This document shows, piece by piece, positions 1-55,067 of a stretch of 55,067 nucleotides of DNA (its first letter is position 1; each line of letters opens with the position of its first letter). The notes beneath the pieces are model-generated. The model did not search any database, was not told where the DNA came from, and was given only the letters and a program-made list of their open reading frames with translations. Source of the DNA: Scytonema sp. UIC 10036 (GTDB lineage Bacteria > Cyanobacteriota > Cyanobacteriia > Cyanobacteriales > Nostocaceae); the NCBI RefSeq assembly GCF_009725235.1, contig NZ_WJFC01000082.1:1-55067 (forward strand), written 5' to 3'. The translations under genes were made by a program, and so were the position numbers.

Positions 1-147
1 TTCCTTAATAGCTTGAATATCTTCTTCATCTTCAGCCTTGCGAATGTTTAACAGTTCTATGACATCTTCTAAAGTGTCCTCATAAGCCTGTTCTAATTTT
101 TCGTAGATTACTTTTAACAACGCTTGTCTTTTAGTTGTGGTTTCCAT
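1..147 (-). CDS. Antitoxin of a RelE-type toxin-antitoxin pair (3' end outside window)
   Basis: The ATG is at 147, preceded by an AAGGAT ribosome-binding sequence. The visible 49 residues are highly charged and Glu/Asp-rich (METTTKRQALLKVIYEKLEQ at the start), as in small antitoxins that pair with RelE. The frame runs off the left edge. The identity comes mainly from the mirrored copy near 10381-10802, where the same reading frame is followed by a recognisable RelE C-terminus, so the toxin gene should lie just left of the window. The role is presumably to neutralise that mRNA interferase and autoregulate the operon. A TATAAT-like box lies at 233-238 on the minus strand. Confidence is moderate because the C-terminus is not visible here. 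Confidence 0.55.
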   Translation of the reverse strand, partial: METTTKRQALLKVIYEKLEQAYEDTLEDVIELLNIRKAEDEEDIQAIKE

Positions 148-302
148 TTTTATATCCTTAATCAAATTTAATACCGAAATTAGCTCCTAAGACCTCTTCT
201 ATTAACTGTTGACTCGTACTTACCCAACAAAGATTATACTATAGTAGATAACCTTTGCATTTCCACGACTGATTCCCCTGTATGCGGCATAATCCACAAT
301 TG

Positions 303-334
303 GATTGCTTGTGTTAAGTCGGGAATGTCCTTAA
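303..334 (+). pseudogene. Orphan C-terminal tip of a haemagglutinin-type exoprotein
   Basis: The last codons read LVLSRECP followed by TAA at 332-334. This is the same ending as haemagglutinin gene 2 (12823) and the fragment at 18234. Nothing of the preceding tail is recognisable, and the sequence immediately after the stop is the interior of a different haemagglutinin copy, so this is a recombination scar. Confidence 0.6.
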
Positions 335-1000
335 AAGCACTCAGCACTATTTTATAATGCCGTTGCGAATCAAGGGGAGATAGTTAACCGTTCGAGGACA
401 AGAACTACAGTACCAGGAACGACTATTGATAGTTCTTCAAACCGTCCGACTTATGGTTTAAATGTTCTTGATGGCAAAAGCCTGTTGTTAGTCGGTGGTG
501 ATGTGCGTTTGGAGAGAGGATTTTTAGGGGCTTTTGGTGGGAGCATTGAATTAGGGGGATTGGCAGAACCAGGAACAGTAGGGCTTTGGGCGAATAATGG
601 TATTTTGAGCTTGAATTTTCCCAAGAACGTAGCACGAGCAGATGTGTCCATTACTGATGCAGCAAGACTAAATGTTCTGGCTGGGAACGGGGGTAGTATT
701 GCAATCAATGCTGCAAATATAAACGTTTCAGGGGATAGTCGGCTATTTGCGGGAATAGATGTGGAGCAGGGTTCGGTTAACAGTCAAGCAGGAGATATTA
801 CCCTCAATGCCACAGGGGCAATTAAAATTAATGAATCGAGTTTAATTATTAATGATGTAAATCGTAATGCTACTGGTAACAGTGGCAATATTAATGTTAT
901 TGCTAACTCCGTATCTTTAACTGATGAAGCTCAACTATCTGCTAGTACTTATGGAAGAGGAAATGCAGGCAGCGTGAAAGTAAGTGCAACAGATTCTGTG
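335..1000 (+). pseudogene. Haemagglutinin gene 1, upstream part (5'-truncated, interrupted)
   Basis: Reads in frame through SALFYNAVANQGEI, then VLDGKSLLLVGGDVRLERG, and then the beta-helix repeats typical of cyanobacterial filamentous-haemagglutinin (two-partner secretion) exoproteins (GDITLNATG, GNAGSVKVSATDSV). It aligns with residues about 190-420 of haemagglutinin 2 (15159-16790), so the signal peptide and most of the TPS secretion domain are missing. The 5' break abuts an orphan tail at 334. The 3' break at codon GTG 998-1000 is caused by the 1821-bp insert; deleting the insert rejoins this frame exactly with 2822-3964. An intact copy would encode a surface-exposed or secreted adhesin-like beta-helix exported by an FhaC/ShlB-type partner, which is not in the window. 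Confidence 0.85.
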
Positions 1001-1104
1001 ATACAGCCACAGTCATTGTGATTATTTTGAGATGATGCTGAATTATTCAGACAGAGTAACAAAAGAATAGAGAAAGTAAAGAGATTAAGAGTATACTTCA
1101 ACAT
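1001..1104 (-). pseudogene. 5' fragment of a secreted-protein gene
   Basis: From the ATG at 1104 the frame reads MLKYTLNLFTFSILLLLCLN followed by NSASSQ. This is a clear signal peptide, followed by a short Cys-containing segment (HNDCGC). It is cut at 1001 by the border with haemagglutinin gene 1, so only about 34 codons remain. Family not recognised. Confidence 0.45.
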
Positions 1105-1224
1105 AATTTTGACTCTATGCATGAAATTTGTAAATGTGCGATCGCTCCAACTCTCTTCTAAAACTACTGTAGAGCGATCGTAGAGAGTACATTTATAGCA
1201 GTTTGTGTTGAATCAAGAACATCC

Positions 1225-1725
1225 TTAATATCTCTCCACTGTAACTGGTTCTGATTCAACAAATCTAATTTGATTGCCAATCTGATAGGTAATAACTGCT
1301 TTTACTTTGTCACTTCCAAGGTAACCCGTCTTATTTGTTAAATAAAAAGGTATCTCAGAATTTTGTAATGGACGTAATGTTATTTCCTTTTGCGAATATG
1401 CAAAATCTTGCAATTGTTCGTCTTTAACGTTAACAATCTTAATACTTAAAATTGTTATTTTAGAATCTTTCTCTACAGTGTTGCTTAAACGGAAAAACAC
1501 ACTAGCAAATCCAATATCTCGATTGGATGTTGGTGGTTGTCCTATTGGTGAGTTTTTTTGTTCTTTGGCTAACAGAGTCACGCTTTGAATTTCTATATTT
1601 TGATTGGGTGATGGTTTCATTGCTTGAGAGACTACAATCGTAGGTAAATTCATGGCTGAAACTGTGTGGGAATAACTTGTTAAAGTTGTGCTAAAAAGTA
1701 TTGCTAGTAGCAGAATTTTATTCAT
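1225..1725 (-). CDS. Small exported protein of unknown function
   Basis: 166 residues from the ATG at 1725; the frame opens at 1749, but this start gives a standard signal peptide (MNKILLLAILFSTTLTSYSH, cleavage near VSA-MN). The mature part is about 140 residues, predicted beta-rich, with no cysteine-rich or catalytic motif I can recognise. It looks like a small immunoglobulin-like exported protein. It lies downstream of the calpain-like gene in the same orientation, inside the insert in haemagglutinin gene 1, so the two could have been co-transcribed at their original location. A diverged mirror copy exists at about 9080-9460. Confidence 0.6.
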   Translation of the reverse strand: MNKILLLAILFSTTLTSYSHTVSAMNLPTIVVSQAMKPSPNQNIEIQSVTLLAKEQKNSPIGQPPTSNRDIGFASVFFRLSNTVEKDSKITILSIKIVNVKDEQLQDFAYSQKEITLRPLQNSEIPFYLTNKTGYLGSDKVKAVITYQIGNQIRFVESEPVTVERY

Positions 1726-1777
1726 AGAGTTTACTTCATTAATTGGCAATGGTTTTCATGACACCTTTGTACTGTGT

Positions 1778-1818
1778 TAGAAACCCAGTTTGTCCAAGAA
1801 ACCGGGTTTCTGGGTTTC
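1778..1818. repeat. Palindromic GAAACC repeat
   Basis: AGAAACCCAG (1778-1787) is the inverse complement of CTGGGTTTCT (1809-1818), with an inner AGAAACC/GGTTTCT pair at 1796-1810. This is a REP-like dispersed palindrome; a sister copy lies near 24937-24972. It sits directly downstream of the calpain-like gene and may end its transcript. Confidence 0.6.
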
Positions 1819-1823
1819 TTAAG

Positions 1824-2821
1824 TTAGGTTGTACGACTCCATCCAGAGAAGTTGGCTTTCAATTCATTAAAAGATATGTCAAAAGTGCCAACATTATAAC
1901 CAGCTACGTCGTCATTCATTCCCCAAGGATTAAAAAGCTTAAATTTCTGAGTAGAGGAGTTATAACCGACAACTACATAAACATGATTAGCTGCAATCCT
2001 AGACTTAGGGTCAATTTGAGAAGCATTAGGATTGGAACTGACACCCATAAGGCTACCACTGTTAAAGGCACTGACCATAGTGTTAAAGTCAAAAGAAGTA
2101 GAACGAGTCGAATTGCGTCCTGTAATATGCTTGACAACTTCGCGATCCCAGCCAAACTCAATACCTTTATAGGAGTTAGTATTATCTCGAACTATCTTTC
2201 CAGATTCATTCCATTGAGCGTAAGCTTTCTCTGCTAGAGCAACCCATAGTTCATTATTTGGATCTGTGAAATGTTTTTTGTTAAACTGTCCTGGTTGGGC
2301 GTAAACAAAATTTCCAGATTTATCTACAGGTAAATATTTATCTACTGTTACGTAGTCAGCAACTCCATTTACGTAGAAGCGGACAGTATAAGTATTGGTA
2401 CTATTGCCATTATCTATGAACATATTTTGAATTGTTTGAGGTGAACGGAAAGCAACTTCACCTAAACCAGCTAAGAAGTAGCAGTCATTAAGATAGCCTT
2501 GATTAATGTCCTGATAGCTCACTCCATTTTGGAACAGAGAACCGTTTGCTTTTTCATATTTGAATTTTTCTTTGGTTTCTGGTTGATCGCTTACTGGACG
2601 ATCGCTACCCAAAAACCATTTACCAACTAATTTTTCCATGTGGTCGCCACTACTACCAGCATATAAGTTCCCTAGACTTTTACCATCATATTTTGCATTG
2701 GCAGCATCACCATTCACAAGTTTATTCGATAAGACGCGAACATGATCTGGCATTTTAAAGTAGCTGGAATTACTCACAATCGTTCTTAAATCTTTCAATT
2801 CCGATAGCTCCTGACTTTGTG
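1824..2821 (-). pseudogene. Calpain-like cysteine protease domain, N-terminally truncated
   Basis: A calpain (peptidase family C2) domain. The catalytic Cys is in GYLNDCYFLAGLGEVA (C135 of the 353-residue frame), the His in NHVYVVVGY (H301) and the Asn in LFNPWGMND (N319), in the usual order and spacing, so the catalytic triad is intact. The open frame extends to 2885, but its first 20 or so residues are antisense haemagglutinin sequence beyond the insert border at 2821. The native protein should continue upstream of SELKDLRTIVS. A protein start with the matching preceding region (DWFSQNLKD...TRSLAAD) lies at 17092-17550. Cyanobacterial relatives are large secreted or surface-associated proteins. 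Whether this fragment is expressed is unknown. A degraded mirror copy spans about 8230-8990. Confidence 0.85.
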
Positions 2822-3964
2822 GAAGTGGGCGGTACATCCGCGAATGCTGACACATACACTCGTTTAACAACAGAAACTTCCGCAAGCGGTGATGCAGGAG
2901 ATTTAAAAATTGATACCAGACAATTACGAATACGTAATGGTGCGTCAGTATCCACAGGTACTTTACTTGACAGTCAAGGAAAAGGAGGTAATTTAGCAGT
3001 CACTGCTACTGATAGCGTACAACTTAGTACCAGAGGTAGCTTAGTCACTCAAACTCTGGGTTCTGGAAATGCAGGAGATTTAACTTTAGAAACAGGGAGT
3101 TTGATAGTTCAAGATGAAGCGTTCATATTCGCTGCTACTTTTAATCAAGGTGTTGGCGGTAATATCCAGCTAAAAGCAAACTCCCTTTCTCTCAACAATC
3201 GGGCTACTATCACAGGTAGCAGTCAAGGACAGGGAAAAGCAGGTAATATCAACATCAACCTCCGCGATAATTTACAAGCCAATAACGGCAACATTACCAC
3301 AGCTGCAACTCAAGCGGGTGGAGGTGATATTTCTATCGCAGCTAAAGATATGTTCCTCAGCAATAACAGTGACATTAGGACTAACTTATCTCGTGGAGGA
3401 GGAAGTGGCGGTAATATATTCCTATCTGCTGACACCATTATTTCCCTGGAAGATAGCGATATTTTTGCTTTTGCTCCTGAAGGCCAAGGCGGTAATATCA
3501 TCTTTAACACTCGTGCTTTCGTAAGTTCTCCTTTGTATCGACCTATACAGACAAGGACTGATGCTGCTACTCTTCAAGCATTAGATGGTAATAATCGTGT
3601 TGATGTGAATGCAAGTGGTATAGTGAGTGGTAGCATTATTGGTGTACCTGACATCACTTTTCTGCAAAATAGCCTCACAGATTTACCAGCTAACATTATT
3701 GACGCTAACGCACTGATTGCTAATAGTTGTATTGCAAGACGCAACAATCGGCAAAACAGTACTTTTCTCATTACAGGAAGTGGTGGTTTACCCGAACGTC
3801 CCGGCGATGCACCCCTTTCTCCCTATATAACTGGAACTATGCAGTCTATAACGACTTCAACCACTTCTCACCGTCCGTGGAAAATAGGAGACCCCATTGT
3901 TGAACCACAAGGTGTGTATAGACTAGAAAATGGGTCTTTGGTAATGAGCCGGGAGTGTCGTTAG
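2822..3964 (+). pseudogene. Haemagglutinin gene 1, downstream part
   Basis: Continues the gene broken at 1000 with TPS-exoprotein beta-helix repeats (GNAGDLTLETGSL, GKAGNININLRDN). It ends with the conserved cyanobacterial haemagglutinin C-terminus: DANALIANSCIARRNNRQ, SGGLPERPGDAPLSPY, WKIGDPIVEPQGVYRLENG and LVMSRECR, then the stop at 3962-3964. Without the insert, the frame 335-3964 would encode roughly 600 residues. As it stands, GTG 2819 is the only plausible local start and gives no signal peptide, so export is not possible. Confidence 0.85.
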
Positions 3965-4112
3965 CGTAGTTTATCAGATATTAGCAGCCGTCCCCAAGGT
4001 GATGTTGCCCCATCACAATGGGAACGCTACGAGCGTTAGTATGGGTGTTGGTTAAGCTTGCTTGCGTAACCTTTCTAAGTTCCGTTTATGCAATTCTGGA
4101 AAGGGAGTACTG

Positions 4113-5660
4113 TTAAAATCTCCACGACCACAATTTTGCTGGGGACCAAGTGATCTGACAAACTATTCCTTTAGGAGAATTAGGAAATCGCTCAAATTGA
4201 CCTCCCAATTGTTTGGCTAAATTCTGCGCTTGCTGTGTTCCAAAACCCGCATATGATATATTGGCGATCGCATTAATTCCCGAACCGTTATCGACTACTC
4301 GAATTGTATTTACACCTGACTCTTGAATACAAATCACTTCAAGTTTAGTTGTTCCTTGAGCGTACTTACCTACATTATGTAATGCTTCTTCCAGAAACCG
4401 ACAAAGGCTTCGCTTATGTTCGAGAGTTAACTTCCGCTCATCCATTTGTTCAAATTTTACGACTTTAATCTTAACAGTTTTAAAACAAGGATAGTCCCTG
4501 TCCACAACCTCGTTATAAATTTCGTGAAGAATTTCGTGAAGTGGTTGTTGCAAATTCAATTGTTGTTCTTTTCCCAAGTGTAAACTACTGACCTCAGTCA
4601 AAGCTTCTTTTTTAACTAACTCATATACACTGCGAAGTTCTTGATTCAGTTGCTGCATCTCTGACAAAAATTGTTGAGGAGCCAATCCTTCTTTGCTTTG
4701 AATTTTTCGTAATGTTATGCTAAGGGTCTGCAATGGCTGACTGTGGATAGTGTCGAAGATGTGGTCAATAACTAACTGACGGTCTTTAATACGCGATCGC
4801 AAAGCTTCATCGTATCTTTCAAAAGATGCCAATACAGAACCATTCAATACCAAAGCCAAGAAAGCTGGTACAACTGGAATCCACCAACCGATAACCAGTA
4901 ACCCATAACATATTCCAATCAAGCAGAAACTCGCGAAGAGAACAAGAAGAAGAATTTTCCAAGGAGAATGGATAATTCGTCCCAGGCTAATGCCTAATAT
5001 ACCCCAAGCCACAATCCAAACATACTCCCATACATCAGACCAAACATTGAGCATTGGTCGCCCATCAAGCACAGCACTAGTTATTTGGCTGACCATATGC
5101 GCTTGCATCTCAACTCCATAATTCAAAGCAGGATTTTCAATATTTGTTGCTGATGAATTTGCATAATCTTTAACACTTGAAGTCATCATACCTATTAACA
5201 CTATTTTGCCACTAATCCTATCTGATTCGACTGTTCCCTTGTAGATGTCATCTAACGAAACAATGTTAAAAGGGTTCTGTCTGTTACGAAAATTAATAAG
5301 TATCTGACTGCCACCTGTATCCGCTCTTACATAACCACCAGAATTAGGATGAATCCTTCTAATTTTAGTAGAAGCAAACCTAATGCTATAAGGATCGTCA
5401 ATTACATTATCCGGTTCAATTCCTTTTTTTGATAAATAATGTTTTACCAATTGAAGAGAAAAAGAAAATCGCCATTTATTCTGAAGATTTGCTGTCACTA
5501 GTAAATTTCGTCTTTGCTTCCCATCTGTATCTATAATACTATCAGTAAAACCTATTTTTTCTTGAGATACACCAGGAGGAGCATTGACGATAAAACCACT
5601 GCGATCGGGTAAAACTTTTTCAACAACAATTAAGTTTTTTGTTTTTTTCAAAGTTTCCAA
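4113..5660 (-). CDS. CHASE2-domain sensor histidine kinase, N-terminally truncated
   Basis: 515 residues. The N-terminal about 180 residues are the C-terminal half of a CHASE2 extracytoplasmic sensor (GFTDSIIDTDGKQRRNLLV, SGKIVLIGMMTSSVKDYANS). Three hydrophobic segments follow, roughly residues 205-285. The kinase core has a NarX/DesK-like phosphoacceptor region (FDTIHSQPLQTL), an N-box (FLEEALHNVGKYAQGTTKLEV) and a G1-box (VVDNGSGI). Full CHASE2 proteins start about 130-150 residues earlier with a membrane anchor, which is missing. A 1-nt shift just upstream of the ATG would extend the frame (EIMLSGYKEFLETL), and the palindrome centre lies only 120 bp away, so the truncation probably reflects the fold-back junction. 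The family usually partners with response regulators; none is nearby. Confidence 0.8.
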   Translation of the reverse strand: METLKKTKNLIVVEKVLPDRSGFIVNAPPGVSQEKIGFTDSIIDTDGKQRRNLLVTANLQNKWRFSFSLQLVKHYLSKKGIEPDNVIDDPYSIRFASTKIRRIHPNSGGYVRADTGGSQILINFRNRQNPFNIVSLDDIYKGTVESDRISGKIVLIGMMTSSVKDYANSSATNIENPALNYGVEMQAHMVSQITSAVLDGRPMLNVWSDVWEYVWIVAWGILGISLGRIIHSPWKILLLVLFASFCLIGICYGLLVIGWWIPVVPAFLALVLNGSVLASFERYDEALRSRIKDRQLVIDHIFDTIHSQPLQTLSITLRKIQSKEGLAPQQFLSEMQQLNQELRSVYELVKKEALTEVSSLHLGKEQQLNLQQPLHEILHEIYNEVVDRDYPCFKTVKIKVVKFEQMDERKLTLEHKRSLCRFLEEALHNVGKYAQGTTKLEVICIQESGVNTIRVVDNGSGINAIANISYAGFGTQQAQNLAKQLGGQFERFPNSPKGIVCQITWSPAKLWSWRF

Positions 5661-5710
5661 AAATTCTTATACCCGCTCAACATAATCTCTAAAGATTCAA
5701 CAAATTACGT

Positions 5711-5853
5711 AGTTTATAATTTGGATTTTTTTGTTAAGCGGTAACTCGCCAGAGCGGATATAGACGATTTCTTCATTCTGATGAGAATAAAGAAATCGTC
5801 TGTATCCGCTCTGGCGAGTTACCGCTTAACAAAAAAATCCAAATTTAAACTAC
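5711..5853. repeat. Centre of a giant palindrome
   Basis: Near-perfect inverted repeat with its symmetry point at about 5781-5782. GCGGTAACTCGCCAGAGCGG on the left is matched by CCGCTCTGGCGAGTTACCGC on the right, and the loop is only about 4 nt (GATG, flanked by ATTCT and AGAAT). The first 60-70 bases right of the centre match almost perfectly, then small differences accumulate. Confidence 0.9.
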
Positions 5854-8800
5854 GTAATTGGTTGAATCTTAGAGATTATGTTGGCGGGTATAAGAATTTG
5901 GAAACTTTGAAAAAACAAAAGTAATGTGTTGAAAAATTTTCCGATCGCAGTGTTTATGCAATGCTCTCCTGTGTATCTCAGAAAAATAGGTTTTACTGAT
6001 AATTATAGATACAGATGGGAAGCAGAAAATTGATCGGGAGAGAAAATTCAAATAATGGCATTTCTTTTTTCTTCAATAGGTAAAATTATTATCAAAAAGG
6101 AATTGCCGATAATAATTGAAGACGTAAGCATAGGTTGTTTAATAAAATTAAAGATTATCCTAATCTGGGTTACACTTAGTATAATTCGTAACGACAGAAC
6201 CCTTTTACATTGTTCGTTGATAAATCTACAAGGAAAGTCGATCAATAGGATTAGTGGCAAAATAGTGTTAATAGTATTTTGATTCAAGTGTTAAATTTGC
6301 AAAGGAAGAATATTGAAAATCCTCTTTAATGGATTAGTGAGATGCAGCAATGTCACCCATAACTATGCTGGCTTGATGGGCACCAATCTCAATTTTGTCT
6401 AGTATGGGAGTAGTTTTGGCATAGCCTGGGACGAATTATCATTTCTTGAAATTTCTTCTTGTCTTTCGCAGTTTTCTATTGAAATGTTATGGTTACGTTA
6501 CGGTTGTGATTCAGTTTACAGCTTTTTGGCTTGGTATTGAATTTTGTATTGGCATCATTTGAAAAGATAGAGAGTTTCGATCGCGTATTAAAGACGTCAG
6601 TTAGTTATTGACCAATTCGACACTTCACATCAGCCATTGCGACCTTAGCTAACTACGAAAAATTGAACAAAAAGTAGGTCCTCAAATTTTTCAGAGATAG
6701 CACTGAATCAAACTTCCAGTGTATAAGTTATTGAGAGAGTATGAGGTCAGTATTACACCTGTAAGAGAACAACATTGAATTGCAACAACCTTCACGAATT
6801 CTCACGAATTATAACGAGTTTGGACAGGGATATCTTGTTTTAAACTGTAAGATTAAAGTCTAAATTTGAACAATGGATGAGCGGAAGTTAATCTCGACTA
6901 AGAAGCATTTGTCGGTTTCTGTGAGGAGAGTACTAATTGGAATACGCTCAAGGAAACTAAACTGAAGTAATTTATATCAAAGTATTTAAATTTCAATTTT
7001 TCTTAATGTGTGATAACGGTCGGGGAATTATTATATCGGTTGAAACAGCAGGCGAGAATTTAGCCAACATGGGAGGGAATTGACATTTCTAATTCCTGAA
7101 GGAATGTTGTCAGATCCTTGGTCCAGCAAATTGTGTCGTGAGATTTTAAAGTACGGACCTTTCCAAATTCATAACGAACTTAAAGGTTTACGCAAAAGCT
7201 TAACAACACATCTAACGTCGAGCTCCATGTGATGGGGAACATCACCTTGAACGCGCTAATTCTGATAAACTACGCTAGACCTCGGCTCATTACCAAAACC
7301 ATTTTCTTCTATACACACCTGTGTTCAACAATGGTCTTTTTTCCACGGAGTAGAGTGGTGATGTTATAGACTGCTGTTCGTTATATGGGAGAAAGGGGCA
7401 TCGCGGACGTGGGGTAAACCCACTCCTTTAATGAGAAATACGTTTGCCGTTGGTTGCGTCTTGCAATAAACTATTGCAATCAGTGGTAGCTCATAAGTTA
7501 TGGGTAAATCGTGAGGAGGAGAAAAGAGGTCATACACAAAATGCTACCACTCCTAACGACTGAGCAGAATAACAGATTGTGATTAATGCTTGAGAGTAGC
7601 ACATAAGTCTGTTGTATAGTCGATACAAAGAGAACTTACTAAACACAGTGTTAAAGATATATAACGTTTGGTTCAGGAGCAAAGCAAAAATTGCTATCTC
7701 CAGGAAATAATGGTCGCAGATAGAATTATCGAAGCATTCTCGGGCACAATAAGTTTAGATCTAATGTTTTATTGCTGAAAAATATTTTACTCATAGAACT
7801 CACCTGACATTGCAGCGTGTAAATAGGGGTTATGCTTGTAAAATTCCGGAGTTGATTTGATATTACTTGTTTTCCTGTCTTGCTGCTCCGGATGTAGCCG
7901 ATGTTCCTTTAGCTATTATAATCCAACCTGATTAAAGTACAGGATTGAACGTTATATTGAACTATCAACTCCTGTTTCTAAGTTAAATCTCCTGCATTCC
8001 AAACCAGATTGAGTGACTAACTACCTTGGGAAGTGTACGCTAGCAGTAGCCTAACCTCCTTTTCCTTGATCATCAATAAAGTACTGTTACTGGGGCAGTT
8101 ATATTGTATGTCTGTATCAATTTTTAAATTCTGCACACGTTGCGGAGTTTCTGTGTTAAACGAGTGTATTGTCAGATTCGCGATACCCACTCTCAGGGCT
8201 GAATAATTTAAGACGTGTGAGAATTCGCTACTTTAAATGCCGATAATGTTCGCGGTCTTATCGAATAAACTTAAATGTGATCTCCAATGCAAAATAGATT
8301 AAAGTCTAGGAACTTATATGCTGGTAAATGGCACCACAGGAAAATTAGTGTAATGTTTTGGGTACATTCGCAGTAACGATCAACGAAACAAAAAAATTCA
8401 AATGAAAAGCAAACGGTTCTGTTCCAAATGAGTGAGCTATAGGAAATAACAAGTATCTTATGATGTACTTCTTACTGTTAGGTGAAGTGCTTTCCGTCAC
8501 CTCAACATTCAAATATTTCATAGAAATGGAATATACAATACTATACTGTTTCTACGTAAATGAGTTCGATAGTAACAGTAGCATAAAGGTGTGTGTCTGG
8601 AAATTTTGTTTCGCAACAGGACATTTACAAAAAACATTCGAGTATGGGATGCTCTAGCCGAGAAAGCTTAGCTAATGGATAATCGGAAAGATAGTTGAGA
8701 TAATATAACTCCATTAAAGTATTGATTTGCTGGATCGCGAGTTGTCAACATATACAGACGCATTCGACTCTTCTACTTCTTTGACGTAAACTATGTCAGT

Positions 8801-10690
8801 GCTTTAGAGTGTGCTATGGGATGGTGTGAAATTGACCTAAGTTAGGATTGCAGCAATATTTTTTGTAGTGCGTTTTATAATCTTACCAGAAATTAAGCTT
8901 TAATCTTTGGGGAATTAGGACGTAGTGTTATAAGTTGGCACTTTGACATAAGGTTTTGTTGAAAGCCAACTTCTTGGATGGAGTTTCTTTCTTTTTTTTT
9001 TTGATAACCCAGAATGGTTCTGACAACTGTTGCGAACACCGTAAAGTGTATAGAAACCATTGCATTAATGAAGTAAACCTATGATAAATTCTGCTACTAA
9101 TACTTTTTAGCACAATTTAACAAGTTATTCCACACAGTTCGGGGCATGAGTTAGTGGTGAAGTCTTCAGCAATGAACCATACCAATCAAAATATAGAAAT
9201 CAAGCGGACTCGTAGCCAAGAACAAAAAAATCACCATAGACAACAACAACACCAATGAGATATTGATTGCAGTGTGTTTTTCGCCGGTAAGAAATTCTAA
9301 AATAAAAATTTTAGTTTAAGATTGTTAAGTAAAGACGAGACAGCGAGCCATTACAAAATTTGAGATACTTTTTATTTAAAATAAAACGGTACTTGAGTGA
9401 ACAAGTAAAAGCATTATACCTATCAGTTGGCAATCAATTAGATTTTTGAATGAACATAAGTGAGAGATATGAAGGATTTCTGATTCAAACAAATGTTATA
9501 AATGTACTTCTCATCGCTCTACCGTAGATTTAAAAGAAGTTGGAGCGATCGCACATTACAATTCATGCTAGAGTCAAATTATGTTGAATATACTCTTATC
9601 TTTATTTCTCTATTCTTTTGTTCTATAATTCTGGGCTCAATTCAAATAATAACAATGATGTGTGTAACACAGAATCTGTTGCCTTATTAACGCTGCTCAT
9701 TCCTCTCCAAAGTACTAGCAAAGTAGCTTCATCAGTTAAGATACGGAGTAGCAATAACATTAATATTGCCACTGTTACCAGTAGCATCATTTAATCATAA
9801 TATTAAACTGAATTCATAATTTAATTGCAGCTGTGCATTGAGGGTATATCTCTGACTTGACTTTACCGCACATGCTTCAATCATCCGCAATAGCGACATA
9901 CCTGACGTTTATTTTCAGCATTGTTGCATACTACCGACGTTCCACCAGAAATTTAGCTTGCTCATAATGACACATTGTCGTGCTACTTATTGGAAAAATT
10001 CAGCTCAATCATTATTCGCCAAGCCTATTATGGTTCTGCAATCCTAATTCAATCTCCCCAAAACCCTAAAATCTTCTCCAAAGCACATCACACGCTAACA
10101 ACAGTTTTGCCATCAATAATTTAAAGAGATAATGACGGTTTAAGAACTACAATATCTTCCTGTATGATTCTTGTCTCGACGGTACATCTCCTTGATTCGC
10201 ACGGCTTAAAAATAGTGCTGGTCTTTAGGACATCCGACTTAAACAAGCATCCAATGGATTATGCAGCAACAGGGAATCATCGTGGAAATCAGTATCTCTA
10301 TAGTATATCTTGTGGTAAGTACGATCAACAGTAATAGAAAGTTTAGAGCTAATTTCGTATAAATTTATTAGGATATAAAAATGGAAACACAACTAAAAAA
10401 GCAGGTGTTAAAGTAACTACGAAAAATTAGAACAGGCTATGAGCACCTTTAGAAGATGTATGAACTGTAAACTTAGCAAGGCTGAAGATGAGAAGATATT
10501 CAGCTATTAGGAAGCTAAAAATGTACTATATAGTGAAGAATTAAGCGAGATAGATCGTGACCTATAGATGAGTGAGAGTGAGGTGGAAGCAATTAAAAAA
10601 GCTACAACAAGATATTAGAATAGATTACAAAAAATTATAAACTATTTGAAATCCTCGTCAAATGGGTTGTAAGCTAGAAGGAGAATGATA
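5782..10690. repeat. Degraded mirror copy of 1-5781 (probable unpolished fold-back)
   Basis: The whole stretch aligns to the reverse complement of the left part of the window. About 5900-7230 is the CHASE2 kinase, 7270-8190 the haemagglutinin 1 downstream part, 8230-8990 the calpain-like domain, 9080-9460 the small exported protein, 9500-10240 the haemagglutinin 1 upstream part, and 10381-10513 the antitoxin. Position 1 pairs with about 10513, so 5781 bases correspond to only about 4732, with net loss by many 1-3 base deletions plus scattered insertions and substitutions. Changes fall equally in coding and non-coding sequence. Every frame is destroyed and short ORFs here are accidental. Errors persist to about 10686 and then stop. 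This is consistent with raw single-molecule read errors; a decayed real duplication is the alternative. Confidence 0.85.
10381..10545 (+). pseudogene. Degraded copy of the antitoxin gene
   Basis: Begins ATGGAAACACAACT and follows the antitoxin at 1-147 with repeated small deletions. It extends a little past what the left edge shows (SEEL, SEID segments), so it reveals part of the antitoxin C-terminus outside the window. Not a functional frame as written. Confidence 0.7.
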
Positions 10691-10802
10691 CTTTCGGATT
10701 CGCGTGGGTAACTATCGCGTTTTATACGATATTTTTGATGACGTTTTAATAATATCAGTTGTAAGAGTTGGACATCGTAGGGAAGTTTATAAGGATGAAT
10801 AA
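10640..10802 (+). pseudogene. RelE-type toxin, C-terminal part
   Basis: From about 10690 the frame is clean: FRIRVGNYRVLYDI, then RVGHRREVYKDE and TAA at 10800-10802, a classic RelE mRNA-interferase C-terminus. Upstream (10650-10690), the expected PNGCKKLEGE segment is present only with several missing bases, so the toxin N-terminus is unreadable. It lies directly after the degraded antitoxin, giving the usual antitoxin-toxin order. If the noisy stretch is a sequencing artefact, the real toxin gene could be intact. Confidence 0.75.
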
Positions 10803-10825
10803 CTAGTAAAGAGTACATTATCAGT

Positions 10826-11314
10826 TTGATTATGTTGAGCGAATGTAACAAAACAGGAGTCGTTAATGATTTTCTATCTTTTTGTATCAATAAGGTTGCA
10901 CTTTTGGCATCTCGCTTTCACTTCCCCACGAAGCCAGCCATTTATCAACGGCTTCGCCATGAGCAACGAATCAGCCGCCTAGAAACTCTGTTTATCAACG
11001 TAGGTGAAACAGTACTCGCTCAGAATGATGCTATTGCTGCTATGAGTGCTAGCATCCAACAAACTAACCAAAATGTGTTAGCTCAGAGCGCCACGATTGA
11101 TGTCTTGGTTGCCAACATCCAGCAATTAACCGAAAACGTTAACACTGTAACCAATCGTGTTGATGTTCTAGCCATACAAGCAGAGCAGGATAGAGCGCAA
11201 GCAGCCCAAGACAGACAACAAGCAACTATTGACCGCCAAGAATTTCGTAACGAGATTCGCCAGATTTGGGAATATTTGCGCGCTCGTAATGGTGGTAGCA
11301 GCACACCCCAATAA
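10826..11314 (+). CDS. Coiled-coil protein of unknown function
   Basis: 162 residues in the longest frame. Residues from about 45 on are strongly helical with heptad character (QNDAIAAMSASIQQTNQNVL, LTENVNTVTNRVDVL) and a Gln/Asp/Arg-rich run (AEQDRAQAAQDRQQATIDRQ), ending in a Gly/Ser-rich tail. There is no signal peptide or transmembrane segment. The N-terminal 30 residues look un-protein-like and overlap a short inverted repeat (CGAAGCC at 10930-10936 versus GGCTTCG at 10950-10956), so the true start may be an internal codon. Similar short coiled-coil proteins are common in cyanobacteria without known role. Confidence 0.55.
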   Translation: MIMLSECNKTGVVNDFLSFCINKVALLASRFHFPTKPAIYQRLRHEQRISRLETLFINVGETVLAQNDAIAAMSASIQQTNQNVLAQSATIDVLVANIQQLTENVNTVTNRVDVLAIQAEQDRAQAAQDRQQATIDRQEFRNEIRQIWEYLRARNGGSSTPQ

Positions 11315-11486
11315 GCGCTACAAAATTTTGGCAATGGAAGCGCTTAACTAAGAAACTGGTGCAATAAGAACCCAGAAAATGTCACAGCGATGTTTGCTGG
11401 CTAGAATAGCTATTTCAGATTTGTGTGTACACCGTAGCCTTTATAGGGGGGAGATCCATTGCGTGAAATCCTTATAATATAGATAT

Positions 11487-11690
11487 AGCCCGCATAGCAC
11501 CAGTAGAAAAAGGTTCGAGTGGTGCATCGCCCGGTCGTTCTGGTAAACCACCACCTCCTGTAATCAAGAAAGTACCACTTTGTCTGTTATTGCGTCTAGC
11601 AATGCAGCTATTAGCGGCTCTTCAGTACTTGTTAGTTTAGCATAACAAGTACTGAAGAACCCTATTAGCAATGAGTGCATTTTTTTACTA
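11487..11690 (-). pseudogene. Orphan haemagglutinin C-terminal fragment
   Basis: On the minus strand it reads SCIARRNNRQSGTFLITGG, then GLPERPGDAPLEPFSTGAMR, nearly identical at the nucleotide level to the copy at 18234-18506. The final WKIGDP...SREC part is missing below about 11487, and the upstream side ends at about 11680. A 46-bp palindromic element is inserted in the ALIANS codons. Confidence 0.8.
11608..11669. mobile_element. 46-bp palindromic mini-element with perfect 8-bp target duplication
   Basis: The element is 11616-11661. It starts GGCTCTTCAGTACTTGTTA and ends with the inverse complement GGTTCTTCAGTACTTGTTA, one mismatch in 19. It is flanked by CTATTAGC at 11608-11615 and 11662-11669. 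The uninterrupted sequence GCAGCTATTAGCAATGAG is present in haemagglutinin gene 2 near 13077-13094, proving the insertion. The 8-bp duplication and GG-ended inverted repeats suggest a deletion derivative mobilised by an ISL3-like transposase (inference). Confidence 0.85.
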
Positions 11691-12203
11691 TATTTTACTT
11701 GTCGCACTTGCCTTGTTCTTATCCCATTTTTCTATAACTTTCTTGACGTGTTCTATTTCTTCAAAGTCTACACGTACAGTGGCATTTTCAAATTCTACAC
11801 CTAACACAGTACTAACTTCTAATATTTCCACAAAGCTAGCACATTGGTAGTCACTATCTTCATAATCTTTAACCCTTTGTACCTCAATACCTAATAATTC
11901 TGCTAGTTGTTGATGTGAGAGTGAAGCTGCTATCCTGGCTTTTACTAATGCATCTGGTAGTTTATTCAATGATTCGACTTTTATTTGAATAGACTTGCTT
12001 TTATCACAATTAATTAATCTTTCATACTCTGCTATTTCTTGCTTAAACTCGTCAACTTGGCTTTGGTATGCATCGTGATATAGCTGCCATTTTACTGGGT
12101 CTGCTTTTAAACTCTCATTACTATCAATTTCGGTTACTGATTTTTCAAACTTCTGTAACCATTCTTTGGTTGTATTATATTGCTGTTCGCTTTTAATTAT
12201 CAC
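11688..12203 (-). CDS. HTH-domain protein, candidate antitoxin or regulator of the upstream gene
   Basis: About 171 residues. The N-terminal half is helical and charged (EWLQKFEKSVTEIDSNESLK). The middle holds a Cro/C1-type helix-turn-helix (LPDALVKARIAASLSHQQLA followed by ELLGIEVQRVKDYE). The tail is acidic then basic. Start chosen at GTG 12203 because it overlaps the upstream TGA (GTGA) and has GAGGTG six bases before it; the frame is open to another GTG at 12212. The tight coupling to the nucleotidyltransferase-like gene suggests a two-gene toxin-antitoxin-like unit in which this DNA-binding protein is the regulator or antitoxin. Function inferred from architecture only. Confidence 0.65.
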   Translation of the reverse strand: MIIKSEQQYNTTKEWLQKFEKSVTEIDSNESLKADPVKWQLYHDAYQSQVDEFKQEIAEYERLINCDKSKSIQIKVESLNKLPDALVKARIAASLSHQQLAELLGIEVQRVKDYEDSDYQCASFVEILEVSTVLGVEFENATVRVDFEEIEHVKKVIEKWDKNKASATSKI

Positions 12204-12652
12204 GGTGCCCACCTCGTTAAATCTATTGCTATAATTCCTTTAGAGGTATCGTTTCTAGTATCGAATTGAAAAAAATCTATATATGATGTTCCAGTGTCAT
12301 TGGCCGGATAATTAGCTGGAAAGATTTCACCCTTATATCTAGCTTTTTGTTGTATACGTTGTAATGAAAAGTTATATATAGTAGGTGCTAATAATTTTAA
12401 TTCATAAGCATTAACTCCGCTTTCCTCCCAGCAGCAATCAAAATCACCAGGTGTTGGTTTACTTGATGTAAAACTACCATCTATGTAAATTATACTACAT
12501 CCTGCCTCTTGTAACTCTTGCATTGCCATTTCCAAGCCTGCTATTAACAGTACACGACGCCTATTGTAACCAAATCGTTCTTTAAACTCCTCCCATTCAC
12601 AAACATACACCCCTGGTGGTAAATTACCGTTTTCATCGAATTCGGGAATCAT
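12200..12652 (-). CDS. DUF6932-like protein with nucleotidyltransferase-type motif
   Basis: About 150 residues from ATG 12652 (MIPEFDENGNLPPGVY); the open frame extends six codons further. It carries a helix (RRVLLIAGLEMAMQELQEAG) and then IYIDGSFTSSKPTPGDFD, which resembles the GS...DxD motif of minimal nucleotidyltransferases; GSF and DFD would be the metal- and nucleotide-binding positions. The start NLPPGVY...WEEF is typical of the uncharacterised DUF6932 family, which I recognise from memory only. It is translationally coupled to an HTH gene, a pattern seen in nucleotidyltransferase-type toxin-antitoxin pairs. The enzymatic role is inference. Confidence 0.6.
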   Translation of the reverse strand: MIPEFDENGNLPPGVYVCEWEEFKERFGYNRRRVLLIAGLEMAMQELQEAGCSIIYIDGSFTSSKPTPGDFDCCWEESGVNAYELKLLAPTIYNFSLQRIQQKARYKGEIFPANYPANDTGTSYIDFFQFDTRNDTSKGIIAIDLTRWAP

Positions 12653-12822
12653 TAACTCACACCATAACAAATATCTTAATTATCTGCTACTAAGGTGAAT
12701 ATTTACGAAAAGTCGGGTTGCGATCGCAGCCGAAAACTAGCTTTACCGCACTCAGTTAAATGGTTCTACTGCTGGAGTGATTCTCTCTTCAGAGCAACAG
12801 TTGCGCTTGCAAAGCCGTAAGT

Positions 12823-15800
12823 TTAAGGACATTCTCGACTTAACACCAGTTTCCCATTTGCCAGTTGGTAAAAACCTTGCGGTTCAATAATAGGGTCACC
12901 AATTTTCCATGTCCGGCTTTGATTTGTTGTCGTAGGTGACTCATTTTCTATAGGTACAGATCGCATTGTTCCAGTTACATAAGGTGACAGAAGTGCATTG
13001 CCCGGTCGTTCTGGTAAACCACCACCTCCTGTAATCAAGAAAGTACCACTTTGTCTGTTGTTGCGTCTGGCAATGCAGCTATTAGCAATGAGTGCATTGG
13101 TATCAATAATGTTTTCCGGAAGTTGGTTGAGGCTGTTACGAAGAGAACTGGTGTCAGGTGAATTAATATTTGTCACACCAGCAACGCCTAACTCAGAACT
13201 CGCTGTGATATCGCTTCTGTTTGTATCTCTCGATCGCACTTCAATACCAAAGATCCCTTGGGAATTAATCTGGACTTGACCACCAGCACCTGTATATGCA
13301 TTTGCTGTGAGATCGCTGTCTTCTTCAGGAACAGCAACAATATACTTTGAGTTGACATTAATATTACCGCCATTACCGCCTTTAAGCTCCGTACCAGCGT
13401 TGGTAGAAATCTGGCTGTTACGACGTAGGAGTAATAAGTCACTGACTTGCAGTGCAATATTACCACCATCACCGGATGCAGAAGAAGCGATGAATCTTCC
13501 TTGGTTGTCTAAAGTCACTTTGGGCGAGATAACTTCAATATCGCCCGCGCTACCTGAACTTGAGGAGAGGACAAAAAAGCCACTGGTAGCGCCAATATTA
13601 CTTATAGTTCCTGGGAATTTGGCAAGTCGGTCATTGAAAGTCACATCGCTACCATTAACGATCGCTTGGTCAGTGGCATTAACTGTTATTTTACCAGCGC
13701 TTCCCTCACCTGAAGTTGTGGCGATTAGTTGACCTCCATTAAGCGCTTCAAAAAGACTGGTATTGATTGTAATATCACCACCATTCCTATTATTACTGGT
13801 TCTTGCATTAAACACAGCACCATTTGATATACGCAAGACATTTGTATTTACGGTGATATCGCCGCCTTTACCTGTAGAATTATTTGTTGTGGATGTTAAT
13901 AAACCGCTAGAAAATTCTCCTGTTGAAGTAGTACCAGAAACGCTAACATCATTGAAAGTACTAATTTGAATATTTCCTGCATTCCCTTGTCCGTTTGTGC
14001 GAGCACTCAGTCGAGCACCATTAGTAAGTGATAGCGAATTTGTGGTAAGACGGATATCACCACCCTGACCGATACCTGTATTCTCTACACTGCTTCCAAC
14101 GAGACTACTGCCATCCAAGAAGACTTGCTCTTTAGCATTAATAATGACATTGCCTGCATTTCCCTGTCCAGAAGTGCTGGAATTTAATATGGAGTTATTG
14201 ATTAGTGAAAGCTTACCAGTAGAGAAATAAATGTCGCCGCCCTTACCGATACCTGTACTCCCTACACTGCTTGCGACAACACTTCTGTTATCTAGAGAGA
14301 CTTGCTCGCGAGCCTCAATAATGACATTGCCTGCATTTCCTTTTTTATTGGTGTTAGAAGTAATTACGGAACCATTGCTAAAAAGAGTCTCAGTGTTGAT
14401 ACGGATATCTCCACCATTTCCTGTACCTGTGTTGAACACATTACTGAAAACAGAACTTTGCCCATCAAGAGATACACGCTGTTTTGCATTCATTGATGTT
14501 GATACTGCCTGCATCTCCTGTTATACTCGTAGTGCTTTGCACAACAGTTTCTCTAAGTGAGAGTGAATCAGAGAAGATACTAATATTACCACCTTTTCCT
14601 TTATCAAGTGTGCCACTGTTGATATTACTTGTGTCAAAGGTAATGCCATCACGAACATTAAAAATTACATTACCTGCATTTCCCTCTCCACTCGTACTAT
14701 TTGCTACAGTAGTTTCCTTCATGGATAGGAAATTAGAGGTGATATTGATATCACCGCCTTTTCCTCTAGTACTTGAGTCGCTGGTAATGACACTGTCATT
14801 AAAGGAAATTTTGTCACGGACATTGATAATTAAACTACCTGCGTCCCCTTCTCCACCTGTACTGGTATCCAGAGAAGTTTCAGTAGCTGAAAGTGAGCCA
14901 CTGTTAATGCGGATATTTCCACCCCTGTCCTTAGCGGAGATATTACTTCTGGTGGAGACATTACTCCTATTAAATGTGATGTCGTTAAGAGCATCAATAA
15001 TGATATTACCTGCCTTCCCTTCTCCATTTGTACCCGTATTTAAATAAGCGTTGGTAGCTGAGAGTGAGCCAGTGCTGATGCGAATGTCTCCACCGTTTCC
15101 TCTAGCATCTTCTTCCACATTACTGAAGATGTTTGCATCTTCGTCAATAAAATCATCATCAAAGTAAAAGCGACCTCCGTCTAATACAATGCGATAAGCT
15201 GGGTACAGCTTGCGCTTCGCGAACGCTTACATTAATAATCACACTGCCTGCATCTCCTTGTCCGCTAGTACTGGTACTTAATTTAGCGCCATTAGTTACG
15301 GAAAGAAAACGAGTGTTAATGCGGATATCTCCTCCCTTACCAATGCCTCCTTGTCCAATTTCACTTAAAGCATTACTCCTGTCAAACGAAACACTGTCAC
15401 GGGCATCTACAATTATACTGCCTGTATCTCCTTGTCCATTAGTACTGGTACTTAATTTAGCTTCATTTTTCACCAGTAACGAGCCAGTGGTAATTCGGAT
15501 GTCTCCAGCTTTTCCTTTGTTATCTAAAATTTGTGATGCATCACTCATGACAGAACCACCATCAATGACAATGCGATCGCGAGCATCGATTGTCATACTG
15601 CCAGCATTTCCCTCTCCATAAGCGCTGGTAATTAGTTCACTGTTATTACTTAATATAAGAGAACCCGTTTTGATACGGATATTGCCACTGTTACCAGTAG
15701 CTAGAGGATTCACACTATTGAGAATCTGACTTCCCTGCTCTACTTTGATTTGTTCGGTGGCATTGAGAGTAATATCTCCCGCTTGACTATCAGTTGTCCT

Positions 15801-16790
15801 GCTTCTTGAAGTGATTCCGGCGCGGAGGGAAGTGAATTCCGAAACATCGATATTTCGAGCGTCGATCGCAATATCACCGCCTCCAGTAGATGCCACATTC
15901 ACTCTAGCGAAAGTACCGAAAAATACATCTGCTCGTTGAATTGTATCGGGAAAATTTAAACTGAGGATGTTGCCATCTACATTAAGTCCAACTATTCCAG
16001 GGCTAGTCAAGCCTCCCAACTCAACTCTTCCACCAGGAGCCTGTAAAGTCCCAAGCCGTTCAAAGCGTATATCGCCGCCTACTAACAACAAACTTTTACC
16101 ATCAAGAACCTGCAACCCACTAAATTGACGATTGGGAGAACCATTGATAACCGTTCCTAGTCTTGTTGCTCTCGAACCGTTGGTAATTTGCGACTGATTA
16201 ACAATGGCATTATACAACAGTGCAGAAGGGTTGACCGTTAGTAGACTACTAGATTGGGGCTGCGTTGCACTAAAAAATCCTGTCTCACCTAGTTGCACTG
16301 CATTGGCTGTTGTTGCGACAAAAGAACCACCAACATCTAAACTTGCATTTGCTCCAAATATAATCCCGTTGGGATTAATCAGAAATAAGTTAGGTTGAGA
16401 GGAGCCAAAAGTACCGAGTCTACCCAAAATAGACGAGGAGTTACTACCTGTCACTCTTGCCAGAATATTTTGAATACTAGCATCAGGACTCAAGAAGTAT
16501 GCTCCTCGTCCCGCGCTGACATTAAATTCACGAAAACTGTGAAATAGGTTAATTCCACGAACAGCGCCACCCGTAATCGCGCTGGCTCCGCTAGGCAATC
16601 CCTGATAGTTGGTTATAACAACAGAAGATTCTGCACCGAGAGTGTTATCTGGCACAATGTTACTCTGAGCCAGAACATTTTTGGGACTTGTAAGTATTTC
16701 AAACAATGCTATATCGAACGCTACTAACAATCCCACAAATACTGCAAATTCTAACGGTAAGCACCTACGGAACGATTGTCTTAGTGTCAT
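12823..16790 (-). pseudogene. Haemagglutinin gene 2 (TPS exoprotein), two frameshifts
   Basis: Three consecutive frames, 16790-15159, 15118-14465 and 14514-12823, make one exoprotein of about 1,300 residues. The N-terminus has a signal peptide (residues about 1-42, ending VLAQS) and a filamentous-haemagglutinin TPS domain with NLFLINPNGIIFGANASLDV, then VLDGKSLLLVGGDIRFERL. Beta-helix repeats (GNAGxVIINAxxxVSLDG, GKGGDIxISTxSLSL) follow, and the conserved C-terminal tail ends LVLSRECP. The first frameshift coincides with a 36-bp dispersed hairpin repeat at 15191-15226. The second, at about 14490-14500, is a tandem 4-bp duplication (AATGAATG on the minus strand), after which GSINI-NAKQRVSLDG would resume. 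Intact relatives are secreted through an FhaC/ShlB partner; none is encoded here. The gene has a complete start and the longest N-terminus of the haemagglutinin copies in the window. Confidence 0.85.
15191..15226. repeat. Small dispersed hairpin repeat disrupting haemagglutinin 2
   Basis: On the minus strand the core is GCGCAAGCTGTACCCAGCTT followed by ATCGC; AAGCTG-TACC-CAGCTT forms a perfect 6-bp stem. It is preceded by GCGTTCGCGAA. A second copy is at 54295-54319. It interrupts the haemagglutinin frame exactly where the first frameshift occurs. Confidence 0.75.
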
Positions 16791-17091
16791 TGGCTATACT
16801 CCTTACACAATAAGAAGTGTCTAACGAAACTTTACCTTTAGGCAATACCGCAACAAAAATTTTCAACCACTCATATCATTGAACGAAAATTCGCTGTTGC
16901 AGAAAAATGCAATCTAGCAAGCAGGAAAGTAACAATTATTTTGTAGAAATGTTACTTCTTTTTTTTTGCTATTTTTTTCTCTCTTAATTAAGAACAAAAC
17001 AGTTTCAGATCGACTAAGAAGAACTGAAGCAACAAAAGATTTCACAAAAGTCAATTTTAAGTTTCACTAAGTTATCAATACAGGGTCATAT
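16791..17091. other. Divergent intergenic region with no gene
   Basis: Lies between the start of haemagglutinin gene 2 (leftward) and the calpain-like N-terminal fragment (rightward). AT-rich with T-runs near 16958-16980. No confident promoter or operator was recognised. Confidence 0.4.
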
Positions 17092-17580
17092 ATGTCTTTA
17101 AACTACACGATTCATCTACTAGATTTAGCGGAAAATTCTGGTATTGGTTCCAGTGATGGAGTATCCAGAAGTTTAGTAAGTCTATCCGAGCCAAACGATG
17201 TATTCTTCTCCATTTTTAGCGATCGCAGTCATTCTAACTTGATGTTGAATCATTCTTACTTCGAGCCTGAAATATTATCAGACAACTATCATTCTGAAAA
17301 TATAATTGAGTGGGATAGGGATATTACGGGTTTTCAAGAAGGTACAACTCAATCTAGTTCAAACACTTGGGATATTGATACCTACTTCAATCAAGTTGAG
17401 ATATTTGGTTACGAAAATAGTTCTCATGTTAATCTAGTGAGTTCAGGAAGTAGTTCCACTACAACAAGCGATTGGTTTAGCCAGAATTTAAAAGACCAGC
17501 AAATTCTTACCAAAACGCGCTCTCTGGCTGCTGATTGTTTATCTAGAAAATCATGCTGCTGCAAAAGCCTTGTTACCTAA
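17092..17580 (+). pseudogene. N-terminal part of a calpain-like protein, truncated
   Basis: 162 residues starting MSLNYTIHLLDLAENSGIGS, acidic and Ser-rich without a signal peptide. Residues about 126-150 (DWFSQNLKDQQILTKTRSLA followed by AD) match the segment that in cyanobacterial calpain-like proteins directly precedes the SELKDLRTIVS region and the protease domain. That protease domain is absent here; the homology ends at about 17550. A matching protease domain lacking this N-terminus is at 1824-2821. In another frame, 17545-17642 reads ENHAAAKALLPNIHALISQA then NNACSGIVFYG and a stop, apparently the tail of an unrelated gene fused here by deletion. Confidence 0.6.
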
Positions 17581-17656
17581 TATTCACGCTTTAATTTCTC
17601 AAGCTAACAATGCCTGTTCTGGTATAGTTTTTTATGGATGATTGGGGGATAAAATT

Positions 17657-18226
17657 ATGTTTAGGAAAATAGCGATATGACTTGGTATGGGGATGCTACT
17701 TGCTGTAAATACTGTAGCGATCGGTGAAAATACCAGTTTAGATTACGGTCACAATCTTCTTTACAAGTCTAACAAGAAAGAAATTGATGTAACTAGAATA
17801 TCTATAGGTGGTATTAAGCTGGGGATGGAAGAGAAGGACATTATCAAAAAATTGGGTAAACCTAAGAGCCGAACCAAAGTGTATGACGATGTTTGTTATA
17901 GTGCGTATATTACTACTTGGAAATATGATGGATTAGAAATTCGTGCTTTGAATTACAGTGGATTGGGAGTTCGTGGGATTCCGGCTTCCATAGCAAACAA
18001 GAATCAAGTATATCATATTACCGCTTCTAGTTCGCAGTATCCTACTGAAAAAGGTGTCAAAGTAGGCGATCGCACAAGTAAGGCTGAAAAAGCATACTCT
18101 CCGTTTTCATCAAAGAATGAAGGAGATATTTTAGTATATCCAAATGATGCTTTTGGTGGTTTGAGTTTCTTGAGCAATAAGCAGAGAGTCATCAGAAAAA
18201 TAGACATATTGATGGCATCTTGTTAA
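17657..18226 (+). pseudogene. Exported protein of unknown function with a nonsense codon in the signal peptide
   Basis: The natural start is probably ATG 17657 (MFRKIAI), but TGA at 17678-17680 interrupts the signal peptide; the frame then continues LGMGMLLAVNTVAIGEN. Without the stop this is an ordinary basic-plus-hydrophobic leader. The 179-residue frame from ATG 17687 is otherwise intact and contains ISIGGIKLGMEEKDIIKKLG (a BamE/SmpA-like 'GMxxxxVxxxLGxP' pattern) and KPKSRTKVY. The same motif recurs as VKVGDRTSKAEKAYSPF. Restart at 17687 would give a protein with a damaged export signal. Family uncertain. Confidence 0.5.
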
Positions 18227-18233
18227 AGTGTTT

Positions 18234-18506
18234 TTAAGGACATTCTCGACTTAACACCAGTTTCCCATTTGCCAGTTGGTACAAGCCTTGTGGTTCAACA
18301 ATAGGGTCACCAAGAGTCCACGGACGGTTTTGGTTTGTTGTCACAAGTGACTCATTTTCTCTAGATACAGCTCGCATAGCACCAGTAGAAAAAGGTTCGA
18401 GTGGTGCATCACCCGGTCGTTCGGGTAAGCCACCACCTCCTGTAATCAAGAAAGTACCACCTTGCTCGTTGTTGCGTCTTGCTATACAACTGTTTGCGAG
18501 TAGAGC
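18234..18506 (-). pseudogene. Orphan haemagglutinin C-terminal tail
   Basis: Encodes CIARRNN, GTFLITGGGGLPERPGDAP, LEPFSTGAMRAVSREN, WTLGDPIVEPQGLYQLANGK and LVLSRECP then a stop. It is nearly identical in DNA sequence to the ends at 12829-13080 and 11487-11600. Homology stops abruptly at about 18506. There is no start of its own for an exported product. Confidence 0.8.
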
Positions 18507-18701
18507 GATCTTCTCCCAAGCCTAATTGCCATGCTAGATTAATTACGTAAAGACTATAGAATTGCAATCCACTGTAATATAGCTTTGGCAATATACAGTA
18601 GATTATAACGAGTGTAAAGTATAAATGGGCGCTCCGGCCCCTTGTACTTCGTTTGTTGGAAAAATGCTGTGTGTATTTCACTCTAAATACGAGGAATAAG
18701 C

Positions 18702-18926
18702 GTGGAAATTCAAGAATTAAAAGCATTGATTAAAGAAACTATGCGTGAAGTCATACAAGAAGAAAGACTTCGTCTGTGTCAAATTCTCATGCCTTACATT
18801 AGTGACGAAGAACAAAGCGAACTTGAGGCGGAGTTTGGTTCACCTTCAGAAGGTACTGATAATGAAGTAGTTGATATGACTGATTGGGTGAAATATGGCA
18901 ATCAGATTTCGCAAAAAAGCAATTAA
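18702..18926 (+). CDS. Antitoxin of a RelE/ParE-type pair
   Basis: 74 residues starting with GTG (MEIQELKALIKETMREVIQE), very acidic and helical, the profile of small antitoxins of the cyanobacterial ParE/RelE partners. It overlaps the following toxin by 32 bases, which indicates translational coupling. The partner toxin at 18895 is well recognised, so the assignment rests on operon order and charge. It presumably binds and inactivates the toxin and may repress the operon. Confidence 0.7.
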   Translation: MEIQELKALIKETMREVIQEERLRLCQILMPYISDEEQSELEAEFGSPSEGTDNEVVDMTDWVKYGNQISQKSN

Positions 18927-19176
18927 GTTTTTAGAAAAAGCAAATCCCGAAGAGGTCGAAATTCTTCGGAAACAAATATACCAACTTGTTGTTTTTGTTG
19001 AAGAGCAAGGAGTTATCCCGTTTACAGAACTAGATATCAAAAAGATGAAAGGTGATTGGGAGGGATTTTATAGATTGCGTATAGGTAAAAACAGAATTAT
19101 CTTTACAGTCAATGTTGATTCTAGAGACATCGAAATTTATGCAATTGGAGCAAGAGGAGATGTTTATAAAAAGTGA
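18895..19176 (+). CDS. RelE/ParE-family toxin
   Basis: 93 residues: MAIRFRKKAIKFLEKANPEE, then a helical region and the typical beta-sheet core (GFYRLRIGKNRIIFTVN and IEIYAIGARGDVYKK). The fold and the C-terminal Arg-rich strand correspond to RelE/ParE ribosome-dependent RNases or gyrase poisons; the two subfamilies cannot be separated here. The intact frame and intact antitoxin suggest a functional system in an otherwise decaying area, as expected for a self-stabilising module. Confidence 0.8.
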   Translation: MAIRFRKKAIKFLEKANPEEVEILRKQIYQLVVFVEEQGVIPFTELDIKKMKGDWEGFYRLRIGKNRIIFTVNVDSRDIEIYAIGARGDVYKK

Positions 19177-19223
19177 AGCTGCTCACTCACATATATCACT
19201 TTTGTTACAATGTCATTGGACTT

Positions 19224-19330
19224 TAAAGACACTCTCGACTCATCACTAGCTGTCCATTTTCCAGTCGATACACCCCAGTTGGTTCTATAATCGGGTCACC
19301 AATTTTCCATTGATAGGAATTGTTTGTAGA
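19224..19330 (-). pseudogene. Orphan haemagglutinin C-terminal tip
   Basis: On the minus strand it reads YQWKIGDPIIEPTGVYRLEN, GQLVMSREC and a stop near 19224. It is more diverged from the others and is the shortest recognisable tail copy that still includes the WKIGDP motif. The next about 320 bases up to the DUF928 gene contain no supported gene. Confidence 0.7.
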
Positions 19331-19659
19331 AGCAGGCGATCGCGTTTGTGGTGAGAAATCCGGGTTTCGGTGGCTACCGCCATCACAGTGGAACAGATGG
19401 TTTTTGGTTACTAAAATTTAACGGCAAAAAGTATCCTGAAGCACCAGAAGGTGGAGTTCATTTGCCTTCCAATGCAACAATTGCTGGTAAAAACTATTTT
19501 CTCAAAATCATGCTGGAATTAAGCTGCAACTTTAGTGCGATCTTGGGAAATCTACAGAAATTTTTAATCTTTCTTAACTCCATAACACTTTATTCTATCA
19601 GTAAATCTACTTAAACATACACGCGAGAAAAATATAGTGTTTCTTCTTTATAAATAGTG

Positions 19660-20394
19660 ATGAATAAAAAATTGATTAATAAACTGTTACTAAGTAGTGT
19701 TCTCATTTTATCGCTAGTAGTAGCAACTACAGCTTTAGCTGACTACAAACCACCTGCAAACCCTTCTAGACCTAGAGGTTCGACTGGTTCAAACGGTACA
19801 AGAACAAATGGATGTTTTGGAACAGCACAAACAACTCTCACAGCACTTGCGCCTACAAGTCATTCCGGTCAAACCAGTTCTTCTGAACCTGTATTTGCTT
19901 GGTTTGTACCAGATTCTGAACAGCGTGAGATGGAATTGAGTCTTTACGAGTATGTTGCAAACGGTAAAGGTAAGCGCCTTCAAAGAGTTCAGTTGCAGAG
20001 TAAATTGGGAATTATGTCAACTTCTTTTGCCAAAGAAAAACTGAGTTTGTCTGTAGGGCAAAAATATCTTTGGCAAATTGCACTCCTGTGTAATCCAAAT
20101 CGTCCTTCACAAGATTTGGTGGCTGAGGCAGAAATTCAAGTTGTCGCAATGCCATCTCAGTTGATGAATGCACTATCACGTACAACGGAACCTTTAAAAC
20201 GAGCAGAATTATACGCTGAAGCTGGCTTTTGGTATGATGCTTTGGGTGAGGCTCTTAAAGAACCTCAAAATAAGGCTTATATCTTAAAGCTGTTGGAAGA
20301 ATTAAGGAAGTTGGAAGCAGCAAATACAAATAATACGGCTGCACAGCAACAAGCGCTGCAACTTCAGCAAATTTTGATATTTCAACAAAAATAG
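19660..20394 (+). CDS. DUF928-family exported protein
   Basis: 244 residues with a signal peptide (MNKKLINKLLLSSVLILSLV...ALAD). A Pro/Gly-rich linker follows (PPANPSRPRGSTGSNGTRTN), then the DUF928 core: CFGTAQTTLTALAPTSHSGQ, TSSSEPVFAWFVPDSE, QYxxxQIALLCNPNRPSQDL-like features and the C-terminal AELYAEAGFWYDALGEAL. In cyanobacteria DUF928 genes are often found beside CHASE2 kinases, CHAT-TPR proteins and TPS haemagglutinins, as here. Biochemical function is unknown; by its leader it acts in the periplasm or at the surface. ATG 19660 was preferred over the preceding GTG. Confidence 0.75.
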   Translation: MNKKLINKLLLSSVLILSLVVATTALADYKPPANPSRPRGSTGSNGTRTNGCFGTAQTTLTALAPTSHSGQTSSSEPVFAWFVPDSEQREMELSLYEYVANGKGKRLQRVQLQSKLGIMSTSFAKEKLSLSVGQKYLWQIALLCNPNRPSQDLVAEAEIQVVAMPSQLMNALSRTTEPLKRAELYAEAGFWYDALGEALKEPQNKAYILKLLEELRKLEAANTNNTAAQQQALQLQQILIFQQK

Positions 20395-20753
20395 TGAGTG
20401 GTTCGTGGTTAGTGGCTGATAATTATAGAACAATTAACAACTGGCTATTATGTTGCAATACAGTTCAGTTAAGGAGCATCCCTACGAGGGCAAATAACCC
20501 TCAGAATGGAATTCTGGGGCTATACAAACAAAGTCCACGTAAGTGGACTTTTATATTAAGTCCTTGTCTTGCGGACGAGCGCCTGTATAGCTGTGATTTC
20601 AATCGCAAACGTGTTTTTTCCAAATTGGGATGCTCCCTCACTAAACCGTATAGTTTTATATTGTAAACGCCGAACAACTGTTCTGATTCAGAATGAGTTT
20701 ACAGCATTTGCAGGGGCGCAAGGCATTGCGCCTCTACGATTGTTGACACTTAC
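20395..20753. other. Intergenic repeats, no gene
   Basis: Contains the hairpin at 20530-20551 and a short inverted stretch GGCGCAAGGCATTGCGCCTC near 20715-20734. No coding frame with support. It separates the DUF928 gene from the convergent CHAT gene. Confidence 0.4.
20530..20551. terminator. Candidate hairpin terminator after the DUF928 gene
   Basis: AAAGTCCAC-GTAA-GTGGACTTT is a perfect 9-bp stem with a 4-nt loop, followed by TATATT. It could end the DUF928 transcript and, being symmetric, the opposing CHAT transcript. Confidence 0.5.
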
Positions 20754-23453
20754 TTACAACCAATTACCTATTAAAAGAAAAGGTGACCAGTAGTAGGGGT
20801 GAGTGTACTTTTGACCGTCTGCTGTTTTTCCTTCAATGAGTCCTATTTGAGCGGCTTGCAATGCTTGTGCTTTGGTTGTATTACGATCGCTGGACAATTT
20901 GCTGTAAAAATCAGTTGCAATTTGTACGGTTGTTACGTCGTCAATTGCCCAAAGAGTAGCTAAGGCACTTTTTGCTCCTGCTTGTATGGCAACACCAGCT
21001 AGTCCTAGTGTGGCACGTTCATCCCCTACAGCTGTTTCACACGCAGTTAAACTTAATAACTCTAATGGTTGGGTGTTACGGCTCACACTTTTGATTTGCC
21101 GATCTAGTTCATTAAAGGTAAGTTTCTGATTTTTGCCTGTCACAATAAAGGTATCTTGTGGTTCTGCACCAAACTTTCCATGGGTTGCAATGTGGAGAAT
21201 GGGGTAAACTTTTTGACTTAATTCTTCTTGGAGGCGTAAATTTGTAAATTCATCGTCGAGTAATTTTTTTCCAGGAATTTTTTGGAGAATTTCAGTTATT
21301 TCTCTAATAACATTCTTTAGCCCTGCAAATGTTGTTCCGTCAACTGTGGCTGTTTGACTTAAACCTAATGCCAGTACTCGCAATTCTTTACGACTTAAGG
21401 GTTTGGTATCTGTCAGGTTAATACTGGGAACTGTTGCGATCGCATACTGTTGTATTAAAAACTGCTTGAGTTGGCGATCGTAAAGTGCTGTCATTGCTAT
21501 ACTTCTTAAAATGCCATCTTGAACAAACACGATAGTTTTGATACCAGTTTGCTTGAAGTCCTCAATAAAAGGACGTATCAACCAATCGTATACTTCTTCA
21601 GCCGGTGAGGTATCGTAAGTATTATCTCGAAATCTTTCCAATCCCCGGCGAAATTCGTTAATTCGATTAATTAAATCTTGCCGTTGAACGGGTATCCAGC
21701 TTAATTTCTTTTGACCACTAGGCAAACTTAATATAACTGCGGTCTTATCTTCTAATATAATAGTATTCAAAAACGCTGTTGTGGAATTACCAGTGTTATC
21801 AATGCTTTGTTGTGGAATCAGACTTAAGACACAATCATTCCCAAAAAAGTTCTGTAATTCTGCCAATTTTAGCAAGTCAATAGTTTTGAGGATAGAACGA
21901 AAATTCTCCTTGCTATCCTTAGAAAGAAGTGATTTATTTGCTGTTTGAACTGGTTGCTCGGAACTCAGTCTCAGTGCTACTAAATCGTGGTAAATCGGCT
22001 CAATGGTGTCGCGAAAATCAAACTGGATGTCTCGATTTGCTGTTAAAATGTCCCGGCGAATGGTTTCTAGGGTATTAATTGCTCTTTCATAAGCAGAAAT
22101 CGCCCCGTCAGTTTTTCCCTGTGCTTTCAAGATGCGTCCAATTTGCCATTCCCACAAGTACAAACTATCTTGTGATTTTAAATTTTGTTCGGCTGCCGAT
22201 CTCGCTCTGCCAGTCATTTCTAATGCCTGTGGGTATTCTTGACGACATTCATATATATGTCCCAGTTCTCCCAAAGCAAAGGATTCTGCACGAAAATCCT
22301 GAAGGCGTTGTGCAACGGTGATGGCTTGATTGAGGAGACTTGTGGCTTTGGGTAGAATGTTTGGTGCCAAGCATCTAGTCCTAAAAGATGTCCTTTGGTT
22401 TGCTACCGGTTCCAGTAAATGCACTAAATCTATTGTGGTGTAAACTCTGGCACGACTATCAGGTAACTGTTCTAGCAATTTTGTTGCATGCTGCAAGCTG
22501 TTGGTTGCATCTGTGGTAAGGTTGTGACGGTAATATAGGGGAATGATACGCACAAGCGATCGCATTTCACCTGAAATATCTTTCTGACTGCGGGCAATTT
22601 CTGAACTTTCCCGTAGATAACCTAGTGCTTTGGCATCCAATTGTTTACCATCGTTTCTTAGTTTATTGGCTTCTGGATTATCTCCTATTTGTGTAGCTGA
22701 ATCTGCTCTTCTGTACTTTAGTTGAGCAGAACTGATATAAGCATTGCCCAAACTATTAAGTACTGAAACACGCAGTGCAGGTGTTTTAAGTTTTTTGACA
22801 ATTTCTAGACTATTTTCAAGATATTTGATAGCGAGTTCGTAATCTCCCGTCAGCCTTTTAGCATCACCCAAACTTCCCAACGCTGCTACTTCGCCCATAC
22901 GATCGGAAGTCGCACGAGCAATTTCCAAAGCACTCCCATCCCGACAATTGTTGTATTTGTCTGGATTGCACAAGAGTGCGATCGCTTTTAAAGGTTGCCC
23001 TAAGCTATTGTATGCCTGTGATTGTTCGCTCAGGGAACGTCCTAAGAATTGCCAATTCCCAACTTGCCGATAGTAAGCTGTTAACTCATTCCAACGATTG
23101 ATTGCTTGTTCTGGTTGCCCTATTTGTTGATACGCCCGAACCAAATTTTCTCGGACAATTGCTTCGTGGGCAGAGTTATTATTTTTCTGGTAAATAGTTA
23201 AAGCTTTTTGCCAGCTTTCAATGGCTCCTCTGGTATCTCCTGTTTGATGGCGTTCAAGTCCTTGCTGCACCAAGCGCTCAGCTACATTCGATTGTGCCTT
23301 TGCTACCTCTCCTATTCTCAAAAACCAAGTTGATTTTTCCTGAGACTGGATTGTGGGAGAGGTTTGCACTCCCAACCACAAACTGCACGTAAAGCTAATT
23401 AGACACAGAACAACTAGGAATTGACGCAAGCGGGATTTGCGATCGGTAGGCAC
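20754..23453 (-). CDS. TPR-CHAT domain protease
   Basis: 899 residues. The N-terminus is a signal peptide or membrane anchor (QFLVVLCLISFTCSLWLGVQ). Tetratricopeptide repeats occupy about residues 55-480 (ERHQTGDTRGAIESWQKALT, LGDAKRLTGDYELAIKYLEN, ISAYERAINTLETIR). The C-terminal CHAT domain (about 600-899) belongs to the caspase/separase-like clan: the catalytic His is in PILHIATHGKF (H758) and the catalytic Cys in LLSLTACETAVGD (C805), both present, and it ends HPYYWSPFLLIGNWL. CHAT proteins are TPR-regulated peptidases; substrates of the exported cyanobacterial type are unknown. The gene is convergent with DUF928, with haemagglutinin genes close by, suggesting a link to surface exoproteins (inference). 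Confidence 0.85.
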   Translation of the reverse strand: MPTDRKSRLRQFLVVLCLISFTCSLWLGVQTSPTIQSQEKSTWFLRIGEVAKAQSNVAERLVQQGLERHQTGDTRGAIESWQKALTIYQKNNNSAHEAIVRENLVRAYQQIGQPEQAINRWNELTAYYRQVGNWQFLGRSLSEQSQAYNSLGQPLKAIALLCNPDKYNNCRDGSALEIARATSDRMGEVAALGSLGDAKRLTGDYELAIKYLENSLEIVKKLKTPALRVSVLNSLGNAYISSAQLKYRRADSATQIGDNPEANKLRNDGKQLDAKALGYLRESSEIARSQKDISGEMRSLVRIIPLYYRHNLTTDATNSLQHATKLLEQLPDSRARVYTTIDLVHLLEPVANQRTSFRTRCLAPNILPKATSLLNQAITVAQRLQDFRAESFALGELGHIYECRQEYPQALEMTGRARSAAEQNLKSQDSLYLWEWQIGRILKAQGKTDGAISAYERAINTLETIRRDILTANRDIQFDFRDTIEPIYHDLVALRLSSEQPVQTANKSLLSKDSKENFRSILKTIDLLKLAELQNFFGNDCVLSLIPQQSIDNTGNSTTAFLNTIILEDKTAVILSLPSGQKKLSWIPVQRQDLINRINEFRRGLERFRDNTYDTSPAEEVYDWLIRPFIEDFKQTGIKTIVFVQDGILRSIAMTALYDRQLKQFLIQQYAIATVPSINLTDTKPLSRKELRVLALGLSQTATVDGTTFAGLKNVIREITEILQKIPGKKLLDDEFTNLRLQEELSQKVYPILHIATHGKFGAEPQDTFIVTGKNQKLTFNELDRQIKSVSRNTQPLELLSLTACETAVGDERATLGLAGVAIQAGAKSALATLWAIDDVTTVQIATDFYSKLSSDRNTTKAQALQAAQIGLIEGKTADGQKYTHPYYWSPFLLIGNWL

Positions 23454-23848
23454 GAGCTAGTTCCTGTATGAATTTTGGATTTTGGATTTTGGATTTTGGA
23501 TTGGGAAAGCTTTACTCAAACAAAATTTCACGCTCCTACCTGTCGTATTCTTTTTTTAAATTGGCATTACGTAAAATTTTCAGGTAGGTTTTACTCAGTA
23601 GAGTATCAAAAATTCTTTGACACTACTAGTAGTTCACCACAATGATTTTGATGGGCTGTCACCTCGATCCGGTGCCTCTGGCACAGAAGGCAACACGGGA
23701 AGCGGAGCCTCGCTGTACTCTACCACAGAGTGCTCGGCGGAGCCTCTAGTGTTGCATTCCCAGGCTCCGCCTGGGAACGAGTTGAACGAGGTGAACGAGT
23801 TGACATCTCAATCCAAAATCCAAAATCTAAAATCCAAAATTGGGTGGC
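23454..23848. other. Intergenic repeats, no gene
   Basis: Contains heptamer tracts (GGATTTT repeated at 23471-23503; ATCCAAA/ATCTAAA at 23812-23843) and a GC-rich dispersed palindrome at 23751-23781. Open frames here are accidental. Confidence 0.5.
23751..23781. repeat. Dispersed palindrome, copy 1 (GCATTCCCAGG family)
   Basis: GCATTCCCAGGCTCCGCCTG followed by GGAACGAG forms a CCCAGGC/GCCTGGG stem. Related copies are at 34162-34213 and 44915-44966. Confidence 0.7.
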
Positions 23849-24718
23849 TTAATAGGGTGGATAAGCAAAATCATCTTCATCAGGATAGACGTAGGAATTT
23901 GAAACTCCTGCCATTGCCATTTTAGATGTGTCTGCTTTTGGAGCATCTTTGCCAAACTCTTTATTCTCTTCAAAAGTCTTACAAATGAGTTCAGATTCCT
24001 CAGCATCAGAAGCAATGAGATAATCTGTCAGGGTAGAAACTGTGGGATGTTTGTAATCCACTGTTGAAGCCACCAAAACCGTATTTGGTTCAATTCCTCT
24101 TTCTTCACAATTAATAATTGGGGAAAAAATACCGTGAGCGTGAAAGAGGGGACCTTTAGGTGTCACAGGTAGATGACGAAATCCAGCATATGCTCTTTCT
24201 AATTCAGCCAGAAATCCGCCAGAAATCCTACCTTGTTGATACTCGCAATAGCTTTTACTGAAACTTGCTCCAGCTGCACCATTCAGAGTTAATTGTAATG
24301 GCGTCTCGTGTAAAAACTTTTTATTTTCCCCTACTAAATAAATTAAATAGCGAGTAAATGTTTTAAATTTAAGTTTGTCTGCTAAAAAAGCATCGTAATG
24401 ATCTTTTAGTGTTCCTAATTTTATCCCAGTCTCTCGGTCTTTGACAGATAAAGGTCCTCGCCTGACTATGACTAGACGTGGAGTTGTGGTCATAAAGACT
24501 GTTTCAACTCCGGAACTAAATTCATGCTCTATCTGTTGCCAGTTGCGATCGCCTTGAAAGCCAACTGCATGAGCATTATCTAGCTTAATCGCCAAACCAT
24601 AGGGTTGTAAGCCTTCTGTGCCATACCGAGGATTGATCATCTGACACCAAGGGATGACTTGAGAAGCTGGTGCGCTATACTTCTCGTCCTCAAAGTCGAA
24701 TTTTGCAGATGTTTTCAT
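23849..24718 (-). CDS. DUF5895-like protein of unknown function
   Basis: 289 residues starting MKTSAKFDFEDEKYSAPASQ, with no signal peptide or transmembrane segment. Recognisable stretches are VIPWCQMINPRYGTEGLQPY near the start, ETVFMTTTPRLVIVRRGPLS in the middle and a Lys/Glu-rich tail. I associate this pattern with the DUF5895 cyanobacterial family (memory, not a search). No catalytic motif is evident. The gene stands alone, transcribed away from the CHAT gene across repeats. Confidence 0.65.
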   Translation of the reverse strand: MKTSAKFDFEDEKYSAPASQVIPWCQMINPRYGTEGLQPYGLAIKLDNAHAVGFQGDRNWQQIEHEFSSGVETVFMTTTPRLVIVRRGPLSVKDRETGIKLGTLKDHYDAFLADKLKFKTFTRYLIYLVGENKKFLHETPLQLTLNGAAGASFSKSYCEYQQGRISGGFLAELERAYAGFRHLPVTPKGPLFHAHGIFSPIINCEERGIEPNTVLVASTVDYKHPTVSTLTDYLIASDAEESELICKTFEENKEFGKDAPKADTSKMAMAGVSNSYVYPDEDDFAYPPY

Positions 24719-25057
24719 CTTACGGCAGTTCTCAGTATTTTAAATATCAAGTTTACAAGAAAAAAGGCGGAGGACAGAGGAGCCAGAGCTTTGGACGGGC
24801 AATACCCCACTTGAAGCGACTGGCGTGGCATTCGGGAAAGAAAAATCCCAAAGTAATACTTTTGTATCATTATATCTGGATGATAGCCGCAACAACACAG
24901 CAGATCTTAACAAGCGGTTGTCTCACCTTGGGTCAAGAAACCCGGTTTCGTTAAGAAACCGGGTTTCTATGCCCGTAGCTATATATCAATTTAAATCGCC
25001 ATAAGGCACAATTTACGATAAGAGCTCGGATAAAAACAGTGGAAAAGACTGAGATAG
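24719..25057. other. Intergenic region with a palindromic repeat, no gene
   Basis: Contains AAGAAACCCGGTTTCGTTAA then GAAACCGGGTTTC (24937-24972), the same family as 1778-1818. No other supported feature. Confidence 0.5.
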
Positions 25058-26656
25058 TTAAGACAACTTTTGCTGGTAGAAGTCAATAATTGTTTCAATG
25101 ACTTGAGCCACACTCATACCGTCAGTATTAATCTCAACAGCATCTGCTGCTTTCTTGAGGGGAGAAATTTGGCGATTGCTATCTTTCCAGTCTCGAGCGG
25201 CAATATCCTGTTCTAATTGCTCTAAACTGACTTCTGGTTGACCAAGTCTTTTGTAGTCTTCTTGACGTCGGCGAGCACGCTCACTGACAGAAGCAGTTAA
25301 GAAAATTTTTACCTCGGCATCAGGAAAAACTTGAGTTCCAATGTCCCTGCCCTCAGCAACTAAACCTCCTTTTTTACCCCAAATTTGTTGTATCTTTACT
25401 AAAGCTTGACGTACAGAACTCTGTGCTGCTATAGTTGAAACTTTGGATGTCACCTCCATGGTACGAATAACTTGGGTAACGTCAGTCCCGTTAATCCAAA
25501 CCCGCACTGGAGCCTGTAAGTCCTCATTAGGGGTGAGTTCTATGAAACATTGGCTCGCAACTTCTGCTATGGAGCACTCATCGTCAAGGGGAATTCCCTT
25601 TTGCAGCACCAACCAAGTCACGGCACGATACATTGCCCCTGAATCTAAATAAACTAGACCCAGTTTCCCCGCCACCTGACGGGCGACAGTGGATTTTCCC
25701 GCTCCCGCAGGTCCATCTATTGCGATGATAGGTTTGCGATCGCGCAAGATAATATTATCAATCAAGCGTGTGGAACCAAGACGAGCTGCGATCGCCAGCA
25801 TCCCTTCCTCCTCTATTGTTTCTATAGGCATCAACGTATTTGGTTCAACCAATTCAATATATTCCACGAAAACAGAACTCGCCATTGCTATTTCTTGCCG
25901 GACTACTGATAAAAGAGTTTCGCTCTTGCGAACACCCGTGTGAAACACTGCTTGAGCTTGTTGCAAGCTGCGGTACAGCACGGCGGCTTGCTGATGAAGC
26001 TCTGCACTCAAATATTGGTTGCGAGAACTCAAAGCAAGACCGGATGCTTCCCGTAAAGTTGGACAAGCAACAATCTCTATCGGAAAATTCAAATCGGCAA
26101 CCAGCCGTCTAATAATGGCAAGTTGCTGACCATCTTTTTGACCAAAATAAGCGCGGTCTGGCTGTACCAAGTTAAAAAGCTTGGTCACAATTGTCGCGAC
26201 ACCCTGAAAGTGACCCACTCGAGAACGACCACACAAGCCAGATATCATAGCAGATGGCGGGGTAACTTGTGTATCAATAGATTCTTGTATACTCTTCTCA
26301 CTTGTTCCCATTTCTTCCGGAGAAGGAGCAAAAATAGCGTCTACTCCAAACTCTTCGCACAATTGTAAATCCTTATCTAAAGTCCGGGGATAGCGTTGAT
26401 AATCTTCATTGGGTCCGAATTGCAGTGGATTGACAAATATACTCACAATCACCGTGGCATTTTCTTGTCGCGCACGTTCAATTAAACTCACGTGTCCCTG
26501 ATGCAAAGCCCCCATAGTGGGAACCAAACCAACTGCTGTCTTCGACCTTGCGGTTATCTCATACTGCAGCAGTTTTTCTTTGTTTAAAGGTTCAATTTCA
26601 AATCGGCGTTTAGCCAAATAGCAGTGTAAAGCAGCAACAGTTGACAGCAATCGCAC
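25058..26656 (-). CDS. panC-cmk: Bifunctional pantoate-beta-alanine ligase / cytidylate kinase
   Basis: 532 residues from GTG 26656. The N-terminal about 285 residues are pantothenate synthetase: VGLVPTMGALHQGHVSLIER carries the HxGH nucleotide-binding motif, with later FVNPLQFGPNEDYQRYPRTL and FGQKDGQQLAIIRRLVADL. It joins pantoate and beta-alanine using ATP. The C-terminal about 230 residues are CMP kinase: IAIDGPAGAGKSTVARQVA is the P-loop, YLDSGAMYRAVTWLVL and GRDIGTQVFPDAEVKIFLTA follow. The fusion is the standard cyanobacterial arrangement and the length fits. It is cytoplasmic, working in coenzyme A and pyrimidine nucleotide synthesis. No operon partner is evident; RlpA lies upstream in the same orientation across 174 bp. 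Confidence 0.95.
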   Translation of the reverse strand: MRLLSTVAALHCYLAKRRFEIEPLNKEKLLQYEITARSKTAVGLVPTMGALHQGHVSLIERARQENATVIVSIFVNPLQFGPNEDYQRYPRTLDKDLQLCEEFGVDAIFAPSPEEMGTSEKSIQESIDTQVTPPSAMISGLCGRSRVGHFQGVATIVTKLFNLVQPDRAYFGQKDGQQLAIIRRLVADLNFPIEIVACPTLREASGLALSSRNQYLSAELHQQAAVLYRSLQQAQAVFHTGVRKSETLLSVVRQEIAMASSVFVEYIELVEPNTLMPIETIEEEGMLAIAARLGSTRLIDNIILRDRKPIIAIDGPAGAGKSTVARQVAGKLGLVYLDSGAMYRAVTWLVLQKGIPLDDECSIAEVASQCFIELTPNEDLQAPVRVWINGTDVTQVIRTMEVTSKVSTIAAQSSVRQALVKIQQIWGKKGGLVAEGRDIGTQVFPDAEVKIFLTASVSERARRRQEDYKRLGQPEVSLEQLEQDIAARDWKDSNRQISPLKKAADAVEINTDGMSVAQVIETIIDFYQQKLS

Positions 26657-26739
26657 AAAAACACCCCTAGTTTTTCTAGCTTCTCTCCCCCGTTAGTTTA
26701 TAACTGAACTGAGGGAGAGAGCGGAAACTAGGGGATTGA

Positions 26740-26828
26740 ATGAATTATGAATGCTGAATGATGAATTATGAAATCAGGTATTGCTTCCCAATTCATAATT
26801 CATAATTCATAATTCATAATTCATCATT
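26740..26828. repeat. AATTCATA short tandem/inverted tract
   Basis: TGAATTATGAAT occurs on one side and ATTCATAATTCATAATTCAT in tandem on the other, so the stretch can fold into a long AT hairpin. It lies between RlpA and panC-cmk. Confidence 0.55.
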
Positions 26829-26830
26829 CC

Positions 26831-27937
26831 TTACCTTCCTAAAACTTCGATCCGCACGGGAGCAACGCCTGTCCTCATTACACCTAAAATTCGTGCTGCG
26901 CCAGCAGAAAGGTCAATAATTCGACCCCGAATAAATGGACCACGGTCATTAATTCGCACCACGACAGATCGACCATTGCGGGTGTTAGTGACACGGACTC
27001 TTGTCCCAAAGGGTAAACTGCGATGGGCTGCGGTTAATCCTTCTGGATTGTACCTTTCGCCAGTGGCGGTACGATTGCCAGAACCGTCATAGCCGTACCA
27101 AGATGCTATACCTTGAAGCGTACCGCGCACTCTGCTTGCAATTTGAGTCGGCAACTTTGGTAATGAGATTTTTGGAATTTGCAGGGGCGATTGCACGGGT
27201 AAATTCGCAATTTCGTTCAGAGGCGGTGCATTACCAATCAGTCTCCGTATGCGATTTGTTGCTTGCAATGCATCTTTTGCTGGGTTGTTGGTTGTATCTG
27301 CAAGTCGTGTATCGCCATTAATTTCCACGAGTTCTTTGCCGTCAATTTTGATGAGATAGCGCCCGTTTTGTGTTGGCTGATTCTCCAATGCTGGCATTTC
27401 TTTAGCAGACTCCCAACTCACTCCGATCTTGTTAGGATCTACTTTGTCCAAAACTAGCTGATTGATTCTTGCTGCTACCACTGTTGCTCTTTGTACTGGA
27501 TCGTCAGCAGCAGCTACAGGCTGATTTTTGATGTCCGCGTTCAGTCCCATTGAGGCAATCTTTGTTTGGTTCAATCCGTTGGTGCTGAGATATTGCCTAC
27601 TACCAAGCTTGGCACTAGTATCACCAATGGCACCAACCTTAATTCCTGAAGTTGATACAGGCTGTTTACCTACAAAGGTAAGAACGGGGATCTTGCGAAG
27701 ATAAAGTGTTGCTGCTTGACGTCCTGCTAAGTTATGCGAGTGAATTTCTGCGATCGCAGATGCATTGTTAGCAAGATTTTCTGTTTTTGATTGATACTCC
27801 CCTACTTTCACCACATCTGATGAAGCTACAGTTGGCGAAGTTGAAGCCGTTTTCTCGATAGCTTGAGAGCGACCAATTGACGGTGTGCCAAAAACAGTAG
27901 TAAATACGACAACAGCCCACAAAAGTTTATGATTCAT
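26831..27937 (-). CDS. RlpA-like septal/cell-wall protein
   Basis: About 368 residues from ATG 27937; the frame opens at 28036 but this start gives a proper leader (MNHKLLWAVVVFTTVFGTPS). The C-terminal about 95 residues form the RlpA double-psi beta-barrel: GIASWYGYDGSGNRTATGER, LTAAHRSLPFGTRVRVTN, VVVRINDRGPFIRGRIIDLS, with the expected His and Asp. RlpA of other bacteria is a lytic transglycosylase or septal-ring protein that acts on denuded glycan strands. No SPOR domain is seen after the barrel. The central about 220 residues are low-complexity and variable. It probably works in the periplasm or at the septum. Confidence 0.85.
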   Translation of the reverse strand: MNHKLLWAVVVFTTVFGTPSIGRSQAIEKTASTSPTVASSDVVKVGEYQSKTENLANNASAIAEIHSHNLAGRQAATLYLRKIPVLTFVGKQPVSTSGIKVGAIGDTSAKLGSRQYLSTNGLNQTKIASMGLNADIKNQPVAAADDPVQRATVVAARINQLVLDKVDPNKIGVSWESAKEMPALENQPTQNGRYLIKIDGKELVEINGDTRLADTTNNPAKDALQATNRIRRLIGNAPPLNEIANLPVQSPLQIPKISLPKLPTQIASRVRGTLQGIASWYGYDGSGNRTATGERYNPEGLTAAHRSLPFGTRVRVTNTRNGRSVVVRINDRGPFIRGRIIDLSAGAARILGVMRTGVAPVRIEVLGR

Positions 27938-28691
27938 GCGTCCGATATTAAAGCGACTGAAGAACAGAATTTTCGTTAAATTAGCGGGGTTTTTGACTGT
28001 AGAAACCTTACATAAAGCGTTTCTACAGGTTCCCAAAATTCAAACTCGTTCCGCTTTCACTTTTTGCTTTTAACTGCATCACAGTAACACGAACGAACGG
28101 TGTTGGGGATCGGGGTTTTAGCGGAAGTGTTGGTAAATTTATCGAATTTTTACTCTTCTTTTTCGCGCAAAACCTTACTCTCACGAGTATTTTCGCCCTG
28201 TATCGCTTTTTTTCTTAAATAAAAAAAATTATTACTAAATCTTCACCATATTTATTAATCAAATTAATCAAGACGGTATATACGGTTGTATTTAGAGCTA
28301 GTTAATGCTATCGTAGCGAAATCAACTCCAAAAATGCGTGTTTACACGTAAGTTATCAGCACTGAGTTGGTTAAAAATTTAAAGTTCGAGTAAAGACCCT
28401 CGATTGCCTGAATAATGCTTTCTTCACACTGAGAACAACTGACTCGTGCGTGACTTTTACAATCGCTAGTTAGGTCAAAAGTTTTGATTATAAGCTGTTT
28501 GAAAGAAACATTTTTTTAATAACCATGATGATTATTAATTTATTGACTTAAAAAAAAGATATAATGTATAAAAGAAATAAGTCAAAAATGTAACAATGTT
28601 AAAGAAAATACTTTCAGTTGAGAACATACATCGCATCTTGCCTACGGCATAAAAAGAAAGCATAACTTTTAATACTGAACTAACAGCCCTC
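27938..28691. other. 754-bp divergent intergenic region, no gene
   Basis: Lies between rlpA-like (leftward) and glsA (rightward). AT-rich, with a run TTTTTTTCTTAAATAAAAAAAA near 28206-28227. Promoters for both genes must lie here, but no element was pinned down. Confidence 0.4.
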
Positions 28692-29669
28692 ATGGCAAAG
28701 CCAGAAGAATTAAAAACAACCGCATCGTCTCTAGAATCTTTTCTTGGTGAACTGCATTCCAAGTACAAGTCATTGCAGGAAGGCGCAGTCGCCAACTACA
28801 TTCCAGAACTTTCCAAAGTCAATCCAGAGTTATTCAGCATTTGTATCGCCACTGTGAAAGGGGAAGTTTATCAAGTTGGAGACTACAACGAATTGTTCAC
28901 GATTCAATCGATTTCCAAAGTTTTTGTCTACGGGCTTGCTCTCGAAGATCGCGGACGAGATTACCTTTTGACAAAAGTGGGTGTTGAACCTACAGGAGAT
29001 GCGTTTAACGCCATTGTTCTTGATGAGGTATCAAAACGCCCTTACAACCCAATGGTGAATGCAGGAGCGATCGCAACCACAAGCTTGATTAAGGGTACAG
29101 ACGCGATCGAACGTCTCAATCGAATGCTAGATATGTTCCGTCGATATACGGGTCATAATGTATTTGTTGATATCTCAGTATTTACCTCAGAGCGTGTTAC
29201 AGGGCACCGCAACCGTGCAATGGCATACCTGATGTTAAATTTTGGCACCATCGACCAAAACCTTGATGAAACGTTGGATCTTTACTTCCAGCAGTGTGCG
29301 GTTATGGTAGACTGTCGCGATTTAGCAGTTATGGCAGCAACTCTTGCCAACAAAGGTATTAATCCCATAACAGGAGAACAATCCGTAGATAACCGTTATA
29401 TTAAAGACATTCTCAGTGTTATGTATACCTGTGGAATGTATAATTTTGCTGGGGAATGGGCTTATAAAATTGGTATTCCAGCAAAAAGCGGTATTTCTGG
29501 CGGAATTATTGCAGTCATTCCCAATGTTATGGGCATTGGAGTCTTTTCACCTCTGTTAGACTCACGAGGTAACAGTGTTCGCGGCGTTAAAGTATGCGAA
29601 GAACTTTCCCAAAAGTTTGGTTTACACTTATTCGACTGTTCGCGCCAAGGATTACAGTTTTGCGATTGA
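28692..29669 (+). CDS. glsA: Glutaminase A
   Basis: 325 residues. Serine-dependent beta-lactamase-fold glutaminase that hydrolyses glutamine to glutamate and ammonia. The catalytic signature [16 protein letters not shown] places Ser73 and Lys76 in the SxxK motif. Further conserved stretches are [15 protein letters not shown], YMLNFGxI-like [11 protein letters not shown], and [19 protein letters not shown] near the C-terminus. Length is close to that of bacterial GlsA (about 310). It is cytoplasmic. No ammonium-assimilation neighbours are present; it is followed by a strong hairpin, so it is probably monocistronic. Confidence 0.95.
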
Positions 29670-29775
29670 GTGGTTGTCACTAGTCACTACGATCGATTTC
29701 ACTTTATGCGCGAATCTCATCGCCTGAAACCCGTGTAAATTCGTTGTTCAAATTTCATGTTATCTGCGAACCCAC

Positions 29776-29795
29776 AAGCCCACGAAGGTGGGCTT
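29776..29795 (+). terminator. Hairpin terminator after glsA
   Basis: AAGCCCAC-GAAG-GTGGGCTT is a perfect 8-bp stem with a tetraloop, followed by TGTTC, 106 bases after the glsA stop. Confidence 0.6.
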
Positions 29796-29917
29796 TGTTC
29801 AATTAGCTGCACCATTCGCGTGGTGTGTCGGGTTTCGGGGTTGTGCAATGACTCAGTATTCTACCCCGGAGAGGACGCTCTAATATATAAATATTGTACT
29901 TTGCGATTTTAAACGCC

Positions 29918-30235
29918 ATGACCGAAACAAAACCAACCTGCACAGTCCGTAGAGGAAGAATATTCCCAGAAATACAGTGGACTGAGGAACAAAAAGAGCA
30001 ACGCCAAGCCGAACGAGAAGCTTTTAGAGCACGCTGTCTGCCTATTTTTGAAAGACTCAAACCAGAATTAATAGAAACTCATTACAACTGGTATATAACA
30101 ATTGAACCTGACAGCGGCGAGTATTTCATTAACCAAGACCAAATAAAAGGTGCTTTAGAAGCACGCGAGAAATATCCTAACCACAGGTTCCATACTTTCC
30201 GTATTAACGAAACAGGTGTGTGCGGGACGATATGA
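29918..30235 (+). CDS. Small conserved protein, paralogue of the gene at 43498
   Basis: 105 residues from ATG 29918 (MTETKPTCTVRRGRIFPEIQ); an earlier in-frame ATG at 29894 is not supported by the paralogue, which starts MTQLHNSDRPRRGRLFPE. Shared motifs: RRGRxFPE, QAExEAFxxR, HYNWxIxIEPxSGxYF and the C-terminus FRxNETGVCGxI. Soluble, no signal peptide. In the paralogous locus the next gene is a retropepsin-like protease starting in an ATGA overlap. Here the same ATGA is kept (30232-30235), but only a stub of the protease remains. Function unknown; perhaps a partner or regulator of that protease. Confidence 0.7.
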   Translation: MTETKPTCTVRRGRIFPEIQWTEEQKEQRQAEREAFRARCLPIFERLKPELIETHYNWYITIEPDSGEYFINQDQIKGALEAREKYPNHRFHTFRINETGVCGTI

Positions 30236-30290
30236 TAAATGGTACTTTTGGTGAGATAACTAAAATAAGTAATCATAAAATTAGTAATTA
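30232..30290 (+). pseudogene. Stub of a retropepsin-like protease gene
   Basis: From the overlapping ATG the frame reads MINGTFGEITKI, comparable with MIQGEFDDIGQL of the intact protease at 43160-43501. Homology then stops and the sequence runs into the opposing gene remnant at 30291. Confidence 0.45.
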
Positions 30291-30421
30291 TTCAAACTGC
30301 AATTCTCCTTGCTCCAACAATCGCCAATTTTCTCCTTGAGGAAGAGGAGTTACGATTCCTGCTTTAAGCAATTGAAATTTTCTAGAATATCCAGGTTGAT
30401 AGTTATGGCAAACAAAAAAGG
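30291..30421 (-). pseudogene. C-terminal part of a gene split by the mqsRA island
   Basis: On the minus strand it reads FFVCHNYQPGYSRKFQLLKA, then GIVTPLPQGENWRLLEQGEL, QFE and stop. It joins in frame to the segment at 33683-33830 (VTEHLYKAIEAFF) if the island between the 16-bp repeats is removed. The family is not named, but the pattern is that of a cyanobacterial uncharacterised protein C-terminus. Confidence 0.55.
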
Positions 30422-30620
30422 GAGCGATGCGATTTTATTGGATCGGATTTTAATTCTCAATTAGATTACCTTATTCTCAATAAAAACAGGTTTTTCGCCA
30501 CGATCGCGCCTCTGATTAGGTGATTTAGTACCCTAATTTTAAGTACCTCACAAAATCGCACTGCTCGTCCCTAAATACAATAACTTGCAAACGTCAGTAG
30601 TAGAAGAAGTAGAAGAACAG

Positions 30621-31058
30621 CTATGAAAAGGAATTAGGAACGGAATTGCTCCGCCCATTCTTGAGGATGGCAATGGCAGCCGGGTCGCGATCAAGTAGTA
30701 TAAGCGCACTAGTGATTGCGCGACTAGGCAATAAGTCCCCAGCCTCGTATTTTTGAAATGCCCGTGGCCCACCACCAATCAGTTCTCCTGCTTGAGTCTG
30801 TGTCAGTTGCAACTTTTTACGAATACGGCGAATTTCCTCCGGGTTAAGCAAACCCTCGACCCGCGCTTTCAAAATGTTAAGCATCCTGTCAGATACCTTC
30901 ATATCCTCACTTGTATGGATGCTTTCGTCCGACTCATCACAATACCAACCCGGCATATCGAATGTAATACTCGACCCGCGATAAGTTAACGTCATAGGGC
31001 GGACATCGCGGCTCATTGAAGCCCCTGTCATTGGGCAAACAGGTGTGATGTCAGTCAT
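30621..31058 (-). CDS. mqsA: MqsA-family antitoxin
   Basis: 145 residues. The N-terminal part corresponds to the MqsA metal-binding/toxin-binding region (PVCPMTGASMSRDVRPMTLT, DMPGWYCDESDESIHTSEDM). Only two of the four cysteines of the E. coli zinc site are kept (CPMT, YCDES). The C-terminal part is a helix-turn-helix: LNPEEIRRIRKKLQLTQTQA, GELIGGGPRAFQKYEAGDLL. It should neutralise MqsR and repress the operon by DNA binding. Its ATG overlaps the mqsR stop (8-nt overlap), toxin-first order as in E. coli mqsRA. Since mqsR is interrupted upstream, the antitoxin is now an orphan and its transcription may depend on the inserted element. Confidence 0.85.
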   Translation of the reverse strand: MTDITPVCPMTGASMSRDVRPMTLTYRGSSITFDMPGWYCDESDESIHTSEDMKVSDRMLNILKARVEGLLNPEEIRRIRKKLQLTQTQAGELIGGGPRAFQKYEAGDLLPSRAITSALILLDRDPAAIAILKNGRSNSVPNSFS

Positions 31059-31191
31059 TCTCCTTCTCCTTGAAAGATAGCAACAGAAACTCTGTTACTG
31101 CGTCTGCTGTAAATTTGATATAAAGGACTCCAACCTCTGATGGAACATGGTACACGTCTTGCCAAATGCGATGGTCGGCATAGCTTGTCAT
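31051..31191 (-). pseudogene. mqsR: mqsR toxin, C-terminal half
   Basis: On the minus strand it reads MTSYADHRIWQDVYHVPSEV, GVLYIKFTADAVTEFLLLSF, KEKEND and TGA overlapping mqsA. This is the C-terminal half of the MqsR RNase (motility quorum-sensing regulator family). The N-terminal half is at 33040-33215, and the two were separated by the TnpB element. Confidence 0.85.
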
Positions 31192-31414
31192 AGAGTAGCT
31201 AAATAACGGAGTAAACCGGAGTCAAACACCATCATTTCTTCACTTTCTAGGCTCACTCCGTAGTCGCTTCCAGTAGCAAGCGGATCGTAGACCCAACCAC
31301 TTGGAGCGTAGTTCGGTAGGAACCATTAGGCAGTCTACCCAAGCCTAGTACAATGAAAGTGAGAGGTTGCAGATTCTCGTTCTAGTTTCATTGCACACCT
31401 AAAACATTACTGTT
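31192..31414 (-). ncRNA. Candidate omega RNA (TnpB guide RNA) region
   Basis: TnpB guide RNAs are known to come from the 3' end of tnpB and the element right end, with the guide copied from the flanking DNA. This 223-bp non-coding stretch is in that position, and the guide would begin at the mqsR codons just below 31192. No structure was computed, so this is a position-based inference. Confidence 0.35.
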
Positions 31415-32755
31415 CTAGGCTTTCTCTCGTGCAGAGTTAGCCTGATACTTTGTACCTGTCCTAAACACGAGATTAGTTCTGTGTCGCAATATTGCTTTTA
31501 GCGCTATGTTACGTGCAGCGTTCAATCCAGAATGAGCAATGTAGCCATTAACCGTCCCCACGAAGTTAGCCCCTTTTTCATAAGACTGGAAATCAAACAA
31601 GGTCTTCGGGAATTCGTTGCTACGCCAGACCGGATTACCCCAAGGGTCAAATCTCGATGTATTACGAGGGTTAACCCTTGTTGTGAGGATGCCGTAGTCT
31701 TGGTAAGCTATTCGACTTACTTGTCGGTACACCGACGATTTTAACCAGTAAGCTCGTTTCTGGTTTGAACGACGGGAATATTTGCCACGAATCGGTTTGA
31801 GGTTGCCCAAATGTTCAAATGCAATAACTGAACAACCCCAAGTTTTTGCCAACTCAACAATTTGTCTGGCGTAGGCTCTACCCAACTCAACCTCCCGGTT
31901 GTGCAAGTTTTCCCACATCTTTGATGCAAAACCTTTGTGGATAGTACCCGTCTGCTGCATCTTTTTGGCTATCCTTCCTAGTTGTCGCTTCCTACGCTTA
32001 GTGTGGCTTGTTTGTTTGATGAAGTGACGTGTGACCTCAAACACCTCGCCCTTAGCGTTGACCTCTAGGACAGAACATATAGCAATATGACGATCTAAAT
32101 CCATGTCTACACCCAAGACTCTCAAAGAGTCTTGAGCCATAATTGTTTTAATTCCTCCCGTTGCTGGAATATACTTTTGTAGCGGAAAAACGATGTATGC
32201 CGCATTTCCTTTTACTACTACTAATGGAGAACCTTTTACCCACTCGGCATCTACTAGGGGTGCAAGGTATTGGAATTTAACCCACTTCCACTGACCATTA
32301 ACTAGTATTTTGAGTATGATAGACTGCCCATCGTCCTCTTTCCATACCCCAGCATCAAAGCTAGGAGAGAAGTTGAAAGAACGAGGCTGTAGTGGCGGTC
32401 TATGATGTTTTTGCTGATTGGGACGATTCAACCACTTCTGGTAGTTGCTATTCCAGGACTGCCAAGCACCAATAGCTTTTCTGATAGCAGCACGACGAAA
32501 TTGCACAGGAAATCCGTTAAAGGGGAATGGATATACAGTCTTCGACCCTATCGTTAACTTTTCATAATATCTCCATCCCCCATCTTCCGCAACAGGTATG
32601 TTGACACCTGACGGATGAGTGTTAACTAGTGCGAAGTAAAAATGTACAACCTCGTTAAAAGCTGCCTTGGTTTCATTTAAATCAAACCCATTCCGCTCAA
32701 GTTTACATTTAACGCTTTTAGTTGCAATCCTGAAACCTTTCTTTTTCTTCAGCAT
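31415..32755 (-). CDS. tnpB: TnpB-family RNA-guided nuclease homologue, probably nuclease-inactive
   Basis: 446 residues with a strong ribosome-binding site (GGGAGGTGATAACTA before ATG). RuvC-I is in LGVDMDLDRHIAICS (D217) and RuvC-II in GCSVIAFEHLGNL (E314). RuvC-III reads IAHSGLNAARNIALK, where the usual acidic residue two before Asn (D in DxNAARN) is Gly410. The two CxxC pairs of the zinc ribbon are also absent: VNPRNTSRFDPWGNP and NFVGTVNGYIAHSG occupy those positions. The frame is nonetheless full length. Active TnpB cuts DNA at a target-adjacent motif using an omega RNA; with the catalytic triad broken, this copy may bind without cutting. It forms the main gene of the element that splits mqsR. 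Confidence 0.85.
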   Translation of the reverse strand: MLKKKKGFRIATKSVKCKLERNGFDLNETKAAFNEVVHFYFALVNTHPSGVNIPVAEDGGWRYYEKLTIGSKTVYPFPFNGFPVQFRRAAIRKAIGAWQSWNSNYQKWLNRPNQQKHHRPPLQPRSFNFSPSFDAGVWKEDDGQSIILKILVNGQWKWVKFQYLAPLVDAEWVKGSPLVVVKGNAAYIVFPLQKYIPATGGIKTIMAQDSLRVLGVDMDLDRHIAICSVLEVNAKGEVFEVTRHFIKQTSHTKRRKRQLGRIAKKMQQTGTIHKGFASKMWENLHNREVELGRAYARQIVELAKTWGCSVIAFEHLGNLKPIRGKYSRRSNQKRAYWLKSSVYRQVSRIAYQDYGILTTRVNPRNTSRFDPWGNPVWRSNEFPKTLFDFQSYEKGANFVGTVNGYIAHSGLNAARNIALKAILRHRTNLVFRTGTKYQANSAREKA

Positions 32756-32816
32756 TAGTTATCACCTCCCTTCTTGCTGTCTGCTATCTTATTAGTATAT
32801 CTGCACCTAATAAATC

Positions 32817-33002
32817 ATGCAACCAAAAAAAGGAAAAAAGAGAATAAAAAACCAACCCGTTTTTTATGATGAAATGAAGGAGAGACATATGATAGTCGTT
32901 ACTCCTACAGTATGGAAAAAGCTACAAGCTTTGGCAATTGACTCAGACCTTAGTGTTAGTGAGTGCTTGGAGCGTATTGTCAGAGATATAGACTCTGATT
33001 GA
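32817..33002 (+). CDS. Small basic protein, ribbon-helix-helix-like, in the TnpB element
   Basis: 61 residues: MQPKKGKKRIKNQPVFYDEM with a lysine-rich start, then HMIVVTPTVWKKLQALAIDS and a helix (LSVSECLERIVRDIDSD), a beta-helix-helix pattern like RHH DNA-binding proteins. It is divergent from tnpB across 61 bp, so it could regulate the shared promoter region. Identity is inferred only from the pattern. Confidence 0.5.
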   Translation: MQPKKGKKRIKNQPVFYDEMKERHMIVVTPTVWKKLQALAIDSDLSVSECLERIVRDIDSD

Positions 33003-33039
33003 CTCCATTTGACTCCACGATTCTCTTATCTAGTAGTAC

Positions 33040-33215
33040 GACTTGTAGAAATGCGACTTTTCCATTGTTTGAATGGTTGCTACAATTTCTGCTCGTCCAA
33101 ATCCGACGCTTGCAGCTCCTTTAATGGCACTGCTAGTCGCATTGAGACCATTCAAAGTACCTGCAACAGCTTTAAATGCTTCGAGGTCATAGGTTGGCTT
33201 TCGCTTATCCGTCAT
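33040..33215 (-). pseudogene. mqsR: mqsR toxin, N-terminal half
   Basis: Reads MTDKRKPTYDLEAFKAVAGT, then FGRAEIVATIQTMEKSHFYK and S, at which point the TnpB element begins (the frame ends YY-stop inside the element). Together with 31051-31191 it reconstitutes a normal-length MqsR of about 105 residues. ATG at 33215. Confidence 0.85.
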
Positions 33216-33225
33216 AAATTCAGAT

Positions 33226-33246
33226 TTTACACCATTAAGGTGTAAA
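33226..33246. promoter_or_regulatory. Palindromic operator candidate for MqsA
   Basis: TTTACACC-ATTAA-GGTGTAAA, an 8-bp perfect inverted repeat with ACC/GGT half-sites, 11 bases upstream of the mqsR start. E. coli MqsA binds an AACCT-N3-AGGTT palindrome in the same location, so this is a likely autoregulatory site. ACACCTTACC at 33269-33278 may be a second half-site. Confidence 0.55.
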
Positions 33247-33682
33247 AAGCAAGAATTGCTGTTTTTAACACCTTACCAACAGTAGATACAGTCGATCTTG
33301 CCAAGGTAATACAACTCTCAAGTATCAAGCTTTTTAATGTTTATTTTCCGAACCCAACATATTGATTAATTTTTTAGCTTAGCGGCAACTGCCTCGCTTG
33401 TGCTGAATGTATTGGATCTAGGGGACGTTTCTAGTCTGTTGAGGTACAAATTTATCAGCGTACACTGGTGTTCATCTGCGGTTGGTTCATTATTCTGTAC
33501 CTCACGAGAGTGGAAGTTGCTACATAACAACCAAAAGACCCCGGCTTGATAACCGAGGCAAGTGATTGGGAGAAGTTTAAATAGTGATGGGAGATATTAA
33601 TACCGAAATCTACTAAGTCCTAACCAGCTACAAAAGCAACCAAAACTAAAGTGCCAACTAGTAATGTGGCAAACAAAAAAGG

Positions 33683-33830
33683 CTTCTATTGCTTTATATA
33701 AATGTTCGGTAACTCTCAAATTTTTTTTAGGAACTAAATAATTATTTCCTTCTAAACTTAACATCCAATAAATCCCTCTACCTCGAAGAACTTTTTCGAT
33801 ATTTATTTCTTTACTGTAGATGCTATTGCA
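33683..33830 (-). pseudogene. Upstream part of the gene split by the mqsRA island
   Basis: On the minus strand it reads EKVLRGRGIYWMLSLEGNNY, then LVPKKNLRVTEHLYKAIEAF, continuing in frame into 30421-30291 across the 16-bp repeat. A stop lies just upstream (TAG near 33846), so the 5' portion of this gene is also lost. Confidence 0.5.
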
Positions 33831-34289
33831 ACTGACCTATTAGAGCCAAATTGGTGGGAGACATGGAGTTCGACGGATACAAACCTAACTGACGGCGCAA
33901 GAACTTATAATTTATCAAAATTTTTACGGGAGTTAAAGAATTTAACCGAAGACTTAATGGCTGAAGATAAGAACCAATCCCTCATAGGTCGATTTTGTTA
34001 CGCAATTCAGAGAAACTGAAAGCTAGTGTCTTACGTTTACTACTTCTAGTGACGTCAATACAATCAAAATATGGAATATCAACATACGAGCAGTTTATGA
34101 AAATCTTGCATGAACATAATGCAGATCTAGAGGCTCTACCTCGCGCAGTTAGATGAGTACAGGAGGCGGAGCCTCCCAACAAGGCATTCCCAGGTAGAAC
34201 CTGGGAACGAGGTAATATGAAGTTTCGACGGGGAACGAGAGTGGTTCCTTAGTCACTGGTTAGCGATCGCTGATTACTGGTTACTGGTC
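33831..34289. other. Decayed coding remnants, no intact gene
   Basis: Short coding-like plus-strand stretches, for example TDLLEPNWWETWSSTDTNLT (about 33829-33888) and KYGISTYEQFMKILHEHNAD (about 34067-34126) ending at a stop near 34154, but with no continuous frame and no recognised family. A dispersed palindrome follows. Confidence 0.35.
34162..34213. repeat. Dispersed palindrome, copy 2 (GGAGGCGGAGCCTCC...GCATTCCCAGG family)
   Basis: GGAGGCGGAGCCTCC, a short spacer, then GGCATTCCCAGGTAGAACCT and GGGAACGAGGT. Two adjacent stems. The same layout is seen at 44915-44966. Confidence 0.7.
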
Positions 34290-34452
34290 ACTGGTCACTG
34301 TCAGCACGGGAATCTCAACAACAAAACAAGTTCCCTTTCCTAGAGTTGAATGAAAGTATAGCCGTCCTCTGTGTTTTTCAACAACAATCTGATAACTAAT
34401 TGATAAACCCAACCCCATACCAGAACCTACAGGCTTAGTGGTAAAAAAGGGA
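34290..34452 (-). pseudogene. Histidine kinase C-terminal remnant
   Basis: On the minus strand it reads [20 protein letters not shown], then [20 protein letters not shown] and TCFVVEIPV. This is the G2-box and end of a HATPase_c domain. The upstream kinase portion is missing, replaced by the inverted-repeat element at 34453-34639. Confidence 0.75.
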
Positions 34453-34639
34453 GGTTCTTCCGTACTTAGTGGGCTAATTTCATATAAAACTTTTTTGAAA
34501 GCTTTGTGTAGTCAGCTTTTTAAGCATTATCTAAGCTAGATCGATCCATAAAGCACTTAATCACCGCATTGAAATCCCATACAATCAGGTTCAGATACGA
34601 AGCTTATTGATAATTTAGCCCACTAAGTACGGAAGAACC
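34453..34639. mobile_element. 187-bp MITE-like element with 25-bp perfect inverted repeats
   Basis: The left end GGTTCTTCCGTACTTAGTGG (continuing GCTAA to 34477) is exactly matched in reverse complement at 34615-34639. There is no coding capacity. The outer end GGTTCTTC-A/C-GTACTT is shared with the 46-bp element at 11616-11661, so both probably belong to one family. I see no clear 8-bp target duplication here, suggesting later rearrangement. Confidence 0.8.
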
Positions 34640-34746
34640 GAAATTCTCTGCCACAAAAGTGTTAAAAAATTGTTCTTGCAATCTAAATGTGTTTTAGCTG
34701 ACTACCTTAATAATGAAGCTAGGTATGCTACTTAGTGGAAAAAAAG

Positions 34747-36759
34747 ATGGCGGTAGGGCAAAATTTTATTTTAGATCTGACAACAGTTCTGGGTGCATCC
34801 GCAGTTGGAGGCTATATAGCTAATCGGCTGCGCCAACCAGTTCTGTTGGGCTATTTAGCGAGTGGATTAGTTGTAGGTCCTTTTGGTTTCAGACTCCTGA
34901 GAGAAGTTGACCAGATTAAACCTTTTGCAGAAATTGGTGTTGCTTTCTTATTGTTCGCCCTTGGCGTCGAGTTCTCCCTTGCAGAACTCAAACGGGTAAA
35001 AAATATTGCTCTTAACGGCAGTTTACTGCAAATGGGTTTAACTATTTCTTTGGTGGCATTACTATCAACTTTGGTTGGTTGGGTAGATACACCATCTCAA
35101 GGTATCTTTTTGGGGGCGGTTCTCTCCCTTTCCTCGACTGCGGTTGTTCTCAAAACTCTTACAGAACGAGGAGAAACCAATACGGTACATGGTCAAGTTA
35201 TGCTGGCAATTTTGATTGCTCAAGACTTGGCATTAGGGCTAATGCTAGCAATTTTACCAACTCTCAAGAACCCTGCCAATATTGGTTTAGCACTACTCAC
35301 TGCTTTATTAAAAGTGCTGGTGTTTCTGACAGTGGCTTTTGTTGCAGGGCGCTGGTTAGTTCCACAAGTCATGAAACGGATAGCGGAAACAGAAAATAGC
35401 GAGTTATTTCTTCTGACAGTCATTGCTCTGTGTTTGGGAGTGGCATTTATTACTGCTCAGCTTGGTCTTTCCATTGAGATGGGAGCCTTTGTTGCAGGCT
35501 TGATGATTTCTGAGATTGATTATGCCGATCAAGCTTTGGCAAAAGTTCTGCCTTTGAGAGACACTTTTGCCAGTATGTTTTTTGCTTCTATTGGGATGCT
35601 GATCGATCCCAATATCTTAATTCAAAATTTTGGCATCATTTTGGGTTTGGTTGTAGTCGTGATGATAGGAAAAGCAGCAATTGTCTTGCCTATTGTCTTG
35701 AAATTTGGCTACTCCTTTAAAACAGCAGTTATTGCGAGTTTGGGACTGAATCAAATTGGTGAATTTTCTTTTGTGTTAGCTTTAGTGGGTCGGCAACAAG
35801 GCTTGATTGCTCAAGAACAGTATTTATTACTACTAGGAACCACGGCAATTACTTTATTATTCACTCCTGTCTGTTTGCGATTTTCTCCAGTGTTAGCTAA
35901 CAAGATAATAAATATACCGTTTTTGGCTAGCTACTTACGTCAATTTCGAGATACAAAAGATTTGTCTATCCCAGAAGGGTTTCGCGATTATGTAGTTGTT
36001 GCAGGATATGGACGAGTTGGGCAAGTTGTTGTCAATATCTTACAAAATCAAGGGCATAAGGTTCTAGTTATTGACAGTAGTGAAGCAGCAATTAAACGCT
36101 TAAGAACTGAAAATATTCCTTATATTTTCGGTGATGCAGATTCAGAGTTGGTGTTAGAAAAGGCACATTTAGATAAAGCCAAAGCCCTCGCTATTGCTCT
36201 ACCCGATCCAGCTAGTACACGCTTGTTACTAAAACGCGCCTTGGAGTTAGCACCCGATTTAGATGTGGTTGCTCGTTCCCATCAGAATAAGGAAATCGAT
36301 ATTCTCACTCAATTGGGGGCGAAGGAAGTGGTGCAACCAGAGTTTGAGGCAGCATTGGAAATTGGATCGCATCTGTTGGGTACTTTGGGAGAACGCCCAT
36401 CAATTATTTACTCGCTTATGGAAGGGATGCGAAGTAACCGCTACCAAAATATTCGAGTGCAAAGTGGTACTCTTAACCCCGAACTAGATATTGCTCTCAA
36501 TGTACCAGAACTTCAGCAGCAGTGGATGGCTTTGGCAAGTGACTCTCCTTTAGTAGGTATGACACTAGCAACAGCAGATATCCGTAAAGTGACAGGAGTG
36601 ACTGTCATGGCAATTCAAAAAGGCGATGAGATACTGCATTATCCATCAGCCAAAACTGTTTTGCAAGTCGGAGATCGCTTGCTTGCAGTGGGTGAACCGG
36701 ATGAATTAGCCGCATTTCAAGTTTTGATACAAAATCAAGAAACTATTAAAGAAAACTGA
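34747..36759 (+). CDS. KefB-type monovalent cation:proton antiporter (CPA2) with RCK domain
   Basis: 670 residues from ATG 34747; a GTG at 34735 adds four residues. The N-terminal about 385 residues are a multi-spanning Na/H-exchanger-type transporter (LGYLASGLVVGPFGFRLLRE, FAEIGVAFLLFALGVEFSLA, LSSTAVVLKTL). A TrkA-N/RCK nucleotide-binding domain follows (YVVVAGYGRVGQVVVNILQN, about residue 410) and a TrkA-C domain at the end (VTVMAIQKGDEILHYPSAKT). The family exchanges K+ or Na+ for H+ across the inner or thylakoid membrane, gated by NAD(H) or nucleotides on the RCK domain. No ancillary KefF/G gene is present. Confidence 0.9.
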   Translation: MAVGQNFILDLTTVLGASAVGGYIANRLRQPVLLGYLASGLVVGPFGFRLLREVDQIKPFAEIGVAFLLFALGVEFSLAELKRVKNIALNGSLLQMGLTISLVALLSTLVGWVDTPSQGIFLGAVLSLSSTAVVLKTLTERGETNTVHGQVMLAILIAQDLALGLMLAILPTLKNPANIGLALLTALLKVLVFLTVAFVAGRWLVPQVMKRIAETENSELFLLTVIALCLGVAFITAQLGLSIEMGAFVAGLMISEIDYADQALAKVLPLRDTFASMFFASIGMLIDPNILIQNFGIILGLVVVVMIGKAAIVLPIVLKFGYSFKTAVIASLGLNQIGEFSFVLALVGRQQGLIAQEQYLLLLGTTAITLLFTPVCLRFSPVLANKIINIPFLASYLRQFRDTKDLSIPEGFRDYVVVAGYGRVGQVVVNILQNQGHKVLVIDSSEAAIKRLRTENIPYIFGDADSELVLEKAHLDKAKALAIALPDPASTRLLLKRALELAPDLDVVARSHQNKEIDILTQLGAKEVVQPEFEAALEIGSHLLGTLGERPSIIYSLMEGMRSNRYQNIRVQSGTLNPELDIALNVPELQQQWMALASDSPLVGMTLATADIRKVTGVTVMAIQKGDEILHYPSAKTVLQVGDRLLAVGEPDELAAFQVLIQNQETIKEN

Positions 36760-36878
36760 AGACTGGGCACTTGTACTGTACGTGCCTCCAAATTGTCTAT
36801 GCGATCGCGCTAGAGTAGGCATATGCCAACGCAATGACATTGGAATTAATTGGGAATACTAAATCTGGTGTTTAAGAT

Positions 36879-37406
36879 TTGGTCTATCGAGAGCGTATCA
36901 TTCATGCTTTCCCGGATTTGATGGAACAACTCTTAACAGAAAGCGATGCAAAAATTCAGTCATTAAAAAGCAAAATATTAGATGTTGTAGGGGAAAGTGG
37001 ACAAGTAATTATTGAAGTCATACCCGAATTAGAACGAATTCTTGGTCAACAACCACTAAATCAAGTATTCATGAATATTTTAGCTAATGCCATTGATGCT
37101 TTAGAAGAATCCAATAGTGGACGGAGTTTTACAGAAATTGAAGCACATCCTAACAGAATTACTGTGAAAACTTTCCGCAAAGATAATCAAGCTAAAATTC
37201 TTATTGCTGATAATGGTAAGGGAATGAGCGCGGAAGTTATACAGAAAATATTTGACCATTTATTTACAACCAAAGGAGTCGGTAAAGGGACGGGTTTGGG
37301 ATTGGCTATAGCAAGACAAATTGTTGAAGAAACCCATAGTGGCAAGTTGAGTTGTAATTCAGTTCTAGGTGAGGGAACAGAGTTCTTGATTGAAATTCCA
37401 ATCTGA
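36879..37406 (+). pseudogene. Chimeric remnant of a multidomain AAA/GAF/histidine kinase
   Basis: The first about 55 residues (MVYRERIIHAFPDLMEQLLT...EVIPELERILGQQP) match the AAA-ATPase-like middle of very large cyanobacterial Ser/Thr-kinase-histidine-kinase proteins. The remainder jumps directly to the HATPase domain: LNQVFMNILANAIDALEE (N-box), ILIADNGKGM (G1), GVGKGTGLGLAIARQI (G2). The central 1,000 or so residues, including the phosphoacceptor His, are missing. An in-frame internal deletion explains this. The frame is open but cannot be a functional kinase. Confidence 0.7.
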
Positions 37407-37782
37407 AATATACGTAGGGTGGGCATTGCCAACCCTTTCAACGTGGATACAAATATACAGGAAATCAACTCTCTCCTCTTACCTCTGCTTACTCTGCGTC
37501 TCTGCGGTTAAATAAATTACTTTTAAACCGCTCCAGGCGCTGAGATCGCAGAGAAAAAAAATGAGAATTGCTCTACTTTGTCGTTTTAGCTAACTGGCTA
37601 AATATGAAAAAATGTAAACTTTAGAAATATCCTTCCTCTACTTCTGAAGAAAGTTATCCTTGCTAGCTTTCTCTATCTTTGGAAAGTTGTGTATTAATAT
37701 AAGAAAAGAAGTAAACAAAAAATCATGTTTAGAGAGTTGAATCTTTTGATTTGCTAGCAGTTAATGACCATATTCATTTATA
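37407..37782. other. 376-bp intergenic region, no gene
   Basis: Contains CTGCGTCTCTGCGGTTAAAT (37493-37512), a common dispersed cyanobacterial repeat also seen near 40142-40166. It must hold the promoter of the sugar ABC operon; none was pinned down. Confidence 0.4.
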
Positions 37783-39093
37783 ATGTTGTACCGCAAGCCT
37801 CTTAGTAAACTGCGAAACTTGTTACGAAAACAAGGTTTTTTGCCTACAGGAGTTTTTCTGACACTTTTATTGAGTATTATATTATACACTTTGGTGGCAT
37901 TCTCGCAGCAACCAGTTGTCTTGAATATGTTGATTGCTGCTCCTGATGCTCCACCTTGGAAACAGTTTTTAATTAAAAACTTTGAAGCTAAAAATCCAGG
38001 TATTCGGATTAACCTTGTTGAAGGACCGAATGCTACCAATTTGTTGGAAGACTTGTATACTTCTGCTTTTATCCTGGGTGAGTCTCCGTATGACTTGATT
38101 TATATGGATACTATCTGGGCACCTAAGTTTGCCGCCGCTAACTGGTTGTTACCTTTAGACGATCGCATTTCCAAGGAAGAGTTAGCAGCGTTTTCACCAA
38201 AGGATATAGAATCGGGACGCTATCAAGACAAGTTATACAGGATTCCCGTGCGTTCTGATGCAGGAGTGCTCTACTATCGAGAAGACTTGCTCAAAGAAGC
38301 AGGATTTAAACCCCCTGAAACCTTTGAGGACTTAATACGAATTTCCCAAACCTTGCAGAAACAAGACAAGGTAAAGTGGGGTTATGTTTGGCAAGGTCGC
38401 CAGTATGAAGGATTGGTGGCAATGTTTGTGGAAGTTCTCGAAGGTGCTGGTGGCTTCTGGATTAATTCTGATACGGGTGAGGTGGGACTGGATCGACCGG
38501 AAACTCTCAGAGCGATCGAGTTTTTGCGTAGCACTGTGCGGGAAGGTATTTCCCCTCCTGGAGTGACGACTTATATCGAAGAAGATACCAGGCGGATGTT
38601 CCAAAGCGGTCAAGTGGCATTTCTACGAAGTTGGCCTTATGTTTGGACTTTAGCTAATAAAGAGGGTTCGCCAATCCGGGGCAAATTTGGCATGAAAACG
38701 ATGGTTCATGCACCTGGTAGCACTGGAGGGGCTTGTCTTGGGGGTTGGGGTTTAGGAATTGCGAAATCTTCCAGACACAAAGAAGAAGCTTGGAAAGCAA
38801 TTCAATATTTCACAAGTGAAGAAGCACAACGCCTAGTGACTCTGAGCGAAAGTTATGCGCCAAGCCGACGCGCATTATTTAAAGATCCGGAGATTGTAGC
38901 TAAATTTCCTCACTTTCCTCAGTTGCTGAAAGTTGTGGATAAGGCAGTCTTACGCCCACCAGTTGCTCAATATGCTCAGGCGTCAGATATTTTACAGCGC
39001 TACTTAAGTGCAACACTCAGTAATCGTATGACTCCAGAACGAGCAATGCAGGCTGCTGCTAGGGAAACACGCCAACTGCTAAGAATTGAATAA
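37783..39093 (+). CDS. Carbohydrate ABC transporter substrate-binding protein
   Basis: 436 residues with an uncleaved or cleaved membrane anchor at about 22-42 (VFLTLLLSIILYTLVAFSQQ). This is a family 1 extracellular solute-binding protein: WKQFLIKNFEAKNPGIRINL, YDLIYMDTIWAPKFAAANWL, DKLYRIPVRSDAGVLYYRED, and GGWGLGIAKSSRHKEEAWKA near the C-terminus. It captures a sugar or compatible solute (trehalose/maltose/glucosylglycerol-type are possible) in the periplasm for the two permeases that follow. First gene of the transporter cluster. Confidence 0.85.
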   Translation: MLYRKPLSKLRNLLRKQGFLPTGVFLTLLLSIILYTLVAFSQQPVVLNMLIAAPDAPPWKQFLIKNFEAKNPGIRINLVEGPNATNLLEDLYTSAFILGESPYDLIYMDTIWAPKFAAANWLLPLDDRISKEELAAFSPKDIESGRYQDKLYRIPVRSDAGVLYYREDLLKEAGFKPPETFEDLIRISQTLQKQDKVKWGYVWQGRQYEGLVAMFVEVLEGAGGFWINSDTGEVGLDRPETLRAIEFLRSTVREGISPPGVTTYIEEDTRRMFQSGQVAFLRSWPYVWTLANKEGSPIRGKFGMKTMVHAPGSTGGACLGGWGLGIAKSSRHKEEAWKAIQYFTSEEAQRLVTLSESYAPSRRALFKDPEIVAKFPHFPQLLKVVDKAVLRPPVAQYAQASDILQRYLSATLSNRMTPERAMQAAARETRQLLRIE

Positions 39094-39215
39094 AGTTAAT
39101 ACTGAAGACTATACCAAATTGAAAAAAAGAATGCGACAGATAGTTGGTTGAGGTTAAGTTGAGACACAGCTTACTCAATCCAAAATCTAAAATCTAAAAC
39201 CCAAAATGGTATTAT

Positions 39216-40121
39216 ATGAACTCGCAAACACTCCGAAGTCGGCAACAAAGAACAGCATGGGTTTTACTCACACCAGCATTGCTACTGCTGTTGTTTGTAT
39301 TTGCGTATCCGATCGCACGGGCATTTTGGTTAAGTGTATTTACTAGAAATTTGGGAACGGAGTTACAACCTGTATTCTCTGGTTTGGATAATTATGTACG
39401 GATGATGGGGGATGGTCGTTTTTGGCAGAGTCTTTGGACGACAACTGTGTTTACAACAGCATCCGTGGTTTCAGAGTTATTGCTGGGATTGGGAATTGCC
39501 TTAGTTCTCAATCAAGCGTTTTTTGGACGGGGAGTTGTGCGTACCATCGCAATTCTACCTTGGGCTTTGCCTACGGCTCTGATTGGTTTAGCTTGGGCTT
39601 GGATTTTTAACGACCAGTTTGGAGTTGTGAATGATATTCTGTGGCGATTGGGGTTGATAGAGACTGGTATTAACTGGTTGGGAGATCCAACGCTGGCCAT
39701 GATAGCAGTTATATTTGCTGATATTTGGAAAACGACACCTTTTATTAGTATTTTGCTGCTAGCTGGTTTGCAGTCAATTTCGCAGGATCTTTATGAAGCT
39801 CATTCCGTTGATGGTGCAACGCCATGGCAAAACTTTTATAAAATTACTCTGCCGTTGCTGTTACCGCAAATCCTAATTTCGGTGTTGTTTCGGTTTGCTC
39901 AAGCTTTTGGGATTTTCGACTTGATTGCTGTGATGACTGGAGGGGGACCTGGTGGTGCAACGGAAGTGGTGTCGCTGTATATCTATTCTACTGTGATGCG
40001 CTACTTGGATTTTGGATATGGGGCTGCTCTTGTGGTTGTAACGTTTTTAATACTTGTTGCAGCGGTGGCGATCGCTAGTTTCTTGCTTAACAAATCTCGT
40101 GCTGGTGGTTCGCAACTTTGA
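39216..40121 (+). CDS. Carbohydrate ABC transporter permease (MalF/UgpA type)
   Basis: 301 residues with six predicted membrane segments (WVLLTPALLLLLFVFAYPIA first). The EAA loop that docks on the ATPase is YEAHSVDGATPWQNFYKITL. The end of the preceding gene is 122 bp upstream, with a heptamer tract in between. Functions as half of the inner-membrane channel with the next gene. Confidence 0.9.
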   Translation: MNSQTLRSRQQRTAWVLLTPALLLLLFVFAYPIARAFWLSVFTRNLGTELQPVFSGLDNYVRMMGDGRFWQSLWTTTVFTTASVVSELLLGLGIALVLNQAFFGRGVVRTIAILPWALPTALIGLAWAWIFNDQFGVVNDILWRLGLIETGINWLGDPTLAMIAVIFADIWKTTPFISILLLAGLQSISQDLYEAHSVDGATPWQNFYKITLPLLLPQILISVLFRFAQAFGIFDLIAVMTGGGPGGATEVVSLYIYSTVMRYLDFGYGAALVVVTFLILVAAVAIASFLLNKSRAGGSQL

Positions 40122-40252
40122 ATTTGAGGGATTTTTTAAAACCGCAGAGGCGCAGAGGGCGCAGAGGAAGAGAAAGAGAGAAGAAATTTAATCGTTGGTT
40201 TACCCGTGAGAGTTTATGTGGCGAATTACTAGATATATGGAGTTATAAACTC

Positions 40253-41137
40253 ATGACTGCAATTCGAGAAACAATTCCACCAAGAACTTCAAAGCCACCT
40301 AAAAAGGCAATTCCTTGGAAAAAATTCTTGCTACCAATAGCAATTGCACTCGTGGTTTTGTTCAGTCTAGCACCAGCCTTTTGGCAACTGCTGACGTCTT
40401 TTAAGGTGAATGAGGATATTGCTGCTATTCCCACTGTCTATGTTCCGACGCGATACACTCTTGCTCACTACATTGAGCTATTTGTCCGCCGTCCATTTTG
40501 GCGTTATATCTTCAACAGTGCTTTCGTTTCTGTGACATCTACAGCTCTTTCTTTAGCGATTGGAGCACCTGCAGCTTATGCTCTTGCACGGTTACGTCCT
40601 TGGGGTGAACGATTTATTCTTGCAGGTGTGCTTATTGTGACTTTATTTCCTGGAATTCTTCTATTTATAGGATTGTTAGAAATTATTCAAGCACTCAGGT
40701 GGGGTAACAATTATTTGGCGTTGATTATACCTTACACTGCTATCAATTTACCTCTGACAATTTTAGTTTTGAGAAGTTTTTTCCAGCAATTGCCCAAAGA
40801 TTTAGAAGATTCCGCTAGAGTTGATGGATACAATACTTTTCAATTGCTGTGGCAAATTGTACTCCCTATGACTCTTCCCGCCCTGGTAACGACTGGGATT
40901 CTTACTTTTATTTTTGCCTGGAATGAGTTTATTTTTACGCTCACGTTTATGACTCGTGAAGAGTTAAAGACAATTCCCGTGGCTGCAGCACAGTTAGGTG
41001 GTGCTTCAGTTTATGAAATTCCCTATGGTCCAATTGCAGCTGCAACTGTTGTGGGAACTTTGCCTTTAGTTTTACTTGTTTTGTTTTTCCAGCGTAGAAT
41101 TGTTCAAGGTCTGACTGCTGGTGCTGTTAAAGGATGA
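40253..41137 (+). CDS. Carbohydrate ABC transporter permease (MalG/UgpE type)
   Basis: 294 residues from ATG 40253 (MTAIRETIPPRTSKPPKKAI). The open frame begins at 40118, but that part is a translated dispersed repeat (CGCAGAGGCGCAGAGGGCGC). Membrane segments begin KFLLPIAIALVVLFSLAPAF; the EAA loop is LEDSARVDGYNTFQLLWQIV. It pairs with the MalF-type permease. The repeat in the spacer has probably lengthened the gap between permease genes. Confidence 0.9.
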   Translation: MTAIRETIPPRTSKPPKKAIPWKKFLLPIAIALVVLFSLAPAFWQLLTSFKVNEDIAAIPTVYVPTRYTLAHYIELFVRRPFWRYIFNSAFVSVTSTALSLAIGAPAAYALARLRPWGERFILAGVLIVTLFPGILLFIGLLEIIQALRWGNNYLALIIPYTAINLPLTILVLRSFFQQLPKDLEDSARVDGYNTFQLLWQIVLPMTLPALVTTGILTFIFAWNEFIFTLTFMTREELKTIPVAAAQLGGASVYEIPYGPIAAATVVGTLPLVLLVLFFQRRIVQGLTAGAVKG

Positions 41138-41139
41138 AT

Positions 41140-41216
41140 GGATTTTGGATTTGGGATTTTAGATTTGGGATTTTAGATTTGGGATTGATTAAGAATTTTG
41201 GATTTTGGATTGAAGA
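41140..41216. repeat. Heptamer tract (GGATTTT/GGGATTTTAGATTT)
   Basis: Tandem 7-bp units in the orientation GGATTTTGGAT...GATTTGGGATT. The opposite orientation flanks the next gene on its right (41852-41977). Confidence 0.75.
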
Positions 41217-41813
41217 ATGCCATACAGCCAATTTACTCTCAAAAAACTGGTAAAAGACTTTAATTTGAAAATTGAGGAAAACATTGTGCTTTTCCCAGAA
41301 ATTACACCAGTACCACCCTCAGATTTTCTCGTTCGGTTCCTAGATAAAACTGTACCTTTAGCTCTGGCAACAGACACAGAAAAATCTAGATCTGAAATGA
41401 TAATTTTTCCAGTACTATTGGAGGTAAAGGAGCAAAAGTGCAATGAGGTAGCGCTGTTTAGTGGCAACGATTTCACAGTCGATCCGAATCTTGGGCTAAA
41501 TGGTAATCCAGACTTTTTGATTAGTCTTGATAAAGAACAATATTTCATTTCAGCCCCGGTCATGACGATTGTTGAAGCAAAAAATAACAATCTGAATAGT
41601 GGATTGGGTCAGTGTGGTGCAGAAATGCTAGCTGCTAAAATTTTTAATGAAAATGAGGGTAAGGATGTATCTGCTATTCACGGGTGTGTTACGTCAGGGA
41701 CTGCTTGGAAGTTTTTGCGTTTGATTAACAACATTTTGTACATTGATAAGTTAGAGTTGTCGCTATTTCCATGCGATCGCTTACTAGGAATTTTTTTATC
41801 GATTCTACAATAA
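41217..41813 (+). CDS. PD-(D/E)XK-like protein of unknown function inserted in the ABC operon
   Basis: 198 residues: MPYSQFTLKKLVKDFNLKIE; the middle has GLNGNPDFLISLDKEQYF and then MTIVEAKNNNLNSGLGQCGA, a PD...(D/E)xK-like spacing with the catalytic-type triad D (PDF), E and K (VEAK), followed by EMLAAKIFN and VTSGTAWKFLRL. Such proteins are frequent in cyanobacteria and are typically annotated as hypothetical. A nuclease activity is plausible but unproven. It lies between permease and ATPase genes of a transporter, bracketed by inverted heptamer tracts, so it looks like a cassette. Confidence 0.7.
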   Translation: MPYSQFTLKKLVKDFNLKIEENIVLFPEITPVPPSDFLVRFLDKTVPLALATDTEKSRSEMIIFPVLLEVKEQKCNEVALFSGNDFTVDPNLGLNGNPDFLISLDKEQYFISAPVMTIVEAKNNNLNSGLGQCGAEMLAAKIFNENEGKDVSAIHGCVTSGTAWKFLRLINNILYIDKLELSLFPCDRLLGIFLSILQ

Positions 41814-41851
41814 ACTTTCTTTGAAAATAGGCGATCGCATCCCCAATCGCC

Positions 41852-41977
41852 AATCTAAAATCAAAAATTCTTAATCAATCTAAAATCCAAAATCCTTAAT
41901 CAATCCCAAATCCAAAATCTAAAATCCAAAATCCTTAATCAATCCCAAATCCAAAATCTAAAATCTAAAATCGAAAA
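41852..41977. repeat. Heptamer tract, inverted relative to 41140-41216
   Basis: Tandem AATCTAAAATC/AATCCAAAATCC/CAATCCCAAATCC units directly before the ATPase gene. It contains two near-identical longer sub-units (CTTAATCAATCCCAAATCCA). Confidence 0.8.
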
Positions 41978-43069
41978 ATGGCTAAACTCGTACTAAAAAA
42001 CCTAAATAAAACCTACACCTCCAAAGTTGTTCCGGTAAAAGATATTAGCTTAACCGTAAATGATGGAGAGTTTCTCACTTTACTAGGTCCTTCTGGTTGT
42101 GGAAAGTCTACCACATTGCGAATGATTGCAGGGCTTGAAGAACCGACTCGCGGTCAAATTACAATTGGAGACGCGGATGTCACATACAAACGACCAGCCG
42201 ATCGCAATATCGCAATGGTGTTCCAAAGTTATGCACTTTATCCCCACATGACAGTGTACGACAACCTGGCTTCTGGTCTCAAACTACACCGCACTCCACC
42301 TACAGAGATTAAAAGCCGAATAGCAGACGTTGCCAATATTTTAGGATTAGAAGAATTATTGAACCGCAAGCCCGGTCAACTGTCCGGGGGACAACGACAG
42401 CGAGTAGCGGTAGGGCGAGCGCTTGTGCGTCGTGCCAATGTATACTTGTTGGATGAACCATTAAGTAACTTAGATGCACTGTTGCGCGAACGAGTGCGTG
42501 CAGATATCAAGCAACTATTTGCTGCTCAAAATGTTCCGGTTGTCTATGTTACCCACGACCAGACAGAAGCGATGACACTTTCTACCAAAGTGGCTTTGCT
42601 CAATGATGGTTATGTCCAACAACTTGACTCACCCGATCTCATTTACAACCATCCAGCCAATTTATTCGTTGCTGGATTTGTTGGGAGTCCTCAAATGAAT
42701 TTACTGACTTTGCCTTGTAAAGGGCGACACGCAATGCTGGGGAATTTCCAGATAGCTCTCCCAGATTTACCAACTGTTCCACCTGAAATTGTCTTGGGAA
42801 TTCGTCCGGAAAACGTTCGGATTCCAGAAGCAAATGATACACAAACGATTAAAGGGCGAGTGTATCTAGTAGAAAACTTGGGTATGCACTATTTGGTCAG
42901 CGTGAGGATTGAAGGATCGCAGACGACAGTACGTGCATTGCTACCAACAGACCAAAGTTGGAGTGGTGAGGATATTACCTTAGCATTGTCTCCCCAACAT
43001 ATTCACTGGTTTGATGTTCGATCTGGGGATGCTCTTATCAGGCGACAAATGTCGAGTGTTGGAGCGTAG
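41978..43069 (+). CDS. Carbohydrate ABC transporter ATP-binding protein (MalK/UgpC type)
   Basis: 363 residues. Walker A LGPSGCGKSTTLRM, Q-loop VFQSYALYPHMTV, signature LSGGQRQRVAVGRALV, Walker B VYLLDEPLSNLD and switch His VTHDQTEAM are all intact. The C-terminal about 120 residues form the TOBE/MalK regulatory domain (LGIRPENVRIPE). It energises the two permeases upstream, separated from them by the inserted PD-(D/E)XK-like gene and repeats. Confidence 0.95.
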   Translation: MAKLVLKNLNKTYTSKVVPVKDISLTVNDGEFLTLLGPSGCGKSTTLRMIAGLEEPTRGQITIGDADVTYKRPADRNIAMVFQSYALYPHMTVYDNLASGLKLHRTPPTEIKSRIADVANILGLEELLNRKPGQLSGGQRQRVAVGRALVRRANVYLLDEPLSNLDALLRERVRADIKQLFAAQNVPVVYVTHDQTEAMTLSTKVALLNDGYVQQLDSPDLIYNHPANLFVAGFVGSPQMNLLTLPCKGRHAMLGNFQIALPDLPTVPPEIVLGIRPENVRIPEANDTQTIKGRVYLVENLGMHYLVSVRIEGSQTTVRALLPTDQSWSGEDITLALSPQHIHWFDVRSGDALIRRQMSSVGA

Positions 43070-43159
43070 ATTTGGGATTGTATTGTTTGAGGTAATATCA
43101 AACCTGGCTCTGATTTGAGTAGAGACAAGACAATCGCCCTAAGATAACGTCAGTATTCC

Positions 43160-43501
43160 CTACTGTCTATCAACAACCAACCGACGACTTTGCAACCAAG
43201 GCAATCCCAAAATAACTTCTCTCAAGTCAGACCCAGCAACCACCTCAAGTGTATACTCCTGTGCATCTAATACTACCTTTCCCAAGTAAGTATTGAATAC
43301 AGTTTCACCCATAGCAGTTACAACATTTCTTGTTTCTACACGAGGCCACTCAAGAGCTTCCAAATCTTGCTCGTTGATTGCCAACCACTCTGTAGAACCT
43401 GTGTCAAGTAAAGCGGTTACTGAAAAACTCTCGCCACTGGCACTAATCAAATCAATTTCAAAGAATAACTGACCTATATCATCAAATTCTCCTTGGATCA
43501 T
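43160..43501 (-). CDS. Retropepsin-like aspartyl protease
   Basis: 113 residues: MIQGEFDDIGQLFFEIDLIS, then the active-site loop FSVTALLDTGSTEWLAIN (DTGS catalytic Asp) and the C-terminal flap-like strand VILGLPWLQSRRLVVDRQ. A single copy of the motif means it must act as a homodimer, as in retroviral-type clan AA peptidases. Its ATG overlaps the upstream stop as ATGA (43501-43498), so it is translationally coupled to the small conserved protein. Confidence 0.8.
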   Translation of the reverse strand: MIQGEFDDIGQLFFEIDLISASGESFSVTALLDTGSTEWLAINEQDLEALEWPRVETRNVVTAMGETVFNTYLGKVVLDAQEYTLEVVAGSDLREVILGLPWLQSRRLVVDRQ

Positions 43502-43815
43502 ATCCGTCCGCAGACTCCTGTCTCATTCAAACGGAAAGTTGCAAATTGACCTTGTGGGTATTTTTGCAGCGCTTGTTGTAAAGCACTCATACTATTTGGT
43601 GCGACGAAGTAGTCTCCACTATTTGGCTCGATTAAGATAAACCAATTGTAGTGGTCTTGAATGAGTTGGAGACGAAGTTGCTCAAAAATGATACGACCGC
43701 GTTGATGAAAAGCTTCCACCTCTGCTTGGCGTTTGGCTTTTTCTGTAGGTGAAATAGTACGTTCTGGAAATAATCTGCCTCTTCTAGGGCGATCGCTGTT
43801 ATGTAACTGTGTCAT
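43498..43815 (-). CDS. Small conserved protein coupled to the retropepsin gene
   Basis: 105 residues from ATG 43815, chosen by comparison with the paralogue at 29918. Shared motifs RRGRLFPERTISPTEKAKRQ, HYNWFILIEPNSGDYFVAP and FRLNETGVCGRI. It is soluble and charged. Because the pair (this gene plus protease stub) is repeated at 29918-30290, the two genes probably form a functional unit; whether this protein is substrate, inhibitor or adaptor is unknown. Confidence 0.7.
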   Translation of the reverse strand: MTQLHNSDRPRRGRLFPERTISPTEKAKRQAEVEAFHQRGRIIFEQLRLQLIQDHYNWFILIEPNSGDYFVAPNSMSALQQALQKYPQGQFATFRLNETGVCGRI

Positions 43816-43919
43816 TTTTGTCCTTTGCTGTATTTCGTTAGCTGGCAAGCTACTAATTATCGTAATCCACTTTTTCAGCAAACAGTACAAACGATGCAAC
43901 ATTGTGGAAAACTCGTATC

Positions 43920-44246
43920 ATGTCCATAGTAGAGCTTTACGATAAACACCAAGTGACTTCAGTATTAGCACAGGGGCTTGTGCGACAGGAGAGCATTCGG
44001 GCGTTGATGTCAGAAATGGTTAGTGATAAAGCAGCACAAACATGGCTGGAAGTATGGCGGGAAGTAGTAGAAAATCGTCCTGAGTTTCAAGTTTCCCTTA
44101 GTCTTTTAAATACTGCTGTCCGCTATCGAGAGACAAAAGGAGACAGGCGTACCTTGCTAGAACTTCCTATTGAAGAACGTAAGTTGTTACAAGAGGTGCT
44201 AGGAATCAAAGAATCTTCAGCTTTAGAGGAGCGAACAAAGAAATGA
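43920..44246 (+). CDS. Hypothetical helical protein
   Basis: 108 residues from ATG 43920 (MSIVELYDKHQVTSVLAQGL); an in-frame ATG at 43902 adds six residues. All-helical, acidic, with WLEVWREVVENRPEFQVSLS and ERKLLQEVLGI. No recognised domain. Divergent from the protease operon. Confidence 0.5.
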   Translation: MSIVELYDKHQVTSVLAQGLVRQESIRALMSEMVSDKAAQTWLEVWREVVENRPEFQVSLSLLNTAVRYRETKGDRRTLLELPIEERKLLQEVLGIKESSALEERTKK

Positions 44247-44281
44247 ATCCACAACAAATACGGGAGATTAAATCACAAATC

Positions 44282-44384
44282 ATATCATGTCCGGTAGCAT
44301 AACCATAATAAAAGTGTCTTAATTTCTTAGCGCCTTTGCGTCTTTGCGTGAGTTTTATTCAGGGTATATAAGCGGACATGATAT
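44282..44384. repeat. 103-bp segment with 12-bp inverted ends (ATATCATGTCCG)
   Basis: ATATCATGTCCG at 44282-44293 is matched by CGGACATGATAT at 44373-44384. The interior contains the common TTTGCGTCTTTGCGTG repeat. A further copy of CGGACATGATAT lies at 53417-53428. Possibly a mini-element. Confidence 0.5.
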
Positions 44385-44421
44385 CACAATCATCAGAAAT
44401 AGATTCGTATCCTTCACCCTT

Positions 44422-44736
44422 TCAAAAATGAGCGAACGTACAGGTGTTAGTGTATGGATAAATTAAAAGAGGAGAATCATTTACTGGACAATAAAGCCAT
44501 CCCGTGTTAACTACTTTTGTATAGTACTCAGCAGCGACAATGAGGTCAAAAGCAGCTGCAAGTGAAATACCGGGTGCGGTAGCAGTTCTTTCAGCATTTT
44601 TTAGAGCTTGCTCAACAAGAACTCTGGCTAATGCTTCTTCATGAGTATTGGGTTCAAAAGCTTTAGTTTCTGAAAGAAGCTTTTCTATCCAATCAACCTG
44701 AACTTCCAACTGCCGATCGCTGTCACTTGTACTCAA
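44422..44736 (-). CDS. Hypothetical protein, probably C-terminally truncated
   Basis: 104 residues: MSTSDSDRQLEVQVDWIEKL, a long helical region (EALARVLVEQALKNAERTAT), then VNTGWLYCPVNDSPLLIYPY and an end TNTCTFAHF. The YCP...NTCxFxH spacing looks like the start of a zinc-binding module cut short, so this may be the N-terminal remnant of a larger enzyme. Family not recognised. Confidence 0.4.
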   Translation of the reverse strand: MSTSDSDRQLEVQVDWIEKLLSETKAFEPNTHEEALARVLVEQALKNAERTATAPGISLAAAFDLIVAAEYYTKVVNTGWLYCPVNDSPLLIYPYTNTCTFAHF

Positions 44737-44914
44737 ATAATCTCCTACGAGAACTTTGTATCAATATAACCTAATAATACTTAGATTAATTATTATTTGG
44801 ATATGAATCGAATACAATTCCTGTAAATTAGCCATCTTAGTATGTCTCGATCCGATGCCAAGGCTTGTGAATGCAAATCGCGAGGCTTTACAGAGCGATC
44901 GCTAGTTGCACACT

Positions 44915-44966
44915 GGAGGCGGAGCCTCCCAATCAGGCATTCCCAGGCGGAGCCTGGGAACGAGGT
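44915..44966. repeat. Dispersed palindrome, copy 3
   Basis: GGAGGCGGAGCCTCC followed by GGCATTCCCAGGCGGAGCCT and GGGAACGAGGT. Same two-stem layout as 34162-34213. Confidence 0.75.
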
Positions 44967-45030
44967 GGGGGAGCCGATCCATTCCTCAAAGAAGTCGGGG
45001 ATCTATAGAGTGTGAAACTGATTGAATATT

Positions 45031-45318
45031 TTATTTTTCTTCCTGCTCTAGCAGCTTGGAAAGCCTGTCCTTGATATCTTGTACTTGCCGATCGCACTTT
45101 GGCAGTGTTAACAAACGAACTTCTATTTCCGCAATATTGTCAATTCGAGTGGTTTTCTCCCACATTCTCTTTTCTGTATCTGATTCGTGCTCGTAACGAA
45201 ATGTTACAGTATCATTGCTGACATCCATAATTTCTACATTCTTTAACCAGCCATTACTGCTCCTGACGAAAAGCCACACGTTAGGCGAGCCAATGAGTTC
45301 TTTGAGTTTACTCTCCAT
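45031..45318 (-). CDS. Small DUF6679-like protein
   Basis: 95 residues from ATG 45318 (MESKLKELIGSPNVWLFVRS). Beta-rich core NGWLKNVEIMDVSNDTVTFR and YEHESDTEKRMWEKTTRID, then a coiled helix at the C-terminus (QVQDIKDRLSKLLEQEE). It resembles the DUF6679 cyanobacterial family in its 'W...IxD...V(T)xRYE' pattern; the assignment is from memory. It is divergent from glgA across 240 bp. Confidence 0.55.
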   Translation of the reverse strand: MESKLKELIGSPNVWLFVRSSNGWLKNVEIMDVSNDTVTFRYEHESDTEKRMWEKTTRIDNIAEIEVRLLTLPKCDRQVQDIKDRLSKLLEQEEK

Positions 45319-45560
45319 ACCCATAATATTTAGAATCCCAATTTAAAAAATATTAACATACTCTGTCAATATAGCTTAAGACATATTCTTGCACGGGTTC
45401 TAAATATAGAGAAGGTCATTTTCACGGATAAACGGCACTTATCCAGTCACTCGGTAATTTTGTTCCTAATGAATAGGTAACTTACTTGCCAAGAGATACA
45501 TTTTTTCTGTAATTATGGAAAACATAATATAAAGTAAAATTTTATTAAGCGAGGATAGAC

Positions 45561-47039
45561 ATGTACATCGTTCACCTTGCCTCAGAATGCGCTCCTGTTA
45601 TTAAAGCTGGAGGCTTAGGCGATGTCGTTTATGGACTCAGCAGAGAATTGGAAATCCGGGGGCATTGCGTCGAACTTATCCTCCCGAAGTACGACTGTAT
45701 GCGCTACGACCACATATGGGGGTTACATGACGCTTACATGAACCTGTGGGTACCCTGGAATGGTGCGGCGATTCACTGTTCGGTCTACTGTGGGTGGGTA
45801 CACGGGCGAGTGTGTTTCTTTATCGAACCTCACTCACAGGATAATTTCTTTAATCGCGGCTGCTATTACGGTTGCGATGATGACACTACGCGATTTGCGT
45901 TCTTCAGCAAAGCCGCTTTGCAATTTTTGCAACAGAGCAACAAGCGACCTGATGTCATCCATTGCCATGATTGGCAAACAGGCTTAGTTCCAGTGATGCT
46001 CTATGAGATTTACCAATATCACGGGATGAGTCATCAACGGGTTTGCTACACCATTCACAACTTCAAGCATCAGGGCTTTGGTGGTGGTGAGATTCTACGA
46101 GCAACGGGTTTAAACCGAGCAGAACATTACTTCCATTACGATCGCCTGCGAGACAACTTCAACCCCTTTGCCATCAACTTTATGAAAGGGGGAATTGTTT
46201 ACTCCAACGCAGTCACGACCGTTTCACCCCACCATGCCTGGGAAGCTCGTTATACTCCCATTGGGTACGGACTAGGTCACACCTTGCACCTGCACCAAGG
46301 TAAATTTACTGGAGTTTTGAACGGCATTGATTACGATTTCTGGAATCCAGAAAAAGACCGTTACATACCCCATCACTTTAGTCAAGACAATTTTGAAGAG
46401 AAAGCGAAGAACAAAAAAGCTTTACGAGAACGGCTGCTATTGCAGGATGTCGATAAACCACTCATTGCTTACATTGGTCGTTTGGATGACCAAAAAGGCG
46501 TGCATCTTGTCCATCATGCAATGTACCACGCCATCCACAACGGAGCACAATTTGTGCTGTTAGGTTCGGCAACAGAGTCAAAGATTAATGCTCACTTCCA
46601 GCACGAAAAACGCTTCTTAAACGATAATCCTGATATTCATCTGGAACTTGGCTTTAACGAAGAATTATCCCACTTAATTTATGCAGGGGCTGATATGATT
46701 GTTGTTCCCAGCAATTATGAACCCTGTGGGTTAACTCAGATGATTGGTTTGAAGTACGGTACTGTGCCTATAGTTCGGGGAGTCGGTGGACTTGTCAACA
46801 CCGTGTTTGACCGAGATTACGATGAAAACAAGCCCCCAGAAGAGCGGAACGGTTACGTATTCTACCAGTCTGATTATCATGCCATTGAATCGGCAATGGA
46901 TCGCGCTCTGAAGTTGTGGTACAACGAGCCAGAGGAATTCCGCAAGCTTGCCCTCCAAGGGATGGAGTATGACTACTCTTGGAACAACCCAGGAGAAGAA
47001 TACGTGAAGATTTACGACCAAATTCGATATCAGTGGTAA
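45561..47039 (+). CDS. glgA: Glycogen synthase (GT5, ADP-glucose type)
   Basis: 492 residues preceded by GAGGATAG. The N-terminal KxGGL motif is in PVIKAGGLGDVVYGLSRELE (binds ADP-glucose). The C-terminal GT-B half has YIGRLDDQKGVHLV and the donor-site E of PSNYEPCGLTQMIGLKYGTV. It extends alpha-1,4-glucan from ADP-glucose. The sequence is closer in style to the second cyanobacterial GlgA isoform than to the housekeeping one (impression). Likely monocistronic, ending before a hairpin. Confidence 0.93.
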   Translation: MYIVHLASECAPVIKAGGLGDVVYGLSRELEIRGHCVELILPKYDCMRYDHIWGLHDAYMNLWVPWNGAAIHCSVYCGWVHGRVCFFIEPHSQDNFFNRGCYYGCDDDTTRFAFFSKAALQFLQQSNKRPDVIHCHDWQTGLVPVMLYEIYQYHGMSHQRVCYTIHNFKHQGFGGGEILRATGLNRAEHYFHYDRLRDNFNPFAINFMKGGIVYSNAVTTVSPHHAWEARYTPIGYGLGHTLHLHQGKFTGVLNGIDYDFWNPEKDRYIPHHFSQDNFEEKAKNKKALRERLLLQDVDKPLIAYIGRLDDQKGVHLVHHAMYHAIHNGAQFVLLGSATESKINAHFQHEKRFLNDNPDIHLELGFNEELSHLIYAGADMIVVPSNYEPCGLTQMIGLKYGTVPIVRGVGGLVNTVFDRDYDENKPPEERNGYVFYQSDYHAIESAMDRALKLWYNEPEEFRKLALQGMEYDYSWNNPGEEYVKIYDQIRYQW

Positions 47040-47043
47040 GTTT

Positions 47044-47101
47044 TGTCATTGGTCATTTGTCATTTGTCATTGGTCATTTGTCATTTGTCATTTGTCATTT
47101 T
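47044..47101. repeat. GTCATTTGTCATT tandem tract
   Basis: About eight units of GTCATTG/GTCATTT directly after the glgA stop. A typical cyanobacterial short tandem repeat. Confidence 0.8.
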
Positions 47102-47185
47102 GTAATGTAGTTCGGTTTATCTCCGCCTAGCTACTTGGTAAATGAGTTTGGATTTACTACCTGTAGATTAATTCCTTGCTCTGTT

Positions 47186-47215
47186 ACACGGGCAGGGAAT
47201 TATTTTTTCCCGTGT
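47186..47215 (+). terminator. Candidate terminator after glgA
   Basis: ACACGGG (47186-47192) pairs with CCCGTGT (47209-47215) and is followed by TTTG, 146 bases after the glgA stop. Loop of 16 nt includes a T-run. Confidence 0.4.
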
Positions 47216-47279
47216 TTTGTAATTCACAGGCAGTTCTCAAGCTTCGCTAGGATGTATGTAGAGTTATAGGTTAATGACT

Positions 47280-48257
47280 TCACTCATAAACTTTCGGATT
47301 GACACAATAAGGTAAGCGATCGCCTTTCAACCCAGCAATTAAGTTAGCGATCGCCATATTCGCCATTTTTTCCCGTGTTTGGCGACTGCCACTACCAATG
47401 TGAGGAGCAATAATCAAATTATCGAGAGTGAGTAACGGGCTATCGATGGGAATTGGCTCTGGATCGGTAACATCTATAGCTGCACCTGCAATTTGTCCGT
47501 CTAAAAGTGCTTGGTACAGGGCATTTTGGTTGACAACTCCTCCTCGTGCGGTGTTAATGAGAATGGCAGACTGCTTCATTAGTTCAAACTGCCGATCGCT
47601 AAAGAGATGGTAGGTATCATCAGATAACGGAGTATGAATCGTCACAAAATCTGATTCTTGCAGTAAACTTTCAAAACTTACAAACTCCACACCCAAGGAT
47701 TGCTCTACTTCTACCCGACACCGATGTTTGCTAGTATACAAGAGCCGCATCTCAAACCCCTTGGCACGACGGGCAACTGCCTGACCGATACGCCCTAAGC
47801 CAACGATTCCCAAGGTAGCACCTGTAATATTTGCCCCCAGTAACAAGTCTGGTTCCCACGTGCGCCACAAACCAGCACGAGTAAACCTATCCGCCTCCAC
47901 AACTCGTCGTGCAGCAGCCATTAATAATGCCCATGCAAAATCAGCAGTTGCATCTGTGAGTACACCAGGAGTGTGACCGACTGGAATCTTTTTTGCAGTG
48001 GCAGTTGGGATATCAATATTATCGTACCCAACTGCTATTTGGCTAATTACTTTAAGACAAGTTTCGGCTTCTATCAGTTGTTTGTCAATCCGGTCAGTCA
48101 GCAAGCAAAGCAAGCCATCTACTGTCTTCACCTTTTCCCGTAAAACTTCATAAGGAGGTGGTTGGCGTTCTTCCCAAACTTCGATAGTTGCAACTTGTTG
48201 CAGTTGAGCTAAATCGGTGGGAAGGCGGCGGGTGATAAAGACTTTGGCTTGGTGCAT
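47280..48257 (-). CDS. D-isomer 2-hydroxyacid dehydrogenase (glyoxylate/hydroxypyruvate reductase type)
   Basis: 325 residues. Rossmann motif TLGIVGLGRIGQAVARRAKG; substrate Arg in INTARGGVVNQNALYQALLD; Glu in DVTDPEPIPIDSPLL; catalytic His in IIAPHIGSGSRQTREKM. The domain layout and length match the D-glycerate dehydrogenase/glyoxylate reductase group, which would serve photorespiratory glycerate metabolism. The exact substrate cannot be read from sequence. Convergent with glgA. Confidence 0.88.
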   Translation of the reverse strand: MHQAKVFITRRLPTDLAQLQQVATIEVWEERQPPPYEVLREKVKTVDGLLCLLTDRIDKQLIEAETCLKVISQIAVGYDNIDIPTATAKKIPVGHTPGVLTDATADFAWALLMAAARRVVEADRFTRAGLWRTWEPDLLLGANITGATLGIVGLGRIGQAVARRAKGFEMRLLYTSKHRCRVEVEQSLGVEFVSFESLLQESDFVTIHTPLSDDTYHLFSDRQFELMKQSAILINTARGGVVNQNALYQALLDGQIAGAAIDVTDPEPIPIDSPLLTLDNLIIAPHIGSGSRQTREKMANMAIANLIAGLKGDRLPYCVNPKVYE

Positions 48258-48548
48258 GGGTTAAGGTTTACAAGGTTTTCAGATTTAGGGTGTGCGATCG
48301 TAGTAATAGCCGATCGCTTAGCTTTTGATATAAATACTTGTACCTTTCTTATTTTAAGAGAAATTTTTAAAATAACTCTGTAGAACTACGAATTTACAAA
48401 ACACAGAAAAAGAAATAAAAGAAATAAAAGAATAAATCAACAGCAAGCCGTTTTCTTTTCTTCTTGGAACAAAAGAAGAACAAAAAACATTGAAAAATTA
48501 GTTCTATTTTTGAGTTAGTCGCACATCAATATCGGGAAGCACACCATA
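48258..48548. other. 291-bp intergenic region, no gene
   Basis: Purine-rich stretch (AAAAAGAAATAAAAGAAATA at 48407-48426) and no recognisable feature; must contain the promoter of the small exported protein. Confidence 0.35.
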
Positions 48549-48977
48549 ATGAACTTCAGCGTAAAATCTAGTTTCTCTTTTCTAACTTTACTAGGAATCA
48601 CAACACTTTTAGCAGCACCCGTAGCTGCTCAGACTGCCAAAGCAAGTGGAAGTTTTGTGTTATTTAAACCTTCTGGCGGGTCACAAACTATCAGTGGAGA
48701 AATTAGTTTACCTGCTGGGTTTTATTTTCAGGGACCTCTGAACGTGAAACCGACAGTCGCAGCAGGAAAAACTCCAGGTGGAAATGACGAAAGCATTACT
48801 AATTTACTGATCGATCCTGGTGCAGTCACCGCAGTCACGAATTCCGTCAGTGCTAATCCCTTTCTTCAAGAAGCAGCCGCAGCTTTAAAAGCTGCTATAA
48901 CAGCCAATGATGTTGCTGCTCAATCAGCAATTATTAAATCAGGTGCTGGAGTCAATGGTTTAAGCGGTCTTGAATAA
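48549..48977 (+). CDS. Small exported Ala/Ser-rich protein
   Basis: 142 residues with a signal peptide (FSFLTLLGITTLLAAPVAAQ, cleaved after AAQ). The mature part is a short beta region (GSFVLFKPSGGSQTISGEIS) followed by an Ala-rich helix (NPFLQEAAAALKAAITANDV). No cysteines. It precedes a large outer-membrane barrel gene on the same strand, which suggests a secreted or surface substrate and transporter pair, but this is inference. Confidence 0.6.
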   Translation: MNFSVKSSFSFLTLLGITTLLAAPVAAQTAKASGSFVLFKPSGGSQTISGEISLPAGFYFQGPLNVKPTVAAGKTPGGNDESITNLLIDPGAVTAVTNSVSANPFLQEAAAALKAAITANDVAAQSAIIKSGAGVNGLSGLE

Positions 48978-49328
48978 GAAGAAATTTGCATAGATATGTA
49001 ACAAAATGCAATTTTTTCTATTTGGTTCGTAGTTGCGCTTTAGCGCGATCGGCGCAACTACTAATCCGATCGCTCCCAATTCTCTTTATGAAAGTAAGAC
49101 ATTGAGATTCCCCTAAAATCCCCTTACGGTGTACACACCAGTCTGAAATAGTTAATAGACCTAGAAATTGTAGGTTGGGTAAACCCGTGTGGAAACCCAA
49201 CAAATGTCTGTCAATGTTGGGTTTCGTTCCTCAACCCAACCTACGTTCATCTGTCGCCAATATTTTAATAACCAATATTACTTATTTTACATGAGACTAC
49301 TCAAATTCTTTTTCTTACTTTTCATCAA
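48978..49328. other. Intergenic region with a palindromic repeat
   Basis: Contains TAGGTTGGGT (49171-49180) and ACCCAACCTA (49234-49243), with inner GGAAACCCAACA/TGTTGGGTTTC pairs, so the whole 74 bp can fold. No gene. Confidence 0.55.
49171..49244. repeat. TAGGTTGGGT inverted repeat
   Basis: Outer arms TAGGTTGGGT/ACCCAACCTA and inner arms GAAACCCAACA/TGTTGGGTTTC. A common cyanobacterial dispersed palindrome. Confidence 0.7.
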
Positions 49329-51923
49329 ATGAAAAATTTGATTTTCATCAAAAATATCAGTATCTTTTTGCTTTCTATAATAACTTATAACTTTTACTCC
49401 TTAAAATCAGCAAAAGCCCAAATATCTCCCCCTCCTCAATCAGAACAAAACCCTCAAAAATCAGAAAACTTAGAACCGAGAGATAAAAATCAAAATCAAC
49501 AAGAAATTCTTCTAGACGCTTTAACAGTTAGTGCTAGTAAATATCCTTGGCTTGTTAATCCAACCGATAACTTAACCTTTTCTCCTCAAGTCTTTAAACC
49601 CAATACAGATAATAGCTATTTTGATTTTGATATAAATTTTGCTAAAGAAAATCCCATTATTCAGAAATTTACATTTGCTCTTTTTCCTAAACAAAACCAA
49701 TTCTACTGGGTACTCCCCGGTAATAAAATTATTTTCGAGACTCAAGGATGGCAGGGAGGAATTCTTTATCAAGGCAAATCCACTGACACTGAAATAACGC
49801 AAAGCATCACACTAGAGCAAGCATTTGGAGGTTTTCAAGCCGTTTCGCTTATTCCCAATAATTTTGAGAATCTAACCGGGGATGTCGAAAATCAAAACTT
49901 TTCCATCATGGCTATTGGAGGACAAATAACAAATCCACCAGGAATTCCAGCCAATCGGGTAATGATTCACAGTGGAATTGATACTAGAAATTCTAATATA
50001 ACGATTTTGAAAAATACTGTTCCCAATCTGGGGAGTGGTTCGACTTACAGTTTCAACGGCGGTAATTCTTTATTTCAATTCTTAAATTTTTCTAATTCTC
50101 CCCGAATTTTGCAAGGCTTTCCTACTATTGATTTAAAACCTCTACTCAATGATGGTCATGTGAAATTGGCAGAACGAGAGATTATTCCCAAAGGTGTTTT
50201 AGAAGCGACTGGAATTTTCTGGGGAGATTCTTTCACAGGAAAACCATCTCAGTTTACAGCACCAATCACTTCTTTTCCAGGGATTAAAGTTGCACAGTTA
50301 GGAAAGTTTGATAATACAGATTTATTAAACACCTTAGTCAATCCCTTGCAAACAGATATCGAAAGAGATTTACACTATCTCAATTCGTTATATTGGGTGT
50401 CCTATGGTCAAAGAAAACCCAAGTTTGTCGTTACTACACAACGTCAAGCTGAGAACGATTGGTACAGGGTGTATTTTAGCCGTGTTCGCAACAGCACTAC
50501 GATTGAGTACAACCCTGTGAATGTTAGTGCTTCTTATACTAATGTTTTTGCTAATCCTGGTATATCACTTACCCTCAATTTAGAAGATGGCAAGATTGAT
50601 GAAACTCAAAGTGTCAATTCTACTATAGGAATGGCGTTTGGTTTAATTTTTGAAAATATTGATATTAATAACCTCAAGACTCATCTCGAAGATGCTAAAA
50701 CCCGCTTTAACAATCGAGAGAAGTTTAGCGCCTTGACAACGAAAGCAACTGCTCTTCAAAGAAGGCAAATCAATTACAGGCTCGATCGCACATTATCTTA
50801 TGCTAATTTGGTCAGTGGTTTAAAACAGGTTTCTGGAACCATGACTTTTAAAAGCAAAATTACACCCGTCAATTCCAACATTGTTCAAGTGAGAGCAGGG
50901 CTTTACAGACGGGGAACACAGTTTTTCAACAAGGATAGTAGCCCAGTCATAGAAGGAAATACTTCGTTTTCTCAACTAAGACTTTCCAATGAAAACTTTG
51001 GTCTGCTGACTTTTATCAGCACACAACTTCCCTTGGGGAAAACTACTGTGACTCCGATAAACGAATCCGCATCTGCTGAGATTATCTTACAACATCCAAA
51101 CGGGAAAACTTTTGTTCAACAATTTGATTTAGTAAATACTGAGATAGTACCTATTGGTATTAAATCATCAGATTTAGCCTTCGATCGCATTGAACTAACC
51201 AAAACAGATCGTCAAGATATTCGCTTCAGCAGTTTTAATGGCTATTTATATTTACCAGCAGTAGAAATTGTGTATGCTGGTTCTTCTGGTCAATTTAACT
51301 ATAGCACTACGACAGGTTTTTGGTTTAATACTAATTCTAACACGGCTCCTGGTGTGTTTCATAACAATATGGGTTTGCAAGAAGTTGCCTTAGGAATATA
51401 CAGCAATATATTGCTGAGCTTTCAGAAGATAGATGTGCAAAGAGATGCTAGCTATAAACCAAAAGCAATTAAAACTTACGCTTCATTCTTTAATGCGAAT
51501 TGGAATAGTGCTAGTAATAGAAACAATCCCTTTTCCGCCACCCTCAGTTATTCCTACTCTTACCAAAATCAGAACTTTGGGTTTTCAGTGACTCCAGGTA
51601 TTACTTTTACTGAAAGTCGCGATCGCAGTGAATGGACAAAATTTCTTACCACACAATTTAGTCTAAAAACTGGCTTAGAATGTAAGACAATACTAGAAAT
51701 AGGCAAAGAACTTTTTTTTGATTTAAATGCCTTACAAAGAATCAATCGAGACACATCTATTGGAGCATATGTCAAAAATTTTAGTGAAATTAACCTTGGT
51801 CTTGACAGTCGAGCTTCCAACCTTAACTACGGCATTATTCTAAAACATAAATATTTAGAAGCTCAAATTGGTATAGGAGAAAAGGGATTGGATACTCGAT
51901 TACAAGGAGGGTTTCGATTTTGA
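49329..51923 (+). CDS. Large outer-membrane beta-barrel protein of unknown function
   Basis: 864 residues. N-terminal signal peptide (ISIFLLSIITYNFYSLKSAK). Low-complexity linker QSEQNPQKSENLEPRDKNQN, then a long beta-rich periplasmic or surface part. The C-terminal third has alternating amphipathic strands (SATLSYSYSYQNQNFGFSVT, NLNYGIILKHKYLEAQIGIG) and ends GGFRF with the C-terminal Phe typical of BAM substrates. No POTRA or TonB box was recognised. Gene order after a small exported protein hints at a secretion or display role; it is not an FhaC/ShlB protein by sequence features that I can see. Confidence 0.7.
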   Translation: MKNLIFIKNISIFLLSIITYNFYSLKSAKAQISPPPQSEQNPQKSENLEPRDKNQNQQEILLDALTVSASKYPWLVNPTDNLTFSPQVFKPNTDNSYFDFDINFAKENPIIQKFTFALFPKQNQFYWVLPGNKIIFETQGWQGGILYQGKSTDTEITQSITLEQAFGGFQAVSLIPNNFENLTGDVENQNFSIMAIGGQITNPPGIPANRVMIHSGIDTRNSNITILKNTVPNLGSGSTYSFNGGNSLFQFLNFSNSPRILQGFPTIDLKPLLNDGHVKLAEREIIPKGVLEATGIFWGDSFTGKPSQFTAPITSFPGIKVAQLGKFDNTDLLNTLVNPLQTDIERDLHYLNSLYWVSYGQRKPKFVVTTQRQAENDWYRVYFSRVRNSTTIEYNPVNVSASYTNVFANPGISLTLNLEDGKIDETQSVNSTIGMAFGLIFENIDINNLKTHLEDAKTRFNNREKFSALTTKATALQRRQINYRLDRTLSYANLVSGLKQVSGTMTFKSKITPVNSNIVQVRAGLYRRGTQFFNKDSSPVIEGNTSFSQLRLSNENFGLLTFISTQLPLGKTTVTPINESASAEIILQHPNGKTFVQQFDLVNTEIVPIGIKSSDLAFDRIELTKTDRQDIRFSSFNGYLYLPAVEIVYAGSSGQFNYSTTTGFWFNTNSNTAPGVFHNNMGLQEVALGIYSNILLSFQKIDVQRDASYKPKAIKTYASFFNANWNSASNRNNPFSATLSYSYSYQNQNFGFSVTPGITFTESRDRSEWTKFLTTQFSLKTGLECKTILEIGKELFFDLNALQRINRDTSIGAYVKNFSEINLGLDSRASNLNYGIILKHKYLEAQIGIGEKGLDTRLQGGFRF

Positions 51924-51995
51924 CTAAGGGGATTAGGAATTAGGGGTTAGGAATGAATATTTAACCGCAGATGAACGCTGATGCACGCAGATGAA

Positions 51996-52889
51996 TTATA
52001 AGCTTTCATAGGTAAGTTCTTTATTTGCCCAGTGACTTTCTGCCAGAAATTCACTAAATGTAGTCAAAAGCCCGGGAAACTCTTCCCGTAAATGCTGAAC
52101 ATCGGCTTGATAACCCTTGGTGCGATACCACTGAATCAAATCAAACAATTCCTTTCGCAAGAGGAGCAAAAATATCCAAGATGGTGTCTCTCTGTAGGTT
52201 ACTGGAATTCCTTGCGCCTTGGAGAAAGCCTCTGTCATTTGCTTTGGAGTGAGTACATCGCCAGCAAGCTCAATGTCTTGACCGATATACTTGGAGGGAT
52301 TCTTCATTACATAAGCTGCAACGCGCCCCATGTCCTTAGTTGTAATCAAATGCATGGGTTTATCTGGTTGAATAGAGAATGGGAAAACGCCTTTGAGGAT
52401 AGACGGGCGAGTGTACTTCTTCCAAAATTCCTCCATGAACAAGCAAGCCCGCAACATCGTTGTTGGTAAACCCGCCTCTTTCAACACCTGCTCTACCTTG
52501 TACTTCTGTTCAATATGGCTGATTCCAGAATTCCTATCTGCCCCACCTGCAGAATTATACACAAAGTGCCTGATGTTATTTTTCTTTGCAACTCGTGCAA
52601 CTCTCTTTGCTCTCTCGACTTCTTGTGGATCGGGTTGAGCAGAATCTGCAGAGGTGGCGTGGCAGTAAACAGCCGAAATTCCTGCAAAGGCGACTTCTAG
52701 TGAAGCTTCATCGTCTAAATTTGCCTCCACAAGCTCAACTCCTGCTTCGTTCATCTTTGCTAGGGAAGGACGCTCAAGATCGATTTTCCTGGTTATGGCA
52801 CGTAGGTTAGTCATTCCCTGTTCGAGAAATCCCTTGACGACATTTGTGCCAGTGCCTCCGGTAACTCCAATCAGCAAAATCTTATCCAT
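51996..52889 (-). CDS. NmrA-like NAD(P)-binding oxidoreductase/regulator
   Basis: 297 residues. Rossmann start ILLIGVTGGTGTNVVKGFLE; conserved VYCHATSADSAQ and HFVYNSAGGADRNSGISHIE; later LRACLFMEEFWKKY. The atypical SDR/NmrA family senses the NADP(H) state or reduces quinone-like substrates; the usual Tyr-xxx-Lys pair is not conserved. Alone on this strand. Confidence 0.85.
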   Translation of the reverse strand: MDKILLIGVTGGTGTNVVKGFLEQGMTNLRAITRKIDLERPSLAKMNEAGVELVEANLDDEASLEVAFAGISAVYCHATSADSAQPDPQEVERAKRVARVAKKNNIRHFVYNSAGGADRNSGISHIEQKYKVEQVLKEAGLPTTMLRACLFMEEFWKKYTRPSILKGVFPFSIQPDKPMHLITTKDMGRVAAYVMKNPSKYIGQDIELAGDVLTPKQMTEAFSKAQGIPVTYRETPSWIFLLLLRKELFDLIQWYRTKGYQADVQHLREEFPGLLTTFSEFLAESHWANKELTYESL

Positions 52890-52964
52890 TTTTTACACCT
52901 TCTAAGGAAAATTTAGGATTAAAATTTACATAAAAATTAAAACATTCACGGCTTATGGTCACTT

Positions 52965-52988
52965 AACGTACTTGAACGTTGTCCCCGC
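52965..52988 (+). repeat. 24-bp duplicate of the nuclease gene 5' region
   Basis: Identical to 53574-53597, which encodes NVLERCPR at the start of the Fe-S nuclease gene. The 609-bp offset encloses an IS605-like structured remnant. A relic of an older broken copy or an insertion-associated duplication. Confidence 0.7.
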
Positions 52989-53129
52989 TAATTCTAAATT
53001 TGTTGGCTCTGCTTAGCTAGAAGAAGTCATAAACCTATCTTAATCTTCAACAGATTACTTGATTTAATGACATATTTCTTGTACTGAGGGCTTAAACTGC
53101 CCATAATAGGAAATATGTCTCACGATGAA

Positions 53130-53290
53130 ATGCTTGTCAGCACCCCGACCTAAAGGACGGGGCTTCGTGCCTCCCCTTTAAGGATAGCTGACCCGCTTAA
53201 GTACCTTTGAGCAGTCGCTTCAACCGGGGGAACCCCGGCAACGCGCTGCTCTGAGTACTACGTTACAGGGAAGTGTTCAACTCCTATTTA
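53130..53290. mobile_element. Structured right-end-like remnant of an IS605/TnpB element
   Basis: GCACCCCGACCTAAAGGACG followed by GGGCTTCGTGCCTCC, then AACCGGGGGAACCCCGG, a set of GC hairpins in AT-rich surroundings. This consensus resembles the omega RNA/right end of cyanobacterial TnpB elements. No tnpB frame is adjacent, so it would be a non-autonomous remnant. CGGACATGATAT follows at 53417. Confidence 0.45.
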
Positions 53291-53525
53291 CAAATGTAAT
53301 TTCTTACAAAAAAACATCCCAACACCAGTGCTCACTATTTTGGTGAAGGTAATCTTGGAGCTTTGGAAATAGAGAGTCAATTAAATTTTGCGTCAGGTAA
53401 ACCATAATTGTTTAACCGGACATGATATCAGTAATATTTAGCTAAGCTGTCAAGTATTTAACTTGCATATTGCGTTAAGATGTAGCTCCTGTAGAGTGGG
53501 CGGGAAACCCCTTTAGAATATAAAT

Positions 53526-54383
53526 ATGCTAACCACTCAACCTCAACTTTTACGACTTTCACAAGGACAACTCAACGTACTTGAACGTTGTCCCCGCCAA
53601 TTTCAACACACCTACTTAGAACAACTTCATTCTCCCTCTAACCCAGAGCATGAGGAACGGCAAACTTTGGGTAGTCGCTTTCACCTGCTCATGCAACAGC
53701 GAGAAATGGGGTTGCCTATTGACTCTCTCTTAAAAGAAGATGCTCAATTACAAAGCTGGATGACAGCCTTTGCTAATGCAGCACCTGAAATTTTGATGCC
53801 CTCCTCTCAGACCCAAACCTTTCGTGAAAGCGAACATTACCGGACACTCCAAGTTCAAAATTATTTACTGGCGGTTATTTATGACCTATTAATTGCAGAT
53901 AGAGAGCAAGCACAAATTCATGACTGGAAAACTTATCCAAAACCACCAAATAAAAGCAAATTAGAACAAAACTGGCAAACACGGCTCTATATGTACGTTT
54001 TAGCTGAAACTAGCAATTATTTGCCAGAAAATATTTCTATGACTTACTGGTTTGTCCAATCTGAAGGTCAATTACAAAATGTTAAGTTTGTTTACAGTAC
54101 CTTTCAACACCAGCAAACTGCTAACAGGCTGAATCAACTCCTAAATCGGTTAACATATTGGTTAGGACGTTACTCTCAAGGAGAATTATTTCCCCAAGAA
54201 CCTGACGGTAGCAAAGCCTGCAACTACTGTCAGTACACGACACGGTGCAATCGAACCCAAGCTATGTCCGAGCAAACATCTGCGTCCGCTCTTAGCGCAA
54301 GCCGTACTCGGCTTATCGCAACTCCTGTTCTAGCAGCTACAACCTTACTAAATCTAGAGAGTATTCAAGAAGTTAGCTTGTAA
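53526..54383 (+). CDS. PD-(D/E)XK nuclease with Fe-S cluster (Cas4/RecB-like)
   Basis: 285 residues. Nuclease motifs: Asp120 in LLAVIYDLLIADREQ and the D-x-K of IHDWKTYPKP (D133, K135), then QTRLYMYVLAE (QxxxY motif). Cys22 (ERCPRQF) together with Cys232, Cys235 and Cys241 (CNYCQYTTRC) make the 4Fe-4S arrangement of Cas4/AddB-type enzymes. Not near cas genes. It most likely acts in DNA repair as a stand-alone RecB-family exonuclease. The C-terminal stretch after Cys241 (ASALSASRTRLIATP) includes an in-frame dispersed hairpin repeat. Confidence 0.85.
   Translation: MLTTQPQLLRLSQGQLNVLERCPRQFQHTYLEQLHSPSNPEHEERQTLGSRFHLLMQQREMGLPIDSLLKEDAQLQSWMTAFANAAPEILMPSSQTQTFRESEHYRTLQVQNYLLAVIYDLLIADREQAQIHDWKTYPKPPNKSKLEQNWQTRLYMYVLAETSNYLPENISMTYWFVQSEGQLQNVKFVYSTFQHQQTANRLNQLLNRLTYWLGRYSQGELFPQEPDGSKACNYCQYTTRCNRTQAMSEQTSASALSASRTRLIATPVLAATTLLNLESIQEVSL
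54295..54319. repeat. Small dispersed hairpin repeat inside the nuclease gene
   Basis: GCGCAAGCCGTACTCGGCTT then ATCGC. AAGCCG-TACT-CGGCTT is a perfect 6-bp stem. The copy at 15191-15226 has AAGCTG-TACC-CAGCTT, so the stem pair C-G is exchanged for T-A. Here the insertion is in frame and tolerated. Confidence 0.75.
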
Positions 54384-54411
54384 ATTGCAGATAACTTTTA
54401 ATTACTATTTT

Positions 54412-55050
54412 ATGCATTTTGATGATAGTGATGCGGTTTATGTCCGCGAATTAGGAATAGACGACATTGCCCCTATTTACCACTTGGGCGAAGAGTTATT
54501 TACCAGCGATTTATATCCTTATCTATATCGTTGCTGGGATGAATGGGAGGTGATTGGGCTTTACAACACCGATCCAGAATACTGCCTGGTTGCCGAAGTT
54601 GATGGGGATCTTGCAGGATTCATTTTGGGAACCATTATTACCAAAGCAAGCTGGACATACGGATACATTTTGTGGTTGGGAGTTAGTCCCAGGTTTCAAC
54701 GTCGCGGCGTGGGAGACCAACTGGTTGATAAAGTTGTTTCACGCATGATAGAAGATGGGGCGCGATTCATGCTAGTAGACACAGATCCTGCCAATGTACC
54801 AGCCGTAAAATTCTTCACCCGCAAAGGTTTTGGTAATGTCCGCCAACATATTTTCCTATCTATGAATCTTAGCAGGCACGAGTACTATGGCAGACTGATT
54901 GATTACGAACATCAAAAAGCTGAAAGAGCAGGTTATAAGCGTTCTCGTCCAACCATGCGTCCCCGAAAAACTGATGGAGTCGCTGGTGAAATTGTCCTCA
55001 ATACTCTGGTAGGCGAACCGGAGAATGAGGGAGTGGGGAGTAGGGAGTAG
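54412..55050 (+). CDS. GNAT-family N-acetyltransferase (RimI-like)
   Basis: About 212 residues from ATG 54412 (MHFDDSDAVYVRELGIDDIA); the open frame begins at 54385. GNAT core: YCLVAEVDGDLAGFILGTII, YILWLGVSPRFQRRGVGDQL (acetyl-CoA-binding RxxGxG), VDTDPANVPAVKFFTRKGFG. The C-terminal extension is basic and then variable (KAERAGYKRSRPTMRPRKTD). Likely an N-terminal or protein acetyltransferase; substrate unknown. It starts 29 bases after the nuclease gene on the same strand and may be co-transcribed. Confidence 0.85.
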   Translation: MHFDDSDAVYVRELGIDDIAPIYHLGEELFTSDLYPYLYRCWDEWEVIGLYNTDPEYCLVAEVDGDLAGFILGTIITKASWTYGYILWLGVSPRFQRRGVGDQLVDKVVSRMIEDGARFMLVDTDPANVPAVKFFTRKGFGNVRQHIFLSMNLSRHEYYGRLIDYEHQKAERAGYKRSRPTMRPRKTDGVAGEIVLNTLVGEPENEGVGSRE

Positions 55051-55067
55051 GGACAAGGGGGACAAGG

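Follow-up and report, generated by a model that had tools for sequence, protein, structure and literature searches.

The first 10.7 kb of the window (the whole stretch of DNA that was analysed, 55,067 bases in length) is very probably a single stretch of DNA that has been written twice: first as a corrected copy, and then as an error-filled mirror image of that copy. We conclude that the resulting giant palindrome is most likely an assembly error rather than a biological feature. With high confidence we ascribe it to an artefact near a contig end, in which a raw stretch was placed beside its own reverse complement and one of the two arms was then corrected. The window appears to be the complete contig, since the longest contig recorded for two proteins that it encodes, P0001 and P0121, likewise has 55,067 bases; position 1 would then be the contig end, and it is on this basis that we place the fold and its palindrome near that end.

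Geometry of the mirror and its genes

Positions 1–5781 are an inverted mirror of 5782–10513. In a blastn comparison of the first 12 kb with the minus strand of the window, the mirror was returned as a single inverted match of 11,586 columns (76% identity, 5,150 bits), with position 1 opposite 10513; when the first 10,690 bases were resampled 20 times under a first-order Markov model, the top inverted match scored 42.5 bits. These data bear out the original prediction, made from the letters of the DNA, of a palindrome that folds at 5782, that pairs position 1 with about 10513 and that mirrors its genes; the right arm, which had been described as 18% shorter than the left, is indeed 18.1% shorter (4,732 nt vs 5,781 nt). 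The gene order that is mirrored across the fold is CHASE2, a haemagglutinin piece, calpain, an exported protein and a second haemagglutinin piece. The parts of the structure are these:

1 to 5656: left arm, the part that we take to be corrected; mirrors 10513 to about 5900
5657 to 5781: left arm, its apparently uncorrected end; front portion of CHASE2, from which about 29 nt have been lost at several points
5718 to 5845: fold centre; 62-nt arms, 97% complementary, with 4 nt between them
5782 to 10513: right arm; a deletion-rich, apparently raw mirror of 1–5781
10514 to 10691: noise past the mirror of position 1, carrying a ParE-like gene front; its end was set by eye from the reading frames

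The genes of the left arm, and the toxin gene that lies beyond the right arm, are as follows:

4113 to 5660, minus strand: CHASE2-domain sensor kinase, front missing (Pfam PF05226); mirror at 7149–5900
2819 to 3964, plus strand: TPS-type haemagglutinin, C-terminal piece, similar to 12824–13168; mirror at 8193–7275
1824 to 2885, minus strand: calpain-family protease, C-terminal piece (Pfam PF00648); mirror at 8994–8140
1225 to 1749, minus strand: open reading frame labelled a predicted exported protein in the original prediction; mirror at 9473–9060
485 to 1021, plus strand: TPS-type haemagglutinin, inner piece (341–977 is similar to 16226–15593); mirror at 10101–9650
1 to 165, minus strand: open frame of 55 amino acids, cut by the contig start; candidate antitoxin by position
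10692 to 10799, plus strand: clean terminal part of a ParE-type toxin gene whose start lies in the noise (Pfam PF05016, positions 58–89 of 89, E 3.9e-7)

The closest protein relatives are P0122 (86%) and P0002 (69%), and the close relatives include proteins from Brasilonema, Scytonema, Calothrix and Nostoc; the calpain piece matches residues 175–491 of P0002. The exported protein and both haemagglutinin pieces of the left arm went unmatched in Pfam; the two haemagglutinin pieces are named from their similarity to 12823–16790, the front of which bears a TPS domain. The 55-residue frame had been called an antitoxin, a label that found no family support: its single Pfam match falls far below that family's cut-off. 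It is possibly the antitoxin of a ParE pair, as judged solely by its position beside ParE. Broken genes also occur elsewhere in the contig (a split calpain and haemagglutinin pieces).

Error spectrum of the right arm

A global alignment of the two arms contains 4,542 matches and 145 mismatches (35 transitions, 110 transversions). Relative to the left arm, the right arm has lost 1,094 nt in 728 deletion events and gained 45 nt in 37 insertion events, which is approximately 20 deletions for each insertion. The dominance of deletions of 1–3 bases that had been read from the letters is confirmed, in that 698 of the 728 events fall within this range; 25 of 726 deletion lengths are divisible by three (this count begins at a slightly later column). 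Error counts of this kind vary with alignment scoring; indel events outnumber mismatches in all three scorings used (765 vs 145; 1235 gap openings vs 610 with blastn; 512 vs 314). Arm identity is flat along the mirror, at 72–81% of columns in the ten 500-nt bins between 500 and 5499 (the two outermost bins cannot be compared with these).

The absence of any codon-position bias, as originally proposed, holds for the mismatches, which number 43, 44 and 32 at positions 1, 2 and 3 (i.e., there is no third-position excess), but not entirely for the deletions, the rate of which rises slightly from position 1 to position 3 (0.192, 0.200 and 0.206). Similarly, the proposal that coding and non-coding DNA are alike in their indels is roughly correct, with the qualification that the non-coding deletion rate of 0.158 (906 nt) is lower than the coding rate of approximately 0.20.

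Homopolymer-driven errors are a commonly described nanopore pattern. We rejected them as the source of the noise, since deletions do not become more frequent in homopolymers: the rate is 0.19 in runs of 1–4 nucleotides and 0.12–0.14 in longer runs. A deletion rate that is flat or lower in homopolymers may fit fast translocation. Both the homopolymer pattern and the difference between coding and non-coding deletion rates are points that we count against an artefact.

Natural divergence within the same contig served as a control, albeit an imperfect one in that the haemagglutinin genes involved may be partly under selection. One pair of haemagglutinin paralogues differs by 185 mismatches (106 transitions) and 23 indel events, of which 6 are multiples of three; a second pair differs by 85 mismatches (45 transitions) and 3 indel events. 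The paralogues therefore show the reverse of the arm pattern: substitutions outnumber indels.

Lesions shared at the fold and the outer border of the noise

A further observation concerns the CHASE2 gene, which we examined by frame-tolerant alignment to P0122 (637 residues, 86% identical to the left-arm CHASE2 kinase). In the left arm the frame is intact from residue 125 onwards, bar one 3-nt gap; the right arm is noisy from the first codons past the fold, and 6–36 nt are missing from each of its 21 full 25-codon bins. The damage to the left-arm gene is confined to the approximately 125 nt nearest the fold; an anchored alignment puts the loss there at about 29 nt (20 by a local alignment, the figure being method-dependent), and on the anchored path, 17 of these are lost from residues 72–93 and 12 from residues 94–125. 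The left arm had been described as having good reading frames, and it is clean for most of its length, the exception being these last 125 or so nucleotides.

Natural length variation offers little scope to account for this loss. Homologues were drawn from the best 120 of 868 hits, P0122 excluded, and 114 of 118 cover residues 72–125: this segment is equal in length to that of P0122 in 105 of the 114 and one residue shorter in the other 9, and residues 94–125 are of equal length in all 114. Judged by these relatives, natural variation could thus explain part of the 17 missing nucleotides, up to about one codon, but neither the full loss nor the broken frames.

When the arms are compared with each other outwards from the fold, the first 60 nt contain 3 mismatches and no indels, the next 60 nt contain 1 mismatch and 3 deleted nucleotides, and the following 280 nt contain 9 mismatches and 47 deleted nucleotides. 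In other words, within 60 nt of the fold on either side the two arms bear the same lesions, and farther out lesions are found in the right arm only. These common lesions suggest that, at least at the centre, one set of raw letters underlies both arms and that a later correction reached the left arm only; they are not expected from separate passes, nor from separate decay. We also considered a natural hairpin or a small mobile element as the reason that the 62-nt arms at the centre are 97% alike, and rejected both: the left side of this structure is damaged CHASE2 coding sequence, and a blastn search with 5651–5900 gave no more than two weak hits (E 0.39) in the window beyond itself and its mirror, with no hit in the relatives' loci to which it was compared. 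Past the fold, the chromosome would presumably run on into the front of CHASE2, a part that the contig lacks.

At its far end, the noise overshoots 10513, the partner of position 1, by about 177 nt and stops near 10690, inside the toxin gene. This is the abrupt end, with clean sequence only after about 10690, that had been described beforehand: the toxin domain is clean from profile position 58, at 10692. Pieces that resemble the front of a ParE toxin, as read by eye, sit in different frames of the noise, and on these letters the gene appears to cross the border between noise and clean sequence. Because the toxin gene appears to span 10690, the noisy right arm seems to be in its proper place as the true neighbour of the clean sequence, and it is the left arm, the one with the better letters, that seems to be surplus. 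We infer from this that 1–5656 is a clean copy of the arm whose orientation and place are both wrong with regard to the remainder of the contig. The overhang of about 177 nt would need bases to have been trimmed at the contig start. A further point that we count against an artefact is that, for the right arm to have escaped correction by long reads spanning 10690, either low coverage or correction with short reads would be needed.

Origin of the palindrome and what it means

We hypothesize that a raw long-read stretch, rich in deletions like nanopore reads of inverted duplicates, entered the assembly and was then followed by its own reverse complement; this doubling could have arisen from a fold-back read or from an assembly-graph self-overlap. 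Consensus correction would then have acted on one arm, leaving the left arm clean, and would have faded over the last 125 nt or so on the approach to the fold, a zone in which aligned reads would be clipped; the right arm would have stayed raw up to the unique sequence near 10690. This scheme supposes a nanopore platform, a certain coverage and polishing, the fold-back or self-overlap step, and one-sided correction as the cause of the asymmetry, each of which we infer from the assembled letters.

There is precedent for such noise. Spealman et al. (2020, PMC7229812) describe nanopore reads that drop in quality at inverted-duplicate junctions and miss bases; quality returns after a stretch whose length correlates with that of the good part and is consistently the smaller of the two. 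As the cause, they propose that the strand is pulled along faster by pairing on the far side of the pore. Our contig resembles these reads in that the second arm is noisy from the junction onwards, lacks bases and is the shorter of the two, with recovery where the mirrored partner ends (roughly so, given the overhang of about 177 nt). That system, however, comprises reads of real duplications, whereas ours is an assembled contig with lesions at its centre that are common to both arms, and the good first arm does not extend up to the junction (about 29 nt are missing within about 125 nt of the fold). Our literature search found no closer parallel case among the titles that it listed.

The original prediction favoured an uncorrected long-read fold-back. 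In a plain read of this kind, a hairpin molecule would give a good first pass and then a fast, deletion-rich second pass that was kept uncorrected. This explanation belongs to the same class of artefact as ours, except that the arms would be two separate passes, and we accord it a modest chance. It accommodates the shorter, deletion-rich second arm and the abrupt recovery at the partner's end, as in PMC7229812, and fold-back artefact reads have been described for both ONT and PacBio and are said to tangle assembly graphs (Heinz et al. 2026, PMC12870357). Here too, a forward and a reverse strand are joined head to head near the middle; those fold-backs are known at the level of reads, whereas we see the assembled result alone. 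Two separate passes would not be expected to leave the same lesions in the central 60 nt of both arms. What survives of that proposal is long-read noise in place of decay; the two separate passes are the part that we would amend.

Whole-genome amplification also yields artificial palindromes (Warris et al. 2018, PMC6218980), and a chimera of this origin, subsequently sequenced with long reads, is an unlikely source. The similarity lies in artificial inverted repeats within long, error-rich reads; unlike that report, we have a single fold and no evidence of amplification, and a palindrome of this type does not by itself account for one-sided noise.

We consider it more improbable still that the contig holds an inverted duplication of about 5–6 kb that is real, recent and almost perfect, and in which the second arm was misread by nanopore so that its letters are wrong. 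The noise in PMC7229812 was reported for true inverted duplicates in yeast, but with normal coverage the reads that enter from the right would have cleaned the right arm. Moreover, no comparable inverted duplication is present in any of 17 CHASE2 loci of other genomes, all of them distant and eight of them under 5 kb: the top inverted self-match is of at most 361 columns, and eight of the 17 have none at E <= 1e-10. Given those distances and lengths, this is weak evidence against a real duplication. The search for relatives found a match at E <= 1e-150 in 24 of 386 genomes, the best being 61% identical; no calpain match was found near CHASE2 in the 17 distant-relative loci (eight of which hold 3.7–4.9 kb). 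A plasmid source was also considered and rejected, a search of 72,556 plasmid records with positions 10800–35000 having yielded a single match of 35 nt.

Least credible of all is a real inverted duplication with a right arm decaying as pseudogenes, the alternative that had originally been offered: the genes are mirrored in order, genes are broken elsewhere in the contig (the split calpain and the haemagglutinin pieces) and the common centre lesions could in principle predate the duplication, but we reject decay on the error spectrum (the deletion-to-insertion ratio, indels far in excess of substitutions, transversions above transitions, a flat rate and abrupt ends), on codon position, on the reversed proportions in the natural control pairs and on the confinement of left-arm CHASE2 damage to the side of the fold.

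Our preferred reading, an assembly artefact with one corrected arm, goes beyond the original prediction in two respects: lesions at the centre are common to both arms, and it is the clean arm that would be misplaced. A mirror with deletion-dominated differences near a contig end, together with common lesions restricted to its centre, could serve as a screen for assembly errors; this candidate screen, its pattern drawn from one contig, would be aimed at assemblies whose reads are not at hand. As for the genes of this organism, those called in 5.8–10.7 kb would be false, as had been anticipated, and those called in 1–5.7 kb would stand wrongly oriented beside the rest of the contig.

A calpain-family gene in two pieces

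The window holds a calpain-family gene as two non-overlapping pieces, each matched to a relative's calpain-family protein (P0002):

17092-17535 (+), N-terminal part, matching P0002 residues 1-151 (85%)
2804-1830 (-), C-terminal part, matching P0002 residues 175-491 (69%)

When the C-terminal part is read through the right arm, the noisy mirror image of the left, it falls at about 8.2-9.0 kb (+) and therefore lies upstream of the N-terminal part. The pieces may represent either a single broken gene or two truncated copies.

Scattered haemagglutinin pieces

Several pieces of TPS-type haemagglutinin genes are dispersed in the window, partly on opposite strands:

341-977
2819-3964
11484-11615
12823-16790
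18235-18507
19224-19329

The main copy has a split in frame at about 15118-15159. The end of one C-terminal piece is separated by 15 nt from the calpain match.

Other frames

11688-12670 (-), DUF6932 protein beside a helix-turn-helix protein whose match is weak (HTH_3, under the cut-off)
36879-37406 (+), short frame with a histidine-kinase ATPase domain

The latter apparently carries this domain without the remaining parts of a sensor kinase. We infer that the DUF6932 protein and its helix-turn-helix neighbour perhaps form a toxin-antitoxin-like pair.
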